DNA from: Nitrospira defluvii
GTDB taxonomy: Bacteria > Nitrospirota > Nitrospiria > Nitrospirales > Nitrospiraceae
Direction of reading: 5' to 3'
Length of the DNA: 64,000 nt
Assembly: GCA_000196815.1 (NCBI GenBank)
Contig: FP929003.1
Location: forward strand, 3,867,501 to 3,931,500
Shown here: piece by piece, positions 1-64,000 of the stretch
How the letters are laid out: the number at the start of each line of letters is the position of its first letter
How positions within the stretch are numbered: the first letter of the stretch is position 1
Translations under genes and position numbers: made by a program
Notes under the pieces: generated by a model
Seen by the model: the letters and a program-made list of their open reading frames with translations, nothing else
What the model was told of the DNA's origin: nothing
Database searches by the model: none

Positions 1-645
1 GGCCGCCTGGACCGCCTGCTGAACTCCGCGGTCCATCTGGCCGCTGCGTTCCGCCAGCACCTTTGTGACCGCCGACACATCTTTCAGGATCTGCCTCAAG
101 ACCGTACGATTGTCTTCATCCAGCGCAGAAGCAGCATTTTGGGCCAGCCCGTTCAGATTGGCCACGAGGGTCGACAGGCCTTGATCCGACAACAGTTTCG
201 CCAGCGTCCCGTCCAGACGACCGAATAACGAGGGCACGCTCTTGATAACCGGATAGTCTTGCCCGGCAATCGGCGTCAGGAAAGGCGCCTCCCGGGAACC
301 ACCGGTCAAATTGAGCGTGACTAATCCCGTGAGCCCTTGCGTGACCAGCACAGCCTGCGTATCGGTCTTGACGGGTGTCCCGCCGACGATGTCCAGAGTC
401 ACCCGCACCTCTTCGGTATTCTCAGGGTTGAGAATGACTTGTTTCACCCGCCCGACATCCACCCCGCGATACTTCACGGTCGAATCGACGCTGAGTCCGG
501 CGACGGATTCGCGCGTATAGACATAATACCGATCGTAGATCCCGCGATAATCGGTTTTGCCCAACCAGAAAATCGCACCGAGGATCGTGGCGCCCAGCAG
601 GACGACGAACGCGCCGACCAGGATATAGTTCACCTTCGGTTCCAT
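1..645 (-). CDS. mlaD: MCE/MlaD family lipid-transport substrate-binding protein (3' truncated by window edge)
   Basis: Periplasmic, membrane-anchored MCE-domain subunit of an Mla-type ABC lipid transporter. The frame is open from an ATG at 645 to base 1 (215 codons), so the C-terminus is missing. Residues 7-27 form one N-terminal membrane anchor. An MCE domain follows, with the family signature VKYRGVDVGRV near residues 57-67 and GLTGLVTLNL near 100-109. After residue 130 the chain is helical and polar, as in long MCE proteins. GAGAGGTGG lies just upstream of the start. The gene begins 10 bases after the ATPase gene, so it is the third gene of an mlaE-mlaF-mlaD operon. Family known; the transported lipid and direction are inferred. 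Confidence 0.9.
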   Translation of the reverse strand, partial: MEPKVNYILVGAFVVLLGATILGAIFWLGKTDYRGIYDRYYVYTRESVAGLSVDSTVKYRGVDVGRVKQVILNPENTEEVRVTLDIVGGTPVKTDTQAVLVTQGLTGLVTLNLTGGSREAPFLTPIAGQDYPVIKSVPSLFGRLDGTLAKLLSDQGLSTLVANLNGLAQNAASALDEDNRTVLRQILKDVSAVTKVLAERSGQMDRGVQQAVQAA

Positions 646-655
646 CGGCCACCTC

Positions 656-1483
656 TCAATCCCGCTGTAGTCCCATTCCGGAATGATTCAGATGGGCCGC
701 ACGCCCGCGGGGACCGTGAAAATAGCTCCGGATAACGGGATCGTCCGAACGGGCCAACGCGTCCATCGTTCCCAACCCGAGCACCTGCCCTTCACCCAGC
801 ACCGCGACCCGATCCGCAATGCGCCACAATGAATCCAAATCGTGCGTGACCATCACGATAGTCAGCCCTAACAACCGTTTCAATTCCAGGACCAGATCGT
901 CGAATCCGGCGGCAATCATCGGGTCGAGTCCAGCCGTCGGTTCGTCGAGAAACAGCAGCTCCGGATCCATGACGATCGCACGGGCCAGCGCCGCGCGTCT
1001 CCTCATCCCGCCGCTGAGCTCACTCGGAAATTTGATCGCGCTATCCGGAGGCAATCCGACCAGGGCGATCTTGAGTGCCACGATATCCCGAATCGCTTCG
1101 GCGCTCAACGGCGTGTGCTCACGAAGCGGCACCGCCACGTTTTCCGCCAGAGTCATGGAACTGAACAGGGCGCCATGCTGGAACATCACACCGAACCGCC
1201 GCTGTAGCGGGCTTCCGTTCGACTGTGTCAATTGACGGCTGTCTGTGCCCAGCAGGCGAATCGTCCCCGTCGTCGGAGCCAGCAATCCGATGATTTCGCG
1301 CAACAAAGTCGATTTTCCGCACCCGTTGCCGCCCGCAATGGCGAACACCTCCCCACGCACGACCGTCAGACTCACATCCCGATGCACGACCGCCGTGCCG
1401 AACCGCGTCGAGACATGGCTGACCTCGATCACGGGGACGCCAACCTGCGCTACTGCTGCGAGCGTGGGAGGCAACTCGTGCAT
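656..1483 (-). CDS. mlaF: Mla-type ABC transporter ATP-binding protein
   Basis: Cytoplasmic ATPase that powers the MlaE permease. Visible motifs (numbered from a GTG at 1495): Walker A GGNGCGKST near residues 55-63, Q-loop Gln 106, ABC signature LSGGM near 160-164, Walker B LLFLDEP near 180-186, then the D-loop. The length is typical of MlaF. I prefer the ATG at 1483 because GTGAGG stands 6-7 bases before it; the GTG at 1495 has its AAGGT too close. It lies between mlaE and mlaD. The spacing to mlaE is unusually wide (150 bases) because a 122-bp palindromic repeat sits between them, which may affect the ratio of subunits. Confidence 0.92.
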   Translation of the reverse strand: MHELPPTLAAVAQVGVPVIEVSHVSTRFGTAVVHRDVSLTVVRGEVFAIAGGNGCGKSTLLREIIGLLAPTTGTIRLLGTDSRQLTQSNGSPLQRRFGVMFQHGALFSSMTLAENVAVPLREHTPLSAEAIRDIVALKIALVGLPPDSAIKFPSELSGGMRRRAALARAIVMDPELLFLDEPTAGLDPMIAAGFDDLVLELKRLLGLTIVMVTHDLDSLWRIADRVAVLGEGQVLGLGTMDALARSDDPVIRSYFHGPRGRAAHLNHSGMGLQRD

Positions 1484-1509
1484 ACGCGTCCTCACACCTT
1501 CAGCGCCAC

Positions 1510-1631
1510 GGGATGTTCAAAATGGTTTCCTGCGAGGCCGCAGCAAGCAAAGAGCCGAGGCGTACCCTTGCGGTACGTTGAGGCTCGGCGCGACGCGAGA
1601 ACGAAGCTGGGAGCCATTTTCAACATCCTGT
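1510..1631. repeat. 122-bp palindromic dispersed repeat inside the mla operon
   Basis: The left end (1510-1531, CGGGATGTTCAAAATGG...) is the reverse complement of the right end (1610-1631, ...CCATTTTCAACATCCTG), matching at about 18 of 22 positions. The centre also folds: GAGCCGAGGCGTAC pairs imperfectly with GTACGTTGAGGCTC across CCTTGCG. The element ends two bases before the mlaE stop codon. Related ends occur at 43186 (CAGGATGTTCAAAA) and 21200-21217 (TCTCAACATCCTGCTAG), so it belongs to a multi-copy family. It has no coding capacity and may be a MITE- or REP-like unit or an RNA hairpin. Confidence 0.8.
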
Positions 1632-1633
1632 AG

Positions 1634-2755
1634 CTACAGGTTCCACCAGTTCAGCAAAATACTGCAAATCGCGTCGAAGATAATGACGAGAAAAATACTT
1701 TGCACCACACTAATCGTCGTATGTCGTCCCACATCATCCACCCCGCCGCGAATCTGGAACCCCTGATAACAGCCGACCAGCGCGATGATGACGGCGAAGA
1801 ACGGCGCCTTGCCGAGACCGATGAGCATATGCCGCAACGCCACGGCCTCTTCGAAGCGCGAGAGAAAGGCGGTAAAACTCACGTTGAGCTGATTCGACGC
1901 GATCAACATGCCGCCGAAGACACCCAGCACATCGGCATAGGCGGTCAGGAGCGGCAGCGCCACGACCAACGCCAGGACGCGCGGCAACACCAACAGCTCG
2001 ATCGGCGACAAGCCGAAGGTTTGCAGCGCATCCAGCTCCTCGGTCACCTTCATCGTGCCGATCTGCGCCGCATAGGCCGACCCGGACCGCCCGGCGATCA
2101 GAATCGCGGCAATCAGCGGGGCGATTTCCCGCAACAGCGAAATGCCCACCAGATCCACGATAAAAATATTCGTTCCGAACTTCCGGAGCTGCTCGGCGCC
2201 CTGGTACGCAATCACCACGCCGATGAGAAACGTCAGCAGCCCGGTGATCGGCAACGCATGGACCCCGTCCAGCCGGAGGCTATTCAGGCAACTGCGCCAA
2301 CGCAAGCGACGGGGCGACGCCACTAATCGCACCAGCGCCGTGGCACTCTCCCCGAGAAACTCCAGCGCCCCGGCACCCTGGGCGACACGATTCCGGATCG
2401 ACGCCCGAAACCGCTCACTCCCATTCTGCCGCGGAGCGACTTCGGCCACCATCGCAGCCCAATGGGACGACACCAGGCTCATCAGCTGCGCATAATCCGG
2501 CCGCAGGCCTTGGATCGAGACCTCGCAGCCCTGCCGCCTGGCTTCCATCAAGGCGCGATACAGCACGACCGCGCCACCGGTGTCGAACGCCTCGATCCCG
2601 CTCGCCTCGAAGACCAGCGCGCTTCGAGCCGGCCAAGTCATTCGTCTGAGCGCACGTTCGACCGGCGCTACATCGGGCATGGTCCAGGCTCCCCGACAAC
2701 GGAGGGTCCGGCCCTCTACCAAGCTCACAGCAGCCTGCTGCACTCGGTCATCCAT
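1634..2755 (-). CDS. mlaE: MlaE-family permease with N-terminal STAS domain
   Basis: Inner-membrane permease of the Mla-type lipid ABC transporter (373 residues from the ATG at 2755). Residues 1-110 are a STAS-like domain, in which a nucleotide-binding-type loop FDTGGAV is visible near 57-63. The rest is the MlaE domain with five or so membrane segments and the conserved stretch LLREIAPLIAAILIAGRSG near 207-225. STAS fused to MlaE is known in many non-enteric bacteria, where enterics use a separate MlaB. An ATG at 2788 would add 11 residues; neither start has a clear ribosome site. The reading frame continues open upstream but there overlaps the previous gene. Confidence 0.9.
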   Translation of the reverse strand: MDDRVQQAAVSLVEGRTLRCRGAWTMPDVAPVERALRRMTWPARSALVFEASGIEAFDTGGAVVLYRALMEARRQGCEVSIQGLRPDYAQLMSLVSSHWAAMVAEVAPRQNGSERFRASIRNRVAQGAGALEFLGESATALVRLVASPRRLRWRSCLNSLRLDGVHALPITGLLTFLIGVVIAYQGAEQLRKFGTNIFIVDLVGISLLREIAPLIAAILIAGRSGSAYAAQIGTMKVTEELDALQTFGLSPIELLVLPRVLALVVALPLLTAYADVLGVFGGMLIASNQLNVSFTAFLSRFEEAVALRHMLIGLGKAPFFAVIIALVGCYQGFQIRGGVDDVGRHTTISVVQSIFLVIIFDAICSILLNWWNL

Positions 2756-2793
2756 GGTGCATCCGGTGGTTCTTGGACTCCACCCCATGCCGC

Positions 2794-3789
2794 TTAGAAG
2801 GCCAGGTACAGTCCGAGCCCGAACGTCTCGACCTTCTGGGAGAAGAACTGCCCGTATGGATTGAATCCACGATAATAGTTCAACAACATCCGAAATCGGC
2901 GTGTGGCCTGCGTCCCCCACCACTCGAGCCCGCCCATCACACTGGTATTGACGGTCCACCCTTGTTCCTCGAAGGATTTGAAGTCCGCACCGAAAATCGG
3001 CGTCATCGCAAGGGAGCCCTTGACGGCCTGTTCCAGCCTGGCCCAGTGCCAGGTCGGCCCTCGTAGCTCGACCCCCCATTGCACTTTCGCGCGATCGAGG
3101 CTGGCCGGATCCCGATGCAGCAGATATCCGCCCCCGGCATATACCCGCCCCCAGCCGCCCGGTGAGTCGAGCGACAGCAACGCTTCCAGTTCCTCGAAGC
3201 TCAGATTGAGCCGATTGATGCCGGGGTTGCCGAGCAGCAACTCATCGCCCAGGTGACTACTCTGATGGTAGAGTCGCACGCGCGTTGAAAACGGCCCCTG
3301 GCGCCAGCTGAACGGGAGCCCGATCGTGAAGTCGCTGTTGAGTAAATCGAAGGACGGCGCATCGAGATTGAACTGAGAGAACACACCGGCCAGGATGCCC
3401 ACTTGGAATCCATTGCAACTGCCCTCCTCGCGACGCCCCCACAGTCCGAAATTCTCACCGAATCCCACCGAGGCAATTGCGACGGACCGCCCGACGTCTC
3501 GCGCGCGCGTCGCTTGATAACTGGCAAAGAACCGCGGCTGTTTCGGATCGGCGAGAAGGGGGCTGAACACATCGTCGTTCGGCAACGGATGACTCCGCCA
3601 TGGGGCCGCATGCTCCGGCCTTTCGGCACCCGAGGAATATCGGCAGTCCACCGCTTCCCGCTCCATCGTCTCTTCCCCGGCGATGGAAAGTGGCAAACCG
3701 GTGAAAATCAACAGCATCAGGCCGACAACAAGACTTCCCGGAATGAGGCACTCACGCCATGGAGACTGTCTATGACCTACAGGCACCAC
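2794..3789 (-). CDS. DUF1207 family outer-membrane protein
   Basis: Exported protein of 331 residues with a hydrophobic signal segment near 17-37. It carries the DUF1207 hallmark RLYHQSSHLGDE in its middle, alternating beta strands, and ends in LYLAF, a typical barrel C-terminus with terminal Phe. The function of the family is not known; an outer-membrane barrel is the best reading. The gene starts at a GTG one base after the stop of the upstream envelope gene and ends 38 bases before mlaE, so it is probably co-transcribed with the Mla lipid transporter and may be its outer-membrane partner (inference). Confidence 0.75.
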   Translation of the reverse strand: MVPVGHRQSPWRECLIPGSLVVGLMLLIFTGLPLSIAGEETMEREAVDCRYSSGAERPEHAAPWRSHPLPNDDVFSPLLADPKQPRFFASYQATRARDVGRSVAIASVGFGENFGLWGRREEGSCNGFQVGILAGVFSQFNLDAPSFDLLNSDFTIGLPFSWRQGPFSTRVRLYHQSSHLGDELLLGNPGINRLNLSFEELEALLSLDSPGGWGRVYAGGGYLLHRDPASLDRAKVQWGVELRGPTWHWARLEQAVKGSLAMTPIFGADFKSFEEQGWTVNTSVMGGLEWWGTQATRRFRMLLNYYRGFNPYGQFFSQKVETFGLGLYLAF

Positions 3790-3790
3790 C

Positions 3791-4945
3791 TTAGACTTGC
3801 CCCTGCTCCCGCAACGTCACGATGAGATCCTTCTTCGTCATCAGCAGCGCACCCAGCCCGAACAGCACCGTCATCAACGCCAACAGCCCTCCGACCACCG
3901 GAATGAGCGACAGCACCGAATACAGGACCAGCCCCGCCGCAAAGGGCCAGGCAAGCGACGACGAATCCTCCTGCCGACGAATCAGGATTTGTCCCACATA
4001 GGTAATGGCATACACTCTCGCCAAGTAGACCGTTGCGCCATACAGGGCGAGCAGAAACAGGCCGATCGGAAGTGCGAACAAGGTGACAACGAAGCTCAGC
4101 GCCACCACCGGCGTAGCGACCAGAGCGACCATGCCCCAACCGAGAGCGGCTGTCGGACGTTCACGGATGGTCGCGGTGACCCGCCTGGCAAACACCGGGT
4201 AGACCCGCAGAAGCACCAACCCCAGGATCAGCGTCGAGACAAATCCGATGAATGCAGCCGTGAGCCGGATGCCGACAAGCCCCTGGCGCGCCCGTTCAAT
4301 GCTCCAACCTTCGGGCAACGGCCGCTGTATAATCGCACCCCGAACGGTCGCCTCTTCGTCGATGGAGGGAGCCGCTTCACCCCAGTACTTCAGCCTGCCA
4401 CCGACCGCGGCCTTCGAGGTGAGACGCACCGACCCCGCCGCCACGATCAAATCTCGCTCAATCTGGTTTGACAGCGTCGCGTTCCAGGCACCGACTCTCA
4501 CATCTCGACCGACAGACCCGGCCAGTTGCACATGGCCTCCGCCGGCGATGAGGTTGTCCCGCACCTTTGCCGTTTCGGTCAGATGCACATCCGCGCCACC
4601 GAGAGTGGCGTTCCTCCCGATGGTTCCACTCACCGTCACTTGCGCACCGGCAATTCTGGCATCTTGAGCCACGGTGCCGGACAGGATCACTTTGGCTCCT
4701 GCCACGATCACATCGCCGTTGACCACTCCATCGATCAACACCTCACCACCGGCGGCATAGAGATCGCCGTTCACGATACCGGAAATTTCCACATGCGGGC
4801 CGAAGGCGAAATAGTCCCCCTGCACAATCTGCCCCGCACGTAACACGGCCCGCTCCTTCCACGGCGCGCGAGACGACGGTTCATCGGCCTGGACAGTGGC
4901 AGGCAGCATGCACAGGAGCAGCACCATCATGATACGTGTGGTCAT
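3791..4945 (-). CDS. Polymer-forming (bactofilin-like) repeat protein with C-terminal membrane domain
   Basis: The protein has 384 residues and a signal peptide ending near ATVQADEP. Residues 30-210 are regularly spaced hydrophobic/Gly repeats of the bactofilin type (GDVIVAGAKV, GTVAQDARIAG, GTIGRNATLGG), predicted to form a right-handed beta helix. The C-terminal third has four hydrophobic membrane segments. This architecture occurs in uncharacterised exported polymer-forming proteins. The ATG at 4945 is preceded by GGAGGG; longer starts lack a ribosome site. It lies one base upstream of the DUF1207 gene and so leads the mla operon. An envelope-scaffold role is inferred. Confidence 0.75.
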   Translation of the reverse strand: MTTRIMMVLLLCMLPATVQADEPSSRAPWKERAVLRAGQIVQGDYFAFGPHVEISGIVNGDLYAAGGEVLIDGVVNGDVIVAGAKVILSGTVAQDARIAGAQVTVSGTIGRNATLGGADVHLTETAKVRDNLIAGGGHVQLAGSVGRDVRVGAWNATLSNQIERDLIVAAGSVRLTSKAAVGGRLKYWGEAAPSIDEEATVRGAIIQRPLPEGWSIERARQGLVGIRLTAAFIGFVSTLILGLVLLRVYPVFARRVTATIRERPTAALGWGMVALVATPVVALSFVVTLFALPIGLFLLALYGATVYLARVYAITYVGQILIRRQEDSSSLAWPFAAGLVLYSVLSLIPVVGGLLALMTVLFGLGALLMTKKDLIVTLREQGQV

Positions 4946-4995
4946 GTGAGTTCCCTCCGAAAGTACCGCAGGCACACCCGACCCTGGAACCGCAC

Positions 4996-5421
4996 TCATC
5001 GTGGCAGGACGCCGGCACCGAATCGATAGACCAGATCGCCGCCGAAATAACTCGCAATCAACAACAACAGCCCGCCGCTCAGGCCGACGGCCAGCACCAG
5101 CCTCGGCTGTTCGCGCATCCAACCCCAAAAGGAGGCCAGCCGAAGCCCGAGCAGGCCGAGAAATACCCAGAACACGGAGCCGCCAAGCTCCTCATGAATT
5201 TCGATGGCCTGTTTCGGGATGCCGCTGCGCTCCACCGCCTCCTCGGCGAAGTGCCCGGTGAGCACCGCCACGCCGGCTGCCAGGATGCCGAGCACCAGCA
5301 GAGACAAGCTGGTATCCCGAAACTGTTGGCTCCGCCATCGAAACGCCAACGCATCAAACAGTGTGCTGGCCAACAACAATGCAATAGGAAAATGGACGAC
5401 CATCGGATGAATCGGATGCAT
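4996..5421 (-). CDS. DUF2231 membrane protein (copy 1)
   Basis: Small inner-membrane protein of 141 residues, beginning MHPIHPMVVHFPIAL, the recognisable N-terminus of DUF2231. It has four predicted membrane helices and conserved His and Pro at the start. GAAGGAG precedes the ATG at 5421. A second copy of the same length class is at 18325-18762 with closely similar N- and C-termini (both contain SYFGG...LVY.FG.GV). The family is of unknown function; the paired histidines could bind haem or metal, but nothing here proves that. Confidence 0.8.
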   Translation of the reverse strand: MHPIHPMVVHFPIALLLASTLFDALAFRWRSQQFRDTSLSLLVLGILAAGVAVLTGHFAEEAVERSGIPKQAIEIHEELGGSVFWVFLGLLGLRLASFWGWMREQPRLVLAVGLSGGLLLLIASYFGGDLVYRFGAGVLPR

Positions 5422-5729
5422 GCTTCTCCTTCGTTCAACAGAGTGGCTCCGCGCAGCCTCATCCGGAATCAGGCGCAGATACCCACGCCAAACCGGTGCC
5501 CTCCGGATTAGAGGTGCAAGGATGGAGCCCTACTCCACGCCGGCGTAGAGGCAGCCGAAAGTTTACAGCAAGACCGGAAACGAAGCGACGAGAGTCTGAC
5601 CGGGCGGGGCAGAATCGGGGAGGACTGCTACAGCGAGGCTCCTTGTCCCTGGGGCAGAATGCAACAGGTGCAATGAATCAGAATGGGACAGAGCGACTCT
5701 TCGCATGGAACAGCCGTCGCTCGCCCCGC
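5422..5729. other. 308-bp intergenic region, no gene seen
   Basis: This stretch lies between the DUF2231 gene and the glycosyltransferase gene, both on the minus strand. It should hold the promoter of the DUF2231 gene and the end of the upstream transcript. I see no convincing -35/-10 pair, no strong hairpin and no coding frame of quality. Confidence 0.4.
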
Positions 5730-7439
5730 TCACAGCACCGGGGGTGAGGTCCGTTCCTGCACAGAAAGCAGGAATAGATGTTTGCGACCGGGTTGCCGAA
5801 ACTCCTGCAGCGTTCCAACGACCAACCCTGCTTGCGCCTGCAGCGCAGCGGCATGTTGCTCCTCAGTCACCACCCGGATGGCCCCATGCTTGCGCACCGC
5901 TTCACGCACCGCATCCTGACTCGGCAGATCCGGCACCACATTGTCCCGCTTCAGATAATACAGGGCATCTTCATTCTTCGGCCACCCCGGGATGTACATA
6001 AACAGGGCGGGCTGAGTGCCCAGAGCCAGGGTTTTGATTTCCTCCACGGCCTTCCGGGGCGATGCGGCCTGATCGATCGCGGGAAACACGTAGTTCACCA
6101 CCAGTACCATGTATGCGATCGCAAGCACGCCGACCATGGTGAGCGCAAACCGTACGCGCGATCTGACCACGGCATAGAGCAGTGCACCGGCCAATGAGAC
6201 GATCGTCACGATGAACATCGGCGACACTACGGCAGTGGACACCAACCAGCGGCGACGAAGGGGTGCTGCGCCGAAGAACATCCCGGCGGCGAACGTCACG
6301 GCCAACACACCCAGCAACATGCGGAGCAGGGGCGTGATCGAAGCAGAGGCCTCGGCGGACGCGAACACCCGGTGATAGTAGTATCCGATCATCAAACCGA
6401 TGCCAGGCACAACCGTCGTCAGATAGGGCTCACGCTTGAGGGTGGCCAGGCTGAAGGCGGTGAAGAGACCCAACACCCAGACGAGCAGCAGCAGCTCCGT
6501 GGAATGAGCACGAAACGGTCGCTGAGCCCAGAGCAACAGGAGCGCCGACGGAAGCACCGCGCACCAGGGGAAAAAGTCGGCCCACATCATCCCCAGATAC
6601 CAATAGAGGGGATGCCCGTCGGTAGCCGGCCCGGGTTTGCCGATGAATCCCGTATTCCAGGTCGACTCGATAGCTTTGCCGATTCGAAAATGGTGCTGAT
6701 ACCCGGGTCCCAGCATCTGCGCATATCCCGCCATCAACGCGACAGCCAAGGCCAGGCCGGCCCAGAAATAGCCGTCCTTCAACATCCGCGTATCGCGCTG
6801 GATGGCGGCATACAGCGCCATCACCAGCAGCGGCAGAAAGAACCCGTGCATCTCCTTTAACATCGCACCAAGAGCCATGCTGATGAAGGCGAGCAGATAC
6901 CAGCGTGAGCTTCGCCCCAACAATTGCACATGAATCCACGCGAAGAGGGCGAGTGTGACCAGAAACGTGAGGGTCGAATCGAACAGCACACGGCGCCCGT
7001 ACCAGAGGAACACATGGCTGGTGGCGACCACCAGCGCCGCCCAGAATCCGGCCGCCGGAGACACCAGCCTGACTCCAAGCACATAGGTCAGGATGATGGT
7101 GCCCACGGCAGCCAGCGAGCCGGGCAGGCGCAGGGCAATTTCGTGGTCGCCCCATATCGATGTCGAGAGATTGAGCAGCCAAAAGAACAGCGGCGGCTTA
7201 TTGAAGTACGGCACATCATGATAGGTCAGGTCGAAAAATTCACGCCGGCGCCCCATTTCTCCCGCAATGCCGGCATACAGTCCTTCGCTGCCTTCCAATA
7301 ACGACAGATGGAGATTGGCAAAATAGGCCCAGCCGCCGACCAACGCCAGCAGTGCAATTTCAACGTACCGGCGAATGGCCGCATTCGACTGCGGACCTTC
7401 ATCCGCGCGTTCCTGGTTCATCACCTGTTCCACCAACAC
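5730..7439 (-). CDS. GT39/ArnT-type membrane glycosyltransferase
   Basis: Polytopic enzyme that probably transfers a sugar from a lipid-linked donor at the periplasmic face of the inner membrane. It has about 12 hydrophobic segments. The first periplasmic loop carries SEGLYAGIAGEM (acidic catalytic-type loop) and YFNKPPLFFWL, both characteristic of the PMT/ArnT (GT39/GT83) family. The C-terminal soluble part is about 100 residues. A GTG start at 7439 has GAGGGGAG nine bases upstream; an ATG at 7421 is the alternative. The frame reaches back to 7661 but that part is not protein-like. The acceptor (lipid A, protein or other glycan) cannot be told from sequence. Confidence 0.85.
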   Translation of the reverse strand: MLVEQVMNQERADEGPQSNAAIRRYVEIALLALVGGWAYFANLHLSLLEGSEGLYAGIAGEMGRRREFFDLTYHDVPYFNKPPLFFWLLNLSTSIWGDHEIALRLPGSLAAVGTIILTYVLGVRLVSPAAGFWAALVVATSHVFLWYGRRVLFDSTLTFLVTLALFAWIHVQLLGRSSRWYLLAFISMALGAMLKEMHGFFLPLLVMALYAAIQRDTRMLKDGYFWAGLALAVALMAGYAQMLGPGYQHHFRIGKAIESTWNTGFIGKPGPATDGHPLYWYLGMMWADFFPWCAVLPSALLLLWAQRPFRAHSTELLLLVWVLGLFTAFSLATLKREPYLTTVVPGIGLMIGYYYHRVFASAEASASITPLLRMLLGVLAVTFAAGMFFGAAPLRRRWLVSTAVVSPMFIVTIVSLAGALLYAVVRSRVRFALTMVGVLAIAYMVLVVNYVFPAIDQAASPRKAVEEIKTLALGTQPALFMYIPGWPKNEDALYYLKRDNVVPDLPSQDAVREAVRKHGAIRVVTEEQHAAALQAQAGLVVGTLQEFRQPGRKHLFLLSVQERTSPPVL

Positions 7440-7699
7440 CTTCGCACTCCCCTCGTTTTCGGATATGCCCACGCACGTCAGGACTGTTCCATCGCAAGCG
7501 CCTCCCGAAGAAGACGATTCTGTCGAACGACGTCTAGGGCGGGTTTCTTCGCCTGTGCAGAATGATGCCCCGGGCATGGAACCCGGCTCTTCGATCCGGC
7601 GCAAAAGCATGCCAGACCGTCGGGCAAATTGCCAGAGCGCCGACGTCGCTCTGACACACAATTCATCACGCGCCTGTCACGACTGACCCAATTTGTCTC

Positions 7700-8038
7700 T
7701 CACAACAACTTCGTGGCTTCGGTCGGGCGCGGAACCTTGACGACCAACACGCGAAACGGTTTGTCGCTCCGGTTTGACCACCTGTGCGGAATTCGAGCGG
7801 GGCTTGGGATGAGCACGTCCGGCCCGACTTCCTTTGTGTCGTCACCAATCTCGATGATCCCTCTCCCTTCCAGGACATAAAAGAACACATCGACAGGCGT
7901 AGCATGCTTCTTGAGCGATTCGCCCGGTTCCAACGTGATATGAACAACCTGGGCGTACTCCGTGTCGTACAACCGGCTCGCCTTGACCTGATGGGGATTC
8001 TCGGTGAGATCAGCCTCTCGTGCATTGACCACTTCCAT
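7700..8038 (-). CDS. Cupin-domain protein
   Basis: Single small cupin of 112 residues. The two cupin motifs are visible: LEPGESLKKHATPVDVFFYVLEGRG (positions 37-60) with His45, Asp50 and Glu57 as likely metal ligands, and IPSPARIPHRWSN (77-89) with His85. Such proteins bind a metal and act as sensors, isomerases or dioxygenase-like enzymes; the substrate is unknown. AAAGGAGG stands 7 bases before the ATG. It follows the TolC-like gene by 86 bases and may be the last gene of the efflux cluster. Confidence 0.82.
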   Translation of the reverse strand: MEVVNAREADLTENPHQVKASRLYDTEYAQVVHITLEPGESLKKHATPVDVFFYVLEGRGIIEIGDDTKEVGPDVLIPSPARIPHRWSNRSDKPFRVLVVKVPRPTEATKLL

Positions 8039-8124
8039 GGTTCGCCTCCTTTGGCTCTACAAGGTGCACACTCAACCAACCGGCGACCTGTCCGGCATGG
8101 TTGAGCGCGATGGCATGCGCGGAG

Positions 8125-9483
8125 TCAGAACAATTGTTCGATTTCGCCCTTCGCCCGCGCAAGATTGATGCGAGACGCATTGAAACGGAACAGCGCCTCG
8201 ATCAGATTGTCACGCGCGCGCGCCACCGAGGTCTGGGCGTTCGTAATTTCAATATTGGTCGCGAGTCCGGCAGCGAAACGGTCCCGCGCAAACGTCAGTT
8301 CCTTCATCGCCAGGGATAATCCTTTCTCGGCCACCGCCACTTGCTGCGTGGATGAGTCGAGCGTGAGCAGCGCGTTTCGAACTTCAAGTGTCACCTGATC
8401 CGAGACGTCCTTCATACGGATCAGTTCCTGCCGCACACGGCTCCGGCTTTCGGAAATCCGTCCCTCCCGTTGTCCGCCGTCGAAGATGGGCACCGACAGC
8501 ATCAGCCCGACGGATCGCGTCGCCAAGGCTTCATCCGGCTTGAGCCCGATCCACCCATAGTCGCCGTTCAAGGACAGAGAAGGAATCCGCTCACTGGTCA
8601 CGGAACTGAGACTGAGCGACGCCAGCTTTTGGCGCGTGAGCTGCGCCTTCAATTCGGCGCGATTCTCGCGGGCTACCGACAGAGCCGTTTCGGGAGTTTG
8701 AGATTCGACGGTGGCGAGGGTGAGCTCGTCGGTCAACGTCACCGTGACGTTGAAATCGATACCCAACGCACGGATGAGGTTCAGCTTCGCGCTCTCGTGA
8801 TCGTTCTGGGCCACAAGGAGTCGCTGGCGTGTATTCTCAAGCTGCACTTCTTCACGTGTCACATCCAGCCCCGTGGCGACACCCGCCTGTTTTCGATCCT
8901 GCGCCAGCTTCAACAGCTGCTGACTGAGTTCGAGATCCGCCAGCCTGGCCTTCACCGCCGCTTCAGCCCTGGAGGCTTCCATATACAGAAGTCCTGCCGT
9001 AGCCATCACGTCGCGCTTGGTAACTTCGGCCTCAAATCCAGCCACATCGACGCCGGTTTTCGCCGCCCGCCAGCGCTGAATCAGACTCAGGCTGAATATG
9101 TTCTGCACGAGACTGGCCCGCGCGTTGTAGACATCGAACGGTTCGGTCACGGGTCGCTGCAGCCCCAAACCGGAAAGTCTGTCCGGTGGAAATCCAAAGG
9201 CTGCGAGATTGACGGTTTGATTGCTCCCGCTCATGAACCCGGATACGTTGGGCAATAGCGCCCCCAGGCTGGTACTGGCCGCCGATTGGGCCGCCACGAT
9301 CCGCTCTTTCAGCAACCGCACATTCGCATTATTGTCGATGGCGGCCTGAATCGCCTCGTGCAAACTCAATCGCAGCTCGGGGGGCCCGGGCGGCGGCTCG
9401 GCAGCCGAACCGGGAGTCCACGGCTGGACGATGAAGATAGAACACACCTGCGCCAATAAGCAGAGTCTCCATAACCGCCTCAC
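8125..9483 (-). CDS. TolC-family outer-membrane efflux protein
   Basis: Outer-membrane channel for the RND pump encoded upstream. It has 452 residues with a signal peptide ending near GSAAEPP, and two tandem outer-membrane-efflux repeats rich in long alpha helices (for example LHEAIQAAIDNNANVRLLKE and LSVARENRAELKAQL). The second repeat contains VPIFDGGQREGRI, a family hallmark. It starts at GTG with AAAGGAGGG upstream. A 246-bp gap separates it from the pump gene, so it may have its own promoter. The C-terminus ends at EQLF, matching the family length. Confidence 0.9.
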   Translation of the reverse strand: MRRLWRLCLLAQVCSIFIVQPWTPGSAAEPPPGPPELRLSLHEAIQAAIDNNANVRLLKERIVAAQSAASTSLGALLPNVSGFMSGSNQTVNLAAFGFPPDRLSGLGLQRPVTEPFDVYNARASLVQNIFSLSLIQRWRAAKTGVDVAGFEAEVTKRDVMATAGLLYMEASRAEAAVKARLADLELSQQLLKLAQDRKQAGVATGLDVTREEVQLENTRQRLLVAQNDHESAKLNLIRALGIDFNVTVTLTDELTLATVESQTPETALSVARENRAELKAQLTRQKLASLSLSSVTSERIPSLSLNGDYGWIGLKPDEALATRSVGLMLSVPIFDGGQREGRISESRSRVRQELIRMKDVSDQVTLEVRNALLTLDSSTQQVAVAEKGLSLAMKELTFARDRFAAGLATNIEITNAQTSVARARDNLIEALFRFNASRINLARAKGEIEQLF

Positions 9484-9729
9484 AGTACCCTCCTTTCAAC
9501 ATTGAGCAGGCAGACAGACCATTTCGGCATCCCTATCCATAGCGTATCGATCTGCAAAGATGACACCGTCCATCGCTTCGACGTTGAAGCCCGCCCCATG
9601 GCCGATGGAACGGGCGGATCGGCAGCGATCGGGGAGCAGCGTAGCGCCGAATCGTGGAGGTCCGCTACAGGCTTTCTCGCGGGGTTGTGGCAGATGGCGG
9701 CAGAGCGGCGGGACGGAATCAGCTTCGGC

Positions 9730-12700
9730 TCATCCCGGCTGGCTGCCCGCGACCGGCTGTGGCAGCTCGGTGTGCCCGGGTTTCGGTCTCAGGCCGGCAG
9801 GTGAATTTCGAGGGCCGCCGATCCACAGGTAGTAGAGCACGGGAATGACCACCAGCGTCAGCACCGTCGAGGCACCGACGCCGAACAACAGCGAGACGGC
9901 CAATCCTTGAAAAATCGGGTCGAGAATAATCACGAACGCCCCGACCATCAATGCCGCAGCCGTCAACAGAATGGGACGGGTCCGGATCGCGCCCGCGCGA
10001 ATGACGGCCTCCAACAGCGAGACCCCCTCCGCCTCCTGATGTTGGATGAAATCGACCAGTAGAATCGAATTGCGCACGATGATACCGGCGAGGGCGATAA
10101 ACCCGATCATCGACGTGGCCGTGAAATAAGAGCCGGTGAGCCAGTGACCGGGAAGAATGCCGATGAGGGTGAGTGGAATGGGCGCCATGATCACCACCGG
10201 CGTGAGAAACGATTGGAACTGCGCCACGATCAGCAAATAGATCAACAGCAGCGCCGCCGCAAACGCGATGCCCATATCTCGAAAGGTTTCATAGGTGATA
10301 TGCCACTCGCCGTCCCACTTCATCGCAAACCGCTGTTCCGACCAGGGTTGCACGGCGTAGTGCTGCGTCAATGCATAGCCTTCCGGCAACACCAGTTGCT
10401 CCAGCTTCTTCCCGATGCCCATCACACCATAGACGGGGCTCTCCCCCTTGTCGGGGCCCACTCCTCCTACATCCGCAATCACATAGACAACCGGCTTCTG
10501 GTTCTTGTGATAGATCGCTGGATCCCGCACGGTCTGTTCCACGCGAATCAACTCGGACAGCGGCACCATATGGCCGGCGGTCGTCCGCAATGAAATCTCG
10601 CCGAGATGCTCCAGGCCGGTCCGTTCGATGACCGGCAGGCGCAGTCGCACCTGCACGGGCCGATTTTCTTTGGGAATGTGCACCAGTCCCACGTCGGCGC
10701 CTTCCAATGCCAGTCGTAACGTCCGGACGATTTCCTCAGACGGAATCCCGGCCAGCGCCGCCTTCGCGCGATCCACGCTGAAGACATACTTCACCTGGTC
10801 GGCTTCGAGGTAATCATCGACATCGACGACGCCGACCGTCGTCTCGAACAGCCCGCGGACCTCCCGCGCAATCGCCCTCTGCCGCTCGTAGTCGGGCCCG
10901 TAGATCTCCGCCACCAGCACAGATTGCACCGGCGGGCCGGGTGGCACCTCCAGCACTTTCACATTCGCTCCGAAGGGCCGCCCGATGTCCTGGACCGCGG
11001 AACGAATCCGCTGCGCGATGTCATGGCTTTGCGCCTTCCGTCGTTCTTTGGCGACCAGATTGATTTGAATGTCGGCCTCGTACGGCTGGTCGCGCAGATA
11101 GTAGTGCCGCACCAGTCCGTTGAAATTGAACGGCGAGGCCGTGCCGACATAGGCCTGGTAATCGCGGGTCTCCGGAATCGTGCGCACGTACTGCGTCAGG
11201 GCCTTCGTCACCCGGGCCGTTTCCTCCAGCGTCGTGCCCTCAGGCATATCGATCACCAGCTGGAGCTCGCTCTTGTTGTCGAACGGCAGCATCTTCACCA
11301 CCACCGCCCGGGTATAGAACAGCGCAATCGACCCGACCAGCAACAGCGCGATGACCGCCAGCACAAGATAGGCGATGAGCGGATGCGACAACACCGGAGC
11401 CAGGAGCCGTTGATACAGGCGATAACTGCGGCTGCCCTCGAACGATTCGTGATCGACCCCGGCCATGTGCACACCGGGCCGGTAACAGGTCTGGCAGAAC
11501 CAGGGAATGACAATGAACGCGACGAGCAGAGACACGAACATGGCAATCGACGCATTCACTGGAATAGGCCGCATGTAGGGCCCCATCAAGCCCGAAACGA
11601 ACGCCATGGGCAGGAGCGCCGCAATGACCGTCAGGGTGGCAAGAATCGTCGGGTTGCCGACCTCGTCGACGGCAAACAGCGAGGCCTCGCGGTGCGGGCG
11701 AGTCCGCAGCGTGAGATGCCGGTAGGTGTTCTCCACCACCACGATGGCGTCATCCACGAGTATGCCGATGGAAAAGATCAACGCAAACAGCGTGACGCGG
11801 TTGATGCTGTAGCCGATGAGCATGGAAATGAACAGGGTCAGGGCGAGCGTGAGCGGAATGGCTATGGAGACCACCAATGCGGGGCGTAGCCCCAATGTCA
11901 GTCCGAGAAACACCACGACGGCGACCACTGCGATCAGGAGATGCCAGAGCAGCTCGTTGGCCTTTTCATCGGCGGTGTCTCCGTAATCGCGCGTGACCGT
12001 CACCCGCACATCGTCGGGAATCAGGGTTCCTTTGAGTTCCTCCACTTTTCGAATGACGCCCTGTGCAATCGTCACGGCGTTGGTGCCGGCCTGTTTCGCA
12101 ATCGCCACGGTGACCGCCGGGGATTCCGGTGAGGTACGTTCCTCGTGACGCGTCTCTCGCAATCCCTCCTGCGATTCACGCTTCACCAGCGACGAGCGAC
12201 CTTCCCCCGGTCCCTCGCCATGCCACACGTAACTGGTCGCTTCGGTCGGTCCATCGGTCACTTCGGCCACCTGGCGAAGGTATACCGGCCGTTGTTCGTT
12301 GACGCCGACGACCACCCCCTCCAGGTCCTCTTTCGAGCGGATGAAGCGGCCGGTCTCCACCAGAAAACTTTCATTCCGGCTTTCGAACCGGCCGGTGGGC
12401 AACGCGAGGTTTTCGCCCTGGATCACGCCGGCCACCCGCAGCGGCGTCAGGCCATAGGCCTTCAGGCGTGACGGATCGATCTGCACACGCAACTCGCGGC
12501 CGCGACCGCCCACCACAAAACCAGCGGCAGTGCCGGGGACCTTCTTCGCATCTTCCAGGACCTGATCGCCCAGTTGCCGCAACTGGAAATCCGTATACCG
12601 TTCACTGGACAGGGTCAGGGTGACGATCGGCACATCGTTGACATCCCTCGGTTTGACTTGAAACGGCTGAGCGCCGGGCGGCAGCAGGTCCTGGTTCGAC

Positions 12701-13062
12701 ATCAATTTGTCGTAGAGGTCCACCAGACTCTGCTCCATCGGCTCGCCGACATAAAACCGGACAATGATCAACGCCCCGCCGGGACGGGAGATGGAGTAGA
12801 CATATTCGACGGTCTTGATTTCAGACAGCTTGCGCTCAATGGGCTTGGTGAGTTGCTCTTCGACCACCTTGGCGGAGGCCCCGGGAAACGACAGCCAGAC
12901 GTCGGCCATAGGCACCACGATCTGCGGCTCTTCTTCGCGCGGGGTTAGGACAATGGCAAACAGCCCGAGCAGGAGGCTGGCGATGATGATCAATGGGGTG
13001 AGTTTGCTGCCGACAAACAGCGCCGCGAGGCGGCCGCTTACTCCAAGGGATGGATTTGTCAT
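9730..13062 (-). CDS. RND efflux transporter permease (AcrB/CzcA superfamily)
   Basis: Inner-membrane proton-driven pump of 1,110 residues with the usual layout: one N-terminal helix, a periplasmic porter domain, six helices, a second porter domain and six helices. Helix 4 contains LVDDAIVVVENTYRH near residue 440, with acidic residues for proton relay. The N-terminus (TPREEEPQIVVPMADVWL) resembles hydrophobe/organic-solvent-type pumps rather than CusA, so the substrate is uncertain. Oddity: residues about 284-313 form a polar, Arg/Glu-rich insert (EGRSSLVKRESQEG...) absent from usual relatives, whose DNA resembles dispersed intergenic repeats here. The frame stays open. The gene ends 246 bases before tolC. 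Confidence 0.93.
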   Translation of the reverse strand: MTNPSLGVSGRLAALFVGSKLTPLIIIASLLLGLFAIVLTPREEEPQIVVPMADVWLSFPGASAKVVEEQLTKPIERKLSEIKTVEYVYSISRPGGALIIVRFYVGEPMEQSLVDLYDKLMSNQDLLPPGAQPFQVKPRDVNDVPIVTLTLSSERYTDFQLRQLGDQVLEDAKKVPGTAAGFVVGGRGRELRVQIDPSRLKAYGLTPLRVAGVIQGENLALPTGRFESRNESFLVETGRFIRSKEDLEGVVVGVNEQRPVYLRQVAEVTDGPTEATSYVWHGEGPGEGRSSLVKRESQEGLRETRHEERTSPESPAVTVAIAKQAGTNAVTIAQGVIRKVEELKGTLIPDDVRVTVTRDYGDTADEKANELLWHLLIAVVAVVVFLGLTLGLRPALVVSIAIPLTLALTLFISMLIGYSINRVTLFALIFSIGILVDDAIVVVENTYRHLTLRTRPHREASLFAVDEVGNPTILATLTVIAALLPMAFVSGLMGPYMRPIPVNASIAMFVSLLVAFIVIPWFCQTCYRPGVHMAGVDHESFEGSRSYRLYQRLLAPVLSHPLIAYLVLAVIALLLVGSIALFYTRAVVVKMLPFDNKSELQLVIDMPEGTTLEETARVTKALTQYVRTIPETRDYQAYVGTASPFNFNGLVRHYYLRDQPYEADIQINLVAKERRKAQSHDIAQRIRSAVQDIGRPFGANVKVLEVPPGPPVQSVLVAEIYGPDYERQRAIAREVRGLFETTVGVVDVDDYLEADQVKYVFSVDRAKAALAGIPSEEIVRTLRLALEGADVGLVHIPKENRPVQVRLRLPVIERTGLEHLGEISLRTTAGHMVPLSELIRVEQTVRDPAIYHKNQKPVVYVIADVGGVGPDKGESPVYGVMGIGKKLEQLVLPEGYALTQHYAVQPWSEQRFAMKWDGEWHITYETFRDMGIAFAAALLLIYLLIVAQFQSFLTPVVIMAPIPLTLIGILPGHWLTGSYFTATSMIGFIALAGIIVRNSILLVDFIQHQEAEGVSLLEAVIRAGAIRTRPILLTAAALMVGAFVIILDPIFQGLAVSLLFGVGASTVLTLVVIPVLYYLWIGGPRNSPAGLRPKPGHTELPQPVAGSQPG
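12125..12212. repeat. Intergenic-type repeat carried in frame inside the RND pump gene
   Basis: The plus strand reads CTCGTGACGCGTCTCTCG, CGATTCACGCTTCACC and GCGACGAGCGACC. The same words recur in the noncoding repeats at 13091-13222, 21160-21195 and 24170-24210 (TCACGAGAGACGAACG, GCGTCACGAGCGACGA). Here they are translated as about 29 polar residues in the pump's periplasmic domain. A chance match of short words is possible, but the cluster is dense and the peptide looks foreign to the family. Confidence 0.55.
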
Positions 13063-13090
13063 TGGTCGACCATGATGCGCACGTCGTTCG

Positions 13091-13222
13091 TCTCTCGTGA
13101 AGCGTCGTTCGTAATGAAAGGTGACACTCTCCTGCGTTGATCGGCCAAGTGCCGGACCTCAACCGATCATTGGGTCGTCACATGCTTTCGGCATAGAACG
13201 ATCGAGTACGCTTCACGAGAGA
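13091..13222. repeat. Inverted repeat pair (14 bp) between adaptor and pump genes
   Basis: TCTCTCGTGAAGCG at 13091-13104 is repeated exactly as its reverse complement CGCTTCACGAGAGA at 13209-13222, 104 bases apart. GTCGTTCG flanks the left copy on both sides. The pair fills most of the 180-bp gap between the pump and adaptor genes. Similar words are found at 21160 and 24175. It could fold as a long hairpin in the operon transcript or mark a small mobile repeat. Confidence 0.7.
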
Positions 13223-13242
13223 CGTGGCTTCCCAAATGCGCT

Positions 13243-14331
13243 TCATGGCGCCTGAGGCGGCGATGCCACGGCCGTCATATCCTGCACCAACGCGCCGTCC
13301 CTGCCCTTGGCCCCGTCCACGATGACTCGCTCACCGGCGTCCACACCGGAGAGGACTTCAACCCCCTGCTCCAGCGTACGGCCGATCTTGACCCATCGGA
13401 GACGAGCCACCCGGTCGCTTCCGACCACGAACAGGCTGGCCAGCTCACCCCGCTCGATGAAGGCGGACTTCGGGAGGAGCAGCGTCGTGCTCATCCCTTT
13501 CTCCAGGCGGAGCCGACCGAACATTCCCGACTTGAGCCCGCTCGTCCTGGGAAGATCCACTTTCATCGTGAAGGTATGGGTTTGCGGGTCGCCGGCAGGA
13601 AGAATCTGCGACACCTTCCCCTTGAGGGGATCGGCACCCAACGCATCGATCACGACCGGGACCGGCGACCCGACCGACACCACCCGTACATCGCTTTCGG
13701 CCACGGTCGCTTCCAGCCGGAGTTGTTCGGGATCTTCCATCTTGAGCAGCGGCTGCCCGGGGGAGGCCAGTTCCCCGATCTCAACCTTCTTCTCCGTGAT
13801 CACACCATCGAACGGCGCTTTTACTATCGTGTAGCTCAGCTGCGCCAGGACAGCCTTGCGAGCGGCTTCGGCCACCCGCAGCCCGCGCGTGGCATTCTCC
13901 AACTCCTGCTTGGACACCGCATCCTTCCGGTAGAGGTCTTCCATCCGGGTCTGGTGCGCTTTGGCATTGTCGAGCTCCGCCGTCACCCGGGATAACTCGG
14001 CCTGCAAGTCACGATTGTCGAGCACCAGCAGGGTCTGCCCCTTGCGCACGACGCTGCCTTCGCGGACGAGCAGATTGTCGATGGTGCCCTGTATGCGGCT
14101 GGCCAACGTGGCTTGATAGACCGCCGTCACCTGACCGGTCACTTCGACCGTCACCGGGACCTGGCTGGTCTTCACCTCGATCATTGCCAGCTGGAGGGCG
14201 GGCTGAACGGCCGTCACCGACGGAGCCTCTCCGCTCCGGGGCGGCTGCTCAGACTGCCCGCAGCCTGCCGCGAGCAGGAGAGCGACCACAAGCCATCCCG
14301 CCGTCACAGATGCGTCATTATTCCTGAACAC
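13243..14331 (-). CDS. RND periplasmic adaptor (membrane fusion) lipoprotein
   Basis: HlyD/AcrA-type adaptor of 362 residues linking pump and channel. The signal peptide ends in a lipobox LLAAGC, so it is probably lipid-anchored at Cys near residue 24. Split biotinyl-lipoyl halves (ASRIQGTIDNLLVREGSVVRKG and APFDGVITEKKVEIGELASPG) flank an alpha-helical hairpin, followed by the beta-barrel domain. It starts at GTG and overlaps the end of the small DUF2892 gene by 14 bases, which suggests coupled translation. It is the expected partner of the 9730-13062 pump. Confidence 0.92.
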   Translation of the reverse strand: MFRNNDASVTAGWLVVALLLAAGCGQSEQPPRSGEAPSVTAVQPALQLAMIEVKTSQVPVTVEVTGQVTAVYQATLASRIQGTIDNLLVREGSVVRKGQTLLVLDNRDLQAELSRVTAELDNAKAHQTRMEDLYRKDAVSKQELENATRGLRVAEAARKAVLAQLSYTIVKAPFDGVITEKKVEIGELASPGQPLLKMEDPEQLRLEATVAESDVRVVSVGSPVPVVIDALGADPLKGKVSQILPAGDPQTHTFTMKVDLPRTSGLKSGMFGRLRLEKGMSTTLLLPKSAFIERGELASLFVVGSDRVARLRWVKIGRTLEQGVEVLSGVDAGERVIVDGAKGRDGALVQDMTAVASPPQAP

Positions 14332-14506
14332 CCAGCCTCCGCAAGAGCGCCATCATCGGGCACCAGCCGCTGAATGACGACTGGATCAGATTGGCCGCGA
14401 CGAACGCGGCGAAGTAATTATAGTAGGGATGTACTGTGGCGCCCAGCAGGACCGCGCCCAGGACAAACACCCCGGCGATCAAACGAAGCCATTCATTGAG
14501 TCTCAT
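14318..14506 (-). CDS. YgaP-like DUF2892 small membrane protein
   Basis: This protein of 62 residues has two hydrophobic helices and the family pattern MRLNEWLRLIAGVF at the start and FSGWCPMM near the end (Cys about residue 49). The same transmembrane domain is found C-terminal to rhodanese in YgaP. The ATG at 14506 is preceded by AAAGGGGG. It is the first gene of the efflux operon and overlaps the adaptor gene. Its role in efflux is unknown. Confidence 0.8.
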   Translation of the reverse strand: MRLNEWLRLIAGVFVLGAVLLGATVHPYYNYFAAFVAANLIQSSFSGWCPMMALLRRLGVQE

Positions 14507-14666
14507 GTGCCGCACCCCCTTTCTTACACTATATGAGTGAGCAGGGGGAAAAAGGATTCGACAAAAGCAGAAGTCCGCCATGAATCAAGGGCTTCCCTCG
14601 TCTTCGGCACACACTCTCTTTTCACCCCGGCAGCAACTTGAGCGCCGCCATCCCATACGCGAACGA

Positions 14667-15692
14667 TCAGAATCGATATTGCCCGCCGATGGAAACAATC
14701 GAGTCCTGAAAGTCGCGGAGGGCATTCGTCGAGCTGCGTTTGCCGTATTGAAAAGACAGCATCACCGTCGCGGCCGCTGACATCTGATACCGCAGTTCCG
14801 CAATACCCTGGTGCGTAGCATCGAACCGGCCCGCGTGTGTGTCGCCGGCGAGGCCGCTGGTAAATGTTTTTCGCCGGTGAATATAGGTGAACCCGAGATC
14901 CCACTGCCGATTGAGCCGGAACTCCGTACCGGCCGACACCATATGGAGGTAGTAGGACACGTCGTCCGCAAACTGCGTGTCCTTGTGACCGTCGGCCAGC
15001 CCCCGTTCATAGAGATAGGACAGCGTCAATGTGAGCCACTCCATGGCACGGTAATCGACGCGGGGGCCAAGGGTAAAAAACTTCGTATTCCGCTCCGCAA
15101 ATGAGTCGTTGTACCGCCTGAGCCCATACCGGGTAATCAGCGTGCCTGTGACGCTGTCCGTCAATCGGCGTTCGATTTCGGCGCGCCAATGGTGCGAGCT
15201 GACCCGCTCCTCCTGAATCGAGCGGGTGCCGGTGCGCCGCTCAAAATTGGGTCCCAGGAAGAGATTCGGCACATACCGATATCGCACCAGAAGCGACGTG
15301 GAACGGTCGAGCGAGAATCGGTCCTGGATACGGTAGTCGGCATGATTGAAGATCGGGTTGTTGGTGTAGATCGCCCCCTGGGCCTTCACGGAAAGTTCAT
15401 TCTTTCCCTGCGCCGTGGGCGTTGAGTGCACCACCTCCAGCGCCGGCTCCCAAATCACATCCTCCGGCTTCTCAGCCGACACCACGGTCGGCTGCGAGGG
15501 ATCTTCCGTCAAACGAAGTCGACGGGCGGAAGAAAACTGAAAGGCATCGGAGGTATAGCTCGTCTTCTGCTCGGCCACCGTCGACCACTCGGCCTGCGCC
15601 GGGGCATCCCACGCTCCAAGCAGGTACCCGCCCCCCAATGAGCACAGGGTGCGCAACAGGAGGTGTAGAAGCGATTGACGCCCTCGTCTCAT
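14667..15692 (-). CDS. Outer-membrane beta-barrel protein
   Basis: Exported protein of 341 residues with a signal peptide ending at APAQAEW. The mature part is a run of amphipathic beta strands with aromatic girdles (VRYRYVPNLFLGPNF, LSYLYERGL, LGFTYIHRRKT) and ends in GGQYRF with terminal Phe, as expected for BAM-inserted barrels. It resembles long-chain surface-lipoprotein-type or DUF560-like barrels, but I cannot name the family. The start ATG overlaps the stop of the TauE gene (ATGA at 15689-15692), so the two are translationally coupled. It may be the outer-membrane route for the TauE substrate (inference). Confidence 0.72.
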   Translation of the reverse strand: MRRGRQSLLHLLLRTLCSLGGGYLLGAWDAPAQAEWSTVAEQKTSYTSDAFQFSSARRLRLTEDPSQPTVVSAEKPEDVIWEPALEVVHSTPTAQGKNELSVKAQGAIYTNNPIFNHADYRIQDRFSLDRSTSLLVRYRYVPNLFLGPNFERRTGTRSIQEERVSSHHWRAEIERRLTDSVTGTLITRYGLRRYNDSFAERNTKFFTLGPRVDYRAMEWLTLTLSYLYERGLADGHKDTQFADDVSYYLHMVSAGTEFRLNRQWDLGFTYIHRRKTFTSGLAGDTHAGRFDATHQGIAELRYQMSAAATVMLSFQYGKRSSTNALRDFQDSIVSIGGQYRF

Positions 15693-16492
15693 CGAACGAT
15701 CTGGAACCCGGCCAGCTTCGCCACATTGACCACAATGAGAATCATCGCGATCGTGACCGTCACGGTGGCGGTGATTCTGCCCATTGTGGTCGGCGAGAGC
15801 AATGCTCCCACCCGCACCCCCACAAGCATGCCCGAGAGGCTGCCCACCAGCACCAAACCCGTCAACGGCCAATCGATCCGGCCGAATTGCAGGTGACCGA
15901 TCACACCGCTCAGGGAAATGAGTGAAATGATGGTGAGTGAGGTCCCGATGGCGACCCTGGTCGGGAATCCCAGCACGACGCTCAGCGCGGGCACGACCAG
16001 GAAGCCCCCGCCGACGCCGAACACCCCGTTCAACGTCCCCACCACCAACCCGATCGCTCCGACTTTGAGCCAGCAGGTCCGGGGGAAATGCGTTGCACAC
16101 CCCTCTTGCGGTTCGGTCTGGCTCATGAGGGCGCGCTGACGGGAAACGAGGGTGCGAGTGAGGAGCAACAGAAGACCGAAGCAGATCAGCAACACCTCAT
16201 CAGGCACGAGGTGGTGGCCAAAGGCGCCGGCCCAGGCTCCGGCCATACCCGTCCAGCTGAACGCGGCAGCCGCTTTGGGCTTGACCAATCCGTGACGCCC
16301 GTACTCCCAGGCGCCCAGCAGCGAGGAGGTCGCCACGATCATCAACGACATCGCCGCCGCCTGCCGCACGGGGATGCCTGCGATATAGACCATCATGGGC
16401 ACGCCCAGGATGGCGCCGCCCGTCCCGGTCGCGCCCAATTGCAATCCCATGGGCACACCGGCAAGTACGGAACGGATAGCCTGGTCGATCAT
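15689..16492 (-). CDS. TauE/SafE family anion permease
   Basis: Inner-membrane permease of about 268 residues with eight predicted helices. Two homologous halves are visible: MGLQLGATGTGGAILGVP near the N-terminus and LNGVFGVGGGFLVVPAL in the second half, the glycine-rich hallmark of TauE/SafE. Members export sulfite, sulfoacetate or other small organic anions. The ATG at 16492 follows only a weak AGG. It is coupled to the downstream barrel gene and lies 48 bases after another outer-membrane protein gene. An SQR-like enzyme lies 2.3 kb upstream, so sulfur-anion export is plausible but not shown. Confidence 0.88.
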   Translation of the reverse strand: MIDQAIRSVLAGVPMGLQLGATGTGGAILGVPMMVYIAGIPVRQAAAMSLMIVATSSLLGAWEYGRHGLVKPKAAAAFSWTGMAGAWAGAFGHHLVPDEVLLICFGLLLLLTRTLVSRQRALMSQTEPQEGCATHFPRTCWLKVGAIGLVVGTLNGVFGVGGGFLVVPALSVVLGFPTRVAIGTSLTIISLISLSGVIGHLQFGRIDWPLTGLVLVGSLSGMLVGVRVGALLSPTTMGRITATVTVTIAMILIVVNVAKLAGFQIVR

Positions 16493-16540
16493 GCAGGGCC
16501 TAGATGATGAAATTCTGGTAGGCCGGCGTGGCCATAACAC

Positions 16541-17467
16541 TCAAAACCGCACCCGGACGCCTGCACCCACACCATATTGAGGAGCCCCGTTGGAGAGCCC
16601 GACGAGCAGCGACGTGTTGATGTGTACCGATTCGTCCACCATGTAGTTCGCAACGGCCAACACATCTCGAGCATTGCTCACGGAATTCACCAAGGCCCGA
16701 TACTCTTCGTAAAATACGCTCACATGCAGGGCGTCCGTGACATCATGCCCGACTCCTACGTCATACCACCACTGATTTTTAAAATTGGTGCCCGGCGCGT
16801 CGCCAATGAGGTTGTATCCGGCATCCAGGTAGGCCAACCAGCGGTCGGCAATCGTCTTCGTGAACTCGAGGCCGGCCCCTTCGTCGAATTCACCGGTGCC
16901 AAGGCCGCGATCGGCATCGGCGGTCGGCACCTTAATGCGACCCGTCACCGCAACGAGTGGGGCCACGTCGCCTTCTTCGACGAGATAATAGCGTCCTCGC
17001 ACAATCACGTCACCCACCCCGCTGTCCGTCGTCGTGGATGACAGCGGACTGGCTCCCGGATTCTTCCCTCTGCCCGTTCCTCCGCTCACCGTGGAGGCTG
17101 CTCCGCCTCCTGTGCCGCTCGTTCGTGTCGGCACGCCGCCGACGAGTCTGACGGAGCCGGTGCCAGAGACGCTGACGAACGGGATCGTGACGCTCAGATC
17201 TCCGTCTCGAAACACTCTTCGGACGGTCAACGGAGCATAGAGGATGTTGGTATTGGTCGCCTCGCCGTAGGAGCCGCTGGAATAGTTCACGGTCGCCGTG
17301 ACACGCCATGGAACGGGAGGCTTGGGCGGCCCTTCATTCTCTTCAGTCGTCGCCCATCCGCTCGCTCCCAGCCCAAGACCGAGGAGGATCGCGCCTGTGC
17401 CGATACCCCACACACGAGATCCCCTTGCCGCCCTACCCGATCGGCGGCGGCGGGCCGGCTTTCGCAC
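16541..17467 (-). CDS. Phenol_MetA_deg-like outer-membrane protein
   Basis: Exported protein of 308 residues. An Arg-rich N-terminus and hydrophobic core precede WATTEE. The body resembles the MetA-pathway/transporter family: strands around VTIPFVSVSGTGS, GVGDVIVRGRYYLVEE and KVPTADADRGLGTGEFD. A Gly/Ser/Thr-rich loop (residues about 110-150) is probably surface exposed. It ends in VRVRF with terminal Phe. It starts at GTG directly after the stop codon of the preceding charged-protein gene, with GAGGTGG upstream. It probably carries hydrophobic or small solutes across the outer membrane. Confidence 0.75.
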   Translation of the reverse strand: MRKPARRRRSGRAARGSRVWGIGTGAILLGLGLGASGWATTEENEGPPKPPVPWRVTATVNYSSGSYGEATNTNILYAPLTVRRVFRDGDLSVTIPFVSVSGTGSVRLVGGVPTRTSGTGGGAASTVSGGTGRGKNPGASPLSSTTTDSGVGDVIVRGRYYLVEEGDVAPLVAVTGRIKVPTADADRGLGTGEFDEGAGLEFTKTIADRWLAYLDAGYNLIGDAPGTNFKNQWWYDVGVGHDVTDALHVSVFYEEYRALVNSVSNARDVLAVANYMVDESVHINTSLLVGLSNGAPQYGVGAGVRVRF

Positions 17468-17752
17468 CTAGCGGCCACCTCGTTCCGTTCGCTCGGCCTT
17501 TTCATGTTGAGGTCGCTCCGGGCGCTCCGTGCGAGTCTGCTCACGCGCTCGCTCACGTGTCCGCTCTTGTTCCTTGAGCTGCTCTTTCTCCTTGAGCTGG
17601 TCTTTGGTTTGCAATTTATCCTTGTCCTGAAGCTGCTGTTGTGTCTTCACCTGATCGCGATCACGATCCTGCGCGGACGAAATGGCCACGATGCCTCCCG
17701 GCGCCATCACGGCTGCCATCGCGATCACTGCGCACATGATTCTGGGGTTCAT
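17468..17752 (-). CDS. Small secreted, highly charged low-complexity protein
   Basis: This protein of 94 residues has a clear signal peptide (hydrophobic 5-24, cleavage near SSAQD). The rest is almost only Asp, Glu, Lys, Arg, Gln and Thr in a short-period pattern such as LQDKDKLQTKDQLKEKEQ, likely a single helix or coiled coil. GGGAGGTG precedes the ATG. Similar short charged exported proteins are common and uncharacterised. It abuts the outer-membrane gene (no gap), so it is probably produced with it. No function can be assigned. Confidence 0.65.
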   Translation of the reverse strand: MNPRIMCAVIAMAAVMAPGGIVAISSAQDRDRDQVKTQQQLQDKDKLQTKDQLKEKEQLKEQERTRERAREQTRTERPERPQHEKAERTERGGR

Positions 17753-17817
17753 AAGACACCTCCCTCATGCAGCACCCCAGCGACATTGCTTGGGGTCACG
17801 GCGGGCACACATCCGAC

Positions 17818-18294
17818 TCAATCGCGTGATCGGCCGGACGAGAATCGGTACAAGTCATGACAGGTCGTACAGCGGGCGGTCATGCTCGCCAGCCGCTGCA
17901 ACACGTGCTGCGGTGTTTCGTTCTGCACGATCGCATCGGCCAAGGTATCCATGTCTTTGTGAATCGACATCCCCATCTGTTTAAACGGCAGCGGTAATTT
18001 CGCCATGATCGCCGGGTTGGTATCGGCGGCCATGCTCATGCCCGCAGCCCGAGCCGCTTGCGCCATGACTGTACGATCCGGCTGCGAGTCTCCGGCCGCC
18101 CTGATCAGAGCATCCACAGACTTGAGGAGTTGCCGCATCTCCCCAAGAATCTGGTCACGTTCGGAGGCCGCCAGGAGAATCTCAGTCCGGCCATCAGCCC
18201 CCTGCGTCGTCCATCCTTTGACGAAGAACCACCCTCCTGCCGCAGCCGACAGCACCCACAGACCGACCGCGGCGACGCACAACCCGCTCTTCAT
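17818..18294 (-). CDS. Exported c-type cytochrome, cytochrome c-prime-like
   Basis: Protein of 158 residues with an N-terminal hydrophobic segment (anchor or signal). A single haem motif CTTCH lies near the C-terminus, after a helical region, as in cytochrome c-prime (four-helix bundle with C-terminal CxxCH). Most of the mature protein is helical. The ATG at 18294 has AAGGAG six bases upstream, better than a GTG six codons earlier. It sits 30 bases after the DUF2231 gene and is likely in one unit with it and the SQR-like gene, where it could take or store electrons or bind NO (inference). Confidence 0.78.
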   Translation of the reverse strand: MKSGLCVAAVGLWVLSAAAGGWFFVKGWTTQGADGRTEILLAASERDQILGEMRQLLKSVDALIRAAGDSQPDRTVMAQAARAAGMSMAADTNPAIMAKLPLPFKQMGMSIHKDMDTLADAIVQNETPQHVLQRLASMTARCTTCHDLYRFSSGRSRD

Positions 18295-18324
18295 GCGATG
18301 CTCCTTCTCCACCTCGGTGTGCAG

Positions 18325-18762
18325 TTAGCGTTGAGCCGCGACTCCGACGCCAAATTCATAGACCAAGCTTCCGCCGAAATAACTGGCCACAAACAGGACC
18401 GCGACTCCGGCCAAGCTGAGCGCCAACGTGATGCGGCGGCGCTCTTTGATACAATCCAGCCACATCACGGCGCGCACCCCCAAGAGCCCCGCAAAGATCC
18501 AGAACGTCGTGAACCCCAGGCCTTCATGAATCTCAAGGACATCCAGCACTTGCTTCGGAGCCCCGCTCTGCTCAACCGATTCCTCCGCCATCACTCCCGT
18601 GATAACTGCAATGAGGGCTCCGGCCAATCCCAGAAGCAGGGGGTAGAGGCTGGCAATGCGCAACTTCTCCGGGTTCCACTTTTCCGCCGCCAGGTCGAAT
18701 ACAACACTCGCGGACAGCAATGCGATGGGAAAATGCACGAACATGGGATGAAGAGGATGCAT
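18325..18762 (-). CDS. DUF2231 membrane protein (copy 2)
   Basis: Inner-membrane protein of 145 residues starting MHPLHPMFVHFPIALL, with four predicted helices. It is a paralogue of 4996-5421: both share the His-Pro N-terminus, EESVEQSG/EEAVERSG in the first loop, and the end pattern ASYFGG.LVYEFG. GGGAG precedes the ATG. It starts 15 bases after the SQR-like gene, implying co-transcription. It might be a quinone- or haem-associated membrane partner, which is inference only. Confidence 0.8.
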   Translation of the reverse strand: MHPLHPMFVHFPIALLSASVVFDLAAEKWNPEKLRIASLYPLLLGLAGALIAVITGVMAEESVEQSGAPKQVLDVLEIHEGLGFTTFWIFAGLLGVRAVMWLDCIKERRRITLALSLAGVAVLFVASYFGGSLVYEFGVGVAAQR

Positions 18763-18777
18763 GTGTGATGCTCCCGC

Positions 18778-20025
18778 CTAATTCGGAGATTCCAACTTGG
18801 CAATCCCCATGGCCTTCAAAATCACTTTCTCATAGTAGGGCTCGCTCACGCCCTTTTTCATCTTGCGCAAGAAATACTTCTCCAGCGCAATTTTGGCAAG
18901 GTGCACCCACTTGCCCTTCTTCGCCCAGGTGACATTCCGCGGCGCCATTTGCGGCAACGCCACAAACGCCACACCCGTGTCCCCCATATCGGCGAGACAG
19001 ATCGCATTCCAGGTCGCGGTCTCGCGTTTCGAATCGTTGTCGATATCGGCCTTGATGTTGTGCACCGCCGCCGACACCATCGATTCGATCATGTACCCGG
19101 TCTTGGGCGCACCGGTCGGAATCGGAGTCTGCTCCACCGGCGGAATGGCCACACAAACGCCGACCGAATAGATATTTTTATACTTCGGATTGGCCTGATA
19201 CGCATCGATATTCACAAACCCTTTGGGATTGCAGAGCCCCGGCGTCCCGGCCACGGCATCCACGCCGGCAAACGGCGGAATGATCATCGAGTAACGAAAC
19301 GGAATCTCCTGCCCGCCGTCGAGCAAGAGTTTGCCCGGCTGCACTTCTTTGATCGCCGTATTGCAGATGGGCTTCATCGAATGATCGGCAAACTCATCTT
19401 CCATCAAACGGCGGGAGGCGCCCACGCCTGCGAGCCCCATATGGCCGATATACGGTTCGGGCGTCACAAAATAGATCGGCACCTTCTTCCGGAGCTTTTT
19501 CTTGCGAAGATCGGCATCCAGAATGAACGCCATTTCGTAGGCCGGTCCGAAACAGGAGGCGCCTTGTGCCGCCCCTACCACGATAGGGCCGGGGTCTTTC
19601 AGGAACGCCTGGTAGGTGCCCCAGGCCTGTTCGGCATGATCCACATTGCAGACCGACTGCGTGTATCCGCTCGGCCCGAGCCCGGGCACCGCGCCGAAAT
19701 TCAGCTTCGGCCCGGTGGCGATAATCAGGTAATCATAGGGGACTTCGCCCTTCGAGGTGATGACTCGATTCTGTTCGGGCTCAATCCGCTCGGCCATGGC
19801 ATGAATGTATTCCACGCCTTTCTTCTCCAGCACCGGACCCAGGGCGAAACTGATGTCTTTCCTCGTTCGCCAGCCGACCGCCACCCAGGGATTGGAAGGC
19901 ACAAAGTGGAACGAGTCCACATTGGAGATCACCGTCACCTTGTGCTTTTTTGCTAATAACTCCCGGGCTTCATAGGCTGCCGGCAGCCCGCCGATGGACG
20001 CGCCGATGATGACGACCTTTGCCAT
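18778..20025 (-). CDS. Sulfide:quinone-reductase-like FAD flavoprotein
   Basis: FAD-dependent oxidoreductase of 415 residues in the SQR/flavocytochrome c sulfide dehydrogenase family. The N-terminal dinucleotide-binding motif is VVIIGASIGGLPAAYEA (4-20). The second FAD contact IIATGP is near 101-106. Redox-type cysteines are Cys126, Cys158 (in GASCFGPAYE) and Cys291 (in YSVGVCVAIPP), a pattern like the catalytic cysteines of SQR. The C-terminal 80 residues are basic and amphipathic, fitting attachment to the membrane for quinone reduction. A good GGGAGGTGG precedes the ATG. Sulfide oxidation is the likely activity; polysulfide or another reductant cannot be excluded. Confidence 0.85.
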   Translation of the reverse strand: MAKVVIIGASIGGLPAAYEARELLAKKHKVTVISNVDSFHFVPSNPWVAVGWRTRKDISFALGPVLEKKGVEYIHAMAERIEPEQNRVITSKGEVPYDYLIIATGPKLNFGAVPGLGPSGYTQSVCNVDHAEQAWGTYQAFLKDPGPIVVGAAQGASCFGPAYEMAFILDADLRKKKLRKKVPIYFVTPEPYIGHMGLAGVGASRRLMEDEFADHSMKPICNTAIKEVQPGKLLLDGGQEIPFRYSMIIPPFAGVDAVAGTPGLCNPKGFVNIDAYQANPKYKNIYSVGVCVAIPPVEQTPIPTGAPKTGYMIESMVSAAVHNIKADIDNDSKRETATWNAICLADMGDTGVAFVALPQMAPRNVTWAKKGKWVHLAKIALEKYFLRKMKKGVSEPYYEKVILKAMGIAKLESPN

Positions 20026-20379
20026 GATCCACCTCCCTTCAAAGTAGAGCCCTATCGTCCTTGCCTTGTTGCATGATCCCGTCCCTCCCGCGAGTCACCC
20101 GTTCCGCTCCAGGCCTGGGAGTAGGCCGGTTTCGTTCCCACTCTCCTGTTAAGAGCCATTACAGGTCATTTGGATTCAGCCGAAGTAGAGATAAACCGGT
20201 GTGCGGGGAAATTTTATGCCCCGCTGCGAGACTGAGGTCGGGGTAGTGCGCCCTTATTCCACTGCCTTCCGAACGAACACTTGGACAGATCTTACGATAC
20301 CTAGGGGGATTTGTCGGGTTGACTTAGCCGATGAAGGGCCGGTACTCCTATTATGGATGTATATCGAGGAGGGTTCCCC
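20026..20379. other. 354-bp divergent intergenic region
   Basis: This stretch lies between the SQR-like gene (minus) and the CHASE3 gene (plus) and must contain both promoters. It is locally AT-richer. A short hairpin GCGGGG...CCCCGC with loop AAATTTTATG lies near 20203-20224. TTGACT (20319-20324) and TATTAT (20349-20354) are present but 24 bases apart, too far for a normal sigma70 promoter. I assign no site. Confidence 0.4.
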
Positions 20380-21081
20380 ATGCTCCATCGTCTTTTTGCC
20401 GGCAAAGGCCTTCTCATCGCCCTTGCCGTGGGATTTATAGCGGTCGAGTCCATCGTCGCAGCCTGTTTTCTCAGCTTAGTGCATTTCAAGACTTCCAATA
20501 ACTGGGCCACGAGGAGCGAGCAGGTGCTGCTGGAGTTGGAGCGGATGATGAGTACCGTGGCGGGAGCTGAAACCAGCCAGCGGGGCTACATTATTACCGG
20601 ATCCGAGGACTACCTCCCCACGTATCGCGAAGCGGTCACGACCCTGGAAGCGCAGATCCGGAGAATCGGCGGACTGACCAGGGACAATGCCATTCAGCAG
20701 GACCGAGTGGCTTATCTTGCCACACAGGTCGAACAACGTTCGGAAGAATTGGACCAGGGCATCGTGACGCGCCGCGCCAAGGGGTTGCCGTACGCCAAAT
20801 CGGTGGTGGCCGTCAATCAGCACAATCGGACGATGGAGACCATTCACGATATCTCCGCGCAGATCAGGGAAGAGGAAACCAGAGTCCTGCAGCGCCACCG
20901 GGCAGACTCCGAGAGCTGGGCCTTTACGACCGGCTCGTTCGCCGCCGTATTCTTCCTCCTGAATGCGGTGGTGTTCACGCTCTGCGGCATCGTACTCAAA
21001 ATGGCCCTCACCAGCCAGGCGCAGGCTGAACGCCTCCTCCACTCGTTCCCGCGCCCCCAACCTGCTCCGGCCACACAATAG
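20380..21081 (+). CDS. Stand-alone CHASE3-domain membrane protein
   Basis: Protein of 233 residues with two membrane helices (about residues 8-30 and 190-213) around a periplasmic helical CHASE3 domain that contains ETSQRGYIITGSEDYL, the family hallmark. CHASE3 is usually the sensor part of a histidine kinase or cyclase. Here the chain ends about 20 residues after the second helix, so there is no output domain. GGAGG seven bases before the ATG at 20380 fixes the start. It may work through a partner protein or be a remnant of a larger sensor; the coding frame itself is intact. Confidence 0.75.
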   Translation: MLHRLFAGKGLLIALAVGFIAVESIVAACFLSLVHFKTSNNWATRSEQVLLELERMMSTVAGAETSQRGYIITGSEDYLPTYREAVTTLEAQIRRIGGLTRDNAIQQDRVAYLATQVEQRSEELDQGIVTRRAKGLPYAKSVVAVNQHNRTMETIHDISAQIREEETRVLQRHRADSESWAFTTGSFAAVFFLLNAVVFTLCGIVLKMALTSQAQAERLLHSFPRPQPAPATQ

Positions 21082-21159
21082 GAATTGCGGTGTAGCAGCG
21101 CGACACACTCAACAGGCGGCCGCGCTGCTGCCCGCTCCGAGCCGCCATCCCCCCTTCCA

Positions 21160-21217
21160 CGAGAGACGAACGGCGCGTCACGAGCGACGACGCTATTCCT
21201 TCTCAACATCCTGCTAG
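21160..21217. repeat. Composite of two dispersed repeat types
   Basis: CACGAGAGACGAACG and GCGTCACGAGCGACGA (21160-21195) match words in the repeats at 13091 and 24175. They are followed by TCTCAACATCCTGCTAG (about 21203-21219), the right end of the palindromic family seen at 1510-1631. The CTAG supplies the stop codon of the CopD-like gene on the other strand, so the element abuts that gene exactly. Confidence 0.6.
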
Positions 21218-21687
21218 GTGCGGGCCAGTACGACGGCGAGCAACAGCACCAGCAGCGCGACCAGTAACGAAATCCTCGGGACGAGCACCGAGTAACGTAG
21301 GAGAACCCGATCCCTCGCGGATCGCTCTGCTTCAGGGACTCCCAAGCTCCGTCGCACACGCGGTCCGACCACGAGATCGTGCAGCAGCGTCAGCGTGAAC
21401 AGCAGCGTCACCAATCCGATCTTCGCGGCAAAAATCGTGGGCCAGCGGGAGGGTTCCATCAGCGGAATCGATCGACCGGCCGCCAGCGTCAGTCCGGTGG
21501 CCACGAGGATTCCCATCGCCCCCCAGACCACGGCTCGAAACCGATAGGCCACCGTTCGGAACAGCAGGGCATACTGAGCAAATGCCCCATTCCGCTTCAA
21601 TACCGGCACCAGCACGACTGATAAGAACACCATCCCGCCGACCCACACCACAGCAGCCAGCAGGTGAATCCACACCAATGCAAACAC
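21214..21687 (-). CDS. CopD-like integral membrane protein
   Basis: Four-helix membrane protein of 157 residues. The N-terminal VWIHLLAAVVWVGGMVFL carries the conserved His and the Trp-x-Gly-Gly pattern of the CopD/DUF2269 group, and a second His is in LTLLHDLVVGPRV. Members are linked to copper import or haem binding in the membrane. A GTG at 21687 follows AAAAAGGAGGG at short distance; an upstream GTG (21720) would put that ribosome site inside the gene. The stop codon lies in a repeat element. There is no periplasmic CopC partner next to it. Confidence 0.75.
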   Translation of the reverse strand: MFALVWIHLLAAVVWVGGMVFLSVVLVPVLKRNGAFAQYALLFRTVAYRFRAVVWGAMGILVATGLTLAAGRSIPLMEPSRWPTIFAAKIGLVTLLFTLTLLHDLVVGPRVRRSLGVPEAERSARDRVLLRYSVLVPRISLLVALLVLLLAVVLART

Positions 21688-21759
21688 AAGACCCTCCTTT
21701 TTCTCGCACACCGAGCGCACTATGACTGAGGAGAGCGTGGAGCGGCAAGGGAGGCAGGC

Positions 21760-22266
21760 TTAGCGGTGAGGAGGACGGCGCAGATTCGGGCACCAATCGA
21801 TTTCACCCAGCACGGCCAGCACCTGCGTCTCAGGCTGGACGATTGCGGTAGGCGGATGAATGCCGATCAGGGTGCATTCGCGGCAGAGAAACTGACAGGG
21901 AGCCGCACAGGACGCCACACTGCAACCCACTGTTGCCTGAAGAGCGGCCGCCTTGCTCGCGCAAAAAACCGGCGGATCAGGAGCGTCGAGGCTCTGCCGA
22001 TAACAGTCCAATCGATTCCACAAGGCCACCAGGCTGGACATCCGTTGTCCGTTCACCGTTGCCCAGGATCCTGCGATCCGCACGGATTCTCCGATGAGCT
22101 GCAGCGCCAGATCGATGTGCTGCGAGACGTTCGCCATGGTGACGACTTGGACGCGGCCGGACCCGCTGTCTTGGATGCAGTGGGTCAACGCATGTTGCGC
22201 TGATGCCTCACCCAACGGCTGCGGCACAGAGCCGTCGTCGGGAAGATACACCGCGATCGTCACCAA
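21760..22266 (-). CDS. Hypothetical cysteine-rich protein
   Basis: I do not recognise this protein. It has about 168 residues, beginning at TTG (22266) or the GTG just after it, with GAGG about eight bases upstream. The C-terminal half is rich in Cys (FCASK, VGCSVASCAAPCQFLCREC, DWCPN), which could bind metal or form disulfides. There is no signal peptide or membrane helix. The reverse strand also has open frames here, so the call rests on the ribosome site and coherent composition. It lies between two minus-strand genes. Confidence 0.45.
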   Translation of the reverse strand: MVTIAVYLPDDGSVPQPLGEASAQHALTHCIQDSGSGRVQVVTMANVSQHIDLALQLIGESVRIAGSWATVNGQRMSSLVALWNRLDCYRQSLDAPDPPVFCASKAAALQATVGCSVASCAAPCQFLCRECTLIGIHPPTAIVQPETQVLAVLGEIDWCPNLRRPPHR

Positions 22267-22417
22267 GGCTCGACCTCATGAGTCCTGCGTTCAGGACCGC
22301 TGCCATGCCGCCTGGCCTCTCGGCACCGACCGGCATGGCAGCGTCGTACTCCTTGTTGCCTACAGTCGAATTTTCGATCCTGCCCCAGGGCGTCGTATCG
22401 ACCGCCTGTCGACCCTC

Positions 22418-23119
22418 CTAGAACGAAATCCCGATATACGGCCCGACCTGGAAGTAATCGTTGTTGGTGTTGGTCAGTCGCGCCGTCAGGTGATACCGGG
22501 CGTCGACCCCGACTTTGAAGGCCTTCCACACCGCATATTCGAATCCACCGCCGAACTGTACCCCGAGATCGAGATACTGCGTCCGATTCGACGGAGGGCT
22601 GATCACATGGATGTCCAGACCGATCGGAATGACCCAGGGCCTGAATGCACTGCCCTCCATGAATTTGATCTTCGGCGCCACATCGATCGTCACCATCGTG
22701 AGCTGCACCTTCTGCGGATCGGTGGCCAGGGTGTCGGTCAATGTCCGGGTGGCAATACTTCCGGCGGCATTGTTCACACGGTTTGAATTGATGCTGTTGA
22801 ATTGCAGGCCGATTTCACCGACCACCCACGTCTTGTCCATCCCGCCCCAGACATCCTTCGACATCACCAGATCCAACCCCGCGCCGGCATACCATCCGGT
22901 ATTTCCACCATTCTGGCCGCCAATCCCTGCCGTATCCGTAAAAATCTGCCCGCTCCGGTCCTGGTTCAAATTCATGAACCCGCCTTTGAAGAACACCATG
23001 TTGCCGGTGCCCTCCTCAGCCGATGCCGGCTGCACACAAGCAACACCGAACCCCGCGGCGATCGCAAGCGCCGCACCCCACATTCCAATGTTCCGCACTG
23101 CTCTCCGAACCCGCATCAT
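22418..23119 (-). CDS. Outer-membrane beta-barrel protein
   Basis: Exported protein of 233 residues with a signal peptide ending near PASAEEG. It has beta strands typical of eight-stranded OmpA/OmpW-type barrels, an Asn-rich loop (NSINSNRVNN) and a C-terminal YFQVGPYIGISF with terminal Phe. AAGGAGGGG stands before the ATG pair at 23119. No specific substrate can be named. It is monocistronic as far as can be seen. Confidence 0.75.
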   Translation of the reverse strand: MMRVRRAVRNIGMWGAALAIAAGFGVACVQPASAEEGTGNMVFFKGGFMNLNQDRSGQIFTDTAGIGGQNGGNTGWYAGAGLDLVMSKDVWGGMDKTWVVGEIGLQFNSINSNRVNNAAGSIATRTLTDTLATDPQKVQLTMVTIDVAPKIKFMEGSAFRPWVIPIGLDIHVISPPSNRTQYLDLGVQFGGGFEYAVWKAFKVGVDARYHLTARLTNTNNDYFQVGPYIGISF

Positions 23120-23361
23120 AGTCCCCTCCTTGACGTATCACCGAAGCGCCTGACTGGCGCCCGGGTTGGCCCCCCGTCTTGTCCTCATCGTCCTGAGGCA
23201 GGAGCAGGGCAAGCATATGGTTCACTCTTCTGAACATCGTGGACATTCCTCGTCTGAGCCCTGCTTCGATCATCCAACGCATCGGCGACGCTCGTGCCGG
23301 CCTCACCGTAGCGAATCGCCCGCTTCATCGGTCCCGAGCCCGTTGCTGCCCATGCGCGAGT

Positions 23362-23910
23362 TCACACTTGCAACATGCGCCGGCTGATTCGCCGCCATTG
23401 TTCGGCGGTCAACCGCATCTCGGCCAAGGCAAACAACAGCCGCTCCTCGCAGGCGATCTGGACACGGTAGCGACGAATGAGCGCGTGAAGCTCCCCGGTC
23501 AGCGTCCGCAATCCGCCGAATGCTTTTGACGCCACTACGTCTTGCCCGTCGGTCCGCTTTCTCGCCAGCTGTCTCATCACCGCTGTGGCGTCGGCTTTCA
23601 GCGCCCGGTGTTCGTCCAAGAAGCTCTGGAACTGCTCCTGCCCCTCCTGCTTCCGGCCGAGGATTCGCCGGAGATCGTCCACCAGCATTTCTTCCCGTTT
23701 GAAATGCACATACACCGGGCCGGTAAAGAATTCGAGCAGTTCTCGCAGCGTGTCCCGGTTCGTTCCCTTGACCGCACCGCTCCCGGATGAGCGAGGACTC
23801 ATCGCCGTTTCGACCATGGCCAGCCGGTCCAGAATCATTCGATGCTCCCGTTTGAGCAGCGCCAACGGATCGACGGTGAGACTCGTTCGCCTGCTACCTT
23901 GAGACACCAT
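23362..23910 (-). CDS. Hemerythrin HHE-domain protein
   Basis: Helical protein of 182 residues from the ATG at 23910. HHE cation-binding motifs are visible: LKREHRMIL near residues 20-28, VYVHFKREE, LDEHRALK and LHALIRRYR with EERLLF near the C-terminus, giving the His and Glu set for a di-iron centre. Such proteins sense or carry O2, NO or iron; the Crp/Fnr regulator next to it makes a redox-stress role plausible. No good ribosome site is seen, so the start is uncertain. Confidence 0.75.
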   Translation of the reverse strand: MVSQGSRRTSLTVDPLALLKREHRMILDRLAMVETAMSPRSSGSGAVKGTNRDTLRELLEFFTGPVYVHFKREEMLVDDLRRILGRKQEGQEQFQSFLDEHRALKADATAVMRQLARKRTDGQDVVASKAFGGLRTLTGELHALIRRYRVQIACEERLLFALAEMRLTAEQWRRISRRMLQV

Positions 23911-24149
23911 CGTTCCGGGATCCCATGTACCGAAGCTCCAAGATGCGAGCAATGCGACAGCGTCATGCCGTGCGCACTGTACCGAACAGGTAGCCGGGCA
24001 CACACTGGCATCGGCCGGTCTGACACATGATTGATCTCAAGGTTTCGGATAGGCCATTGGACCTATACCTGCGGGAACGAGGCAACGGGCGGGATGAACG
24101 AACGATACGAGGACGATGAGTTGGAGGAGAGCCCGAGGCGCGCGGAATG

Positions 24150-24215
24150 TCGAACCTGGAACCTCGAATGTCGCGTCGCGCCTGTCGCGCGTCACGAACG
24201 ACCTGTCACGAATAC
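24150..24215. repeat. Dispersed repeat between hemerythrin and Crp/Fnr genes
   Basis: It contains CGCGCCTGTCGCGCGTCACG and ACGACCTGTCACGAATAC in direct succession. The word CGTCACGA recurs at 21175 and 12140, and CGCGCCTGTCACGACTGAC occurs at 7665-7685. It is preceded by two near copies of AACCT(G/C)GAA (24151-24166). It has no coding value; it is one of several degenerate copies in intergenic sites of the window. Confidence 0.5.
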
Positions 24216-24231
24216 CGTATGAGGAGTCCGG

Positions 24232-24942
24232 TCAGCGCTCGGCAATTCTGGAGAGGCGGTCGGGATTCAGCAAGGTGATGGTTCTTCCATCGATGGTGAG
24301 GACCCCCTCGTCGCGAAAGACGCCCAGCAGGCGGATGGCGGTTTCAACGGTAATACCGGCCATCTCGGCCACTTCTTCCCGTTTGAGCGTGAGTCCCACC
24401 CGGACACGATCGTCGTTTTTTTTGCCGAATCGATCGCCGAGTTCCAGCAGCAGGCTAGCTAATCGTTCGCGGGCAGTTTTGAACGTGAATTGATCAAGGT
24501 GATCCATATTGACCCCGACTTCGTTACTGAGGAGCTGGATCAGCTTGACCGCCAGTTGAGGATTTCTGTGGATGACGGCGAGGTAGCGTTCCTTCTCGAT
24601 GACGCAGACTTGAGAGGGCTCCAATGTCTCGCACGTCACTTCATGAAAGGGTCTCTCGCCGAATACGTGTTTCTCGATCAACTCACCGGGGCCCAAGATG
24701 CGGACGATCTGCCGCCGGCCTCTCGTCGAGGAGCGAGTGAGCTTGACCTTGCCCGAGCATAACAGGTAGAGGCCCAAACACAGATGACCTTCGTAGAATA
24801 CGGTCTGGTGCGGCGCGTACTCGAGCGTGCGTTTAATTTTTTGAAATTCGGCGAGATCGCTTCCGGAAATATCGCACAGGACGACCTTCTCACGAAGCCC
24901 GCAGGTGTCGCAATTTTCGATGAGGCAGGGCTTCCGTTTCAC
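24232..24942 (-). CDS. Crp/Fnr-family transcription regulator with N-terminal cysteine cluster
   Basis: Regulator of 236 residues. Cys6, Cys11, Cys14 and Cys23 at the N-terminus recall the iron-sulfur ligands of FNR, though the spacing differs. A cyclic-nucleotide-binding-like beta roll spans about 35-130 (LYLLCSGKVKLT). The C-terminal winged helix includes LKREEVAEMAGITVETAIRLL (about 187-207), the FNR-type recognition helix. GTG start at 24942 with AGGAA about 10 bases upstream. It probably responds to oxygen or redox state. The neighbours (hemerythrin downstream, SUMF1 genes upstream) are possible targets, but I saw no clear TTGAT-N4-ATCAA box. Confidence 0.85.
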   Translation of the reverse strand: MKRKPCLIENCDTCGLREKVVLCDISGSDLAEFQKIKRTLEYAPHQTVFYEGHLCLGLYLLCSGKVKLTRSSTRGRRQIVRILGPGELIEKHVFGERPFHEVTCETLEPSQVCVIEKERYLAVIHRNPQLAVKLIQLLSNEVGVNMDHLDQFTFKTARERLASLLLELGDRFGKKNDDRVRVGLTLKREEVAEMAGITVETAIRLLGVFRDEGVLTIDGRTITLLNPDRLSRIAER

Positions 24943-25269
24943 GACTTGTCGATTCCTGGCGCTAGTCCAACACCGTGCTCTCGAAGACTGCTCGACACAC
25001 GGTCAAACCGGACCTTTCGCACCGAATTCAGATGAACCCTTCATTCCCGGCCATCCACCTCCGGTCGGCCTTTCCTGTGCGCCTGAATTTCTTCGGACTG
25101 CCCGCGCTACGGAGTGGGGGCGGTCTACGCGTCTTGAGCGGCCCGCCATTGGCCGACACACCATCATGCCGAGCAAGCGGAGCGACCGGGGGCCGGTCGC
25201 CCCCGATCCAGCGGGAGCCGAACCGGCCCGTACATGTGGCGAGGGAGGGGTCTTCCGCCCTTCTTCCCA
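24943..25269. other. 327-bp intergenic region with one strong hairpin
   Basis: It separates the SUMF1 operon end from the Crp/Fnr gene. Apart from the hairpin at 25182-25200 I see no element and no credible coding frame. The promoter of the Crp/Fnr gene must lie here but no sigma70 match stands out. Confidence 0.4.
25182..25200 (-). terminator. Terminator-like hairpin after the SUMF1 gene pair
   Basis: GCGACCGG at 25182-25189 and CCGGTCGC at 25193-25200 form a perfect 8-bp stem with a three-base loop, 70 bases past the stop of the last gene of the multicopper-oxidase cluster. There is no U-tract, so it may only protect the transcript end. Confidence 0.45.
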
Positions 25270-26232
25270 CTACTCTTTCGTCATCGAGACCTTCATTCCC
25301 GCATCTTCCTTGGCATCCTGCGCGCACCGGAATCCCATCCAATTGATCTTCGTCTTGGGATCGGTGCCGTTCCGCATGGCTGCTCGCATCGTGGTGGTGC
25401 TATCCATCCAACCGCCACCGCGGAAGGCTTTCTGCGTTCCGGTTTCCGGTCCCTTCGGATTCCGACCCGGCGCGGTCTTGTAATAATCCTGGTCGTACCA
25501 ATCGGACACCCACTCGGCCACGTTCCCGATGGTTTGATAGAGACCGTAGGGACTCAGCGCATTCTCGTACTTATCGACGGAAATGATCGGCGGATAGAGC
25601 AACAACCGTTCAGGTCGATCCCGCACCGGCCCGGACAATCCGGTTCTGCCGAAATTGGCCCTGGTCGGACCGGCATATTCGCTGCCCCATGGAAACAGTC
25701 TGCCATCCACTCCACGCGCTGCCTTCTCCCACTCGGCCTCCGTCGGCAACCGCTTCCCCGCCCATTTGCAATAGGCATCGGCGTCATACCAGTTCACATG
25801 CATGATCGGATGATGCGCCATCGTGTCCTGGAAATTACCTCCATCGTACCGCCAGTCCAATTGCGGCAGACGATCCGTGGCGAGGACAAACTTGAGATAC
25901 TCGAGCGCGGTCACTTCGTACTTACCGATCATGAATGCATCCAGATACACGGATCGTTGGGGAATCTCGCTCCGATACGCCAGGCGATCCGTCTTCTTAT
26001 CGCTGCCCATGAGGAATTCGCCGGCCGGAATGAGGACCATTTCCTCCTTGGTCTTCCATTTTGCGACCCGTTCCTGCGCGATTTTCTTGCCTTCTTCCGT
26101 CCACTCGATCACGATGTCTTGTGTATCCAACGCCCGTGCGGCCGGAGCCAGCGCGAACAGCGCGGCTCCGATGACGAGGGCATGCGCCAACCGTGCCCGT
26201 TTCCTTTTGATACCCATGTGCAGTCGTTTCAT
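25270..26232 (-). CDS. Exported SUMF1-fold protein (FGE-sulfatase-like, copy A)
   Basis: Exported protein of 320 residues with a signal peptide ending near AARALDT. The SUMF1/FGE domain is clear: VLIPAGEFLMGSD near 65-77, GKYEVTALEYLKF, KRLPTEAEWEKAARG, GNVAEWVSDWY and GFRCAQD at the end. The catalytic Cys pair of true formylglycine-generating enzymes is absent (FRGGGWMDSTTTMRA in that position), so it is probably not an active FGE. AAGGAGG precedes the ATG at 26232. It follows copy B by 31 bases in the multicopper oxidase cluster. A role in assembling or anchoring that oxidase is inference. Confidence 0.88.
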   Translation of the reverse strand: MKRLHMGIKRKRARLAHALVIGAALFALAPAARALDTQDIVIEWTEEGKKIAQERVAKWKTKEEMVLIPAGEFLMGSDKKTDRLAYRSEIPQRSVYLDAFMIGKYEVTALEYLKFVLATDRLPQLDWRYDGGNFQDTMAHHPIMHVNWYDADAYCKWAGKRLPTEAEWEKAARGVDGRLFPWGSEYAGPTRANFGRTGLSGPVRDRPERLLLYPPIISVDKYENALSPYGLYQTIGNVAEWVSDWYDQDYYKTAPGRNPKGPETGTQKAFRGGGWMDSTTTMRAAMRNGTDPKTKINWMGFRCAQDAKEDAGMKVSMTKE

Positions 26233-26263
26233 CTCTGGCCTCCTTGTTGTCCTGCCGTCACAC

Positions 26264-27196
26264 TCAGCGATCCGCATTCCGTAGAATGCCCGGATCAATG
26301 GACGAAAGCTGACGACCACTCTCGCCCGAGGTTGCGCAACGAAACCCTGTCAAGTAACTCCAGTGATCCAGCCCCCCCGAGTTACGCCCGGCTGAACGGG
26401 CGACCTCGGGATCTTCATTCCATGACCCACCGCGAAATACCTTGTCCTGTCCCGACGCCGGTCCCTGGGGATTGCGGTTCTCTTGCCGCCGGTAATATTC
26501 CGGATCGAACCAGTCTGAGACCCACTCGCTTACATTGCCGGCCAGTTGATGCACGCCGTAAGGACTCACACCGTTATCGTAACGATCCACATTCGCCAGC
26601 GGCGGATACTTGGCCCCGCGTTTCGAACCCGGATGGGCGATGTTGCTCTTGATCCATCCAGCCGGCTCATTGCCCCAGGGAAACATCCGTCCGTCTTCAC
26701 CGCGCGCCGCCTTTTCCCATTCCGCTTCGGTCGGTAAGCGGGCCCCGCGCCACCGGCAATAGGCATCGGCTTCCCGCCAGGAGACGCCGATGACCGGATG
26801 TTTGGCCATCTTGTCCGGAAACGGCTGGGCTCGCCAGTAGTGGGGCCATGCCGCGCCGGCCGCCAGTACGAAGCGCAGATAGTTCACATTGCTGACTTCA
26901 TACCGGTCGATGCTGAACGCATCGACATAGACCTGATGCTGAGGCAGTTCCTGCGGTCCGGCGGCCCGATCAAACTTCGGGTCGCTCCCCATCAGGAATG
27001 GACCGCCCGGCACCGGCACCATCCCGTCCGGCACCTCAGTCAAAGCCAACCGCTCTACATCATCAAGCGGGGACCAGAGCGGCGGCGGCTTCGGCAACTC
27101 ATGGTCGGCGTGGCTCGGCGCAACGGAGCCGAATACCAGCCCGGCGGCAAGGCCCAGCACAAGAGCCGGAATTAAACCAGGTAACCGGATGTCCAT
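26264..27196 (-). CDS. Exported SUMF1-fold protein (FGE-sulfatase-like, copy B)
   Basis: Protein of 310 residues with a signal peptide ending near PSHADHE. The SUMF1 domain hallmarks are MVPVPGGPFLMGSDPKFD, RYEVSNVNYLRFVL, ARLPTEAEWEKAARG, GNVSEWVSDWF and GFRCATS. It lacks the FGE cysteine pair (FRGGSWNEDPEVARSAG there). It is a clear paralogue of the next gene; the two share nearly identical motif order and probably arose by tandem duplication. ATG at 27196 with GGAG upstream. It lies 83 bases after the cupredoxin gene. Confidence 0.88.
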   Translation of the reverse strand: MDIRLPGLIPALVLGLAAGLVFGSVAPSHADHELPKPPPLWSPLDDVERLALTEVPDGMVPVPGGPFLMGSDPKFDRAAGPQELPQHQVYVDAFSIDRYEVSNVNYLRFVLAAGAAWPHYWRAQPFPDKMAKHPVIGVSWREADAYCRWRGARLPTEAEWEKAARGEDGRMFPWGNEPAGWIKSNIAHPGSKRGAKYPPLANVDRYDNGVSPYGVHQLAGNVSEWVSDWFDPEYYRRQENRNPQGPASGQDKVFRGGSWNEDPEVARSAGRNSGGLDHWSYLTGFRCATSGESGRQLSSIDPGILRNADR

Positions 27197-27279
27197 TACA
27201 CGATCACTCCGGACTCACTGATCCATCCGATCAGTGAGTCCACTGATTCACGAACATTTCGGCACGCGCGCGCCCCCAC

Positions 27280-28269
27280 TCAGTGCGCTTGCTTTTGCAG
27301 CAGGGGATCGATTTCCTTCTTCGCTTCCTCGGTCACGTTATAGCGGGTATACGCATGGTCCAGAACCTCATTGGCATACAACCGTCCGGTCGGCGCCGGA
27401 ACTCCGATCGTGGCCTCGACGGTGCCCTTCGGGCCGATGGTGACGGTTTGTTCCGTCGCGGTCCTGATATAGGGATGCCAGATGACCAACTTATAGGTAC
27501 CCGGCGGCACATCGGTCATGGTGAACCGGCCCTGCTCGTCCGTCTTGGCAAAGTATGGATTCGTGATGGCAACGCCCCAGCTCTCCATGTAGGCATGAAA
27601 TCCGCACTGCATGACGAAGATCCGGCGGCCTTTGCTGAGTTTCACCAACTCTTTCATCGGCGGACCGGCCATGTGCTTGTGATACATCCCGGCCTCCGTG
27701 CGATCCTTGAAATTGCGTGGATGCTGCGGATTCATCGGAAGCGGCACGTTGAACAGGACCCGCGCGCCTAAATTCGACGTTTCGTAGGCCTGAATGTCGT
27801 GCATCACGGGGTCCATGTTGACGACGGTGACCGACTGATCGTCCCGCACCACGGTGGTAAACGGCAGGAAGAGGCAATCCTTCGCTTCTATTTGCGGCAC
27901 CTCTTTTTCAGCGAACGCTTTTCCCTTCTCGATCCCCTCCAGATACACGACGACTTCCCGAAACTCGCCTCCCGGACCGACGTTGAACGGTTGCAGAATG
28001 CGCCAACCTTCTCCGTCGGAAATGCGCCCGCAATAGAACGGGTCCGGCAGCGTGGTGAGGTTGTACCCTTTCGGCTTCGGAACCGTCCCCTCCAACTTCA
28101 CGATTCCCGTCAGTGTCCCGCCATCCGATACGCTGACTTCTTCATAGGCCGATACAGGGCTGCTCGCGAGAGACGATGCGAGGGCCACCGTAGCCAATCC
28201 CAAGACCCACCCGAAAGAACTCTTCTTCATCGTCCGCTGTTCACTCTGCATTGTGGTACCCAGTGTCAC
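27280..28269 (-). CDS. Periplasmic cupredoxin-type protein with carboxypeptidase-regulatory-like domain
   Basis: Exported protein of 329 residues counted from a GTG at 28269, which has GAGGAGG six bases upstream; ATG starts at 28251 and 28230 are alternatives. Signal cleavage is near PVSAYEE. A cupredoxin-like region has candidate type-1 copper ligands His157 (VMHDIQAY), Cys222, His225 and Met228 (QCGFHAYM). Residues 236-275 look like a carboxypeptidase-regulatory beta sandwich (EQGRFTMTDVPPGTYKLVIW). It lies between the giant multicopper oxidase and the SUMF1 pair and is a natural candidate electron carrier or copper donor for that oxidase (inference). Confidence 0.78.
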   Translation of the reverse strand: MTLGTTMQSEQRTMKKSSFGWVLGLATVALASSLASSPVSAYEEVSVSDGGTLTGIVKLEGTVPKPKGYNLTTLPDPFYCGRISDGEGWRILQPFNVGPGGEFREVVVYLEGIEKGKAFAEKEVPQIEAKDCLFLPFTTVVRDDQSVTVVNMDPVMHDIQAYETSNLGARVLFNVPLPMNPQHPRNFKDRTEAGMYHKHMAGPPMKELVKLSKGRRIFVMQCGFHAYMESWGVAITNPYFAKTDEQGRFTMTDVPPGTYKLVIWHPYIRTATEQTVTIGPKGTVEATIGVPAPTGRLYANEVLDHAYTRYNVTEEAKKEIDPLLQKQAH

Positions 28270-28369
28270 GTCCGGCCTCCTCTGTGATTGGTCCATGATA
28301 CGATCGACAGATCTCATCGATCATACAAGGAACCCATCACCTAATTCCTCTCCCGAAACTCAAAACGCA

Positions 28370-28406
28370 GATGGGGGAGCTGCGTGATACAGGCAGCTCC
28401 CCCATC
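28370..28406 (-). terminator. Strong hairpin terminator after the multicopper oxidase
   Basis: GATGGGGGAGCTGC (28370-28383) and GCAGCTCCCCCATC (28393-28406) form a perfect 14-bp stem with a nine-base loop. In the minus-strand transcript it is followed by TGCGTTTTGAGTTT, a weak T-rich tail. It sits 26 bases past the oxidase stop and before the cupredoxin gene, so it may reduce but not block read-through into the rest of the cluster. Confidence 0.7.
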
Positions 28407-28431
28407 CGGTGTTACGCCATGACTGACCCGC

Positions 28432-31400
28432 TTACTTCATGGCAGTCGGAATCGCCTGCGGCTCGGGCAGCACTTCAGCTTGACGTGCACCCGCTCCACT
28501 TGCGCTGAGAGGCTGAATTCGCGCATCGCCGGTCGGCAACACGCGCAGATAGCCCCACTGTCCGGACTGCGTGTAGGGCAGCCGTGCATTCGACCACACG
28601 AAGTCGCCCACCTGACGATACGGTCCGCCCGCACCGCCACGGATGAAGACATCGAGGATCTCAGATCCGGCATACTCCACCACGCTGATCATGTCGGCAC
28701 CCGCCATGTACGGCTCGATCGGCCACTCGTGGCCCTCGACGCTGAACATGCCGTTCTGCTCGCTGTTCGCTCCGATCACATGGATACGGAGCGCATCACC
28801 CGCGTGCGCCTCGATCAACGGCGTCACGGGATCTTCGGGCTTATCCACCGCGCAAGGCTGGAAGATTTTGCCCAAGGAGCACCCTTGTTCTTCGCGGAAC
28901 TTGTACGGTTCAGCGCGGTAGTTCACCGACGTCAAACCGGCCACGTTCTGCACGTAGGGCATGAAGGCGGTTCCGATGATGTTGTCCTCATCCTGGAAGA
29001 AGAGGGCCACGTCACGATAGTTCCGCTTTCCGGCATTTTCAGACAAGGTGGTGTCGACGATGACGTCGGCCCGCCATGTATTCTTCTGTGACACATCGGC
29101 ACCGGTGACTGGATCACGATACTGCGATCCCTTCGGCCCGATGACGATCGCGCCGTACAATCCGTTGCGCGGATTGACGACGATGTTACCACCGTCCCAC
29201 ACCAACGACGTCGTTTCCTTGTTTGCAGGATGCGCGTAGTAGGTATAGGTGCGGCTCTCGCCCGGAGCCACGGTCTGATCGCCGGCATTGTTGCCGACAT
29301 TCAAGCCCTGGCTGTCTTTCGGATCGAAGGCCAGGCCCGGCGCAAAGAACGACGCCCGGCTCGCCTTCATCTTGTTCTTCAATTGCACCTTGATGCAATC
29401 GCCCAGATTGGCGCGCAGCGTGAGCGGATTCGGCATCACGTTGCCCGCGACGGTCGCGGCTTCTTCCTCCAGCGCGAAGATCTTGCCTTCCGGCATGGTC
29501 ATTTCGATCTTCCGCTCGAAGTCCACCTCGATCGCATCCGGGGCCTTCGGATTGAGCTTCATCGGGCGATCCAACGCCACGACGTTGAAGCTCTTCACCG
29601 GAGCATCCGACGGACACACGGAATTGGGAGTCGCCGGAATCCCGAGAGGATTGGTCCCCTTGGGCAGCGGCTTCAAGTCCGCCACTTCCTTGTCGAGCAC
29701 GCGGATGATGCCCCATCCACCTTCGGCAAAGTGTGACGTTCTGCCGTTGAAGTGGATGTAGTCGCCCGGCATACCCTGGAATCCACCCGCCTTGGTGACG
29801 AGGTCGTACCGCTCGGCGATCCCGACGTGAATCGAGTTCTTCCGGTTGGCTTCCGGCGCATACCGCTCCGTGAGGAAGGTATGTCCGGCGATCGTCCAGA
29901 CGTGGGATTCGTTCATCAGCTGGTGCAACAGACGGAACACCATGGTGTCGCCCGTGTACGCCCGGAGAAGCGGCGTGCCCGGATCACCGTGGATCGCGCT
30001 GCTGAACAGCTTGGACGTGTCAGGATTGTTGGACAGGCGTTGTGCAAACGGAGCCGCGCGGAAGTTGAACCCGCTGCCGGTCGTGTGCGTGCCGCCGTTG
30101 ATGTACTTGTTCGGCGCATTCAGGATCTTGTCCGGCATCTGGAAGGACACCGTTTTTCCTGCTTCCAACGCCACTTCGATCGGCTGTCCGGGAGGATTGC
30201 CGGCTTCGATGACGTTGACGGTGTGCGGAACCGTGTCGTGGATGGAGACCATCAACTCACGGAAGCTGCCGCTGACACCGGCACCGATCGGCTCGTTGCT
30301 GTGAATGTCCGCGATCGGACCGCTATACACCAACTTGCCGTTCTTCGGATCATGGTAGGTGGATCCGAATGGCTCCACGATCGTCACGCCGAACCCGCCA
30401 TGGGGCCAGGTCGTCGCGCCGAACGCGTGGTCATGCCAGAACACCGTACCCATATCCACGTCCACCCACCACCGATAACGCACAAACTCCGGCGACACGA
30501 GATCGCCCGCCGGGTGATGGTGCTTCAGCGGCTTGAAGAACGTGACGACATCGCCCTTGATTTCCTTGACCCGGGCGACTTCCTGACAGCTCTTATCCCG
30601 CGGCAGTGAGGCCGCCGGATCGTTACCCTTCTCCAAACAATCCATACCGACCATCAACTCGGTGTTGACGTGGAAGGCCGTGGCGCCGGGCGCCATCTGG
30701 ATCTTAACGGAGGTCGCACCAGCTTTTGCTTCACCGGTCAACTTCGCCACCATCGGAGCCGGCAAACCATGCTTGGTCTTCTTCCCCCACATGGTGAACG
30801 GCCGGACCGACATTTCGTACTCCATCCCGGAGATGACACCGTCGGAATTTCCGGTGTCGAACTGGAAGAAGTGGGGATGGATGTTGATCTTGGACGACTG
30901 GAAGTTCGTGTAATCGTCGTCGTCCCACTCGCTGGTCAACAACAAGTCCACGCAGTCATACACGTTGGCGCGGATGACGGCGGGCAGTTTCAGATCGTCA
31001 TTGGCTCTGGTCAAACGCTCTTCTTCGTGAAGGACGTAGATCAGGCCGTCCTTGTCCACCATGGCCGGCTCTTTCCCCTGCTTCTTGGCAAGGGTGATCG
31101 GCATGCGGACAAAGTGGATGTTGTAATGCTTCCGATTGGCGTTGTCAGGGCACAGGCTCCAACGGCCCTGTTCGCCCGGCATCGCCGGCTCGGAGGTCCG
31201 CTCACCGTTTGCATCCTGGTGAATCGGCTCCAACCATGGCGCACCGCTGTGGTTCGCCGAGAACGGCACGCGCTTGCCGAAGTGCGGCTTGAACAACGGC
31301 CAGGCCATTTTCCCTGTCGTCGGATCGAACAGGATCGCCGGTCTGGTGCTGTCATCCCACTTGGCGGCCCATGCATACTTCGGATTCGGGGCAGTGCTCT

Positions 31401-33369
31401 CCCGCTCGCCGCGGGCGATGTTGCCGTCCCACTTCCAGTCCCACACCGTCGAATCGTAGGCCATGATCTGGCCCTTCTCATCGTTGGTGTGGCCCGGTTG
31501 ACCCTGGGCCGGCACGAACATCTCGACCCAATCCTTGATGTTCACGATCACAGGATCGGACTTCCAGTTCGTCTTCTGGCTCTTGTCGACGATCTTGAAG
31601 GTCTTGCCGAACCAGTCGACGGTCGAGCCGATCAACTTATCGGACGAGACACCCTGCTTCATGCGGCCCAAACGATCGGGCAATTCCCGCATATCCGGCA
31701 TCGTGTCGGTGTGCGCATTGCCGACCTGCAACGTATTGTAGAACCGGCCGTACCCCCACATGCCCGCCACATAGTGGTGCGCGACGTGGCAGTGATAGAG
31801 GAATTCGCCGGCCAGGTGCTGACAGCCACCGCCGCCGCACTCCGGCTCCAGGTCAAGGGCCTCAGAGGGACCGACGACTTCGACGTCGACCCGATCCGAC
31901 TTCGTCCGGACCACCGGATATTTCACCGGACCGTCCTGCCCCTTGTACCAGTGCTCTTCCTGATCGGCACGCGGGCTGCGCTGCCAACGGATGGTTCCGC
32001 TGTGGGGATGGTGGGAGTGGAACACTTCGGATCCACCATGGACCAACCGCCACTTGACCGGATCACCGAGGTAGCCGCGGGCCACCGTGGTGGGAGGGTC
32101 ACCGAAGGTGTAGGCGCTGTAGGCCAGCGACTCATCTTCGAAGCCGAAATATTCATGCTGCAAATGCATCTGATCGATACCGAACGGCTCGCTGCGATAG
32201 TTGATCGCGCGGCCACCCGGACGATAGGCGTCCGTCAACGGATCGCGCTGCGGCAAGAAGTCACCCTTCTTGTTCAGCGGCCGGAAAGCTTCGTCGCCGA
32301 TCTCGTGATAGAACAACACGAACTCGCGAAAGTCCGGTCCGGACCCGTTGTCGATCATGACCTGCCATCCGCTGTTGGTATCAGGCGCGGCGCCCGTGCC
32401 GAGCGGATCGAGGTACTTGGAGCCCTTCGGTTCGACGATGAAGGCGCCGAAGAGGCCCAACACCGTCAACTCGCGATCGTGGCTCCAGGAGTGGAACTGA
32501 CGCACACCTTCCTGCATGTTCGGATGGATGTACCACTCGAACTCCTGCGCCTTGCCAGGCGAGACCACCGTGTCCGGATTGGTCGTCGTGGCGGGCTTTC
32601 CAGTGGAGCTCACAATCATGCTTGAGGCTTGGATGACCAAGCTGCCATCCTCGCCTTCCATCTGATTGCGCAGCGTCATCTTGACGCAATCGCCCTGGTT
32701 CGCACGAAGCACCAGCGGCTGAATCGCATCGCCCTGGTTTCCGGTCGTGACGGCTCCGGGATCGAATCCGTCTTTTTCCCGCGCTTCCTTGTTCTTGGTT
32801 TCCTCGGCGCGAACCTTGTCGATCTCCCCGGTATGGACGTACATATACCCGGGATAGAAGTCGAGCCACCGGTTCAAGCTGATTTCGATGTTGATCATCG
32901 ACACGTCGTACTTCTTGACCGGCGCATTGGCGGGACATTTTCCGCCGGACGTCATGACCGGTTCACCCTTCGACGAATCGGAGGCGAGCAGGAAGCTGCT
33001 GCCATCCTGCCCCATATACTGGTGCATCATCGACATTTCGTTGAATGCACCGGAGGTCTGCTGCGCCTTCGCATCCGTCTGCGCCTGCTGTTCCAACTTC
33101 TCCATCAGGCGATGATGCTGCATCTCCATCTTCTCTGCATTCCCGGCACGACCCTCCATGGCGTTTTCCACCACGGTCTGACCCTTCAGGGTCTGGGTCC
33201 AGCCCGGCATGGCGACCGGCGTCGCATGCCCATCATGCGACTGATCGCCCGGACCAGCCGCAAATACCCACGGCGCCGCGAGCAAACTGCCCGAGAGCAG
33301 CGCCGCCTGCAGGCTCAGCATCGCTTTACGACTGATGCGCCTGCGTTTTGACTGCACTGAAGACCTCAT
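28432..33369 (-). CDS. Giant exported multicopper oxidase
   Basis: Protein of 1,645 residues, three times the size of a laccase. The N-terminus KRRRISRKAML with a hydrophobic stretch and AAG fits a Tat-type signal. Many cupredoxin domains are present. Copper motifs: YHCHVAHHYVAGM with His526-Cys527-His528 and the axial Met (type 1 plus type 3 ligands), HPH at 831-833 in NIHPHFFQF, and WHDHAFGATTWPHGG at about 978-992 (His979, His981). A further HSHHPHSGTIRW lies near 455-466. Giant MCOs of this size include the Mn(II) oxidases MnxG and McoA of Pseudomonas; that substrate is a hypothesis here. GGAGGGAGG precedes the ATG, and a sigma54 promoter stands 240 bases upstream. Confidence 0.9.
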   Translation of the reverse strand: MRSSVQSKRRRISRKAMLSLQAALLSGSLLAAPWVFAAGPGDQSHDGHATPVAMPGWTQTLKGQTVVENAMEGRAGNAEKMEMQHHRLMEKLEQQAQTDAKAQQTSGAFNEMSMMHQYMGQDGSSFLLASDSSKGEPVMTSGGKCPANAPVKKYDVSMINIEISLNRWLDFYPGYMYVHTGEIDKVRAEETKNKEAREKDGFDPGAVTTGNQGDAIQPLVLRANQGDCVKMTLRNQMEGEDGSLVIQASSMIVSSTGKPATTTNPDTVVSPGKAQEFEWYIHPNMQEGVRQFHSWSHDRELTVLGLFGAFIVEPKGSKYLDPLGTGAAPDTNSGWQVMIDNGSGPDFREFVLFYHEIGDEAFRPLNKKGDFLPQRDPLTDAYRPGGRAINYRSEPFGIDQMHLQHEYFGFEDESLAYSAYTFGDPPTTVARGYLGDPVKWRLVHGGSEVFHSHHPHSGTIRWQRSPRADQEEHWYKGQDGPVKYPVVRTKSDRVDVEVVGPSEALDLEPECGGGGCQHLAGEFLYHCHVAHHYVAGMWGYGRFYNTLQVGNAHTDTMPDMRELPDRLGRMKQGVSSDKLIGSTVDWFGKTFKIVDKSQKTNWKSDPVIVNIKDWVEMFVPAQGQPGHTNDEKGQIMAYDSTVWDWKWDGNIARGERESTAPNPKYAWAAKWDDSTRPAILFDPTTGKMAWPLFKPHFGKRVPFSANHSGAPWLEPIHQDANGERTSEPAMPGEQGRWSLCPDNANRKHYNIHFVRMPITLAKKQGKEPAMVDKDGLIYVLHEEERLTRANDDLKLPAVIRANVYDCVDLLLTSEWDDDDYTNFQSSKINIHPHFFQFDTGNSDGVISGMEYEMSVRPFTMWGKKTKHGLPAPMVAKLTGEAKAGATSVKIQMAPGATAFHVNTELMVGMDCLEKGNDPAASLPRDKSCQEVARVKEIKGDVVTFFKPLKHHHPAGDLVSPEFVRYRWWVDVDMGTVFWHDHAFGATTWPHGGFGVTIVEPFGSTYHDPKNGKLVYSGPIADIHSNEPIGAGVSGSFRELMVSIHDTVPHTVNVIEAGNPPGQPIEVALEAGKTVSFQMPDKILNAPNKYINGGTHTTGSGFNFRAAPFAQRLSNNPDTSKLFSSAIHGDPGTPLLRAYTGDTMVFRLLHQLMNESHVWTIAGHTFLTERYAPEANRKNSIHVGIAERYDLVTKAGGFQGMPGDYIHFNGRTSHFAEGGWGIIRVLDKEVADLKPLPKGTNPLGIPATPNSVCPSDAPVKSFNVVALDRPMKLNPKAPDAIEVDFERKIEMTMPEGKIFALEEEAATVAGNVMPNPLTLRANLGDCIKVQLKNKMKASRASFFAPGLAFDPKDSQGLNVGNNAGDQTVAPGESRTYTYYAHPANKETTSLVWDGGNIVVNPRNGLYGAIVIGPKGSQYRDPVTGADVSQKNTWRADVIVDTTLSENAGKRNYRDVALFFQDEDNIIGTAFMPYVQNVAGLTSVNYRAEPYKFREEQGCSLGKIFQPCAVDKPEDPVTPLIEAHAGDALRIHVIGANSEQNGMFSVEGHEWPIEPYMAGADMISVVEYAGSEILDVFIRGGAGGPYRQVGDFVWSNARLPYTQSGQWGYLRVLPTGDARIQPLSASGAGARQAEVLPEPQAIPTAMK

Positions 33370-33393
33370 ATGTCGGCCTCCCTCCTTTATAAT

Positions 33394-33411
33394 CCCGCGC
33401 CCTTCCGCGGG
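33394..33411 (-). promoter_or_regulatory. Small hairpin next to the oxidase ribosome site
   Basis: CCCGCG (33394-33399) and CGCGGG (33406-33411) form a 6-bp GC stem with a six-base loop. In the minus-strand mRNA it ends a few bases before AAAGGAGGGAGG, so it could influence access of ribosomes to the oxidase start. Confidence 0.5.
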
Positions 33412-33435
33412 AGTGGTTAAAAAACGTGGTCGTGT

Positions 33436-33594
33436 GACCGGCCTCCGTCAGGCAGGACCCCGGCTCCTCCGGCCTCTCCTTGTTCCCTCCACGAAACGCT
33501 CCCAAAAGGAAAAAGGGCTGGTGAAGGATGTCCTCAAAGTTCGAGGGAGCAGGTCATTCGGAGGCCGGTCCTAATCACCCGCACCTTCACCAGC
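33436..33594 (-). promoter_or_regulatory. Interleaved inverted repeats in the oxidase 5' leader (possible pseudoknot or RNA switch)
   Basis: Two perfect inverted pairs are present. GACCGGCCTCCG (33436-33447) matches CGGAGGCCGGTC (33559-33570), 12 bp. GCTGGTGAAGG (33517-33527) matches CCTTCACCAGC (33584-33594), 11 bp. Their order is B-A-B-A, so both can form together only as a pseudoknot; otherwise they are alternatives. They lie within the predicted leader from the sigma54 promoter at 33608. A translation or termination switch is inferred. Confidence 0.55.
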
Positions 33595-33607
33595 ACTGCC
33601 CAACATC

Positions 33608-33621
33608 GCAATTGATGTGCC
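33608..33621 (-). promoter_or_regulatory. sigma54 (-24/-12) promoter of the multicopper oxidase
   Basis: The minus strand reads GGCAC-ATCAA-TTGC, an exact match to the core GGCAC-N5-TTGC with the invariant GG and GC ten bases apart (the base before GG is G, not T). Transcription would start near 33597, giving a leader of about 228 bases to the ATG at 33369. The next gene upstream encodes a sigma54 activator, which supports it. A short palindrome CTAGG-GGTCGT-CCTAG (33624-33639) lies just upstream of the -24 element. Confidence 0.72.
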
Positions 33622-33944
33622 CCACTAGGGGTCGTCCTAGCCGGACTGAAATCTTCTATATTTTTAAGGTGTTGGAGAGTTATGTAGGAAATTTTGAACC
33701 GGCGTAAAATGCCACAGTTTTCCAGACGATTAGACAACACAACCAGAGGCAGAGATGAACACTTAAAATACAATCACTTAGACTGTCCAAACTGCTGTAC
33801 ATCAAATCGTGGATTTTGGGGCGATACGGGACAGCTTCCCCGGTTAGCGGTTACGAATGGAGAGCCATCGGACTGATCCTGGAGAGAATTAGTATTGACG
33901 CAAGGAGCGGGTGAGGGGCCTAAAAACAGGCTCTCTGAGATGAG

Positions 33945-35348
33945 CTACTGAATACCGAGTTCGTGCAGCTTATTGTAGAGACTGGCCCGGCTGATTTTAA
34001 GGACACGAGCCGCTTGCACCCGATTCCCGGAGGTCTGCTGCAATGCCTGAAGGATACGCGTCCGCTCGGCCTGCCGAGCCGCACCCCGGCCGACCGTCCT
34101 GAGGTCGGTATCCTGAGGATGACTCCCCAGCTCGACCAGATCCGCACAGGTTAACTCCGTATGGATGGTGGTCACCACGGCTCGCTCGATGTAATGCTGC
34201 AACTCGCGAACATTCCCTGGCCAGGGCGCAGCGGTCAAGGCGCGCATAGCCTCTTCACTCACCTGGCGCAAATCCTGCCGATGCCGCTGGCAGGAGTCGG
34301 CAATAAATTTCGTAACCAAGAGTGGGATGTCTATCCTCCGGTCACGTAAGGGCGGCAAATGAACGGGCAACACGGCCAGCCGATAGTACAGGTCCTGACG
34401 AAACGCCTTTGCCTTGACCAAATCGGTCAGATCCTTATTGGTGGCAGAAATGACACGGACATCGATCTTGACCGGCTGTGTCCCGCCGACTCGCTTGATC
34501 TCGCCTTCTTGCAAGACTCGAAGAAGTTTAGCCTGGAAGGTAGGAGAGGTATCGGCGATCTCGTCCAGGAAGATCGTGCCGCCGTCGGCTTCTTCAAACA
34601 GACCGGGCTTGGACCCGGCTGCTCCGGTAAAGGCGCCTTTGACATGGCCGAACAGCTCACTCTCCAGCAACGTTTCCGGGAGCGCCCCGCAATCGACCAC
34701 CACAAAAGGCTTGTCACGACGATAGCTCGTCTGGTGAATGGTCCGCGCCACGAGTTCCTTTCCCGTGCCGCTTTCCCCCTGGATCAACACCGTGGCCGAA
34801 CTGTCGGCCACCAACCGGATCATTTCAAAGAGCTGATTCATGGCAGGACTCGCACCGACCAGATCGCCCAGCCTCGATTCGGTCCGCTCCGGGCGCGAAC
34901 GACCGGGCCTTTGCTGCGACAGCGACGCTGGAATGCTGAGCGGCTCCGGCCGCTTGTGAAACAGGACGAGAATGGAGCCCACCTCTCCCGCGGAGGAGAC
35001 AAGCGGAAAAGCCTGGTGCATACCACAGGCAGTCCCGTCGCCCGACGTGCTACAGGAGACTGTGAGCACTTCCCCGGTCTTAAACACCGACTCAGCCGGA
35101 CAAGTCCCACAGGGGTCTGTCATTTGAACGAAGGACTGAAAGCACTTGGCCGGCTTGGTTCCCGCCGGCGGCTTCCCTGACTTCCCCCAGGCTGCCTCGT
35201 TGGCATAGACGACATTGAGCTCCCGATCCATCACCGCGACGCGATCGGTCAGTCCATCGGCCAATTGCCGAAGCGCTTCCAAACGAGCGGCCAGAATCGG
35301 ATCGGCAAAGGGGGAAGAGGGCGTTACCTGTGAGTGAGATCCGGCCAT
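33945..35348 (-). CDS. PAS-domain sigma54-dependent transcriptional activator
   Basis: Enhancer-binding protein of 467 residues from the ATG at 35348 (GAGGAG seven bases upstream). Residues 25-135 are a PAS domain with Cys69, Cys80, Cys83, Cys99 and Cys108 ([10 protein letters not shown]), a cluster that could hold a metal or redox centre. The AAA+ domain has Walker A GESGTGKE (191-198), GAFTGA (238-243) for sigma54 contact, and Walker B GTIFLDEI (257-264). A Fis-type helix-turn-helix forms the C-terminus ([21 protein letters not shown]). There is no receiver, so it senses a signal directly. It lies next to the oxidase promoter and is its likely activator (inference). Confidence 0.92.
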
Positions 35349-35381
35349 CTCATCACTCCTCGTTTCTATGGGAACCAAGAG

Positions 35382-35406
35382 GGGCCTTTCTACACTGTAG
35401 AGGCCC
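35382..35406. promoter_or_regulatory. Palindrome upstream of the PAS activator gene
   Basis: GGGCCT at 35382 pairs with AGGCCC at 35401-35406, and inside it CTAC pairs with GTAG. It lies 34 bases before the ATG at 35348. It could be an operator, perhaps for autoregulation, or a leader hairpin. Confidence 0.4.
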
Positions 35407-35440
35407 TATTTGTACTACGCCCGCGACCACGAAGACAACC

Positions 35441-35457
35441 CTCCCCCCTTGGGGGAG
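35441..35457 (-). terminator. Terminator-like hairpin after the receiver gene
   Basis: CTCCCC (35441-35446) and GGGGAG (35452-35457) form a 6-bp stem, 33 bases beyond the stop of the receiver gene on the minus strand. There is no clear U-tract. Confidence 0.35.
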
Positions 35458-35489
35458 ACCTCGCGAAAACACGTATCCATCGGCACTGT

Positions 35490-35894
35490 TCAGTGAAACA
35501 GTCCATCCTCGGACCGGCCTCCTGGATGTTGCAGGAGTTGCTTGACCGTCGCTTTCAGCTCCGACAGCCTGACCGGCTTGTCAAAGTAGGCCGTCGCGCC
35601 GCTTTTCATCGCCTCATCCTTGGTCTGTGCGTCACCGAAGGCGGTCATGACGATAATCGGACAACCGGGCACACAGCGTCTCAATCGATGCACATAGTCG
35701 AAACCACCGGCCGGCATTTTTAAGTCAGTCACGATCAGATCGGGGGCCGCTCGCATGACCGCAGCCAGCCCCTCGTCCCCGTTGCTGGCCTCGCGTAACT
35801 GGTATCCCTCTCCCCACAACTCATCGCAGAGCAAGCTCCGCATATCCTTATCATCTTCCACCACCAGGAGGACGGCTGGTGTTCGGCTTTCCAC
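35490..35894 (-). CDS. Stand-alone response-regulator receiver protein
   Basis: Single receiver domain of 134 residues: acidic pocket VVEDD near the start, phospho-acceptor Asp in VTDLKMP, Thr in MTAFG and Lys in FDKP. There is no output domain, so it probably relays phosphate or acts by protein contact. The start is chosen as GTG at 35894, with GAGGG eight to nine bases upstream, because a consensus sigma54 promoter at 35936-35950 would start transcription near 35924. An ATG at 35921 would leave almost no leader. It sits between the histidine kinase and the PAS activator genes, on the same strand. Confidence 0.85.
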   Translation of the reverse strand: MESRTPAVLLVVEDDKDMRSLLCDELWGEGYQLREASNGDEGLAAVMRAAPDLIVTDLKMPAGGFDYVHRLRRCVPGCPIIVMTAFGDAQTKDEAMKSGATAYFDKPVRLSELKATVKQLLQHPGGRSEDGLFH

Positions 35895-35935
35895 CTTCGA
35901 GCCCTCGGAATAGATCACCATGGGGACGACACAAC

Positions 35936-35950
35936 GCAAACCATGTGCCA
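35936..35950 (-). promoter_or_regulatory. sigma54 (-24/-12) promoter of the receiver gene
   Basis: The minus strand reads TGGCAC-ATGGT-TTGC, an exact match to the sigma54 core consensus including the first T. The predicted start of transcription is near 35924, about 30 bases before the GTG start at 35894. This is the best sigma54 site of the window and helps choose the start codon. Confidence 0.75.
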
Positions 35951-36078
35951 CTCGCGCCGGCGTGCGAACACGAGCAACTCCTTGTATTCACTGGATAACT
36001 AGCCGCGAAGGTTTTTGCAAACAGGGGGCGTATGCATCAGCCTCTGGCGAGAAAGACCCCACCCTCAGAAAAAGCCCT

Positions 36079-36101
36079 GTCCCGAAGCGCCACAACGGGA
36101 C
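36079..36101. promoter_or_regulatory. Possible enhancer (activator-binding) palindrome
   Basis: GTCCCG (36079-36084) and CGGGAC (36096-36101) form an inverted repeat 11 bases apart, about 130-150 bases upstream of the sigma54 promoter at 35936, the usual distance for enhancer sites. A CGGGAC half-site also occurs at 33827-33832, upstream of the oxidase promoter. Confidence 0.4.
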
Positions 36102-36201
36102 GAGCAGAGCGTATGGCGAATAACCGATGGCGTTTGGTACAGGCAAAGAAAAGAGTCCGACCATTCCCAAAGACGGTTCAATCCCAGCCATAAGGACGCT
36201 A

Positions 36202-38880
36202 TCAGCTCTTGTCTATCGGCAGGCAAATGGTGAAAGTCGTCCCCCGCTCAGGCTCACTCTCCACCTCAATCGTTCCGCTGTGTTCCTCAATGATGCCCTT
36301 CACCACCGTCAAACCTAACCCGGTTCCCTTCCCGAACTCCTTGGTGGTGAAAAACGGGTCGAACACCTTGGCGATCACGTCGCGGGGCATCCCGTGGCCG
36401 GTATCCGCTACCGTCAACCGGACCATGCCACGGTCCGGCGTCAGGGCTAGTTTCAACAGGCCCCCTCCGGGCATCGCATGGATCGCATTCATCACCAGGT
36501 TGATCAAGACCTGGCTCATCTGATCGGCATCGGCATGCACCAAGGGGCAGGCGTCGGCAAAGGAGGTTTCTACGCTGATGTTGCTGTGCGACAGGCGCTC
36601 CTGGAAAATTTCCAGATTGTCCTCGATGGTCTGGCGCAAGTCCAAGGCACGGTGTTCGACCGGACGTCGCCGGGCAAACGCGAGCAACTGGTTCATCACC
36701 CGCGTAATTCGTTCGACCTGACTGACGATAGTTTGGAGCCCCTTCCTGACCGGCTCCTCCTTCGTGCGTTCCATCAGATATTCGGCCCGTCCCAGAATCA
36801 CGTTCATGGGTGTGCCGATCTCGTGCGCCATGCCGGATGCCACCGTTCCCAGTTCGGCCACGCGCTCCGTCCGGCGAAGTTGCGCCTGCAAGCGCTTCCG
36901 CTCCGTGATGTCGCTGGCAATGCCGTCGATGCGCAACGGACGGCCTTCGGCATCCTTGATGACCCGCCCGCGGTCGTGCAGCCAACGCAGATCACCGTCG
37001 AGCCTGACGATGCGATACTCCACATCGAACTCCCCCATGGTCGAGAGGGCCTGTCGCGCCTGTTCCGCAATCACACGATCGTCGGGATGAACGGCTTCCA
37101 GCCATAACGAGGGCCGGGCTAAGAATGCGTCGGTCGGACGGCCATAGATTTCCATCACGGACGGACTGACATAAAACATCGTGGACAGATCCAGCGACGA
37201 CGACCAGATGACATCCTCCATCGCTCCCAATAAACTTTGAAGCCGCTCTTCGCTCTCCCGCAACTTCTGTTCGGCCGCTTTGCGCATTGAAATGTCCCGC
37301 AAGACGACCAGTATCCCGAACCCCTCTTCGTCCTGGAACCGAGCGGCCCTGACAGCCACATCCACACTCACCCCGTCCAAGCGCACGATCTTTTCCTCGA
37401 CCTCAGGCACCGTGTTCCCGGGCCTCAGGAGATGCCGGATCCGTTCACCGATCAGCTCGTGGTAGTCGGGATGCGCCAGATCGTACAGCGATTTGCCGAG
37501 AATCTCCTCTCCCGACCGGGCCCCGAACAACCGAACCCCCTGTTCGTTGGTAAAGATGATCCGGCCCTCACGATTGACCAGGATGGCATCCGGCAAGACC
37601 GCCAGGAGCCGGCGATACCGGTCTTCGCTTTGGCGCAGCAGCGCCTCGGTCTTTTTCCACTCAGTTACATCGCGCGTCACACCCAAGACGGCCGTCACGG
37701 TGCCGTCGGCCGATCGCAGCGGCACCACATGCGTATCCAGCCAGCGATGAGTCCCCAGGAGACCGACCATTTCAAACTCCAATCGTCCCGCTTCCCCCCG
37801 CCCGGCTTTGCCGACCAGCTCACGGTAGACCGATCGAAATTCGTCGGTGACCAGGCGGCAGGCATCCCGTCCGATGACGTCGGCACCGCTCGTCGCCTCG
37901 ATCATGGCCAGACCTGCAGCATTGATGGTCCGGATTGTGCCATCCAGATTAAGCAGCTTCACACATTCGGGCTCGGTCTCAATAATCGCCCGTAACAGGG
38001 CCTCGCGTTCCGCCAGCTCCTGCTCGAGCCGTATGCGTTCGGTAATGTCGCGGAGGATGACGGTGTAATACCGCGTCCCTTCCACACCGATCTGCGAGAT
38101 CGCGGCTTCGATCGGAAATTCCTCTCCGTTGGCCCGGACCCCCATCACCATACCCAGCGCGCCCATTTGGCGCGTCGTGATACCGGAACGGCCGAACTCC
38201 CGGATATGCTCATCATGGGCGCTGCGGAAACGCTCGGGAAGCAGTCGATCCAGCGGCCGCCCCAGTACTTCCTCGGCGCCCCACTGAAACATCTTTTCCG
38301 CCGCCTGATTGAACAGCACGATCTTGTGGGCTTCGTCGACGGTAATGATCGCGTCCATCGCTGAGTGCACGATACCTTCGAAGCGAAGTTTGTCCTGATG
38401 CAGTTCCGCTTCGGCACGACGTTGTCCGTCCACCGCACCGACCACCGCCGCTTCAGCCCGGGCCCGCGCTTCCGCGTCCGAAGCCCCGATTGCCTCCGGT
38501 TGATGCCGCTCAGCCCGAGCCGTCGTAAACGCCTGGGACGACAGGCCCGGGCTCCCAGGAGAAGACCGACGGCGGGCAACCAGCGCGGCCACGGTCCCCA
38601 TGATCCCGATGCCCAGCAGACGATTGAGCCCTGTGAAGGGCGACAGGGATCCGGCGGAGGACACAAGAGGGCCGATGAACGCCAGCAACGCCACCAGGCC
38701 CATACCATAGAGGCGAACCTGCCCGAGTGAGGACGCCGCGATCAGAGTGAACGGAATTGCATATAGCAGCCACAGGTCGATCCCGGCAGGCGCCGACAGA
38801 TCCAGGACGAAGATCCCGACCGTCAGCAACAGAGGAAGGCCGCATTCGAACAGCGGGGATTTCTGATGAAGGGGCTGCAC
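36202..38880 (-). CDS. Multi-PAS sensor histidine kinase
   Basis: Protein of 892 residues. About four N-terminal membrane helices (15-100) are followed by four PAS domains (roughly 170-290, 300-410, 420-540 and 550-660), then HisKA with the phospho-acceptor His in MAHEIGTPMN and a HATPase domain with NLVMNAIHAM (N box), DTGHGM and GTGLGL. The output is phosphorylation of a response regulator, most likely the NtrC-type protein encoded 36 bases upstream in the same direction. It starts at GTG with GGGAG upstream. The ligand is unknown; no haem or flavin motif is clear. Confidence 0.9.
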   Translation of the reverse strand: MQPLHQKSPLFECGLPLLLTVGIFVLDLSAPAGIDLWLLYAIPFTLIAASSLGQVRLYGMGLVALLAFIGPLVSSAGSLSPFTGLNRLLGIGIMGTVAALVARRRSSPGSPGLSSQAFTTARAERHQPEAIGASDAEARARAEAAVVGAVDGQRRAEAELHQDKLRFEGIVHSAMDAIITVDEAHKIVLFNQAAEKMFQWGAEEVLGRPLDRLLPERFRSAHDEHIREFGRSGITTRQMGALGMVMGVRANGEEFPIEAAISQIGVEGTRYYTVILRDITERIRLEQELAEREALLRAIIETEPECVKLLNLDGTIRTINAAGLAMIEATSGADVIGRDACRLVTDEFRSVYRELVGKAGRGEAGRLEFEMVGLLGTHRWLDTHVVPLRSADGTVTAVLGVTRDVTEWKKTEALLRQSEDRYRRLLAVLPDAILVNREGRIIFTNEQGVRLFGARSGEEILGKSLYDLAHPDYHELIGERIRHLLRPGNTVPEVEEKIVRLDGVSVDVAVRAARFQDEEGFGILVVLRDISMRKAAEQKLRESEERLQSLLGAMEDVIWSSSLDLSTMFYVSPSVMEIYGRPTDAFLARPSLWLEAVHPDDRVIAEQARQALSTMGEFDVEYRIVRLDGDLRWLHDRGRVIKDAEGRPLRIDGIASDITERKRLQAQLRRTERVAELGTVASGMAHEIGTPMNVILGRAEYLMERTKEEPVRKGLQTIVSQVERITRVMNQLLAFARRRPVEHRALDLRQTIEDNLEIFQERLSHSNISVETSFADACPLVHADADQMSQVLINLVMNAIHAMPGGGLLKLALTPDRGMVRLTVADTGHGMPRDVIAKVFDPFFTTKEFGKGTGLGLTVVKGIIEEHSGTIEVESEPERGTTFTICLPIDKS

Positions 38881-38916
38881 GCCGATGGCTCCCAGCGCGA
38901 GGGTGAACCGGTGAAT

Positions 38917-40296
38917 CTACGCGTCTGAGTGTGGTTTGCCTTCGATTTCGGCAAGTTTCCGATACAGGGTCTTCCGGTCGATACCCAGGACGTGCGCGGC
39001 CTGATACTTGTTGCCGCCCGTCTTTTCCAAAATTTTCACGATGTACTCTTTTTCCACTTCGTGCAGCGGCAGGGTGCGTTCCGCGGCCTCATCGAGAATC
39101 CGGCGATCCCCTCTGGATCCTTGCACCTGCACCGGCAAATCGTCCGCGCCGATCATGTCCCCATGGCTCAGCGTCACGGCCCGCTCAATGACGTTCTCCA
39201 ACTCCCGCACATTCCCCGGCCAGGCATAGTCGGCCAGCATGGCGAGGGCGGATTCGCTGAGGCCCTTGACCTGCTTGCCCCTGCTGTCGGCGCACTTCTT
39301 CAGAAAGGCATCCACCAGAATCGGAATATCTTCCCGGCGTTCCCGTAACGGGGGAAGGCGCAACTCGATCACATTGAGGCGATAGTAAAAATCTTCGCGG
39401 AATCGCTTATTCTTTACTTCTTCGGCCAGGTTCAAGTTCGTGGCGGCGATGATGCGCACGTCCACGGGAATGGATTTGGTCGCCCCCACGCGGCGGATTT
39501 CCCGCTCCTGAATCGCCCGCAGAAGTTTGGCCTGGAGCATGAGCGGAAGTTCGCTGATTTCATCCAGAAACAGCGTGCCTTTTTGTGCTTCTTCGAAGAG
39601 CCCGCGCTTGTCCATTTTGGCGTCTGTGAACGAGCCGCGCATGTGCCCGAAGAGTTCACTTTCCAGCAATTGTTCAGGGATCGCGGCGCAGTTCACCGGG
39701 ACAAACGGCGCATCCCGCCGGTCGCTGTTGTAATGAATGGCCTTGGCGACCAGTTCTTTTCCCGTTCCGCTCTCTCCCGTGATCAACACGTTGGTCGGAC
39801 TGTCGGCCACGCGTCGAATCAAATCGAAGACCGCCTGCATCGGTTTGCTCTTGCCGAGGATCTGATGAAAGCTGTACTCCTTGTGGACCTCTTTCCGTAG
39901 CCGGCTGACTTCGCGCCGGAGCGCCGCTTCCCGGATCGCGCGCTCGACCACCCGTACCAGTTCCTCGGTTTTCACCGGTTTGGTTAGATAGTCGCTGGCG
40001 CCATGCCGGATCGCCTCGACGGCTGTCTCCACGGATCCGAAGGCCGTCATCAAGATCACGCCGATGTCGGGGTACCGTTGCTTCACCTCGGCCAACAGCT
40101 CGGTGCCTAACATACCTTTCATGCGGAGGTCGGTCAGGACCACGGCGTAGTCCTCCTCGCTCAACTGCTGCAGCGCGTCGTCACCGCTGCCGACGCCCGT
40201 GCATTGATGCCCGCGACCCTGCAGGACATCGCACAGCAGGCTGCGCATGTCGGCATCATCGTCGACCACCAGAACGGCACCCCATTCCTCAGTCAT
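38917..40296 (-). CDS. NtrC-family response regulator (receiver, AAA+, Fis)
   Basis: Regulator of 459 residues from the ATG at 40296, with GAGGGAG upstream. The receiver has Asp56 (VLTDLRMK) and Lys106. The AAA+ domain has Walker A GESGTGKE (174-181) and Walker B GTLFLDEI. The loop that contacts sigma54 reads GSFTDA (221-226) instead of GAFTGA, a departure that may change or abolish sigma54 activation. The Fis-type helix-turn-helix is GNKYQAAHVLGIDRKTLYRKL. It forms an operon with the histidine kinase downstream, and a sigma54 promoter for the divergent MacA-like gene lies upstream, its likely target. Confidence 0.92.
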   Translation of the reverse strand: MTEEWGAVLVVDDDADMRSLLCDVLQGRGHQCTGVGSGDDALQQLSEEDYAVVLTDLRMKGMLGTELLAEVKQRYPDIGVILMTAFGSVETAVEAIRHGASDYLTKPVKTEELVRVVERAIREAALRREVSRLRKEVHKEYSFHQILGKSKPMQAVFDLIRRVADSPTNVLITGESGTGKELVAKAIHYNSDRRDAPFVPVNCAAIPEQLLESELFGHMRGSFTDAKMDKRGLFEEAQKGTLFLDEISELPLMLQAKLLRAIQEREIRRVGATKSIPVDVRIIAATNLNLAEEVKNKRFREDFYYRLNVIELRLPPLRERREDIPILVDAFLKKCADSRGKQVKGLSESALAMLADYAWPGNVRELENVIERAVTLSHGDMIGADDLPVQVQGSRGDRRILDEAAERTLPLHEVEKEYIVKILEKTGGNKYQAAHVLGIDRKTLYRKLAEIEGKPHSDA

Positions 40297-40382
40297 ACAG
40301 CTCCCTCGCGTGCGCCTCTCACCAACCCTCCAGCCTGTGCGCGCACAGCCTAATCGGCTTACTCCCGGGCGGTCAAGGGGCG

Positions 40383-40393
40383 TCCTGCCGCAG
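40383..40393. promoter_or_regulatory. Possible enhancer palindrome for the MacA-like gene
   Basis: CCTGC-C-GCAGG is a perfect palindrome about 117 bases upstream of the sigma54 promoter at 40510, within the divergent region between the NtrC-type regulator and the adaptor gene. Binding by that regulator is inferred from position. Confidence 0.35.
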
Positions 40394-40462
40394 GTCATTG
40401 CCGCCTGCTGTCGCGAAATGCCCCAGCATCACTCGCAGACCAATCTTCCAGCCGTCGAGCTC

Positions 40463-40485
40463 ATGAAGTGAGCACGCCACTTCAT
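40463..40485. promoter_or_regulatory. Palindrome ATGAAGTG/CACTTCAT
   Basis: ATGAAGTG (40463-40470) and CACTTCAT (40478-40485) form a perfect 8-bp inverted repeat with a seven-base centre, 25 bases upstream of the -24 element. It could be an operator site. Confidence 0.4.
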
Positions 40486-40509
40486 CGAGTTGCGAACCCA
40501 CCCTGCAAC

Positions 40510-40523
40510 GGCACCTCTCTTGC
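40510..40523 (+). promoter_or_regulatory. sigma54 (-24/-12) promoter of the MacA-like gene
   Basis: GGCAC-CTCTC-TTGC matches the sigma54 core exactly with correct spacing (first base C instead of T). The predicted start is near 40535, 18 bases before the ATG at 40553 and just before the ribosome site GGGGGGAGG. The divergent neighbour is an NtrC-family regulator. Confidence 0.7.
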
Positions 40524-40552
40524 CTCTTCCCTGACGAGGGGGGAGGTCGTGT

Positions 40553-41872
40553 ATGGCGGCAGATCACTCGGAACAGGACCCGCAGCAGACCACCCGCCCG
40601 ACACCCGTCGTGCTGCCTCCTGTTCCAGTAGTGCAAGGTCAGGGCCATGATCAGGTGCCTGTCAGAGTCAGCGCCAGCCCCCATCCCGGCAGAACGCGAC
40701 GGATGCCGCTCCTACTCGCGACGGTGGGATTTCTGGCGATCCTGGCTCTCGGATTGTGGCATTGGTGGCCCAATGACCCGCTAGCCGGTCACTATAAGAC
40801 CCTCCCCGTCGATCGCGGCCCGATCACCTCACTGGTCACGGCCACGGGAGCCGTGAACCCCGTCATCTCCGTGCAGGTCGGCAGCCAGGTCTCCGGAAAG
40901 ATCGCGAAACTCTACGCCGACTTTAACTCCATTGTGCGGGAAGGCCAGGTCCTTGCCTCCATCGACCAGAAGCCCTATCAAGCCAAGGTCAGCCAGGCCA
41001 AAGCCGCACTCAAAAGCGCCAAAGCCACATTGGCCAAAGCCCGGAACATGCGCGCGCAGAGAAGGCTCGAACTCGATCGCATGGCTGCGCTGCGGGAGCA
41101 ACAATTCGTCGCCCAGTCGGATCTGGATCTGTCGAGAACCAACTATCGCGATGCCGAAGCACAGGTGGACCTGTCTCAGGCCCAGGTCGACCAAGCCAAG
41201 GCCACCCTGTCGTCTGCGGAATTGGACCTGGGTTACACCACCATTATTTCGCCGGTCAACGGCACCGTCGTCTCCCGTAACGTGGAGGAAGGGCAGACGG
41301 TCGTCGCCAGCTTTCAAACCCCGACCCTCTTCGTGATCGCCCAGGACCTCACCCGCATGCAGGTCATCGCCAATGTCAGCGAATCGGATATCGGCGGCGT
41401 CAGCGAGGGCACCTCAGCCGACTTTCGTGTGGATGCGTACCCGCGTGAGTTTTTTCACGGGGTCGTGACGCAGGTCCGGAACGCTCCGGTCAGCATCCAG
41501 AATGTCGTCACCTACGACGTGATCATCTCCGTCGAAAACCCCGAATTGAAGCTCAAGCCCGGCATGACGGCCAACATCACCATCGTAACGGCGCGCACCG
41601 AAGATGCGCTCCGCGCGCCCAACGCAGCCTTGCGGTTCCGGATGCCAGGCGTGCCGGTGGATCGCAAGACGGCGCAACTCTGGATACTCGAGCCCACAGG
41701 CCGTGTACGGGCGGCACCGGTTACCACGGGGATTGCCGACTCGCTGTTCACGGAGATTACGACCGGCGAGGCGCGCACGGGCGATGCCGCCATCGTGGGG
41801 ATTGCCTCAGCGGAAGACAGCGCCCAGGAAAAACTCCCGCCCGGCTTTGAGTTCGGACCGAAGATGCGGTGA
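40553..41872 (+). CDS. MacA-like periplasmic adaptor (HlyD family)
   Basis: Membrane fusion protein of 439 residues with one helix near 51-70 (LLATVGFLAILALGLWHWW). It has lipoyl halves (VGSQVSGKIAKLYADFNSIVREGQ and ISPVNGTVVSRNVEEGQTV), a long helical hairpin between them, then beta-barrel and membrane-proximal domains. This matches the MacA/efflux adaptor family. GGGGGGAGG precedes the ATG. The FtsX-type permease gene follows after 10 bases. The longer, Pro-rich cytoplasmic N-terminus (about 50 residues) is unusual. It probably works in macrolide, peptide or siderophore-like export. Confidence 0.9.
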   Translation: MAADHSEQDPQQTTRPTPVVLPPVPVVQGQGHDQVPVRVSASPHPGRTRRMPLLLATVGFLAILALGLWHWWPNDPLAGHYKTLPVDRGPITSLVTATGAVNPVISVQVGSQVSGKIAKLYADFNSIVREGQVLASIDQKPYQAKVSQAKAALKSAKATLAKARNMRAQRRLELDRMAALREQQFVAQSDLDLSRTNYRDAEAQVDLSQAQVDQAKATLSSAELDLGYTTIISPVNGTVVSRNVEEGQTVVASFQTPTLFVIAQDLTRMQVIANVSESDIGGVSEGTSADFRVDAYPREFFHGVVTQVRNAPVSIQNVVTYDVIISVENPELKLKPGMTANITIVTARTEDALRAPNAALRFRMPGVPVDRKTAQLWILEPTGRVRAAPVTTGIADSLFTEITTGEARTGDAAIVGIASAEDSAQEKLPPGFEFGPKMR

Positions 41873-41882
41873 TGAACCTGAT

Positions 41883-43115
41883 ATGAGTTTTCTCTGGCTG
41901 ACCATTCAATCCGCCCTGCGGGTGCTCCGGCGCAATCCGCTACGCGCAGGGTTGACCATGCTCGGCATCGTCATCGGCGTCGGCGCCGTCGTCGGCATGG
42001 TGAGTCTCGGACAGGGCGCGACCGCCTCGGTCCAACGCGAGATCGCCAGCCTTGGCACCAATGTGCTCATTATCATCCCCGGCGCCACCACGACGGGCGG
42101 CGTGCGCGGCGGACTCGGCTCGGTCTCGACGCTTACCGTGGACGATGCACGCGACATCGAAAAACGCATCGGCGATATCAGCCTCGTCACCTATGCCTCT
42201 CGATCGGTCCTCCAAGTGGTCCACGAACATAAGAATTGGAACACCATCGCGCTCGGCACCACCACCGCCTTTCCCGACCTTCGCAACTGGCCGGTAGCCG
42301 ACGGCAATTTCTTCACCCAGACGGACGAGGACGCCGCGGCCAAAGTCGTGGTGCTCGGAAAAACCGTCGCGGATAATCTGTTCGAGCGCGGAGAGGACGT
42401 GATTGGAGCGCAGATCCGGGTCAAGAATGTGCCCCTGCGTGTGATCGGCATTCTTTCGTCCAAGGGCCAATCCCTCTCCGGACAGGACCAGGACGACATC
42501 GTCGTCCTGCCGTTCACCACCGCTGAACGAAAAGTCCTCGGGACAAAGTTCCTCGGAACCGTCGGCATCATCATGGTCGCCACCCAGCACCGCTACAGCA
42601 TCCCGGCTGCCGTGGAAGAGATCAAAGAACTCCTGCGCGCGCGGCACCGGATTCATCCGGCCGAAGAGAACGACTTTACGATCCGCACCATGGAGGATGT
42701 GGCCAAGACCGTGGCCGGTGCCAGCCGGACCATGATGGTGATGCTGCTCAGCATCGCCTCCATCTCGCTCGTGGTCGGCGGGATCGGCATCATGAACATT
42801 CTCCTGGTCTCAGTAACGGAACGCACCAGGGAGATCGGCATCCGCATGGCCGTCGGCGCCAAACGCGCCCACATTCTGCTGCAATTCCTGGTGGAGGCGA
42901 TCATCCTCACGGCGATCGGCGGTGTGGCCGGCGTGATATTCGGCATCGCCGGCGCACGACTCCTGACGCGCCTCATCGGCTGGCCAACCATCATCTCCTC
43001 GCAAGCGGTGGCCGTGGCCTTCCTCTTCTCCCTCGTCGTGGGCATCTTCTTCGGCCTTTATCCGGCCAACAAAGCCTCACAGATGAATCCGATCGAAGCG
43101 CTGCATTATGAGTAG
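41883..43115 (+). CDS. MacB/FtsX-type ABC transporter permease
   Basis: Protein of 410 residues from the ATG at 41883. The layout is N-terminal helix (LRAGLTMLGIVIGVGAVVGM), a MacB periplasmic core domain (about 45-250) and three C-terminal helices, with the FtsX signature ISLVVGGIGIMNILLVSVTERTREIG. There is no ATPase domain fused to it, and no ABC ATPase gene is next to it, although MacB systems need one. Either a distant gene supplies the ATPase or it was lost. The adaptor gene lies 10 bases upstream. The frame continues open upstream but overlaps the adaptor gene. Confidence 0.9.
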   Translation: MSFLWLTIQSALRVLRRNPLRAGLTMLGIVIGVGAVVGMVSLGQGATASVQREIASLGTNVLIIIPGATTTGGVRGGLGSVSTLTVDDARDIEKRIGDISLVTYASRSVLQVVHEHKNWNTIALGTTTAFPDLRNWPVADGNFFTQTDEDAAAKVVVLGKTVADNLFERGEDVIGAQIRVKNVPLRVIGILSSKGQSLSGQDQDDIVVLPFTTAERKVLGTKFLGTVGIIMVATQHRYSIPAAVEEIKELLRARHRIHPAEENDFTIRTMEDVAKTVAGASRTMMVMLLSIASISLVVGGIGIMNILLVSVTERTREIGIRMAVGAKRAHILLQFLVEAIILTAIGGVAGVIFGIAGARLLTRLIGWPTIISSQAVAVAFLFSLVVGIFFGLYPANKASQMNPIEALHYE

Positions 43116-43185
43116 GCAAGGGCCTTTGCCGGGAACCTATGGCATGAAGCGAATAGCGCATGAGTGGAGGCGTGGGAACCGGGCA

Positions 43186-43300
43186 GGATGTTCAAAACGG
43201 CCCGACTAGGCCGCAACGAGGGAAACGTCACGACGTCCATGTGAGCCGTAGGTTGAGGTCTCGAACTACTCGGGCGCGACGCCGGAGGCCTTTCTCAGTA
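43186..43300. repeat. Dispersed palindromic-family repeat, diverged copy
   Basis: It begins CAGGATGTTCAAAACGGCC, like the left end of the 1510-1631 element, and contains GGCCGCAACGAGGGAAACG and GTAGGTTGAGG in similar order to that element's centre. The right end is less clear. It lies between the convergent permease and antiporter genes and borders the lipA-like fragment. Confidence 0.55.
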
Positions 43301-43307
43301 TCCGGCG

Positions 43308-43371
43308 ACCTGCTGTTCCGCGTGGAAGGAGCTGCGGACCAGCGTGCCTGATTCGACGTGGCGGAACCCCA
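43308..43371 (-). pseudogene. Decayed 3' fragment of a lipoyl synthase gene
   Basis: The sequence from 43308 matches the 3' coding end of lipA (48807-48870) at about 54 of 62 positions, for example CCTGCTGTTC, ACCAGCG, GATTCGACGTGGCGGAA. It corresponds to the last 20 or so residues of LipA (SGPLVRSSYHAEQQV) on the minus strand and has no upstream gene. It is a remnant of a second lipA copy or a local duplication carried next to a repeat. Confidence 0.72.
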
Positions 43372-43389
43372 CGGCTCATCCGCATGACG

Positions 43390-44622
43390 CTAAGCCTTTT
43401 CAGAGGCACGGATCAGTCGTTCGACGGTCAGCCCTTGAACGAGGATGGAAAACACCACCACGATATAGGTCATGGTCACGATCACGTCGCGGTACGCCGA
43501 CGGGGGAAGCGACAGGGCCATGGCGACGGATATCCCGCCGCGCAGACCGCCCCAGGTCAAAATCAAGGTCGCGCGGTTCGTCAGTTCCTCAAACAGCCGG
43601 AAGAGCTGCACCGGCACACTCACGCTGATGAACCGGGCGAGGAGCACCAGGGGAATAACCATCAGCCCGGCAATCAGGTACTCAGTTTTGAAATTTAAGG
43701 CCAGTATTTCCAACCCGATCAGCACAAAGAGAATGGCATTCAGCAGTTCGTCGATCAGCTCCCAGAACGTATCCAAATATTCCCGCGTCGTCTTCGACAT
43801 CGCCATATGCCTGCCGTGGTTCCCGATGAGCAACCCCGCCACCACGACGGCAATGGGGCCGGATGTGTGCAGAGCATCCGCCACTGCGTACCCGCCCATC
43901 ACAAGGGCCAGCGTAATTAAGATTTCGACATGATGCTGATCGATAGACTTGAGCATCACATAGGCCGCGTATCCGAGCACAAGCCCAATAACCAGGCCTC
44001 CGATCGCTTCCTGCAAAAACAGCACTCCTACCGTCCCCGGCGTGACTCGCCCTGTTTCCGCCACTCCAAGGAGGACCAAAAACACCGCAACCCCGACTCC
44101 ATCGTTGAACAGCGATTCTCCCGTGATCTTGATTTCCAATAGCTTTGGCGCGTTGACCTTCTTCAAAATCCCCAGCACGGCAATCGGATCCGTCGGTGAG
44201 ATCAGCGCCCCGAACAGGAGTGCCGCAATGAGCGGAGTCGGATGACCGAGCCAACTCAACCCCACATAGATAAGTAGGGCGACAAGCGCGGTGGAGACGA
44301 GTACGCCGCCGCAGGCCAATGTCCCGATGAACCACTTTTGCTCAAGCAGATCGTCGAGATTGACGTGAAGCGCTCCGGCAAAGAGCAGGAAACTGAGCAT
44401 CCCATGCAGGAGAGCCTCATCGAAGTCGATGTTCTGAATGAAGCTGGCGGCCTCACCTGCGATGCCATACCCCAACTTGCCCAGAATCAGCAACGCGAGG
44501 GACATGGCCAACGCAATGGCCATCAGGCCGATTGTCACAGGCAGTTTGATATATCGGTGATTGAGGTAGCTGAACCCGGCCGAAAGGCAGACCAGCACCG
44601 TGACGGTTTGAATCAGAGTCAT
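43390..44622 (-). CDS. Na+/H+ antiporter, CPA1 (NhaP-type)
   Basis: Membrane protein of 410 residues with about 12 helices. Family marks: GALISPTDPIAVLGIL (about 105-120) and GESLFNDGVGVAVFLVLL with the ND pair that binds the cation, and WGGLRGGISVAMALSLP near the C-terminus. It exports Na+ or K+ for protons. The ATG at 44622 is preceded by GAGGGG at a wide 13 bases. The frame extends upstream to 44778, but that part is not membrane-protein-like. The C-terminus ends right after the last helix, so no regulatory tail exists. Confidence 0.9.
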   Translation of the reverse strand: MTLIQTVTVLVCLSAGFSYLNHRYIKLPVTIGLMAIALAMSLALLILGKLGYGIAGEAASFIQNIDFDEALLHGMLSFLLFAGALHVNLDDLLEQKWFIGTLACGGVLVSTALVALLIYVGLSWLGHPTPLIAALLFGALISPTDPIAVLGILKKVNAPKLLEIKITGESLFNDGVGVAVFLVLLGVAETGRVTPGTVGVLFLQEAIGGLVIGLVLGYAAYVMLKSIDQHHVEILITLALVMGGYAVADALHTSGPIAVVVAGLLIGNHGRHMAMSKTTREYLDTFWELIDELLNAILFVLIGLEILALNFKTEYLIAGLMVIPLVLLARFISVSVPVQLFRLFEELTNRATLILTWGGLRGGISVAMALSLPPSAYRDVIVTMTYIVVVFSILVQGLTVERLIRASEKA

Positions 44623-45164
44623 CGCAAGCCAGAGCCCCTCAAAGACTCCCCCTATACGGCAGACGCGTCGTGACGACTGGCGCCTCAATATGGGCGGCTT
44701 GGCCCGGCTTCGCCGACCACCGTGCTTCGCAAGCCTCAGCCATGTGCGCAGAATTCTGAAGAGGGCGGAAATACTCAAGGGCCACAGCTACGCTAGGAGT
44801 CCAAGCCAACCGCACATACTTACCGTAGCGAGAGCGACTGTAACGGCGAGCCTCTCCGCTCCTGCGCAAACCTGCTCGAATCTCCGGCACCATCCTCATG
44901 AGTTCAGGGAAACAGCACGCCGCACAACCTTTCACTGAAGAACCTCCCGCCGATGCAACGGCATACGCTTCTTTCTTATGACGCGAGGGCCGTGATGCGT
45001 CGCAACCGCCAAGGAGTCTCACGAAATGATCATGCGCCCTATTTCACGAATGACGTCGGACATCGAAAGGCCGTCAAACAACCCCGCTGCTAACGCAGCG
45101 CGCTTGTCCGTAACAGAAAGAGCCTGCTTCCGCAAGCAGACCATGGACTAATTTAATCTACCTA
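44623..45164. other. Long noncoding region between antiporter and MscS-type gene
   Basis: More than 500 bases without a credible gene. A minus-strand frame (44639-45022) has no family resemblance and no ribosome site. Two small perfect hairpins, CGCTGC-TAAC-GCAGCG (about 45090-45105) and CTGCTT-CCGC-AAGCAG (about 45124-45139), precede the promoter of the channel gene. TTTCACGAATGACGTC near 45047 resembles the dispersed repeat words. Confidence 0.4.
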
Positions 45165-45193
45165 TTGCCTACGTGTTTAGCCTCAGTTACAGT
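45165..45193 (+). promoter_or_regulatory. sigma70-type promoter of the MscS-type gene
   Basis: TTGCCT (45165-45170) and TACAGT (45188-45193) are 17 bases apart. They are followed at once by the hairpin GCGCCC-CT-GGGCGC (45194-45207), which would be at the very start of the transcript. The start codon is at 45271. Confidence 0.55.
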
Positions 45194-45270
45194 GCGCCCC
45201 TGGGCGCCTGACTCCCTCAGGACCCGACAGGCAGAAATCAACTCCGCCCACGATGCAGCAGGAGTCCTCC

Positions 45271-46995
45271 ATGGAAGCCGCAATGAAGCGCTGTCTTGGA
45301 TACTGTGGTTACGTGCTGTGCGTCCTATACCTGTTCAATCTTTCTTCGACCCACGCTCTTTCGGCCCCGTCCTCGTTCATCGGCGAAACTCCCGTCAAGC
45401 AGGTCCGTGAGGCGCCGGTGGTCTACCTCGGAGAATCACTCTTTACGCTGCATCAGAAAGTCGGCTCCTTCACACCTGATCAACGCGCGGAGGCGATTCA
45501 GGCGCGGCTCAAACAAGTCGCCCGAAACCCCTTCACAAACTTCAACGCCATCGCGGTGGCTGACACCGAGCATGGAACCGACATTGCCCTTGAGGGACTG
45601 GTGCTCCTGACGGTCACCGATGGTGATGCCAAACCGTCAGGACAGTCTCGTCAAGAACTGGCCCGGGAATACGCCAGCAAGATTCGCACTATGCTGTTCA
45701 AGACACAGGAAGAACTCAGCACGGAACAGCTGCTGACGGAGGGCGCGCTTGCGATTGCGGCCACTGCTGTACTCATCGCGATCTTGCTGACCTTCCACAA
45801 GATATTTCCGAAGATCTACGGCCGCATCGAGCTCTGGCAGGGAACCCACATCAAGGCGATCAAGATCCAACGGGTCGAAGTCTTTTCCGCGCAGACACTC
45901 ACAAAGCAGATCATGGCCCTCGCACGGGGTGCGCGATTCGCGCTGACCCTCGTGTTCCTCTATATCTATCTCACAACCGTGCTGGGGCTTTTCCCCTGGA
46001 CACGACAACTCGCCAGCACGCTCGTGCACGCCGTGGTCACGACCGTCACGACTATCGCTCAGACCTTTCTCAGCGCGCTGCCGGACCTGGCGGCAATCAT
46101 CGTCATCATCATGGTGACGCGATACATCATCAAATTGATTCAGCTGGTGTTCAACGGCATCCAACGGGGGGCGATCACGCTGACCGGCTTTCACCGAGAC
46201 TGGGCTGATCCGACGTTTAAAATCGTCCGCTTCCTCGTCATCGCATTTGCGGCCATCGCAATATTCCCCTACATCCCTGGATCCCATTCAGAAGCGTTCC
46301 GGGGGGTATCGGTCTTTTTGGGAGTCCTCTTCTCTCTGGGCTCTGCAGGTGCCGTCAGTAACGCGATCGCCGGAATTATTCTGACTTACATGCGCCCGTT
46401 CCAACTCGGCGACCGCGTAAAAATGGCCGACACCGTCGGCGACGTGACGGAAAAGACATTGCTCGTCACCCGGATTCGGACGATCAAAAACGTCGACATC
46501 ACCATTCCAAATTCACTCATTCTCGGCGCACACATCATCAACTACAGCTCCACTTCATTGGCGGCACCTCCGCTGATTCTCAACACCTCGGCGACCATCG
46601 GCTACGATGTGCCCTGGCGGACCGTCCACGATCTGCTCAAGAAAGCCGCGCTGGCAACCAGAAATATTCTCTCGGAGCCGGAGCCGTTCGTGCTGCAGAC
46701 AGCGCTCAATGACTTTTATGTCACCTACGAATTGAATGCCTATACCGGCGCCCCGAATCAGATGGCTGTCACCTATTCAAACCTCCATCAAAACATTCAG
46801 GATGTCTTCAACGAAGCCGGTGTGGAGATCATGTCTCCACACTACGCCCAGGTGCGTGACGGAAACAAAACCACGATCCCGGAATCGTACCTGCCAGGAA
46901 CCTATCAAGTGCCGGCGTTTCGAATCGAACCCTTGGATAGGATCCTGGGCAAACCGTCACCTGCGGCGTCGCCTCCGGAATCCGCGACGCCATGA
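45271..46995 (+). CDS. MscS-family mechanosensitive channel with exported N-terminal domain
   Basis: Protein of 574 residues from the ATG at 45271, with AGGAG six bases upstream. A signal-like N-terminus is followed by about 130 soluble residues, then five helices and the MscS pore helix GSAGAVSNAIAGIILTYMRP (about 360-380). The beta domain contains GDRVKMADTVGDVTEKTLLVTRI and PNSLILGAHIINYS. It relieves osmotic pressure or senses membrane tension. The long exported N-terminal domain (similar to BON-type or unknown) distinguishes it from E. coli MscS. Its stop overlaps the start of the next gene (ATGA). Confidence 0.9.
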   Translation: MEAAMKRCLGYCGYVLCVLYLFNLSSTHALSAPSSFIGETPVKQVREAPVVYLGESLFTLHQKVGSFTPDQRAEAIQARLKQVARNPFTNFNAIAVADTEHGTDIALEGLVLLTVTDGDAKPSGQSRQELAREYASKIRTMLFKTQEELSTEQLLTEGALAIAATAVLIAILLTFHKIFPKIYGRIELWQGTHIKAIKIQRVEVFSAQTLTKQIMALARGARFALTLVFLYIYLTTVLGLFPWTRQLASTLVHAVVTTVTTIAQTFLSALPDLAAIIVIIMVTRYIIKLIQLVFNGIQRGAITLTGFHRDWADPTFKIVRFLVIAFAAIAIFPYIPGSHSEAFRGVSVFLGVLFSLGSAGAVSNAIAGIILTYMRPFQLGDRVKMADTVGDVTEKTLLVTRIRTIKNVDITIPNSLILGAHIINYSSTSLAAPPLILNTSATIGYDVPWRTVHDLLKKAALATRNILSEPEPFVLQTALNDFYVTYELNAYTGAPNQMAVTYSNLHQNIQDVFNEAGVEIMSPHYAQVRDGNKTTIPESYLPGTYQVPAFRIEPLDRILGKPSPAASPPESATP

Positions 46996-48263
46996 AGCGA
47001 GTAGTCGGAACCATTTTGTTCTCCAAACAGCTTCGTTCAGCAGGTACCGAGGAGCGGCATCTACGCGGCGCCTTGCCAGGGCGGTTCCCCGCCTCCGAAG
47101 GAGCACGCCCATGGACATTCACCCTTGCCGCCCTGCTGGTGTTTCTGAGCCGCGTCGTCACACCGGCCGCCGCGACTGCAGACCCTTCGCCGCACACATC
47201 GGACTGGCATTATGGAGGGTTCCTGGACCTGAGTTATGCGATCGATTCTAATTTCCCGGAAAACCATCTCTGGCGAAGCAAAGGCACTACTCCCAGGGTC
47301 AACGAGTTGTCCCCGAATATGGCGCTAGGCTATGTACGCAAAGATGCGACGGTCTCCTCCCGCTGGGGGATGGAGGTGGGAATCCAGGGGGGATACGATA
47401 CGAACGCGCTCGTGCCCTCTCCCACCCCTGGCCGCGACAAACCGGTGGACGGGGCGGATACCCTCCGGCACATTTCACGGGCGAATGTTTCCTATCTGGC
47501 TACGGTCGGCAACGGACTCACCCTCACAGCGGGCCTGTTCAACAGCTACATCGGGTATCAGTCGGTCTATTCCGTCAACAACCTGAACTACACGCGAAGC
47601 TACATGGCCGACAACGCCCCCTACTTCATGTTCGGCGTCGCGGCCCAATACCCCGTCACCGATCGTCTCCAAGTCAATCTGTATGCCATCAACGGCTACA
47701 ATCACCTTTCGCATCCGAACAATCAATTCAGCTACGGAACCCAAGTCGCCTACCGGTTGGCCGGCGGATGGACGGTCACGGAAAATCTTTACTACGGACC
47801 GGACCAGTCGAATTCCTCTCTCCAACTCTGGCGATTCTTTTCAGACAGCATCATCGAGTGGAAACGCGACCGGCTGACCCTGGCGCTCGCCTACGACATC
47901 GGGACGGAAAGTGCCGCCGAATTGCCGGGGCATCCCCGCACATTCTGGACCGCGGCGGCGTTCTATGCACACTGGAAGGTCGGCGGTCCCTGGGGCCTCG
48001 GTCTCCGCCCGGAATTCTATTGGGATCGTAACGGCCGTATCTCCGGATCAGAGCAACTCCTGAAGGCTCTGACGACCACTCTGGAGTACAGATGGGCCGA
48101 AACAGCTCGCAGCGCTGTAATCCGGCTGGAGCATCGGTACGATGAATCCAGCGGATTGGGCGGAGGCTTCTTCAAAGGCAGTGAACGTGCTCCAGGCGTG
48201 ATCGGACTGACCAGAGAACAGCACTTGATTCTCATGTCTCTCGTCCTGGCCTTCGACTCTTGA
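46992..48263 (+). CDS. Outer-membrane porin-like protein
   Basis: Protein of 423 residues. An N-terminal extension of about 40 residues precedes a signal-like stretch (TLAALLVFLSRVVTPAAATADP). The mature part begins WHYGGFLDLSYAIDSNFPENHLWRSK, typical of beta-barrel proteins of the BBP2 (DUF1597-like) family, and continues as aromatic-rich strands. It ends in LILMSLVLAFDS, near the terminal-Phe pattern. ATG overlaps the stop of the channel gene, so the two are translationally coupled. It may carry solutes or osmolytes through the outer membrane together with the channel. Confidence 0.8.
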   Translation: MKRVVGTILFSKQLRSAGTEERHLRGALPGRFPASEGARPWTFTLAALLVFLSRVVTPAAATADPSPHTSDWHYGGFLDLSYAIDSNFPENHLWRSKGTTPRVNELSPNMALGYVRKDATVSSRWGMEVGIQGGYDTNALVPSPTPGRDKPVDGADTLRHISRANVSYLATVGNGLTLTAGLFNSYIGYQSVYSVNNLNYTRSYMADNAPYFMFGVAAQYPVTDRLQVNLYAINGYNHLSHPNNQFSYGTQVAYRLAGGWTVTENLYYGPDQSNSSLQLWRFFSDSIIEWKRDRLTLALAYDIGTESAAELPGHPRTFWTAAAFYAHWKVGGPWGLGLRPEFYWDRNGRISGSEQLLKALTTTLEYRWAETARSAVIRLEHRYDESSGLGGGFFKGSERAPGVIGLTREQHLILMSLVLAFDS

Positions 48264-48793
48264 AAGGGCACCGACCATTCCGCGCAAGACTGGTCTGGCA
48301 AACGACGTTGAGAGCACCCGCGAAACCGGAGCATCCCGCATCCCTCTTCGCGCGCCGTATGTACCGTGATGCCGCGAGATGCTCCGGCCAGAAACAGGGT
48401 CACGAGTCATAAGCGACAACTGATTCCCGGACGCCCGCATCGGGCTATCAGGCCAAAGGAGCTACACAGATGATTGGTTCGGATGCCTGAGACCGGGCCG
48501 GCGATTTCCTTGACGCGAGCACCGCGAGAAACGACCGAAGCACTTGAAGGCGGTCACGAAATGGGCCGGTTTAGACGACTGTGTCTGGGTGAGACGTTCC
48601 TTGCCGGGTTGTTCAGTGAAGATCCGCCGAGATCATATCAGGCCCTCCAACAGGCCATCCGGCCGAGCCGCAGCGAACGAACGGCGGGGGATATTCAGCC
48701 CCTATGCTGTCACGTTACGCGATACGAGAACGAGGCCTGCAGAGAAGCATATTCGGGCGCCCCATGGCCGGGCGGGTGAGAACGAGGCCGTGT
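48264..48793. other. 530-bp noncoding region between convergent genes
   Basis: Both neighbours end here, so no promoter is expected. Small open frames exist on both strands, but none has a ribosome site, family resemblance or steady composition. I see no repeat or strong terminator. The region may be decayed sequence. Confidence 0.35.
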
Positions 48794-49723
48794 TCAATGT
48801 CCCATCACCTGCTGTTCGGCGTGGTATGAGCTACGCACCAGCGGGCCAGATTCGACGTGGCGGAAGCCGAGAGCAAGGCCTTCTTCTTTCAACGCGGCGA
48901 ATTCGTCGGGGTGGTAAAAACGCGCCACGGAGAGATGGTCCTTCGTCGGTTGCAGATACTGGCCGATGGTCATGATATCGCAGTCGACTGAGCGCAGGTC
49001 TCGCATGACCTCCCGGGCTTCATCCGTCGTTTCGCCCATGCCGAGGATCAGGCCGGACTTGGTCGTCATGCCCATCTGCTTCGCCCGGCCCAGCAACTCG
49101 ATCGACCGCTGATATTTCCCCTGCGGCCGGATCGAAGGGAACAGGCGCCGCACCGTTTCGATATTGTGATTCAGGATGTCGGGCTTCTCGGCAGCGACCA
49201 GGGCCAGCGCCGCTTCGTTTCCTTCAAAGTCCGGAATGAGCACTTCGATCGTGCAGCTCGGAATCAACCGCCGGATATGGCCAATCGTCTCGGCAAACAC
49301 CGACGCGCCGCCGTCGTCCAATTCATCGCGGTTCACCGACGTGATCACGGCATGTCTCAGGTTGAGCGCTTGAACCGCTTCCGCCACCCGCAGCGGCTCC
49401 TCGTGATCGACCGCATGCGGACGGCCCGTGGCTACGGAACAATAGTGGCACCGTCGCGTGCAGATATCCCCGAGGATCAGAAAGGTCGCGGTGCGGGCAT
49501 TCCAACATTCCCACATGTTCGGACAACGCGCCTCTTCACAAATCGTATGCAGATTGAGCCGGTCCATGGTCTTGCGAATGTCGTGATAATCCGGACCCGT
49601 CTGAATCTTCACCTTGAACCAGGGCGGCAGGCGGCGGGATTGTGGCGCTGATGGCTGTTGGCTGATGGCCGATGGCTGATCCTCACCGGAAGATCGCCGG
49701 GGATCGATTCGAATAAAACTCAC
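48794..49723 (-). CDS. lipA: Lipoyl synthase
   Basis: Radical-SAM enzyme that inserts two sulfurs into octanoyl-lysine of lipoyl domains. Two iron-sulfur motifs are clear: CEEARCPNMWEC (auxiliary cluster, CX4CX5C) and CTRRCHYC (radical-SAM CX3CX2C). The C-terminal RSSYHAE contains the conserved Ser ligand. About 309 residues from a GTG at 49723 that overlaps the stop of the E2 gene (GTGA), so its synthesis is coupled to the E2 protein it modifies. Residues about 15-26 (QPSAISQQPSAP) come from a short tandem repeat in DNA and seem inserted. Confidence 0.95.
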   Translation of the reverse strand: MSFIRIDPRRSSGEDQPSAISQQPSAPQSRRLPPWFKVKIQTGPDYHDIRKTMDRLNLHTICEEARCPNMWECWNARTATFLILGDICTRRCHYCSVATGRPHAVDHEEPLRVAEAVQALNLRHAVITSVNRDELDDGGASVFAETIGHIRRLIPSCTIEVLIPDFEGNEAALALVAAEKPDILNHNIETVRRLFPSIRPQGKYQRSIELLGRAKQMGMTTKSGLILGMGETTDEAREVMRDLRSVDCDIMTIGQYLQPTKDHLSVARFYHPDEFAALKEEGLALGFRHVESGPLVRSSYHAEQQVMGH

Positions 49724-50922
49724 GGGTTCACCACGGGAGCCACGAGTTCCTGCGGATGCTCCAGCACACGTTTGAACTCTTTCAAAAACTGCGCGCCCAT
49801 CAATCCGTCGAGCGCCCGATGATCGCACGACATCGTGACCTTCATCCGCCGCCCGGCCGTTACGGTTCCTTTCGTCACGACCGGCACGTCACGAATGGCG
49901 CCCACGGCAATTGAGGCAGCCTGTGGCGGCATGAGGAGAGCGATAAAGTTATCCACGTCGAACATGCCCAGATTGGAGATGGCAAACGTCGCCCCCGTAT
50001 ATTCCTGCGGCTGCAAGCGCTTTTGTCTGGCCCGTTCGATCAACGACTTGGTCTCCGCAGAAATCTCGGTGAGCGTTTTTGCCCCGCAGTCTCGGATCAC
50101 CGGCGTAATCAGACCATCCTCCATGCCGACGGCCACCCCGATATCAATCTGCTCGAACCGTCTAATCGCGTCGCCGGCAAAGGAGACGTTGATCTCCGGG
50201 TGCCGGCGTAACGCCAATGCCGCTGCCTTAATGAGCAGATCGGTGACGGACGGATGGGTCTGACGGCTCTGCTTGAATTGATCGCGTACCCGCTCCGCCT
50301 GCTCCATGTCGATTTCAACCGTCAGATAAAAATGAGGGACCGGCGCCTTGCTCTGCACCGTCGCCCTGGCGATGGCTTTTCGCATCTGGCTTAACGGCTG
50401 ATCGATTCCGGCAGGCAGTGCCGGGGCGGGCTGAGCGGTCGCCTGTCTCACATCGTCTTCGACAATTCGCCCACCCGGACCGCTGCCCGTAAGGGCGGAA
50501 AGATCGATGCCCCGTTCAGCAGCCAGGGCTTTCGCTCGCGGAGAGGCGAATGGACGAGCGCCCTCCGGACGAGCCGCTGTAACCGGGGCAGAGACCTCTC
50601 CGGGCGCGGCACCGGTCTTCGCGCCACTGCCGATCGATGGCGCGGCCGTCACGCCGTCGGACAAGGCCGCCGTGATATCTTCATCAGCCTCGGCGATGAC
50701 CGCGATCAACGTGCCGGACTGCACGGTTTCACCATCTCGCACGAGAATCTTGCGCAGGATGCCGGGGGCAAAGGCTTCCAGATCCATGACCGCCTTATCG
50801 GTTTCAATCTCGGCGATCACTTCGCCTGCGTGCACCCGATCACCTTCGCGCTTCTTCCAGGCCAGGAGCACACCCTCTTCCATCGTATCCGTCAGTTTGG
50901 GCATGACCACGCGACTAGCCAT
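49720..50922 (-). CDS. pdhC: Pyruvate dehydrogenase E2, dihydrolipoamide acetyltransferase
   Basis: E2 core of the pyruvate dehydrogenase complex, 400 residues. Single lipoyl domain 1-80 with the modified Lys43 in EIETDKAVMDLEA, a Pro/Ala-rich linker, peripheral-subunit-binding domain near 122-158 (ASPRAKALAAERGIDLSAL), then the catalytic acyltransferase domain with SCDHRALDG near the end (catalytic His). GGAGGGG precedes the ATG at 50922. It lies 64 bases after E1 beta. No E3 (lipoamide dehydrogenase) gene is in the window. Confidence 0.95.
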   Translation of the reverse strand: MASRVVMPKLTDTMEEGVLLAWKKREGDRVHAGEVIAEIETDKAVMDLEAFAPGILRKILVRDGETVQSGTLIAVIAEADEDITAALSDGVTAAPSIGSGAKTGAAPGEVSAPVTAARPEGARPFASPRAKALAAERGIDLSALTGSGPGGRIVEDDVRQATAQPAPALPAGIDQPLSQMRKAIARATVQSKAPVPHFYLTVEIDMEQAERVRDQFKQSRQTHPSVTDLLIKAAALALRRHPEINVSFAGDAIRRFEQIDIGVAVGMEDGLITPVIRDCGAKTLTEISAETKSLIERARQKRLQPQEYTGATFAISNLGMFDVDNFIALLMPPQAASIAVGAIRDVPVVTKGTVTAGRRMKVTMSCDHRALDGLMGAQFLKEFKRVLEHPQELVAPVVNP

Positions 50923-50985
50923 GGATTCCCCTCCAGGAAGCGGACCATCTTCGAAGACCTGCGCGCACAATGCGTCGCCCTGTCC

Positions 50986-51963
50986 TCATGCGGCACCACA
51001 GACCGACTTGACGGCGGCGATCACACGCGGCGCATCCGGAACGGCCGCGTCTTCCAGCGGACGGCTGTAGGGCATGGGCACCTCTTCGCCGGTCACGCGA
51101 ACGATGGGACCGTCCAAATAGTCGAACGCCGCCGAGTAAATGCTGTCCGCAATCTGGGCCCCCAGGCCGCAAAAGCGCCAGCCTTCTTCGACGATCACCA
51201 GGCGCCCGGTCTTCTTGACCGAGGCCACGATCGTGTTGAGATCCAACGGCTTGAGCGTGCGCGGGTCGATCACTTCGACGTCGAGCCCTTCGCGACTCAG
51301 CTGATCCGCCGCCTCCAGTGCCACCAACAACATCTTGGAATAGGCCACGACGGTCACATCCGCCCCCGCCCGCTTCACCTCGGCCTGACCTAAGGGAATC
51401 GTGTACTCCCCTTCAGTCACTTCGCCCTTCGTCCCGTACAACAGTTGCGCTTCGATAAAGATCACGGGATTCTGGTCGCGGATCGCGCTCTTCAGCAACC
51501 CCTTCGCATCCTGTGGCGTGGCCGGCGCGACGACCTTCAAACCCGGCACGTGGCAAAACCAGGCTTCCAGGCTTTGCGAATGTTGCGCGCCCAGTTGGTG
51601 CGCCGCGCTGCCGGGACCACGAATCACGATGGGCACCGAAAGCTGGCCGCCGGACATGTAGCGGATTTTGGCGGCATTGTTCACGATCTGATCCAGCGCC
51701 ACGATACCGAAATTCATGGTCATCAGCTCGACGATCGGCTGCAATCCCGCCATTGCCGCGCCGATGGCTAAACCGGTGAATCCCGCTTCGGTAATCGGCG
51801 TATCGACCACCCGCTGCGGGCCGAATTCCTCGACGAATCCCTTGGTGACCTTGAAGGCGCCCTGGTAGTAGCCCACTTCTTCGCCGATCAAAAAGATGCG
51901 TGGGTCGCGGCGCATTTCTTCCCGCATGGCCTGGTTGAGGGCTTCCCGGTACGACAACAGCAT
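50986..51963 (-). CDS. pdhB: Pyruvate dehydrogenase E1 component, beta subunit
   Basis: Thiamine-diphosphate-dependent E1 beta subunit of 325 residues. Transketolase pyrimidine-binding domain near 1-175 (EEVGYYQGAFKVTKG with the conserved Glu, PITEAGFTGLAIGAA, PIVELMTMNF) and C-terminal transketolase domain (VIDPRTLKPLD, EEGW). It starts at an ATG 7 bases past the alpha-subunit stop. It pairs with PdhA to decarboxylate pyruvate and load the lipoyl arm of PdhC. The length and motif order are fully typical. Confidence 0.95.
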   Translation of the reverse strand: MLLSYREALNQAMREEMRRDPRIFLIGEEVGYYQGAFKVTKGFVEEFGPQRVVDTPITEAGFTGLAIGAAMAGLQPIVELMTMNFGIVALDQIVNNAAKIRYMSGGQLSVPIVIRGPGSAAHQLGAQHSQSLEAWFCHVPGLKVVAPATPQDAKGLLKSAIRDQNPVIFIEAQLLYGTKGEVTEGEYTIPLGQAEVKRAGADVTVVAYSKMLLVALEAADQLSREGLDVEVIDPRTLKPLDLNTIVASVKKTGRLVIVEEGWRFCGLGAQIADSIYSAAFDYLDGPIVRVTGEEVPMPYSRPLEDAAVPDAPRVIAAVKSVCGAA

Positions 51964-51970
51964 CGTGATG

Positions 51971-52948
51971 CTAGTCCTCCACCATCACATCGCGATGCAA
52001 GGCCGAGGGCTCGGGGAACGGGCTTTCATCGGCAAACTTCACCGCCGCTGCCACGATCTCCCCGACATCCTGCTCAAGCGGTTTGAAGTCCGCTTCCACA
52101 CAGAGCGCCTGATCCAGGATCTGCTGTTTCAGCAGCACCAGCGGGTCTCGCTTGCGATGCTCCTCGACTTCGTCCTTACTCCGGTAATGGCCATGCGACG
52201 GATCGGCCATCGAATGGCCCATGAATCGATACGTCATCGCCTCAATGAAAAACGGGCCATGCCCCGCACGAATCTGATCCACCACCGTGCGCATCAACGC
52301 ACGCACCGCGAGCACATCCATGCCGTCCACACGCTCGGCCATGATGCCGTAGGAACGCGCCGCCTCCGCCACGTTCTCGTACAGCGCCACCGCTCGATGC
52401 ACCGGCGTACCCATCCCATATCGATTATTTTCACAGATGAAGATCACCGGCAGTTTCCACAAGGCCGCCAGATTGAAGGCTTCATGCGCCTGGCCGCTCG
52501 GCACGGCACCTTCGCCGAAGAAACAGACGGTGACCAGATCCTGTTTCTGGTATTTCGTCGCAAAGGCCAGCCCTGTGGCCAAGGGAATGTGCCCGCCGAC
52601 GATGGCGTAGCCGCCCATGAACCGGTGCGCGAGATCCACCAGATGCATGGAGCCGCCCTTGCCCTGGCACAACCCCGTCGCTTTGCCGAACAGTTCGGCC
52701 ATCACCTGACCGGGATCAGACCCGCGGGCGAGACAATGCCCATGGTCGCGATAGGCGCTGATCGCATAGTCGTCCGGCCTCAGCGCGGCAATCGCGCCGA
52801 CGGCAATCGCCTCTTCGCCGATGTAGAGATGCAGAAACCCGGCGATCTTGGCGAGCGCATACATCTCCGCCGATTTTTCTTCAAACCGGCGAATCAGCAA
52901 CATCTGGCGGTAAAGGGAAAGCAGATCGTCTTTGTCCATGTCCGTCAT
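51971..52948 (-). CDS. pdhA: Pyruvate dehydrogenase E1 component, alpha subunit
   Basis: Thiamine-diphosphate-binding E1 alpha subunit of 325 residues. The TPP/Mg motif is visible as FFGEGAVPSGQAHEAFNLAALWKLPVIF...ENN (about 155-187). Other marks are IGEEAIAVGAIAAL, YRDHGHCLARG and GKGGSMH (residues 45-105), and the phospho-loop-like region YRFMGHSMADPSHGHYRSK. First gene of pdhA-pdhB-pdhC-lipA. No strong ribosome site precedes the ATG at 52948 (a second Met follows three codons later). The 188 bases upstream should hold the operon promoter but none is clear. Confidence 0.94.
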   Translation of the reverse strand: MTDMDKDDLLSLYRQMLLIRRFEEKSAEMYALAKIAGFLHLYIGEEAIAVGAIAALRPDDYAISAYRDHGHCLARGSDPGQVMAELFGKATGLCQGKGGSMHLVDLAHRFMGGYAIVGGHIPLATGLAFATKYQKQDLVTVCFFGEGAVPSGQAHEAFNLAALWKLPVIFICENNRYGMGTPVHRAVALYENVAEAARSYGIMAERVDGMDVLAVRALMRTVVDQIRAGHGPFFIEAMTYRFMGHSMADPSHGHYRSKDEVEEHRKRDPLVLLKQQILDQALCVEADFKPLEQDVGEIVAAAVKFADESPFPEPSALHRDVMVED

Positions 52949-53136
52949 TATGCACAGCGGCCATCGAGGGACTCAACCCCGGTGTTCCAAGGTCGGCGCT
53001 GAGGGGCAGGTCGAGAGAGCTGGCAGAAAACACCCAGACGGATTCGAGCGACAGGAGAGTGGTACGTCATTCACACAAGGCTGTTATTCCGAAGCCAACT
53101 CAACCTAACCCTGTCCTGTTAGAGGTGTCGCCTTGC

Positions 53137-54555
53137 TCATTGAGCTGGCGATTCTTTCTCCGGCACAGCGACGCGTGCCGGCGACGAATTCTTGGCTACG
53201 AATTTGTATTCTCCGAGACGATCCAGTCCTATGGCATCGTTGAGTGCCTCCAACGCATCGCGACAGTCACTGCCCGAGGTGGCATGAGCAGACAGCCGCT
53301 GCATTTTCCAATAATCGGTATGGGTTAGCGGAGTAAAGCGCCGCCAGCTCCTAGACCGGACGGGAATATCCTGAATACCCAGCCCGAGCATCTCCCGTAA
53401 GGGACCACCGATAAAATCCCCGAACAATCCCGCATAGGCTGGAAAGTAGAGATTGCTCCACCGCGTCACGGCAAATGGCGCGGCGTGGTGTAGGACATGC
53501 GGGGAATATCTCTTCGGACTACCCGGCAGCGACAGGGGCGAGTCAATGTAGCCGTACCCATCGTCGTCGAGCACGGGAGGGCACGTCGGGAGCTCTCGTT
53601 GCCCTTTTCGATCGTCGAAGTCCTTTGAACCGCTGGCCAGCAGAAGCATGGCATGAGCCAATGGGCTGCCGACCGTCACAAAGTCTGAAATACGCCACGG
53701 GTGCCCATAGCGCCGCTGCTCTTTCCAGCCTTCGAGTTGAGCCACGCGAAAGGGCTGCAGTGTCTCCGGTCCGGCATCGGAAGACAGAGCAGCCCCGGCC
53801 TTCAGAAGTGCACCTCCGATAATCGGCTGAGGATGTTGTCCCGTTTTCAGCTGTTCGAAGATGGAAGACGAATGGGCGTTGAAGTCGCAACCGTAATCCA
53901 GCCAGAGCCGGGTGATGAGGTCGTACCCGATCACGCTCCCCAGACTGTGCCCCACAATCACAATGCGCTCATACTCACGTGACCGGTGCAGGTGCCGCAG
54001 CAGGCGCAGGCCTTCCGCGCGAATCTGTTGGCGTAGCGCGATGTTCGACGGAGAAGGACTCAGGTAGCGAGCAGCATCTCCTATCCAATACAAGACGAAC
54101 GCTTGGAGCATCAACAGCAGCAAAACGCCGATGATCCAAACCAGCCCGAAGTGTGGCAGTGCCGCCACCCACTCCGCCGCGTAAGCGCCATACCCCAACC
54201 CAGCGAGCGGGCCCAGCCCCACCAAAGCCATCCAAGTCATCCACCAAATCGTCTTGAGCCCCGGGGGCACACCGCTCGGAGGTCTGAAGAGCAGCCCTTT
54301 GAACCACTGCAATAGATGCCACCAGGTCGTGCCATCGACATGGTAGGCCCAATAGTATTCATAAAAATGGGTGGACGAACGCCCTGTACTCGTCAAGCGA
54401 CGAAGCTCAAATAGCTCCGACATGCGGTCAGGCTTACTTCGATACTGCTGTTTCCCTTTGGCAGCAGGAGGCAGCACCGCACTGACGAACGATCGAAGCG
54501 TGCTCATCGGTTTCTGCTCGCCAATCCCGTGAATGAATACGACCGCCTGTTTCAT
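53137..54555 (-). CDS. Membrane-embedded alpha/beta-hydrolase-like protein
   Basis: I do not know its family name. It has 472 residues. The N-terminus AVVFIHGIGEQKP is a lipase-type first strand and oxyanion loop. Two or three helices at about 95-165 cross the membrane. Then comes the nucleophile elbow IVIVGHSLGSVIGYDLI (Ser near 205) with possible catalytic acid and His downstream (CPPVLDDDGYGYIDSP, PLTHTDYWKM). So the hydrolase fold seems split by a membrane hairpin, as in some uncharacterised lipase-like proteins. A lipid esterase role is inferred. Start ATG at 54555; no clear ribosome site. Confidence 0.7.
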   Translation of the reverse strand: MKQAVVFIHGIGEQKPMSTLRSFVSAVLPPAAKGKQQYRSKPDRMSELFELRRLTSTGRSSTHFYEYYWAYHVDGTTWWHLLQWFKGLLFRPPSGVPPGLKTIWWMTWMALVGLGPLAGLGYGAYAAEWVAALPHFGLVWIIGVLLLLMLQAFVLYWIGDAARYLSPSPSNIALRQQIRAEGLRLLRHLHRSREYERIVIVGHSLGSVIGYDLITRLWLDYGCDFNAHSSSIFEQLKTGQHPQPIIGGALLKAGAALSSDAGPETLQPFRVAQLEGWKEQRRYGHPWRISDFVTVGSPLAHAMLLLASGSKDFDDRKGQRELPTCPPVLDDDGYGYIDSPLSLPGSPKRYSPHVLHHAAPFAVTRWSNLYFPAYAGLFGDFIGGPLREMLGLGIQDIPVRSRSWRRFTPLTHTDYWKMQRLSAHATSGSDCRDALEALNDAIGLDRLGEYKFVAKNSSPARVAVPEKESPAQ

Positions 54556-55110
54556 GACGGGCCTTTCAACGACCAGATCACGTTCACAAGCATGCGTGCG
54601 TCCCTCTCAGGATGCCGATACCATCGGCACCGGTAACGATGAAGTCGTCGCGGAGGTCAAACATTCAGATTCATGTCTTGCAATCGCACGATGAGTCGAA
54701 GAAAAAGAGGCGGAAGTCTCTACGCTAGAGCCATCCGCCGCCGTCGCATCTGGGCCGCAGTCCTTATGAGTGGCTCCGCACCGGCGCATTCTAGCAGGGC
54801 CCGTAGAATGCGCAAGACATGGGAGCGCCACTGCAAACGCGGTGTGATCCAGCTGCCCACCAGACATCTGCAGGGCCGTTGCTCTCAGGAATGGCCCCGT
54901 TGCAACGAGACCCTACGAGCCCTCAATCACCTGTCTGCGCAGCAAGAGGGAACGCAATGGTGACGGGGGCGACAGCGCCCGGACCTCGCTGCGATACGGC
55001 ACTTACTCCTCGCGAGTGACAAGACGACTCAACCGTGATGTAACCGGGTCGACACTGAGAAGATTATGGAGTGAGAACGCGGCGGGGAAAACCCTTGGGC
55101 GCACTGTTGA
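54556..55110. other. 555-bp noncoding region
   Basis: It lies upstream of the hydrolase gene and beyond the terminator of the secreted protein gene. Two opposite open frames of about 90 codons (54607-54867 and 54673-54963) show no family resemblance and no ribosome site. GGGGGCGACAGCGCCC near 54965-54980 can form a short hairpin. The hydrolase promoter should be here but I cannot place it. Confidence 0.35.
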
Positions 55111-55141
55111 CTCCGGTGCGGGCGCGACACCCGCACCGGAG
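55111..55141 (-). terminator. Terminator hairpin of the secreted-protein gene
   Basis: CTCCGGTGCGGG (55111-55122) and CCCGCACCGGAG (55130-55141) form a perfect 12-bp stem with a seven-base loop, nine bases past the stop codon. The following RNA lacks an immediate U-run, but GGGUUUUCC follows later. Confidence 0.65.
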
Positions 55142-55149
55142 CGAGCCAT

Positions 55150-55821
55150 CTATTTCACCTTGGCGAAATCGGCATCGAATTGCATGGTCTGCCCGTCCTG
55201 CAACGTGACGATCACCGTTGTCTTGGCGTTGGGATCAAACGACTCGTATCCGAACCGGGCCGTGAAGCGCGACCGATAGGCCGGGCCTGCGCCCTCGTTT
55301 TTCCTGCCCCGGTCAGCCGGGCTGATGTCCACCGGGCGGATATTTTTTCCCTTTTGTTGGAACACGATGTCGGCCTTCTCCGCGAAGTACTCGTCATCCC
55401 CGCAGAGTTGCACTTCCACTTCCATGTTCGGCATGTCCACGACTTTCTGGATGAACTCCTCGGGCATGCGCACGTCTTTCTTCTGCTTCTTCGACTCCGC
55501 TGCTTCCTGTCGGCCGAACGCTTCCAGCCGATACCGCTTGGTGCGCAAGATGGCGCTCGCGCCGCATTGGTCTTTCTCGGGATCCGCTCCCACCCGCGTG
55601 ACCATCGAGGCCTGCTGCAATACCTTCTTCACATCCTCCGGGGAATTGGCCTTTTCCATCGGTGCCCGCCCGGCTTCCAGTGCCTTCTTCGCTTCTTCGG
55701 GGGACAACTTGATGTCGATCGCCCACGCGGGACCGCCGACCACCACCATTGCTCCGACTACGAGCCCGATTACTCCGTGGGACCGACGATGCCGACCAGC
55801 ACTGCCATGATGAGTGCGCAT
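55150..55821 (-). CDS. Exported protein of unknown function
   Basis: I do not recognise this protein. It has 223 residues with a signal peptide of the long, basic type ending near GPAWAIDI. The mature part has a helical start (LSPEEAKKALEAGRAPMEKA) followed by mixed beta strands with two cysteines (DQCGASAIL and VQLCGDDEYF), possibly a disulfide. GGGAGG precedes the ATG. It has its own promoter (55857-55886) and terminator (55111-55141), so it is a single-gene unit. Confidence 0.7.
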   Translation of the reverse strand: MRTHHGSAGRHRRSHGVIGLVVGAMVVVGGPAWAIDIKLSPEEAKKALEAGRAPMEKANSPEDVKKVLQQASMVTRVGADPEKDQCGASAILRTKRYRLEAFGRQEAAESKKQKKDVRMPEEFIQKVVDMPNMEVEVQLCGDDEYFAEKADIVFQQKGKNIRPVDISPADRGRKNEGAGPAYRSRFTARFGYESFDPNAKTTVIVTLQDGQTMQFDADFAKVK

Positions 55822-55856
55822 GAGTACCTCCCTGACGCGTCACTGAACAAGGGCGC

Positions 55857-55886
55857 ATTGTAAAAGGATTGGGAAGACCTTTTCAA
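55857..55886 (-). promoter_or_regulatory. sigma70-type promoter of the secreted-protein gene
   Basis: On the minus strand TTGAAA (plus 55881-55886) and TACAAT (plus 55857-55862) are 18 bases apart, about 36 bases before the ATG at 55821. Confidence 0.6.
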
Positions 55887-56090
55887 TCTCACAGCTGAAC
55901 GGGCAGGAAGCCTGCTAGCCCGGCCTATTCACGAATGCCGTCGCGAGGTGTTCGAGACGGAAGCCGCCGAGGCTGCTCGCACGTGAGGCCGACGCAGACG
56001 TACTCGCGGTCCGTCGAGCGGGCCGAACGGGAACAGCCTCACCGGGCGAGAAGATCGGATGCCGGAGCAGGGATTCATGAAGAGTCCGGG

Positions 56091-56723
56091 CTAGGGATTG
56101 AATCGAGCCCAGTTGGGATAGGGCTTGCGGGCATAGAGTCGATCGACATCGACCGGACAGGGCATCCCGCGGCGGCGCAACATGTCGGCGACGATGCGAA
56201 TCGGCAAGCCCACGGCTGCCGTGTAATCGCCCTCGATCCGCTCAATCAGCTCGGCACCACCACCCTGAATAGAATAGGCGCCGGCCTTCCCCAGACTGTC
56301 TCCCGTCCGCAGGTAGGCGGACAAGGCCTCTTCATTCAAGGCTTTCATCGTGACCGACACCCTGGCGACCTGAACCTCACAGAGGTCAGGACCGGAACCC
56401 ACCAGCGCGACGGCAGTAAAAATCTTATGCGTCTGTCCGGCCATACGCCTGAGCATGGATTCGGCATCGGCCGAATCAGCCGGCTTTCCCAGCACCTCCG
56501 AGCCAAGGCTGATCAGGGTGTCGCTGCCGAGGATGAGCGCATCGGAACATAGCTCGATGCAGGATTTGGCCTTGCCTACCGCGAATGCGACCGCCTGCTG
56601 CTCGGCGGACCTATTCGGCACCACCTGTTCGACAAACGGCGGGGCCACAATGTCGAAGCGCAACCCCAGGAGGGTCAATAACTCCTTTCGTCTTGGCGAG
56701 GTGGAAGCGAGAATCAATCGCAT
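56091..56723 (-). CDS. maf: Maf-family nucleoside triphosphate pyrophosphatase
   Basis: House-cleaning pyrophosphatase of 210 residues that removes noncanonical or excess dTTP/UTP-type nucleotides. Signatures: ILASTSPRRKELL at the N-terminus (phosphate loop with S-x-S-P-R-R), ILGSDTLI with the catalytic Asp, LGKP, and the Gln-containing loop AYSIQGGGAELIERIEGDY. It starts 3 bases after the Dus gene, so the two form an operon. The subgroup (YhdE or YceF type) is not decided by these motifs. The C-terminus is about 15 residues longer than usual. Confidence 0.92.
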   Translation of the reverse strand: MRLILASTSPRRKELLTLLGLRFDIVAPPFVEQVVPNRSAEQQAVAFAVGKAKSCIELCSDALILGSDTLISLGSEVLGKPADSADAESMLRRMAGQTHKIFTAVALVGSGPDLCEVQVARVSVTMKALNEEALSAYLRTGDSLGKAGAYSIQGGGAELIERIEGDYTAAVGLPIRIVADMLRRRGMPCPVDVDRLYARKPYPNWARFNP

Positions 56724-56726
56724 GGG

Positions 56727-57911
56727 TTACGCGGCAGAGACGGAAGAGGACTGTGACGCAAGCGAAGCGAAGGCAGACGCGTCGCGCTCCGACTGCATGA
56801 GGTCCTGACAAAACTCCGCCACGATGCGTTCGACATCCTGCACGTTGGACGCTCCGAACATCTTCCCTCGCATCGCCGCGGCATGAGGAAATCCTTTGCA
56901 GTACCAGCCCAGATGCTTCCGAATGGACCGGAACCGTTCCAGCCCGGCAATCGCTTCATACTGCCTGGCGTGGTCGAGCATGACTTGCATGCGATGGCTC
57001 ACCGAGACCTGCGGCTCCCACGCAGTAGCGGGTAAGGCGGCCAGGTCTCTCCGCTCGCTGAACGCACGCCTGGCCTGCTCCTTTTCACGAAAGAACCAGG
57101 GCGACCCCAGCGTACCGCGACCGACCAACACGCCCTGCACGTTACTCTCAGCCACGCGTCGCATCGCATCGACCAATGTGTTGAGATCGCCGTTTCCCAG
57201 CATCAGCGTGCCGGTACCACGGGCCACCGTGGCGGCTTCGGCGATGGCCGACCAATCGGCCGCCCCCCGGTACATCTGCTGCAGCGTCCGGCCATGCAGG
57301 GTGATGGCCGCCGGACGGGCCTCCAGCAAATGTTCGACCCAACGCTCAACCACCACACAATCAAACCCCAATCGCGTCTTGATGGACAACGGCAGCAGCC
57401 GGCGCGGCACGACGGGCACCCCGGAACGGCTATGGTTCAGCGTATGAATGAATTCGATGCGCGAAGGCTTAAACCCCTGGCTGTGGATGGACTGACCGGC
57501 GGCCCAATCCTCCAACCCCTGACGGGCGGCGCGCACGATCGCATGGGCCAAGTCGGGCGTTTTGATCAAGGCCGCGCCAGACCCTGATGCCGCGACACTC
57601 TTCGAAGGACAGCCCATATTGATATCGAGCCCGTCGAACCCCAGTTCGCAGACCACCTGCGCGGCACGATAAAACTGATCCGGATCCTTGCCGTACAGTT
57701 GCGCCACAATCGGCCGTTCCGCCTCGCTATAAATCAACGACTCCAGCAGATGGTCCGGTCCACGACAAATTTCATTGACGTTGGTGAACTCGGTAAAGGT
57801 GATGTCGGGTTGCCCCTGCGAGGCCACTACGCGCCGGAAGGCGGCATCGGTCACACCATCCATCGGCGCCAATCCGAGAATGGGCTGCGGCAGCGTCGCC
57901 CAGAAACTCAT
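56727..57911 (-). CDS. tRNA-dihydrouridine synthase
   Basis: FMN-dependent enzyme that reduces uridine in the tRNA D-loop; 394 residues. TIM-barrel marks are APMDGVTDAAFR at the N-terminus, active-site Cys in DINMGCPSKSV, Lys in LSIKTRLGFD, His in ITLHGRT and the phosphate-binding LMLGNGDL and GRGTLGSPW. An insertion of about 35 residues (around DWAAGQSIHSQGFKPSRIE) lies between the active-site Cys region and the Lys strand, not usual in DusB. The start overlaps the end of the DUF692-like gene by four bases, giving an operon DUF692-dus-maf. Confidence 0.9.
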   Translation of the reverse strand: MSFWATLPQPILGLAPMDGVTDAAFRRVVASQGQPDITFTEFTNVNEICRGPDHLLESLIYSEAERPIVAQLYGKDPDQFYRAAQVVCELGFDGLDINMGCPSKSVAASGSGAALIKTPDLAHAIVRAARQGLEDWAAGQSIHSQGFKPSRIEFIHTLNHSRSGVPVVPRRLLPLSIKTRLGFDCVVVERWVEHLLEARPAAITLHGRTLQQMYRGAADWSAIAEAATVARGTGTLMLGNGDLNTLVDAMRRVAESNVQGVLVGRGTLGSPWFFREKEQARRAFSERRDLAALPATAWEPQVSVSHRMQVMLDHARQYEAIAGLERFRSIRKHLGWYCKGFPHAAAMRGKMFGASNVQDVERIVAEFCQDLMQSERDASAFASLASQSSSVSAA

Positions 57912-59416
57912 GCGCGCACCTCGGCCGATTCCGTCGGCTCGTTCGCCGCGCGATAGGCCACCCGCAGTTCCTCAGCCTCTTCCCGCACAGTCACGGCCGC
58001 CGAGGGACAGGCCTGCATCACGAACTCGACAAACCGATCGATCTTCAGCAGGAAGAAATCATAGTCTTCCTGCTCAGGCCTCGGCCGGCTGAACCAGAAG
58101 GGGACAAACTGTTCCAACGGGAGATGAGCCGCTGCGAGCACGCTGCAGGTCCGTGGAAACATATCCTGCAACTCACCGCCCCAATGCAGCACCTCGTGGG
58201 GCAAATAGATTCCACGATACCGGTCGAGATTATCGAGAGATCCACCGAACAGAGACGGAGGTTCCGACGGCGGCAAGGCCTGGCTGGTTGTGACGAACCG
58301 GACATAGGACTGGTACTGATTGCGTAGCCCCGCCTGCTCATCCATGGTCAGAGGCTGCCGCATTCCAGTGCGTTGGTCCGTCGCTGTTCGCCGGTACGAC
58401 GGAGGCGTTCCAGCTTGCTCCACAGAAGTGACCATTGACTCGAATCGGTCACGAAACCGACGGAACTCTGTGACGATGGCGGCGACCGGCTTTGTATCGA
58501 CCTCCAGCGCCACGCCTTTTAAGGCCGTCAATCGTGGATGGGCCAGGACCTGCGCCAGCAGGTCGAACAGGACTCCTGGAATCGGGGCGCCATGGGCATC
58601 GATCCAATAGGGCAAGGCCTCAGCATCACCCATGTGTTGAGCAACACCCTGCGCCGTGAACTCCGCCAAGCCGGCGACGTGAATCTCGATCACCCGTTCC
58701 ATCGGGAAGGCATCCAAAAATTCAGCGGCAAAAGCCTCCAATGTCTGACGACCCCAGGCCCCTGTGTAACGATACACCGTCCATAGATGCCCGATGTCCA
58801 ACACCAGACCGCAGGCGACTCGGTCCGTCACGGTCCGGAAGAAAGCGGGAATCGAGAGAGATCCGCAGCCAAAATAGGTGAGCGGCGGCATTTCCAGGAG
58901 AACGAGCGCAGGATCAGTCTCATGGCGACGCGCCTGCCCATCCACCTGTTCCTGGAGAAAAGCCAGGTTCTCGGCTGTCATCCTGGCGGACAATTCCGTA
59001 TACAACGGGGGCAGGTAGGTCCCGAAGGAATACCCCACCATCTGCTTCGTCGCACATTCGTGATTCAGCCAGGCACTCCGCAGAGCAAGGATTTGCGCGC
59101 AGGCCTCCGCGACCCCTTGCGTCCCGGAGCAACTGTGGGGAAAGTCCGGCTGCGTGACCCACAGGCCTTCGCCATGATAAGGAAGCTTCATATCCGGCAG
59201 CTGCCGCCGCACCCACTGCATGGCTGAGGTGGTCGCCTTGAAGACCTCCAGGTACCCGGGCTGCAGGCCTTCGTCCCGCAATGAGTGGACGAGGTGCACG
59301 AGGTCAGGCGAATAGACATCCACCGAGAGTCCCAACCCATGTGCAGGGATGGCATTCGCACGTTGTGTGAATTCGCTTTGCATCAGATCGCGTTTGGCAT
59401 ATTTTGAAGCAACCAT
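57908..59416 (-). CDS. DUF692/MNIO-like TIM-barrel enzyme with extra C-terminal domain
   Basis: Protein of 502 residues. The first 320 resemble the multinuclear non-haem iron oxidative enzymes (MbnB, TglH, ChrH): LPYHGEGLW (His), LLEMPP (Glu), VLDIGHLW (Asp and His), VIEIHVAGL (Glu, His), WIDAHGAPIPG (Asp, His) and VALEVDTKP (Glu, Asp), the usual ligand order. The last 170 residues are an extra domain rich in aromatic residues, not seen in RiPP-type members. No precursor peptide or partner gene is next to it; the following genes are dus and maf. Start ATG at 59416, with a Met at 59383 as alternative. Family call is by motif order only. Confidence 0.62.
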   Translation of the reverse strand: MVASKYAKRDLMQSEFTQRANAIPAHGLGLSVDVYSPDLVHLVHSLRDEGLQPGYLEVFKATTSAMQWVRRQLPDMKLPYHGEGLWVTQPDFPHSCSGTQGVAEACAQILALRSAWLNHECATKQMVGYSFGTYLPPLYTELSARMTAENLAFLQEQVDGQARRHETDPALVLLEMPPLTYFGCGSLSIPAFFRTVTDRVACGLVLDIGHLWTVYRYTGAWGRQTLEAFAAEFLDAFPMERVIEIHVAGLAEFTAQGVAQHMGDAEALPYWIDAHGAPIPGVLFDLLAQVLAHPRLTALKGVALEVDTKPVAAIVTEFRRFRDRFESMVTSVEQAGTPPSYRRTATDQRTGMRQPLTMDEQAGLRNQYQSYVRFVTTSQALPPSEPPSLFGGSLDNLDRYRGIYLPHEVLHWGGELQDMFPRTCSVLAAAHLPLEQFVPFWFSRPRPEQEDYDFFLLKIDRFVEFVMQACPSAAVTVREEAEELRVAYRAANEPTESAEVRA

Positions 59417-59500
59417 ACTGACTATAGTTCATGTGCAGTCTAAGCGCCTAACCTCTTGGTTGACAAGGGAAGATGGGGAACCTAGCCCGGCAAGTCGATC

Positions 59501-59509
59501 TGGTATACT
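59501..59509 (+). promoter_or_regulatory. Extended -10 promoter of the CBS-PilZ gene
   Basis: TGGTATACT fits an extended -10 element (TGN before TATACT at 59504-59509). No good -35 is found at 17 bases. The start codon is at 59578. Confidence 0.45.
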
Positions 59510-59577
59510 TCCTTTCGACGTGCTGGTCGCCGGGCCGACACGTCAGCCCCTCTCACGGCGAGAAACAGGCTTAACCG

Positions 59578-60354
59578 ATGACAAAAACCGGCTCCATGCT
59601 CCGCGACAAACCGACGCATTACTCAATTCCTATGGTGGCCCACATGATGACACCCGGTGTGGTACAGGTTCCCGGGGATGTCTCTGTCAGCGAAGCCGCC
59701 TTGCTCCTTGACCGGGAGCGGATTCCCTGCCTGCTGGTGAAAGACAGCGAGACCACGTTCGGCATCATGACCTCCGCCGATATCGTGATGAAGGTCGTCG
59801 CTCAGGGACTGGAGCCGCACGACGTGGAAGTGCGCACGATCATGTCGAAGCCTGTGCATTCCATCGAATGCGATCAGATCCTCGACGACGCCACCAGCGT
59901 GATGGCCTCCACCGGCGCCTCGCTATTGATCGTCACGAAACAAGGTCAGCCGGTCGGCATCCTGACGGCGCGAGACCTGGCCCTGGCACCCAAACGATGC
60001 GAGACCTGCCTGCCTGCCTCCATCCGCGTGACGAACGGTGAAGGCGAGGGAGCGAAACACCTCGCCACGATCCGGCAGCTGAGCCACGTCGGCGCGTTCA
60101 TCGAGAGCCGCACGCTGCTGCTGCCCGGAACGAGTATCGTCCTTTCGTTCATGCTTCCAGGAACAGACTTAAGCTTCTCCGTGCGCGGCACCATTCTCAA
60201 CAGCAGTTACGAGCCGGAATTCCACGAAGACCGGGGTGTGCTCGGGACCTATCCCGGGGTCGACATCCAATTTGCCCCCCTGCCTTCCTCCGATGAATCG
60301 AAGATTCGCGCCTGGGTGCTGCAAAATCTGCCGCGTGCCTCCGGCCTCTCCTAA
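59578..60354 (+). CDS. CBS-pair protein with C-terminal PilZ domain
   Basis: Cytoplasmic protein of 258 residues. Two CBS motifs span 18-135 (MMTPGVVQVPGDVSVSEAA, IMTSADIVMKV, IMSKPVHSIECDQ, ILTARDLALAP), which bind adenine nucleotides. The C-terminal 110 residues resemble PilZ (IRQLSHVGAFIES, GTSIVLSFMLPG, GVDIQFAP), which in other proteins binds cyclic di-GMP; the usual RxxxR motif is not clear here, so binding is doubtful. Fusion of an energy sensor with a PilZ fold suggests a regulatory switch. It lies divergent from the DUF692-like gene. Confidence 0.8.
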   Translation: MTKTGSMLRDKPTHYSIPMVAHMMTPGVVQVPGDVSVSEAALLLDRERIPCLLVKDSETTFGIMTSADIVMKVVAQGLEPHDVEVRTIMSKPVHSIECDQILDDATSVMASTGASLLIVTKQGQPVGILTARDLALAPKRCETCLPASIRVTNGEGEGAKHLATIRQLSHVGAFIESRTLLLPGTSIVLSFMLPGTDLSFSVRGTILNSSYEPEFHEDRGVLGTYPGVDIQFAPLPSSDESKIRAWVLQNLPRASGLS

Positions 60355-60373
60355 GCTCCGTTCCATGAATCTT

Positions 60374-60402
60374 TTGCTTCATCCGCATCAGCTTGTTATG
60401 AT
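60374..60402 (+). promoter_or_regulatory. sigma70 promoter of the LOG-family gene
   Basis: TTGCTT (60374-60379) and TATGAT (60397-60402) are separated by 17 bases, 62 bases before the ATG at 60465. Confidence 0.6.
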
Positions 60403-60464
60403 TTTTATGAGTGCTCTCTCCGACGATACGCGTCCGGAGTTTACCGTGCGTTAGGTGACAATCC

Positions 60465-61520
60465 ATGAAAAGCCCCGCCGCCCGCTCCAAACCGACCCCG
60501 ACCAAAGACGAACTTCTCGCACAACTCAACACCCTGCTCGACCGCCCCGACGACGACCTCCAGGCCGCGCTCATGAAGGAAATTCTTGCAGGTGTGATCC
60601 GGCTCTCGGAATCGCAGCTGGATGTCCTGGACCTTAAAATCGTCAATCGGGCGCTGAAAGAACTGCGGCATGCCTTCAGAGTGTTCCAAGGCTACCGGCA
60701 GCGCTTGAAGATCAGCGTGTTCGGATCGGCCCGCACACCGGCGGACGACCCCAACTACCAACTGGCCTTTCAATTCGCCCGACGGATGGTGGAGGAAGGC
60801 TACATGACCATCACCGGCGGCGCGGACGGCATCATGCGAGCGTCGCAGGAAGGCGCCGGCCGTGAACATAGTTTCGGCGTGAATATCATGCTCCCGTTCG
60901 AGCAAGGCGCCAATGCCGTCATTGCCGATGACCCCAAGCTCGTCACGTTCAAATACTTCTTCACCCGCAAACTCATGTTTCAAAAAGAATCCCACGCGAT
61001 TGCATTGTTTCCCGGCGGATTCGGCACCCATGACGAGGGATTCGAGATCATGACCCTGGTGCAAACCGGCAAGAGCGATCCGAAACCGATCGTGTGCCTC
61101 CAAGCGCCCGGCTGCGACTACTGGGATCACTGGAATTCCTTCATCACCGAACAATTGCTGAAGCGACGTCTGATCAATGCGGAGGACCTCTCTTTGTTCA
61201 CTATCGTCGACAATGTCGAAGATGCCGTCACGGAAATCCGCACGTTCTATCGGCGCTATCACTCGCTCCGGTTTGTGGGCCGCCAGCTTGCGATCAGGCT
61301 GAAAACCCCGTTGACCGAGGCGCAAGTCGAAGGAGTACAAAAACAATTCAGCGATATGCTGACCGAAGGGACGTTTGAACAACGGCCATCGCTTGCCGAG
61401 GAAATCGATGAACCCGGGTTGAAAGATCTTGCTCGGTTGACCTTCTCATTCAACCGCCGGAATGCCGGACGCCTCCGGCAACTGATCAACCACTTGAACC
61501 AGCTTCCTTCGACGGCCTAA
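60465..61520 (+). CDS. LOG-family (TIGR00730-type) Rossmann-fold nucleotide hydrolase
   Basis: Protein of 351 residues. The central domain has the LOG marks SVFGSART, ITGGADGIMRAS and PGGFGTHDEGFE, the last being the PGGxGTxxE nucleotide-phosphoribohydrolase site (Glu about residue 192). Such enzymes cleave AMP-like nucleoside monophosphates to base and ribose phosphate. Extra helical arms of about 80 residues at both ends distinguish it from plant LOG and recall E. coli PpnN. It has its own sigma70 promoter. A cytokinin role is not implied. Confidence 0.88.
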   Translation: MKSPAARSKPTPTKDELLAQLNTLLDRPDDDLQAALMKEILAGVIRLSESQLDVLDLKIVNRALKELRHAFRVFQGYRQRLKISVFGSARTPADDPNYQLAFQFARRMVEEGYMTITGGADGIMRASQEGAGREHSFGVNIMLPFEQGANAVIADDPKLVTFKYFFTRKLMFQKESHAIALFPGGFGTHDEGFEIMTLVQTGKSDPKPIVCLQAPGCDYWDHWNSFITEQLLKRRLINAEDLSLFTIVDNVEDAVTEIRTFYRRYHSLRFVGRQLAIRLKTPLTEAQVEGVQKQFSDMLTEGTFEQRPSLAEEIDEPGLKDLARLTFSFNRRNAGRLRQLINHLNQLPSTA

Positions 61521-61530
61521 CCCGAATCGC

Positions 61531-61563
61531 GCGCGATGTCGTCCGGAGCAGCCGGCATCGCGC
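61531..61563 (+). terminator. Terminator-like hairpin after the LOG gene
   Basis: GCGCGATG (61531-61538) and CATCGCGC (61556-61563) form a perfect 8-bp stem with a 17-base loop just past the stop codon; CCCTTCC follows, no strong U-tract. Confidence 0.4.
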
Positions 61564-61619
61564 CCTTCCTGAGATTGCCCTTTAGTCTCTATGAACGGAC
61601 GTGCTAAGGTGGTGAGCCT

Positions 61620-62474
61620 ATGAGCGCAGCCGTCATGCGAAGTCGTGCCTCCACCCCTCCCACACTGATTCTCTATCACGCGGAATGTGCGGATGGGTTC
61701 GGTGCCGCCTGGGCCATTTGGCGACGCTACCCCAACGCCGACTATCGCCCCGTGAAACATGGCGAAGGCCCGCCGGCTAACCTGGCCGGGCATCATATCG
61801 TCATCGTCGATTTCAGTTACGCCCGGCCGACACTCGAAGCCATCGCCAAGGACGCAGCCAGCCTGGTGGTCCTGGACCATCACATCACTGCCGAGCAAAC
61901 CCTGGCCGATCTGCCCTACGCCTACTTCGATCAGAAGAAGTCCGGCGCAGTGCTGGGGTGGGAATGGGCGCATGATGAGCCGGCCCCCTGGCTCTTGCGC
62001 TACATTCAAGACAAAGATCTCTGGAACTGGGCGCTTCCGAACAGCCGGGAAATCAGCGCCGCGCTGGCCTCACATCCGTTCGATTTTCAACTCTGGAGCA
62101 GCTTCGAGCAGCAGGAGTTAGAGCGGGAAGGACGAGCGATTCTCCGTTACGAAAACGAGCTGGTCACGAAACTGGCCTCGCACGCGACGATGGTGCAGTT
62201 TGAAGGGGCGACTGTGCCCGCGGTTCAAAGCGCAGTCCTCACCAGTCAGATCGGCGAGCGACTCTCCTCCGCGCACCCCTTCTGCCTCATCTGGCACGAC
62301 CGGAACGGACGACGGTACTACAGCATGCGCTCCCGCGAGGAGGGGACCGATGTGGGATCGATCGCCGCGTCGTTCGGTGGCGGAGGCCATACCCATGCGG
62401 CCGGTTTCTCCATTCCGTTACAAACCGACGGCTCACTCCCCGGAAATCCTCGTCTCCCCCGACCGGCGCCGTAA
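61620..62474 (+). CDS. DHH-family phosphoesterase
   Basis: Protein of 284 residues with the DHH-DHHA1 architecture: HAECADGFGAAWA (16-32, metal-binding His/Asp), VDFSYAR, LDHHITAEQ with the DHH triplet near residue 88, and the DHHA1 end FGGGGHTHAAGFSIP. It hydrolyses phosphodiester bonds in small molecules, possibly oligoribonucleotides or c-di-nucleotide products. Weak ribosome site (AAGGTGGTGAG) before the ATG. It is followed after 24 bases by the rhomboid gene and may share its transcript. The C-terminus ends in a Pro-rich tail. Confidence 0.88.
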   Translation: MSAAVMRSRASTPPTLILYHAECADGFGAAWAIWRRYPNADYRPVKHGEGPPANLAGHHIVIVDFSYARPTLEAIAKDAASLVVLDHHITAEQTLADLPYAYFDQKKSGAVLGWEWAHDEPAPWLLRYIQDKDLWNWALPNSREISAALASHPFDFQLWSSFEQQELEREGRAILRYENELVTKLASHATMVQFEGATVPAVQSAVLTSQIGERLSSAHPFCLIWHDRNGRRYYSMRSREEGTDVGSIAASFGGGGHTHAAGFSIPLQTDGSLPGNPRLPRPAP

Positions 62475-62498
62475 AGCGTCGCCTCCATAGGGATCGCC

Positions 62499-63203
62499 AT
62501 GCTGCCCCTCAATGACGATAACCCGACCGAACACACACCGGTCGTGACCATCACCTTCATCGTCGCCTGCTGCCTCGTGTTCCTCTACCAGAGTTCGCTG
62601 CCCCCGGCTCCCGGCGAAGCCTTTGTATATCAATATGGCGCGATCCCCTCCGTCGTCTTCGGCCACGCCATGCTCCCGCCCGAGGTCGCGACAGTGCCTG
62701 CGTTCGCGACAATGCTGACCAGCATGTTCCTGCACGGCAGTTGGATGCACCTGATCGGCAACATGTTGTACCTCTGGGTGTTCGGCAACAACATTGAGGA
62801 CATCATGGGTCATGCCAGATTTATCCTGTTCTATGTGGTGTGCGGCGTCCTGGCGGCATTGAGCCACGCCCTGACCGACCCGACATCCACCGTGCCGATG
62901 GTGGGAGCGAGCGGAGCGATTTCCGGCATACTGGGCGCTTATCTGCTGCTGTTTCCCCACGCCCGGGTGTTGCTGCTCGCTCCGGTGGTGGGCACCACGT
63001 ATGTGCCGGCCGGCATCGTGCTGGGGTTCTGGTTCGTGATGCAGCTGCTGAACGGCGGCGCGAATATCGGTTCGCAGGGAGGAGGGGTGGCCTTCTTCGC
63101 GCACATCGGCGGATTCATTGCGGGGATAGTTCTGATCGGCTTGTTCAAACGACCGGAAGTGCGCTTCTTCACGCCTGGACGTACCAGGTCCTGGCGCTAC
63201 TAG
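62499..63203 (+). CDS. Rhomboid-family intramembrane serine protease
   Basis: Membrane protein of 234 residues with six helices. The catalytic Ser is in VGASGAISG (about 131-139) and the His in FFAHIGGF (about 199-206); the L1 loop shows SMFLHGSWMHLIGNMLYLWVFG. It cleaves membrane-spanning substrates. The length is the minimal six-helix type, with a short polar C-terminus. AGGGATC stands before the ATG. It follows the DHH gene closely. The substrate is unknown. Confidence 0.92.
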   Translation: MLPLNDDNPTEHTPVVTITFIVACCLVFLYQSSLPPAPGEAFVYQYGAIPSVVFGHAMLPPEVATVPAFATMLTSMFLHGSWMHLIGNMLYLWVFGNNIEDIMGHARFILFYVVCGVLAALSHALTDPTSTVPMVGASGAISGILGAYLLLFPHARVLLLAPVVGTTYVPAGIVLGFWFVMQLLNGGANIGSQGGGVAFFAHIGGFIAGIVLIGLFKRPEVRFFTPGRTRSWRY

Positions 63204-63287
63204 CAGGAGGCGGAAAAAATCCGCCAGCGGCGTCTCGCTATGCAACCATCAAGTTCTTCTGCCGCCGACCAGGGCACACTCGGCCGC

Positions 63288-64000
63288 TCACACATCCAGC
63301 AGTTCACGAATCTTTCCTGCCAGGTCGTGCTGCCGATACGGCTGCTGCAGGAAATACTTCTTATTGACCCGATGGCTCGCAATCGTGTCGTCCGAAAACC
63401 CTGAGACGAACAATGCTTTCATCTTGGGATGTTGGAGGACCAGGCGCTTGGCCAACTCCCGGCCGCTGATTTCCGGCATGGAAAGATGGCTGACCGTGAG
63501 ATGGATCGGCCCGGGATGCTGCTGAGCCACCAGTAATGCTTCTACGGCAGATCCAGCTTCGAGCACATGATATCGATGACACTGGAGCGTGGATGAGGCC
63601 AGTTTTCGGGTAATTTCATCTTCCTCCACCAGCAACACGGTCTCGGCCCCTTTTGAGAGCGCCCCGCCAAACACCCTCGTATCCCGCACCACCCCGTTCC
63701 GTTCAACCAGGGGAAAGTAGACCCGTACCGTCGTCCCTTGTCCGGGCTGACTCTGTACCTCGACCGTCCCTCCGTATTGCCGGACGATCCCGTACACCAA
63801 TGTCAGTCCCAGACCGGCGTGGGTGTCCTTCGTTGAGAAAAACGGCTCGAACATCTGTGCTTGCACATCCAGGTTCATTCCGCCGCCGTTGTCGCTCACG
63901 GCGATCCGCGCCATGCGCTTCCGGGGATTCTTTTCCAGTTGCTCGGCGGGAAGGAGTTCGCCGGTGACGACTTCCAGCGTGACCTCCACCCGTCCCGTCT
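63288..64000 (-). CDS. C-terminal part of hybrid histidine kinase (HATPase + degenerate receiver), truncated by window edge
   Basis: The open frame runs past base 64000, so the N-terminal sensor and HisKA are missing. Visible: the HATPase domain (VSDNGGGMN, EPFFSTKD, GLGLTLVYGIVRQYGG) and then a receiver domain (about 118-233). The phospho-acceptor Asp is replaced by His (TVSHLSMPEISG for TD..MP), and the conserved Lys is replaced by Gln (LQQPY for LQKP). So the receiver is probably not phosphorylated. The acidic pocket (LLVEEDE) remains. The gene ends 84 bases from the rhomboid gene, convergent with it. Confidence 0.87.
   Translation of the reverse strand, partial: TGRVEVTLEVVTGELLPAEQLEKNPRKRMARIAVSDNGGGMNLDVQAQMFEPFFSTKDTHAGLGLTLVYGIVRQYGGTVEVQSQPGQGTTVRVYFPLVERNGVVRDTRVFGGALSKGAETVLLVEEDEITRKLASSTLQCHRYHVLEAGSAVEALLVAQQHPGPIHLTVSHLSMPEISGRELAKRLVLQHPKMKALFVSGFSDDTIASHRVNKKYFLQQPYRQHDLAGKIRELLDV

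Follow-up and report, generated by a model that had tools for sequence, protein, structure and literature searches.

A sigma54-like motif stands upstream of a giant multicopper oxidase gene of Nitrospira defluvii, beside the gene of a sigma54 activator. The locus lies in a stretch of 64,000 nucleotides (contig FP929003.1, positions 3,867,501 to 3,931,500 of the forward strand), which is referred to below as the window and whose numbering is used unless the genome is named. Nitrospira are the main nitrite oxidizers and comammox organisms. The arrangement raises the question of whether the motif is a genuine promoter driven by the neighbouring activator, and what the RNA that would start there does. 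The features of the locus are collected in Table 1.

Table 1. Features of the MCO1 locus, in window coordinates
Feature	Positions	Strand	Description
Giant MnxG-like multicopper oxidase (MCO1)	28432..33369	minus	1645 aa; PDB 9bxa MnxG, E=1.6e-83
MCO1 ribosome-binding site GGAGGCCG	33374..33381	minus	complementary to 8 nt of the loop
Three-way-junction RNA	33513..33594	minus	P1, 33594-33584 with 33527-33517; P2 with invariant loop; P3; from covariation and covariance model
Invariant loop GGACCGGCCTCC	33560..33571	minus	exact reverse complement of the MCO2 ribosome-binding site GGAGGCCGGTCC
sigma54 promoter GGCAC-ATCAA-TTGC	33608..33621	minus	predicted transcription start about 33596; from conservation
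Upstream activator site 2	33720..33735	minus	GTCTA-N6-TGGAA; 65 bp downstream of site 1
Upstream activator site 1 (UAS)	33785..33800	minus	GTACA-N6-TGGAC here; consensus YGTCYA-N6-TRGACR, 16-bp palindrome
sigma54 enhancer-binding protein (activator)	33945..35348	minus	467 aa, GAFTGA, Fis-type HTH, no receiver domain; from Pfam and alignment

Orthologues of MCO1 are present in nearly all genomes of the family. The protein is clearly similar to the MnxG manganese oxidase, but its match to the NCBIfam MnxG model is partial and scores 110 bits, far under the equivalog cut-off of 3100. Downstream of MCO1 (25270-28317, minus strand), genes for a carboxypeptidase-regulatory-like protein and two formylglycine-generating-enzyme-like secreted proteins are found, possibly in one operon.

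The sigma54 promoter and its activator

The motif, GGCACATCAATTGC, has 10 bp between the GG and GC dinucleotides of its -24 and -12 elements, which is the spacing of a sigma54 promoter, and lies 239 nt from the oxidase ATG. An earlier, sequence-only reading had placed a correctly spaced and oriented sigma54 site about 240 bases before the oxidase start, and both the site and the distance stand. By itself, a single copy of such a motif in one genome is not above chance: 26 sites with at most two mismatches to the consensus were found in the window, versus 28.3 expected. Comparison across relatives gave a different result. Of the Nitrospiraceae regions upstream of the oxidase, all 84 with the RNA element described below have GGCAY-N5-YTGC at a fixed position, with nearly invariant GGCA and TTGC boxes around a freely variable spacer. 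Family-wide, the motif is present before MCO1 and its spacer likewise varies freely. In 84 out of 84 regions the RNA structure began 12-15 nt (mode 14) past the best site, a geometry that agrees with a sigma54 transcript start 12 nt after the -12 box, and the score of the site was reached in shuffled sequence with a probability of about 0.001. In a comparison of the intergenic stretch with 29 genus genomes, the block that remained conserved in diverged members (query 324-575, that is, 33621-33370) had its 5' edge exactly on the sigma54 motif and extended to the start codon. Because the motif is conserved across relatives, and not because of motif counts in the window, we conclude that evolutionary evidence confirms the promoter as real. 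The transcript start, given earlier as near 33597, is corrected slightly to the predicted position in Table 1, which is 1-2 nt ahead of the structured RNA.

The next gene upstream encodes, as had been noted together with its intact GAFTGA loop, a sigma54 activator. Its AAA+ sigma54 interaction domain (Pfam PF00158, E=1e-72) carries GAFTGA and is accompanied by the HTH, the features of an enhancer-binding protein. A Response_reg match was absent from the protein in the Pfam search, so that it does not qualify as an NtrC-type response regulator. Three cysteines of the N-terminal region, Cys80, Cys83, and Cys108, were invariant in an alignment of 18 orthologues from two families, and this region matched no Pfam family. 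Since a receiver domain is lacking and the three cysteines are invariant, the activator is best read as a one-component sensor, and the cysteines suggest that it may sense metal or redox state; the earlier label of "sensor" is retained in this more specific form. Like NtrC/NifA/NorR-type proteins, the activator has a sigma54 interaction domain with GAFTGA, a Fis-type HTH, and palindromic upstream sites, but it differs from them in its cysteine-bearing N-terminal region, and it falls under the NCBIfam cut-offs of all named members listed. An AlphaFold model of the protein was poor (mean pLDDT 55.6) and was left unused. Activator orthologues were found in 128 out of 147 family genomes.

Two palindromic sites lie between the activator gene and the promoter. 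The strict palindrome occurred in 76 out of 82 genomes, versus 1.9 expected after shuffling, and in 75 of the 82 it was located at -175..-194; site 1 of the source genome has one mismatch to this consensus. A second, one-mismatch copy (GTCYA-N6-TRGAA) was present at -109..-118 in most genomes, 65-67 bp nearer the promoter. A combined UAS and promoter pattern, searched in the 29 genus genomes with the reversed pattern as a control, matched exactly one locus in 27 genomes, and the reversed pattern matched none. The activator thus seems to have a single target. The sister family also shows the order activator, promoter, RNA, and oxidase, as do paralogous cassettes whose oxidases are about 50-65% identical. 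In many genomes of genus g6, where the MCO1 copy is located apart from the activator, the promoter and UAS are still present. Taken together, the conserved promoter, the pair of upstream sites, the single locus per genome, and the kept gene order strongly support the view that the promoter is driven by the adjoining activator, a tie that had initially been drawn from position.

A second sigma54-like site, TGGCACATGGTTTGCG, was noted at 35935-35950 (minus strand), about 600 bp upstream of the activator start. It adjoins the 5' side of a stand-alone response regulator gene (35490-35951) and was kept, with a varying spacer, in all 24 genus genomes examined. This site may be driven by a neighbouring histidine kinase (36202-38880) and NtrC-type regulator (38917-40398).

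A structured RNA at the predicted transcription start

No other part of the region is as conserved as the leader. It contains an RNA element of about 80 nt, in which helices follow in the order P1 (11 bp), P2, P3, and P1'. Neither this RNA nor its match to a second oxidase gene, described below, was part of the earlier reading. The first base of P1 lies 1-2 nt past the predicted +1, so that the promoter itself would set the 5' end of the fold. In 39 diverse sequences, 94.4% of cells were paired, and double changes were seen at 11 pairs. Compensatory cells numbered 57, versus 16.5 in shuffled alignments, and none of 500 shuffles reached the observed value. RNAalifold, to which the structure was not supplied, returned the identical three-way junction. 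Compensatory changes therefore preserve the helices, as is required of a structured RNA. These data bear on the simplest account of the locus, in which an ordinary sigma54 promoter is followed by an inert 5' untranslated region. Its promoter and activator are well supported, but the account is contradicted by a leader that is conserved above the rest of the region and that carries compensatory base changes, and we consider it practically negligible. A leader peptide or other coding origin of the conservation was rejected, since the stems vary by compensatory changes and a loop by single-base insertions and deletions.

To a covariance model (R1) built for the element, the source genome, a single contig of 4,317,083 bases, gave one match (83.7 bits, 33594..33513). 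A scan of 395 genomes of the phylum returned the element from 102 Nitrospiraceae and 11 members of a sister family of the same order, with one false match elsewhere; among these genomes it was found only in Nitrospirales. Apart from the false match, all additional copies that were inspected precede a multicopper oxidase gene, and the activator was upstream in every case where the examined sequence extended far enough. A scan of named genomes found the RNA in N. moscoviensis, N. lenta, and a metagenome-assembled genome named N. defluvii. Many other Nitrospira also have it, among them CG24 and RSF, isolates that we take to be comammox. An RNA match in genome G197 and matches of the 20-mer in Nocardia and Acidobacteria look like chance, and the element only appears absent from genomes G014 and G080 because of contig ends.

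The element matched no family in Rfam at gathering or relaxed thresholds, and even E = 10 gave only noise. The papers searched describe neither this RNA nor sigma54 control of a Nitrospira oxidase, nor any small RNA or structured leader from Nitrospira. The element, which is known from sequence comparison, is previously undescribed. P1 is followed by C-U-U, and at least four U residues within 8 nt were present in 59 out of 84 genomes; some members of the family have a weak U tract or none.

Complementarity between the loop and the start of a second oxidase

The loop of P2 is GGACCGGCCTCC in nearly every genome, and its 3' half is an anti-Shine-Dalgarno sequence. Potential partners for it were found both in the same transcript and elsewhere in the genome. 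In cis, GGAGGCCG ahead of the MCO1 start is kept in most members of both families, which taken alone would point to cis control. In trans, the partner is the start of MCO2, a second MnxG-like oxidase, about 68% identical to MCO1 and encoded elsewhere. Upstream of MCO2, no conserved sigma54 site, UAS, or RNA element was detected. Its ribosome-binding site is AAGGAGGCCGGTCC-ATG (source genome, 3284634-3284648), within which the 12 nucleotides GGAGGCCGGTCC are the exact reverse complement of the loop. The duplex of loop and MCO2 has a calculated energy of -30.2 kcal/mol, versus a mean of -14.7 (sd 3.0) for 33 Shine-Dalgarno-like starts in the window.

The 12-mer is retained between genera, while the flanks on both its upstream and downstream sides are completely different. 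It is perfect in 35 out of 45 element-bearing genomes, which represent both families, and matches at 11 of 12 positions in most others; in two genera it is intact though placed one base farther from the MCO2 ATG. None of the genomes that lack both element and activator has a perfect copy (G074, 9/12; G083, 11/12; G051 and G038, 10/12 each), a comparison of four genomes only, two of them from one genus; the G083 copy differs solely by a U-G wobble. Element-bearing sisters from the genera of three of these genomes (G032; G071, G087, and G112) have the perfect 12-mer. For the first 30 genomes, the Fisher test gave p = 0.0026 (22 out of 26 versus 0 out of 4), uncorrected for kinship. Thus, complementarity to a ribosome-binding site encoded elsewhere is conserved, which is one mark of a trans-acting small RNA. 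Loop and target showed no true compensatory change in the genomes compared, because the loop hardly varies.

The match at MCO2 could also reflect a ribosome-binding-site habit of Nitrospira combined with the shared ancestry of the two oxidases, the loop being kept invariant for some other reason. In the source genome, GGAGGCCG before ATG is indeed frequent (56 sites), so that GGAGGCC is in part a local ribosome-binding-site habit, and GGAGGCCGG sites occur on other genes. Such a habit does not readily account for GGAGGCCGGTCCATG, which is found in the genus at one conserved gene per genome, namely MCO2, nor for the full divergence of the MCO2 upstream flanks between genera, nor for the imperfect 12-mer of all four element-free genomes. 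We regard this explanation as improbable.

Somewhat less improbable, though still unlikely, is that the RNA controls its own mRNA alone, for instance as a riboswitch or a leader that binds a protein, with the loop masking the GGAGGCCG of MCO1. A three-way junction with an invariant loop looks like a ligand-binding leader, GGAGGCCG or GGAGGCCA is retained ahead of MCO1 almost throughout the family and also in the sister family, and a U tract that is not universal past P1 fits a leader of this kind. Two observations are left unexplained by it. MCO2, which is without the element, retains a complement that is longer, 12 nt, and exact. In addition, two paralogous cassettes (G040, L217; and that of a third oxidase in the source genome, L168) have kept the loop despite having a ribosome-binding site other than GGAGGCCG, consistent with a trans target.

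Two further conserved copies of GAGGCCGG, AGAGGCCGGAG and CGGAGGCCGGTC, were observed in this genus in the stretch that separates MCO1 from the RNA element (33374-33530, minus strand). They are able to pair with the loop, as if they were decoys or alternative partners, and some genera are without them.

A predicted exchange of two oxidases

Comparative sequence shows the activator, the enhancer sites, the promoter, the RNA fold, and the conserved 12-nt complementarity. Our preferred reading, to which we assign a probability of about 0.72, is that the sigma54-dependent RNA has a dual role, as leader of MCO1 and as repressor of MCO2 in trans. According to this reading, the cysteine-bearing one-component activator would bind the two palindromic enhancer sites and fire the sigma54 promoter. 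Transcription would begin about 1-2 nt ahead of the three-way junction, so that the promoter opens directly into the RNA. Some transcripts would probably end past helix P1, at a hairpin with a short U tract behind it, and yield a small RNA of about 85-95 nt; the remainder would continue as MCO1 mRNA. The RNA hairpin GGA-CCGGCC-UCC would kiss the mirror-image hairpin GGA-GGCCGG-UCC at the MCO2 start, and the resulting 12-bp duplex, covering the MCO2 Shine-Dalgarno sequence just before the ATG, would block the ribosome. The 8-nt match to the MCO1 ribosome-binding site may add cis feedback that is weaker. Overall, MCO2 would be exchanged for MCO1.

We infer the transcript end after P1, the direction of control, and the nature of the inducing signal, metal or redox. 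That the pairing spans the Shine-Dalgarno sequence up to the start codon argues for repression of MCO2, activation being the alternative. Switching MCO1 on thus probably also controls MCO2. With somewhat less assurance than for the dual role itself, we favour a broader proposal, in which a new RNA family of Nitrospirales would do two things as a single sigma54-started molecule: form the structured leader of one giant MnxG-like oxidase, and turn off the sister oxidase in trans by means of a kissing hairpin with a perfect 12-nt match. Nitrite oxidizers and comammox organisms would in this way exchange the isoenzymes in response to metal or redox state.

Parts of such a system are known from other bacteria. 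The Qrr small RNAs of Vibrio are transcribed from sigma54 promoters activated by the enhancer-binding protein LuxO, and target ribosome-binding sites through a pairing region that is highly conserved. The Nitrospira RNA would share with them a sigma54 promoter under an enhancer-binding protein and a conserved anti-Shine-Dalgarno pairing region, but it differs in being also an mRNA leader, in its three-way junction and lack of an Rfam match, and in an activator without a receiver domain. SreA and SreB of Listeria, SAM riboswitch RNAs, are leaders with an additional action in trans. Nitrospira would likewise release a 5' leader element that pairs with another mRNA, but this one matches no known riboswitch family and is predicted to be sigma54-driven.

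By comparison across relatives, a motif that is weak in a single genome has led to a complete predicted regulatory circuit, and Nitrospira gains an RNA family for which activator, enhancer sites, start site, and target are all predicted. The two giant multicopper oxidases would be linked in one switch, which suggests that one takes the place of the other as metal or redox conditions differ and makes the role of both testable.

Several minor observations concern further copies of the loop, its complement, or the cassette. A gene for a secreted TIG-domain protein (L257, 988-1503; source genome 1553999, minus strand), located after an acetyl-CoA-synthetase-like gene, has a start, GGAGGCCGGTCATG, in which 11 nt are complementary to the loop. 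The site is conserved within the genus (several genomes) but drifts in other genera, two of which are without it; as a second trans target the gene was not accepted and is kept as a lead only. The third oxidase cassette of the source genome (L168, 3672-8585 and about 8620-8760; at 3.52 Mb) lies beside another sigma54 activator. It contains a hairpin, GTGGAAGACGATGGACCGGCCTCCGGAGTTTTCCAC, with the identical 12-nt loop and without the full three-way junction, and a sigma54-like sequence, TGGAACGGGAGTTGCT, is located upstream. Finally, some genomes (L202, L203, L204, and L206) have two or three cassettes composed of the RNA element and a giant oxidase, two of them in tandem within 6-10 kb.

Follow-up and report, generated by a model that had tools for sequence, protein, structure and literature searches.

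A conserved sigma54 promoter ahead of a single-domain receiver gene and a predicted sigma54-started leader RNA of an MnxG-like oxidase in Nitrospira defluvii

Within the 64,000-nucleotide stretch of the Nitrospira defluvii genome analysed here (the window), the -24/-12 element ahead of a single-domain receiver gene is, as judged from its conservation across related loci, a genuine sigma54 promoter, real but an ordinary member of this promoter class. The novel part is not this promoter, it is a leader RNA predicted to start from another sigma54 promoter of the same neighbourhood and preceding the gene of a giant copper oxidase.

Promoter and start codon of the receiver gene

Two features on the minus strand are at stake:
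35936..35950, minus strand: sigma54 promoter (-24/-12) of the receiver gene, TGGCACATGGTTTGC, of the form TGGCAC-N5-TTGC, with a predicted +1 at 35924
35490..35894, minus strand: single-domain receiver of 134 aa with a GTG start (Response_reg, E 3.2e-23)

An exact sigma54 consensus on the minus strand had been reported at 35936-35950 in an earlier note and was confirmed by a pattern search, in which it appeared as the sole exact match of the window, the spacing from GG to GC being ten bases. The frequency given at the time, namely once per 260 kb per strand for nine fixed bases, was wrong since the pattern fixes ten bases, for which even composition predicts one match in 1.05 Mb per strand. 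The expectation per window amounts to 0.17 exact matches and, as at least one match was present in 15 of 100 dinucleotide-shuffled windows, the exact match taken alone is weak evidence. In the whole genome (one contig of 4,317,083 bases), 12 exact sites were found vs. about 8 expected (4.32 Mb at even composition, both strands). For the looser TGGCAY form, there were 29 sites, 13 of them intergenic on a crude ORF map, vs. 7 for the pattern read backwards. The genome has rpoN (one match, Sigma54_DBD E 2.9e-56) and 31 Sigma54_activat matches.

Both the shuffled windows and the near-expected number of exact genome sites speak for a chance occurrence devoid of function, a reading that is nonetheless hardly credible considering that the motif is kept in all 30 loci amid diverging flanks and that two conserved dyads lie upstream. 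For this comparison, the receiver was searched in 61 genomes and the 30 best loci were read, one per genome, i.e. 26 from the same genus (the window genome included) and 4 from outside it; the genus genomes G012, G017 and G028, with weak receiver paralogues only, were omitted. Loss of the -24/-12 bases in close relatives keeping the receiver, which the earlier note had held to count against the promoter, was checked and the elements turned out to be retained: TGGCAY-N5-TTGC is found in 25 of the 26 genus loci, L026 deviating only in the first T, as well as in L031, and GGCAY-N5-TTGC stands at the same position in 30/30 loci with a receiver orthologue. In an alignment of 26 sequences, the promoter mask ranks first of 312 placements over the non-coding stretch (mean identity of 0.97 vs. 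an average of 0.55), with one spacer base down to 0.48 and the preceding ten bases at 0.24-0.68; being the most conserved placement of the non-coding stretch, the site is lifted above chance. Further away, GGCAY-N5-TTGC is kept in 12 of 13 additional named sister-group loci and the receiver promoter in only 7 of 15 more distant ones, hence deepest branches partly without it, some of these named-relative loci belonging to the same genomes as the 61-genome set so that the sets are not independent. It is this conservation of the site across loci that led to rejecting, in the main, a chance match.

Counted from the -12 at 35936, the +1 is predicted at 35924, just as the earlier note had placed it, with ATG 35921 at +4, i.e. 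nearly leaderless, and GTG 35894 located 30 nt downstream. The preference then expressed for the GTG is supported, the codon-position signal beginning there. For codon positions 1/2/3, compared in those 20 genus loci whose ATG is in register at -60, differences of 0.42/0.46/0.41 from ATG to GTG reveal no coding signal; they become 0.26/0.13/0.42 between the GTG and the receiver core, then 0.07/0.04/0.38 over the 30 codons that follow. Receiver translation very likely starts at GTG 35894, for which the promoter is a lesser argument than these codon statistics, and most loci have GAGG or GGAG, resembling a Shine-Dalgarno, ahead of this GTG. Speaking against this start, L007 has GCG at the GTG position, the GTG is shifted in L009 and L031 has no start there. 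A nearly leaderless message, on which the receiver would be translated from the ATG at +4/+5 (35921), could draw on the presence of this ATG in 26/26 genus loci and on the lack of a start codon at the GTG position in L007. Against it, L008, L010 and L011 have this ATG in another frame, the codon-position differences before the GTG are flat and GAGG or GGAG generally precedes the latter, which makes such a message quite improbable; with no codon signal between ATG and GTG, ATG 35921 is disfavoured as receiver start. The conservation of this ATG (35920-35924, minus strand) throughout the genus is an observation in its own right, though it is apparently no protein start.

Upstream dyads, the oxidase operon and the choice of activator

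Upstream of the receiver promoter are found two dyads:
36078..36094, minus strand: dyad 1, TGTGGCGCTTCGGGACA, centred at -162, probable activator site, 13 of its 17 positions being the same in every aligned genus locus
36045..36061, minus strand: dyad 2, TGGGGTCTTTCTCGCCA, centred at -129, probable activator site

Both are 17 bp long, of the form TG-N13-CA and as conserved as the promoter, with centres 33 bp apart in the window, and no other 17-bp block of non-coding sequence scores as high as dyad 2 in the 26-sequence alignment (mean identity of 0.98). In 13 sister loci, the dyad sequences have changed and the pair is retained, as a clearer dyad, e.g. TGTAGC-N5-GCAACA. They look like a tandem enhancer on which two dimers of a sigma54 activator would sit on one face of the helix, at a distance from the promoter that is usual for sigma54 enhancers. 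In genome-wide searches, dyad 1 showed no excess (45 matches vs. 55 for the control), which leaves the dyad family unproved, and dyad 2 a small one (18 vs. 9 control matches); on these counts, the delineation of a genome-wide regulon by dyad search was rejected.

A related arrangement precedes the oxidase gene downstream:
28432..33369, minus strand: MnxG-like multicopper oxidase of 1645 aa (PDB 9bxa MnxG, E 1.6e-83; Cu-oxidase_3)
33608..33622, minus strand: second sigma54 promoter, of the oxidase operon, GGGCACATCAATTGC, with a predicted +1 at 33596
33817..33833, minus strand: dyad related to receiver dyad 1, TGTCCCGTATCGCCCCA, a 3-mismatch match from the genome search, conserved in the genus alignment
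33784..33801, minus strand: second oxidase-upstream dyad, TGTACAGCAGTTTGGACA, a conserved inverted repeat centred about 33 bp from TGTCCCGTATCGCCCCA

At the genome rate of 45 matches, about 0.006 relative of dyad 1 would be expected in the 575-bp gap upstream of the oxidase, a post hoc figure. A 16-row genus alignment of this gap shows the two dyads, the sigma54 element and a leader of about 230 nt, the leader being nearly invariant over much of its length; the second promoter is conserved therein, some rows varying in the spacer and in the C/T of GGCAY. Because of the related dyad and of the second sigma54 site, the oxidase operon would belong to the same regulon as the receiver. The oxidase is termed MnxG-like only, since homology is clear but its score stays below the cut-off of the NCBIfam MnxG model NF041487 (110.1 bits vs. 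3100). The part of PMC3578206 available mentions a conserved N. defluvii multicopper oxidase similar to the manganese oxidase of Bacillus SG-1; three MnxG-like oxidase genes are present in this genome and that mention is not attributable to one of them. Behind the oxidase, at 25270-28317 (minus strand), lie a 345-aa ORF, which had no NCBIfam match, and two proteins weakly matching GldK/EgtB-type formylglycine-like families, the first and last of these three ORFs having GGAGGCC before a start.

Three neighbouring genes encode regulators, a kinase and an NtrC-type regulator upstream of the receiver and, downstream, a receiverless activator followed by the 1645-aa oxidase:
33945..35378, minus strand: receiverless sigma54 activator (Sigma54_activat E 1.5e-72, Fis-type HTH of the HTH_8 family, GAFTGA loop), the listed TTG start at 35378 of which may not be the true one
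36202..38880, minus strand: multi-PAS histidine kinase (PAS, HisKA, HATPase_c)
38917..40398, minus strand: NtrC-type response regulator (Response_reg, Sigma54_activat, HTH_8), in which GSFTDA replaces GAFTGA

In known activators, it is the GAFTGA loop that contacts sigma54. The receiverless activator adjoins the receiver in 30/30 named Nitrospira loci, its loop reading GAFTGA except for GSFTGA in two loci, whereas the NtrC-type regulator has GSFTDA or GAFTDA in every named locus read. Because of this difference, the receiverless activator (33945-35378) is favoured for both promoters, with modest confidence. Alternatively, the receiver promoter would be just as real and its activator would be the NtrC-type regulator (38917-40398) once phosphorylated by the kinase next to it, and other genes would be the targets of the receiverless protein. 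The kinase and regulator genes are indeed directly upstream and kept beside the receiver in most named loci, and several other activators of this genome also deviate from GAFTGA; the altered loop of the NtrC-type regulator and the location of the receiverless activator between the two dyad-sharing promoters nonetheless make this assignment rather unlikely. Within the genus, the GSFTDA of the NtrC-type regulator is kept, the GAFTDA variants occurring in sister loci. As for the N-terminal region of the receiverless activator, no domain was found there by Pfam search; it contains several cysteines and is perhaps a metal or redox sensor. Counting against the scheme proposed below, a terminator-like hairpin was listed between the receiver and activator genes at 35440-35458 by a scan with a total of 4 such sites vs. 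2.9 in shuffles.

A structured leader RNA and its invariant loop

The transcript predicted from the second promoter would begin with a structured RNA, and its leader contains the following elements:
33517..33596, minus strand: leader hairpin RNA, with a basal stem, an inner stem bearing an invariant loop and a third stem (covariance model, 95.4 bits)
33560..33571, minus strand: invariant loop, GGACCGGCCTCC, found as GGACCGGCCTC in 43/43 copies
33437..33447, minus strand: mid-leader element, CGGAGGCCGGT, a perfect complement of the loop and a possible decoy or antagonist
33374..33381, minus strand: oxidase Shine-Dalgarno, GGAGGCCG, complementary to the hairpin loop CGGCCUCC

The exact loop motif occurs once each in 29 of the 61 genomes; its presence within the genus coincides exactly with that of the receiver orthologue (26 of 29 genomes). 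A covariance model search over 395 sampled genomes of the phylum found the hairpin in 112, spread over two families of the order. From the listed places, 20 distant stretches were taken for their divergence or extra copies and regardless of any promoter; they contain 23 hairpin copies, all 23 upstream of an oxidase homologue, including tandem paralogues. For structure statistics, 43 sequences were selected from 40 sources so as to limit redundancy. Over the 25 pairs of the structure, 95.4% of the cells are paired vs. 84.3 in shuffles, in an alignment fitted to the model and as such biased towards structure; 17 of the 25 pairs have changed on both sides, 10 of the 11 pairs of the basal stem covary, and sliding the partner columns by 1-3 lowers pairing to 38-55%. 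Such strong covariation argues for a conserved structure in the 5' leader.

Using a model built from 26 sequences, some rows of which had been cut at the predicted +1, the +1 falls 0-2 nt from the model start in 41 of the 43 copies, given GGCAY-N5-TTGC or GG-N-AY-N5-TTGC, 40 of them with the strict form; the strict GGCAY-N5-TTGC was found in 0 of 1032 other windows. The two remaining copies, in L240 and L241, are each the second and downstream one of a pair and may be transcribed by read-through; both loci have two tandem oxidase paralogues with one hairpin each and a sigma54 site at the first only. Between 33300 and 41000, nothing matched the Rfam 15 covariance models at E values up to 1 and, at L049, L246, L048 and L240, there were only two sub-threshold matches, located away from the hairpin. 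A known RNA was rejected for want of an Rfam match around the locus, as was a terminator, none being listed there by the terminator scan.

The complementarity of the loop to the oxidase Shine-Dalgarno suggests translational gating. As isolated duplexes, loop and Shine-Dalgarno would pair at -19.2 kcal/mol, and loop and mid-leader element at -28.9 kcal/mol, the mid-leader complement being missing from some distant leaders. GGAGGCC stands before the oxidase start in 21 of 25 leaders (three with GGAGGCT, one with GGAGGCA). A set of 100 distinct long ORFs has GGAGG ahead of a start, and CC continues the motif in 32 of them, namely 25 oxidases and 7 others, four of the latter lying downstream of an oxidase in a presumed operon. 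Since the loop is invariant, its pairing with the Shine-Dalgarno is without covariation proof. Two MnxG-like paralogues of this very genome also count against a gate, i.e. L261 (3279774-3284591), which has the Shine-Dalgarno, with GGAGGCCGG before its ATG, and no hairpin, and L262 (3518216-3523021), which has a weak hairpin match (20.8 bits) with the loop GGACCGGCCTCC and no CC extension.

Rather than a cis switch, the hairpin might be a small RNA acting mainly in trans, its CCUCC loop blocking the Shine-Dalgarno sites of several messages. This would suit the L261 paralogue, where AAGGAGGCCGG is found without a hairpin of its own, as well as the GGAGGCC at two downstream genes of the window and at the first downstream gene in L258 and L259. 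Position before an oxidase homologue, shared by all 23 copies of the 20 distant stretches, is however typical of a cis element, and no terminator-like site follows the hairpin in the scan; an RNA acting mainly in trans is on the whole unlikely.

Proposed scheme and known systems

The anatomy of the locus suggests a scheme in which RNA polymerase-sigma54 would wait at 35936-35950 until remodelled by an AAA+ activator bound as two dimers on the tandem dyads at -162 and -129. Transcription from near 35924 would then yield a 30-nt leader, followed by the receiver with its start at GTG 35894, and may extend into the activator gene behind it. With the neighbouring receiverless GAFTGA protein (33945-35378) as the likeliest activator, this would close an autoregulatory loop. 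The MnxG-like oxidase operon would be part of the same regulon via its related dyad and its own sigma54 site, and its transcript would open with the hairpin, the loop of which would pair with the ribosome-binding site or the mid-leader element; it is because either pairing could form that a second, translational gate on the oxidase is proposed. As a whole, the scheme, i.e. a sigma54 promoter, a neighbouring activator bound to the dyads, a regulon shared with the oxidase and a translational gate, is considered probable. More tentatively, with chances put at slightly less than even, the hairpin would represent an undescribed class of regulatory RNA of the Nitrospirales, started by sigma54, which would respond either to a partner or to a signal such as a metal or the redox state, and open or close the ribosome-binding site of the MnxG-like oxidase via its invariant GGACCGGCCUC loop, the oxidase then being gated by a two-component/sigma54 step and an RNA step acting in series.

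On how nitrite-oxidizing and comammox Nitrospira control their genes, little seems known. The footprint described here provides a testable regulon core composed of a promoter, a tandem enhancer and a candidate activator, and in the leader RNA there is a strong candidate for a new RNA family, linked to a giant copper oxidase. The substrate of this oxidase in Nitrospira is not established, and the signal of the leader RNA could reveal its purpose. No account of the receiver promoter or of the leader RNA was found in the literature covered, with subscription papers mostly outside, including passages of PMC12342949, PMC5767232, PMC3578206, PMC13374858, PMC11409713 and PMC11930936.

The receiver promoter resembles the sigma54 (RpoN) promoters served by enhancer-binding activators of the NtrC/NifA type in the -24/-12 spacing of GG and GC, the dyads 130-160 bp upstream and the neighbouring GAFTGA activator; no clear difference from these systems was seen for this promoter, the dyad matching no named site. 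The nearest functional parallel found is in Pseudomonas, where, according to the passages available, the MnxS1/MnxS2/MnxR two-component pathway, with a sigma54-dependent regulator, controls mnxG and mcoA, and sigma54 sites are predicted upstream of both genes (PMC11409713; PMC11930936). In these passages as here, sigma54-dependent control would bear on a multicopper oxidase, the regulators being likened by function and not by orthology. Compared with what is described there, the favoured activator in Nitrospira is receiverless, the receiver being a separate protein whose gene has a sigma54 promoter to itself, and the arrangement includes a structured leader RNA. With riboswitches and other cis-acting leader RNAs sequestering the Shine-Dalgarno, the hairpin shares its location in the 5'-UTR, its covarying stems and an invariant loop complementary to the ribosome-binding site; it differs from them in that it matches no Rfam family and has its start 0-2 nt from a predicted sigma54 +1.
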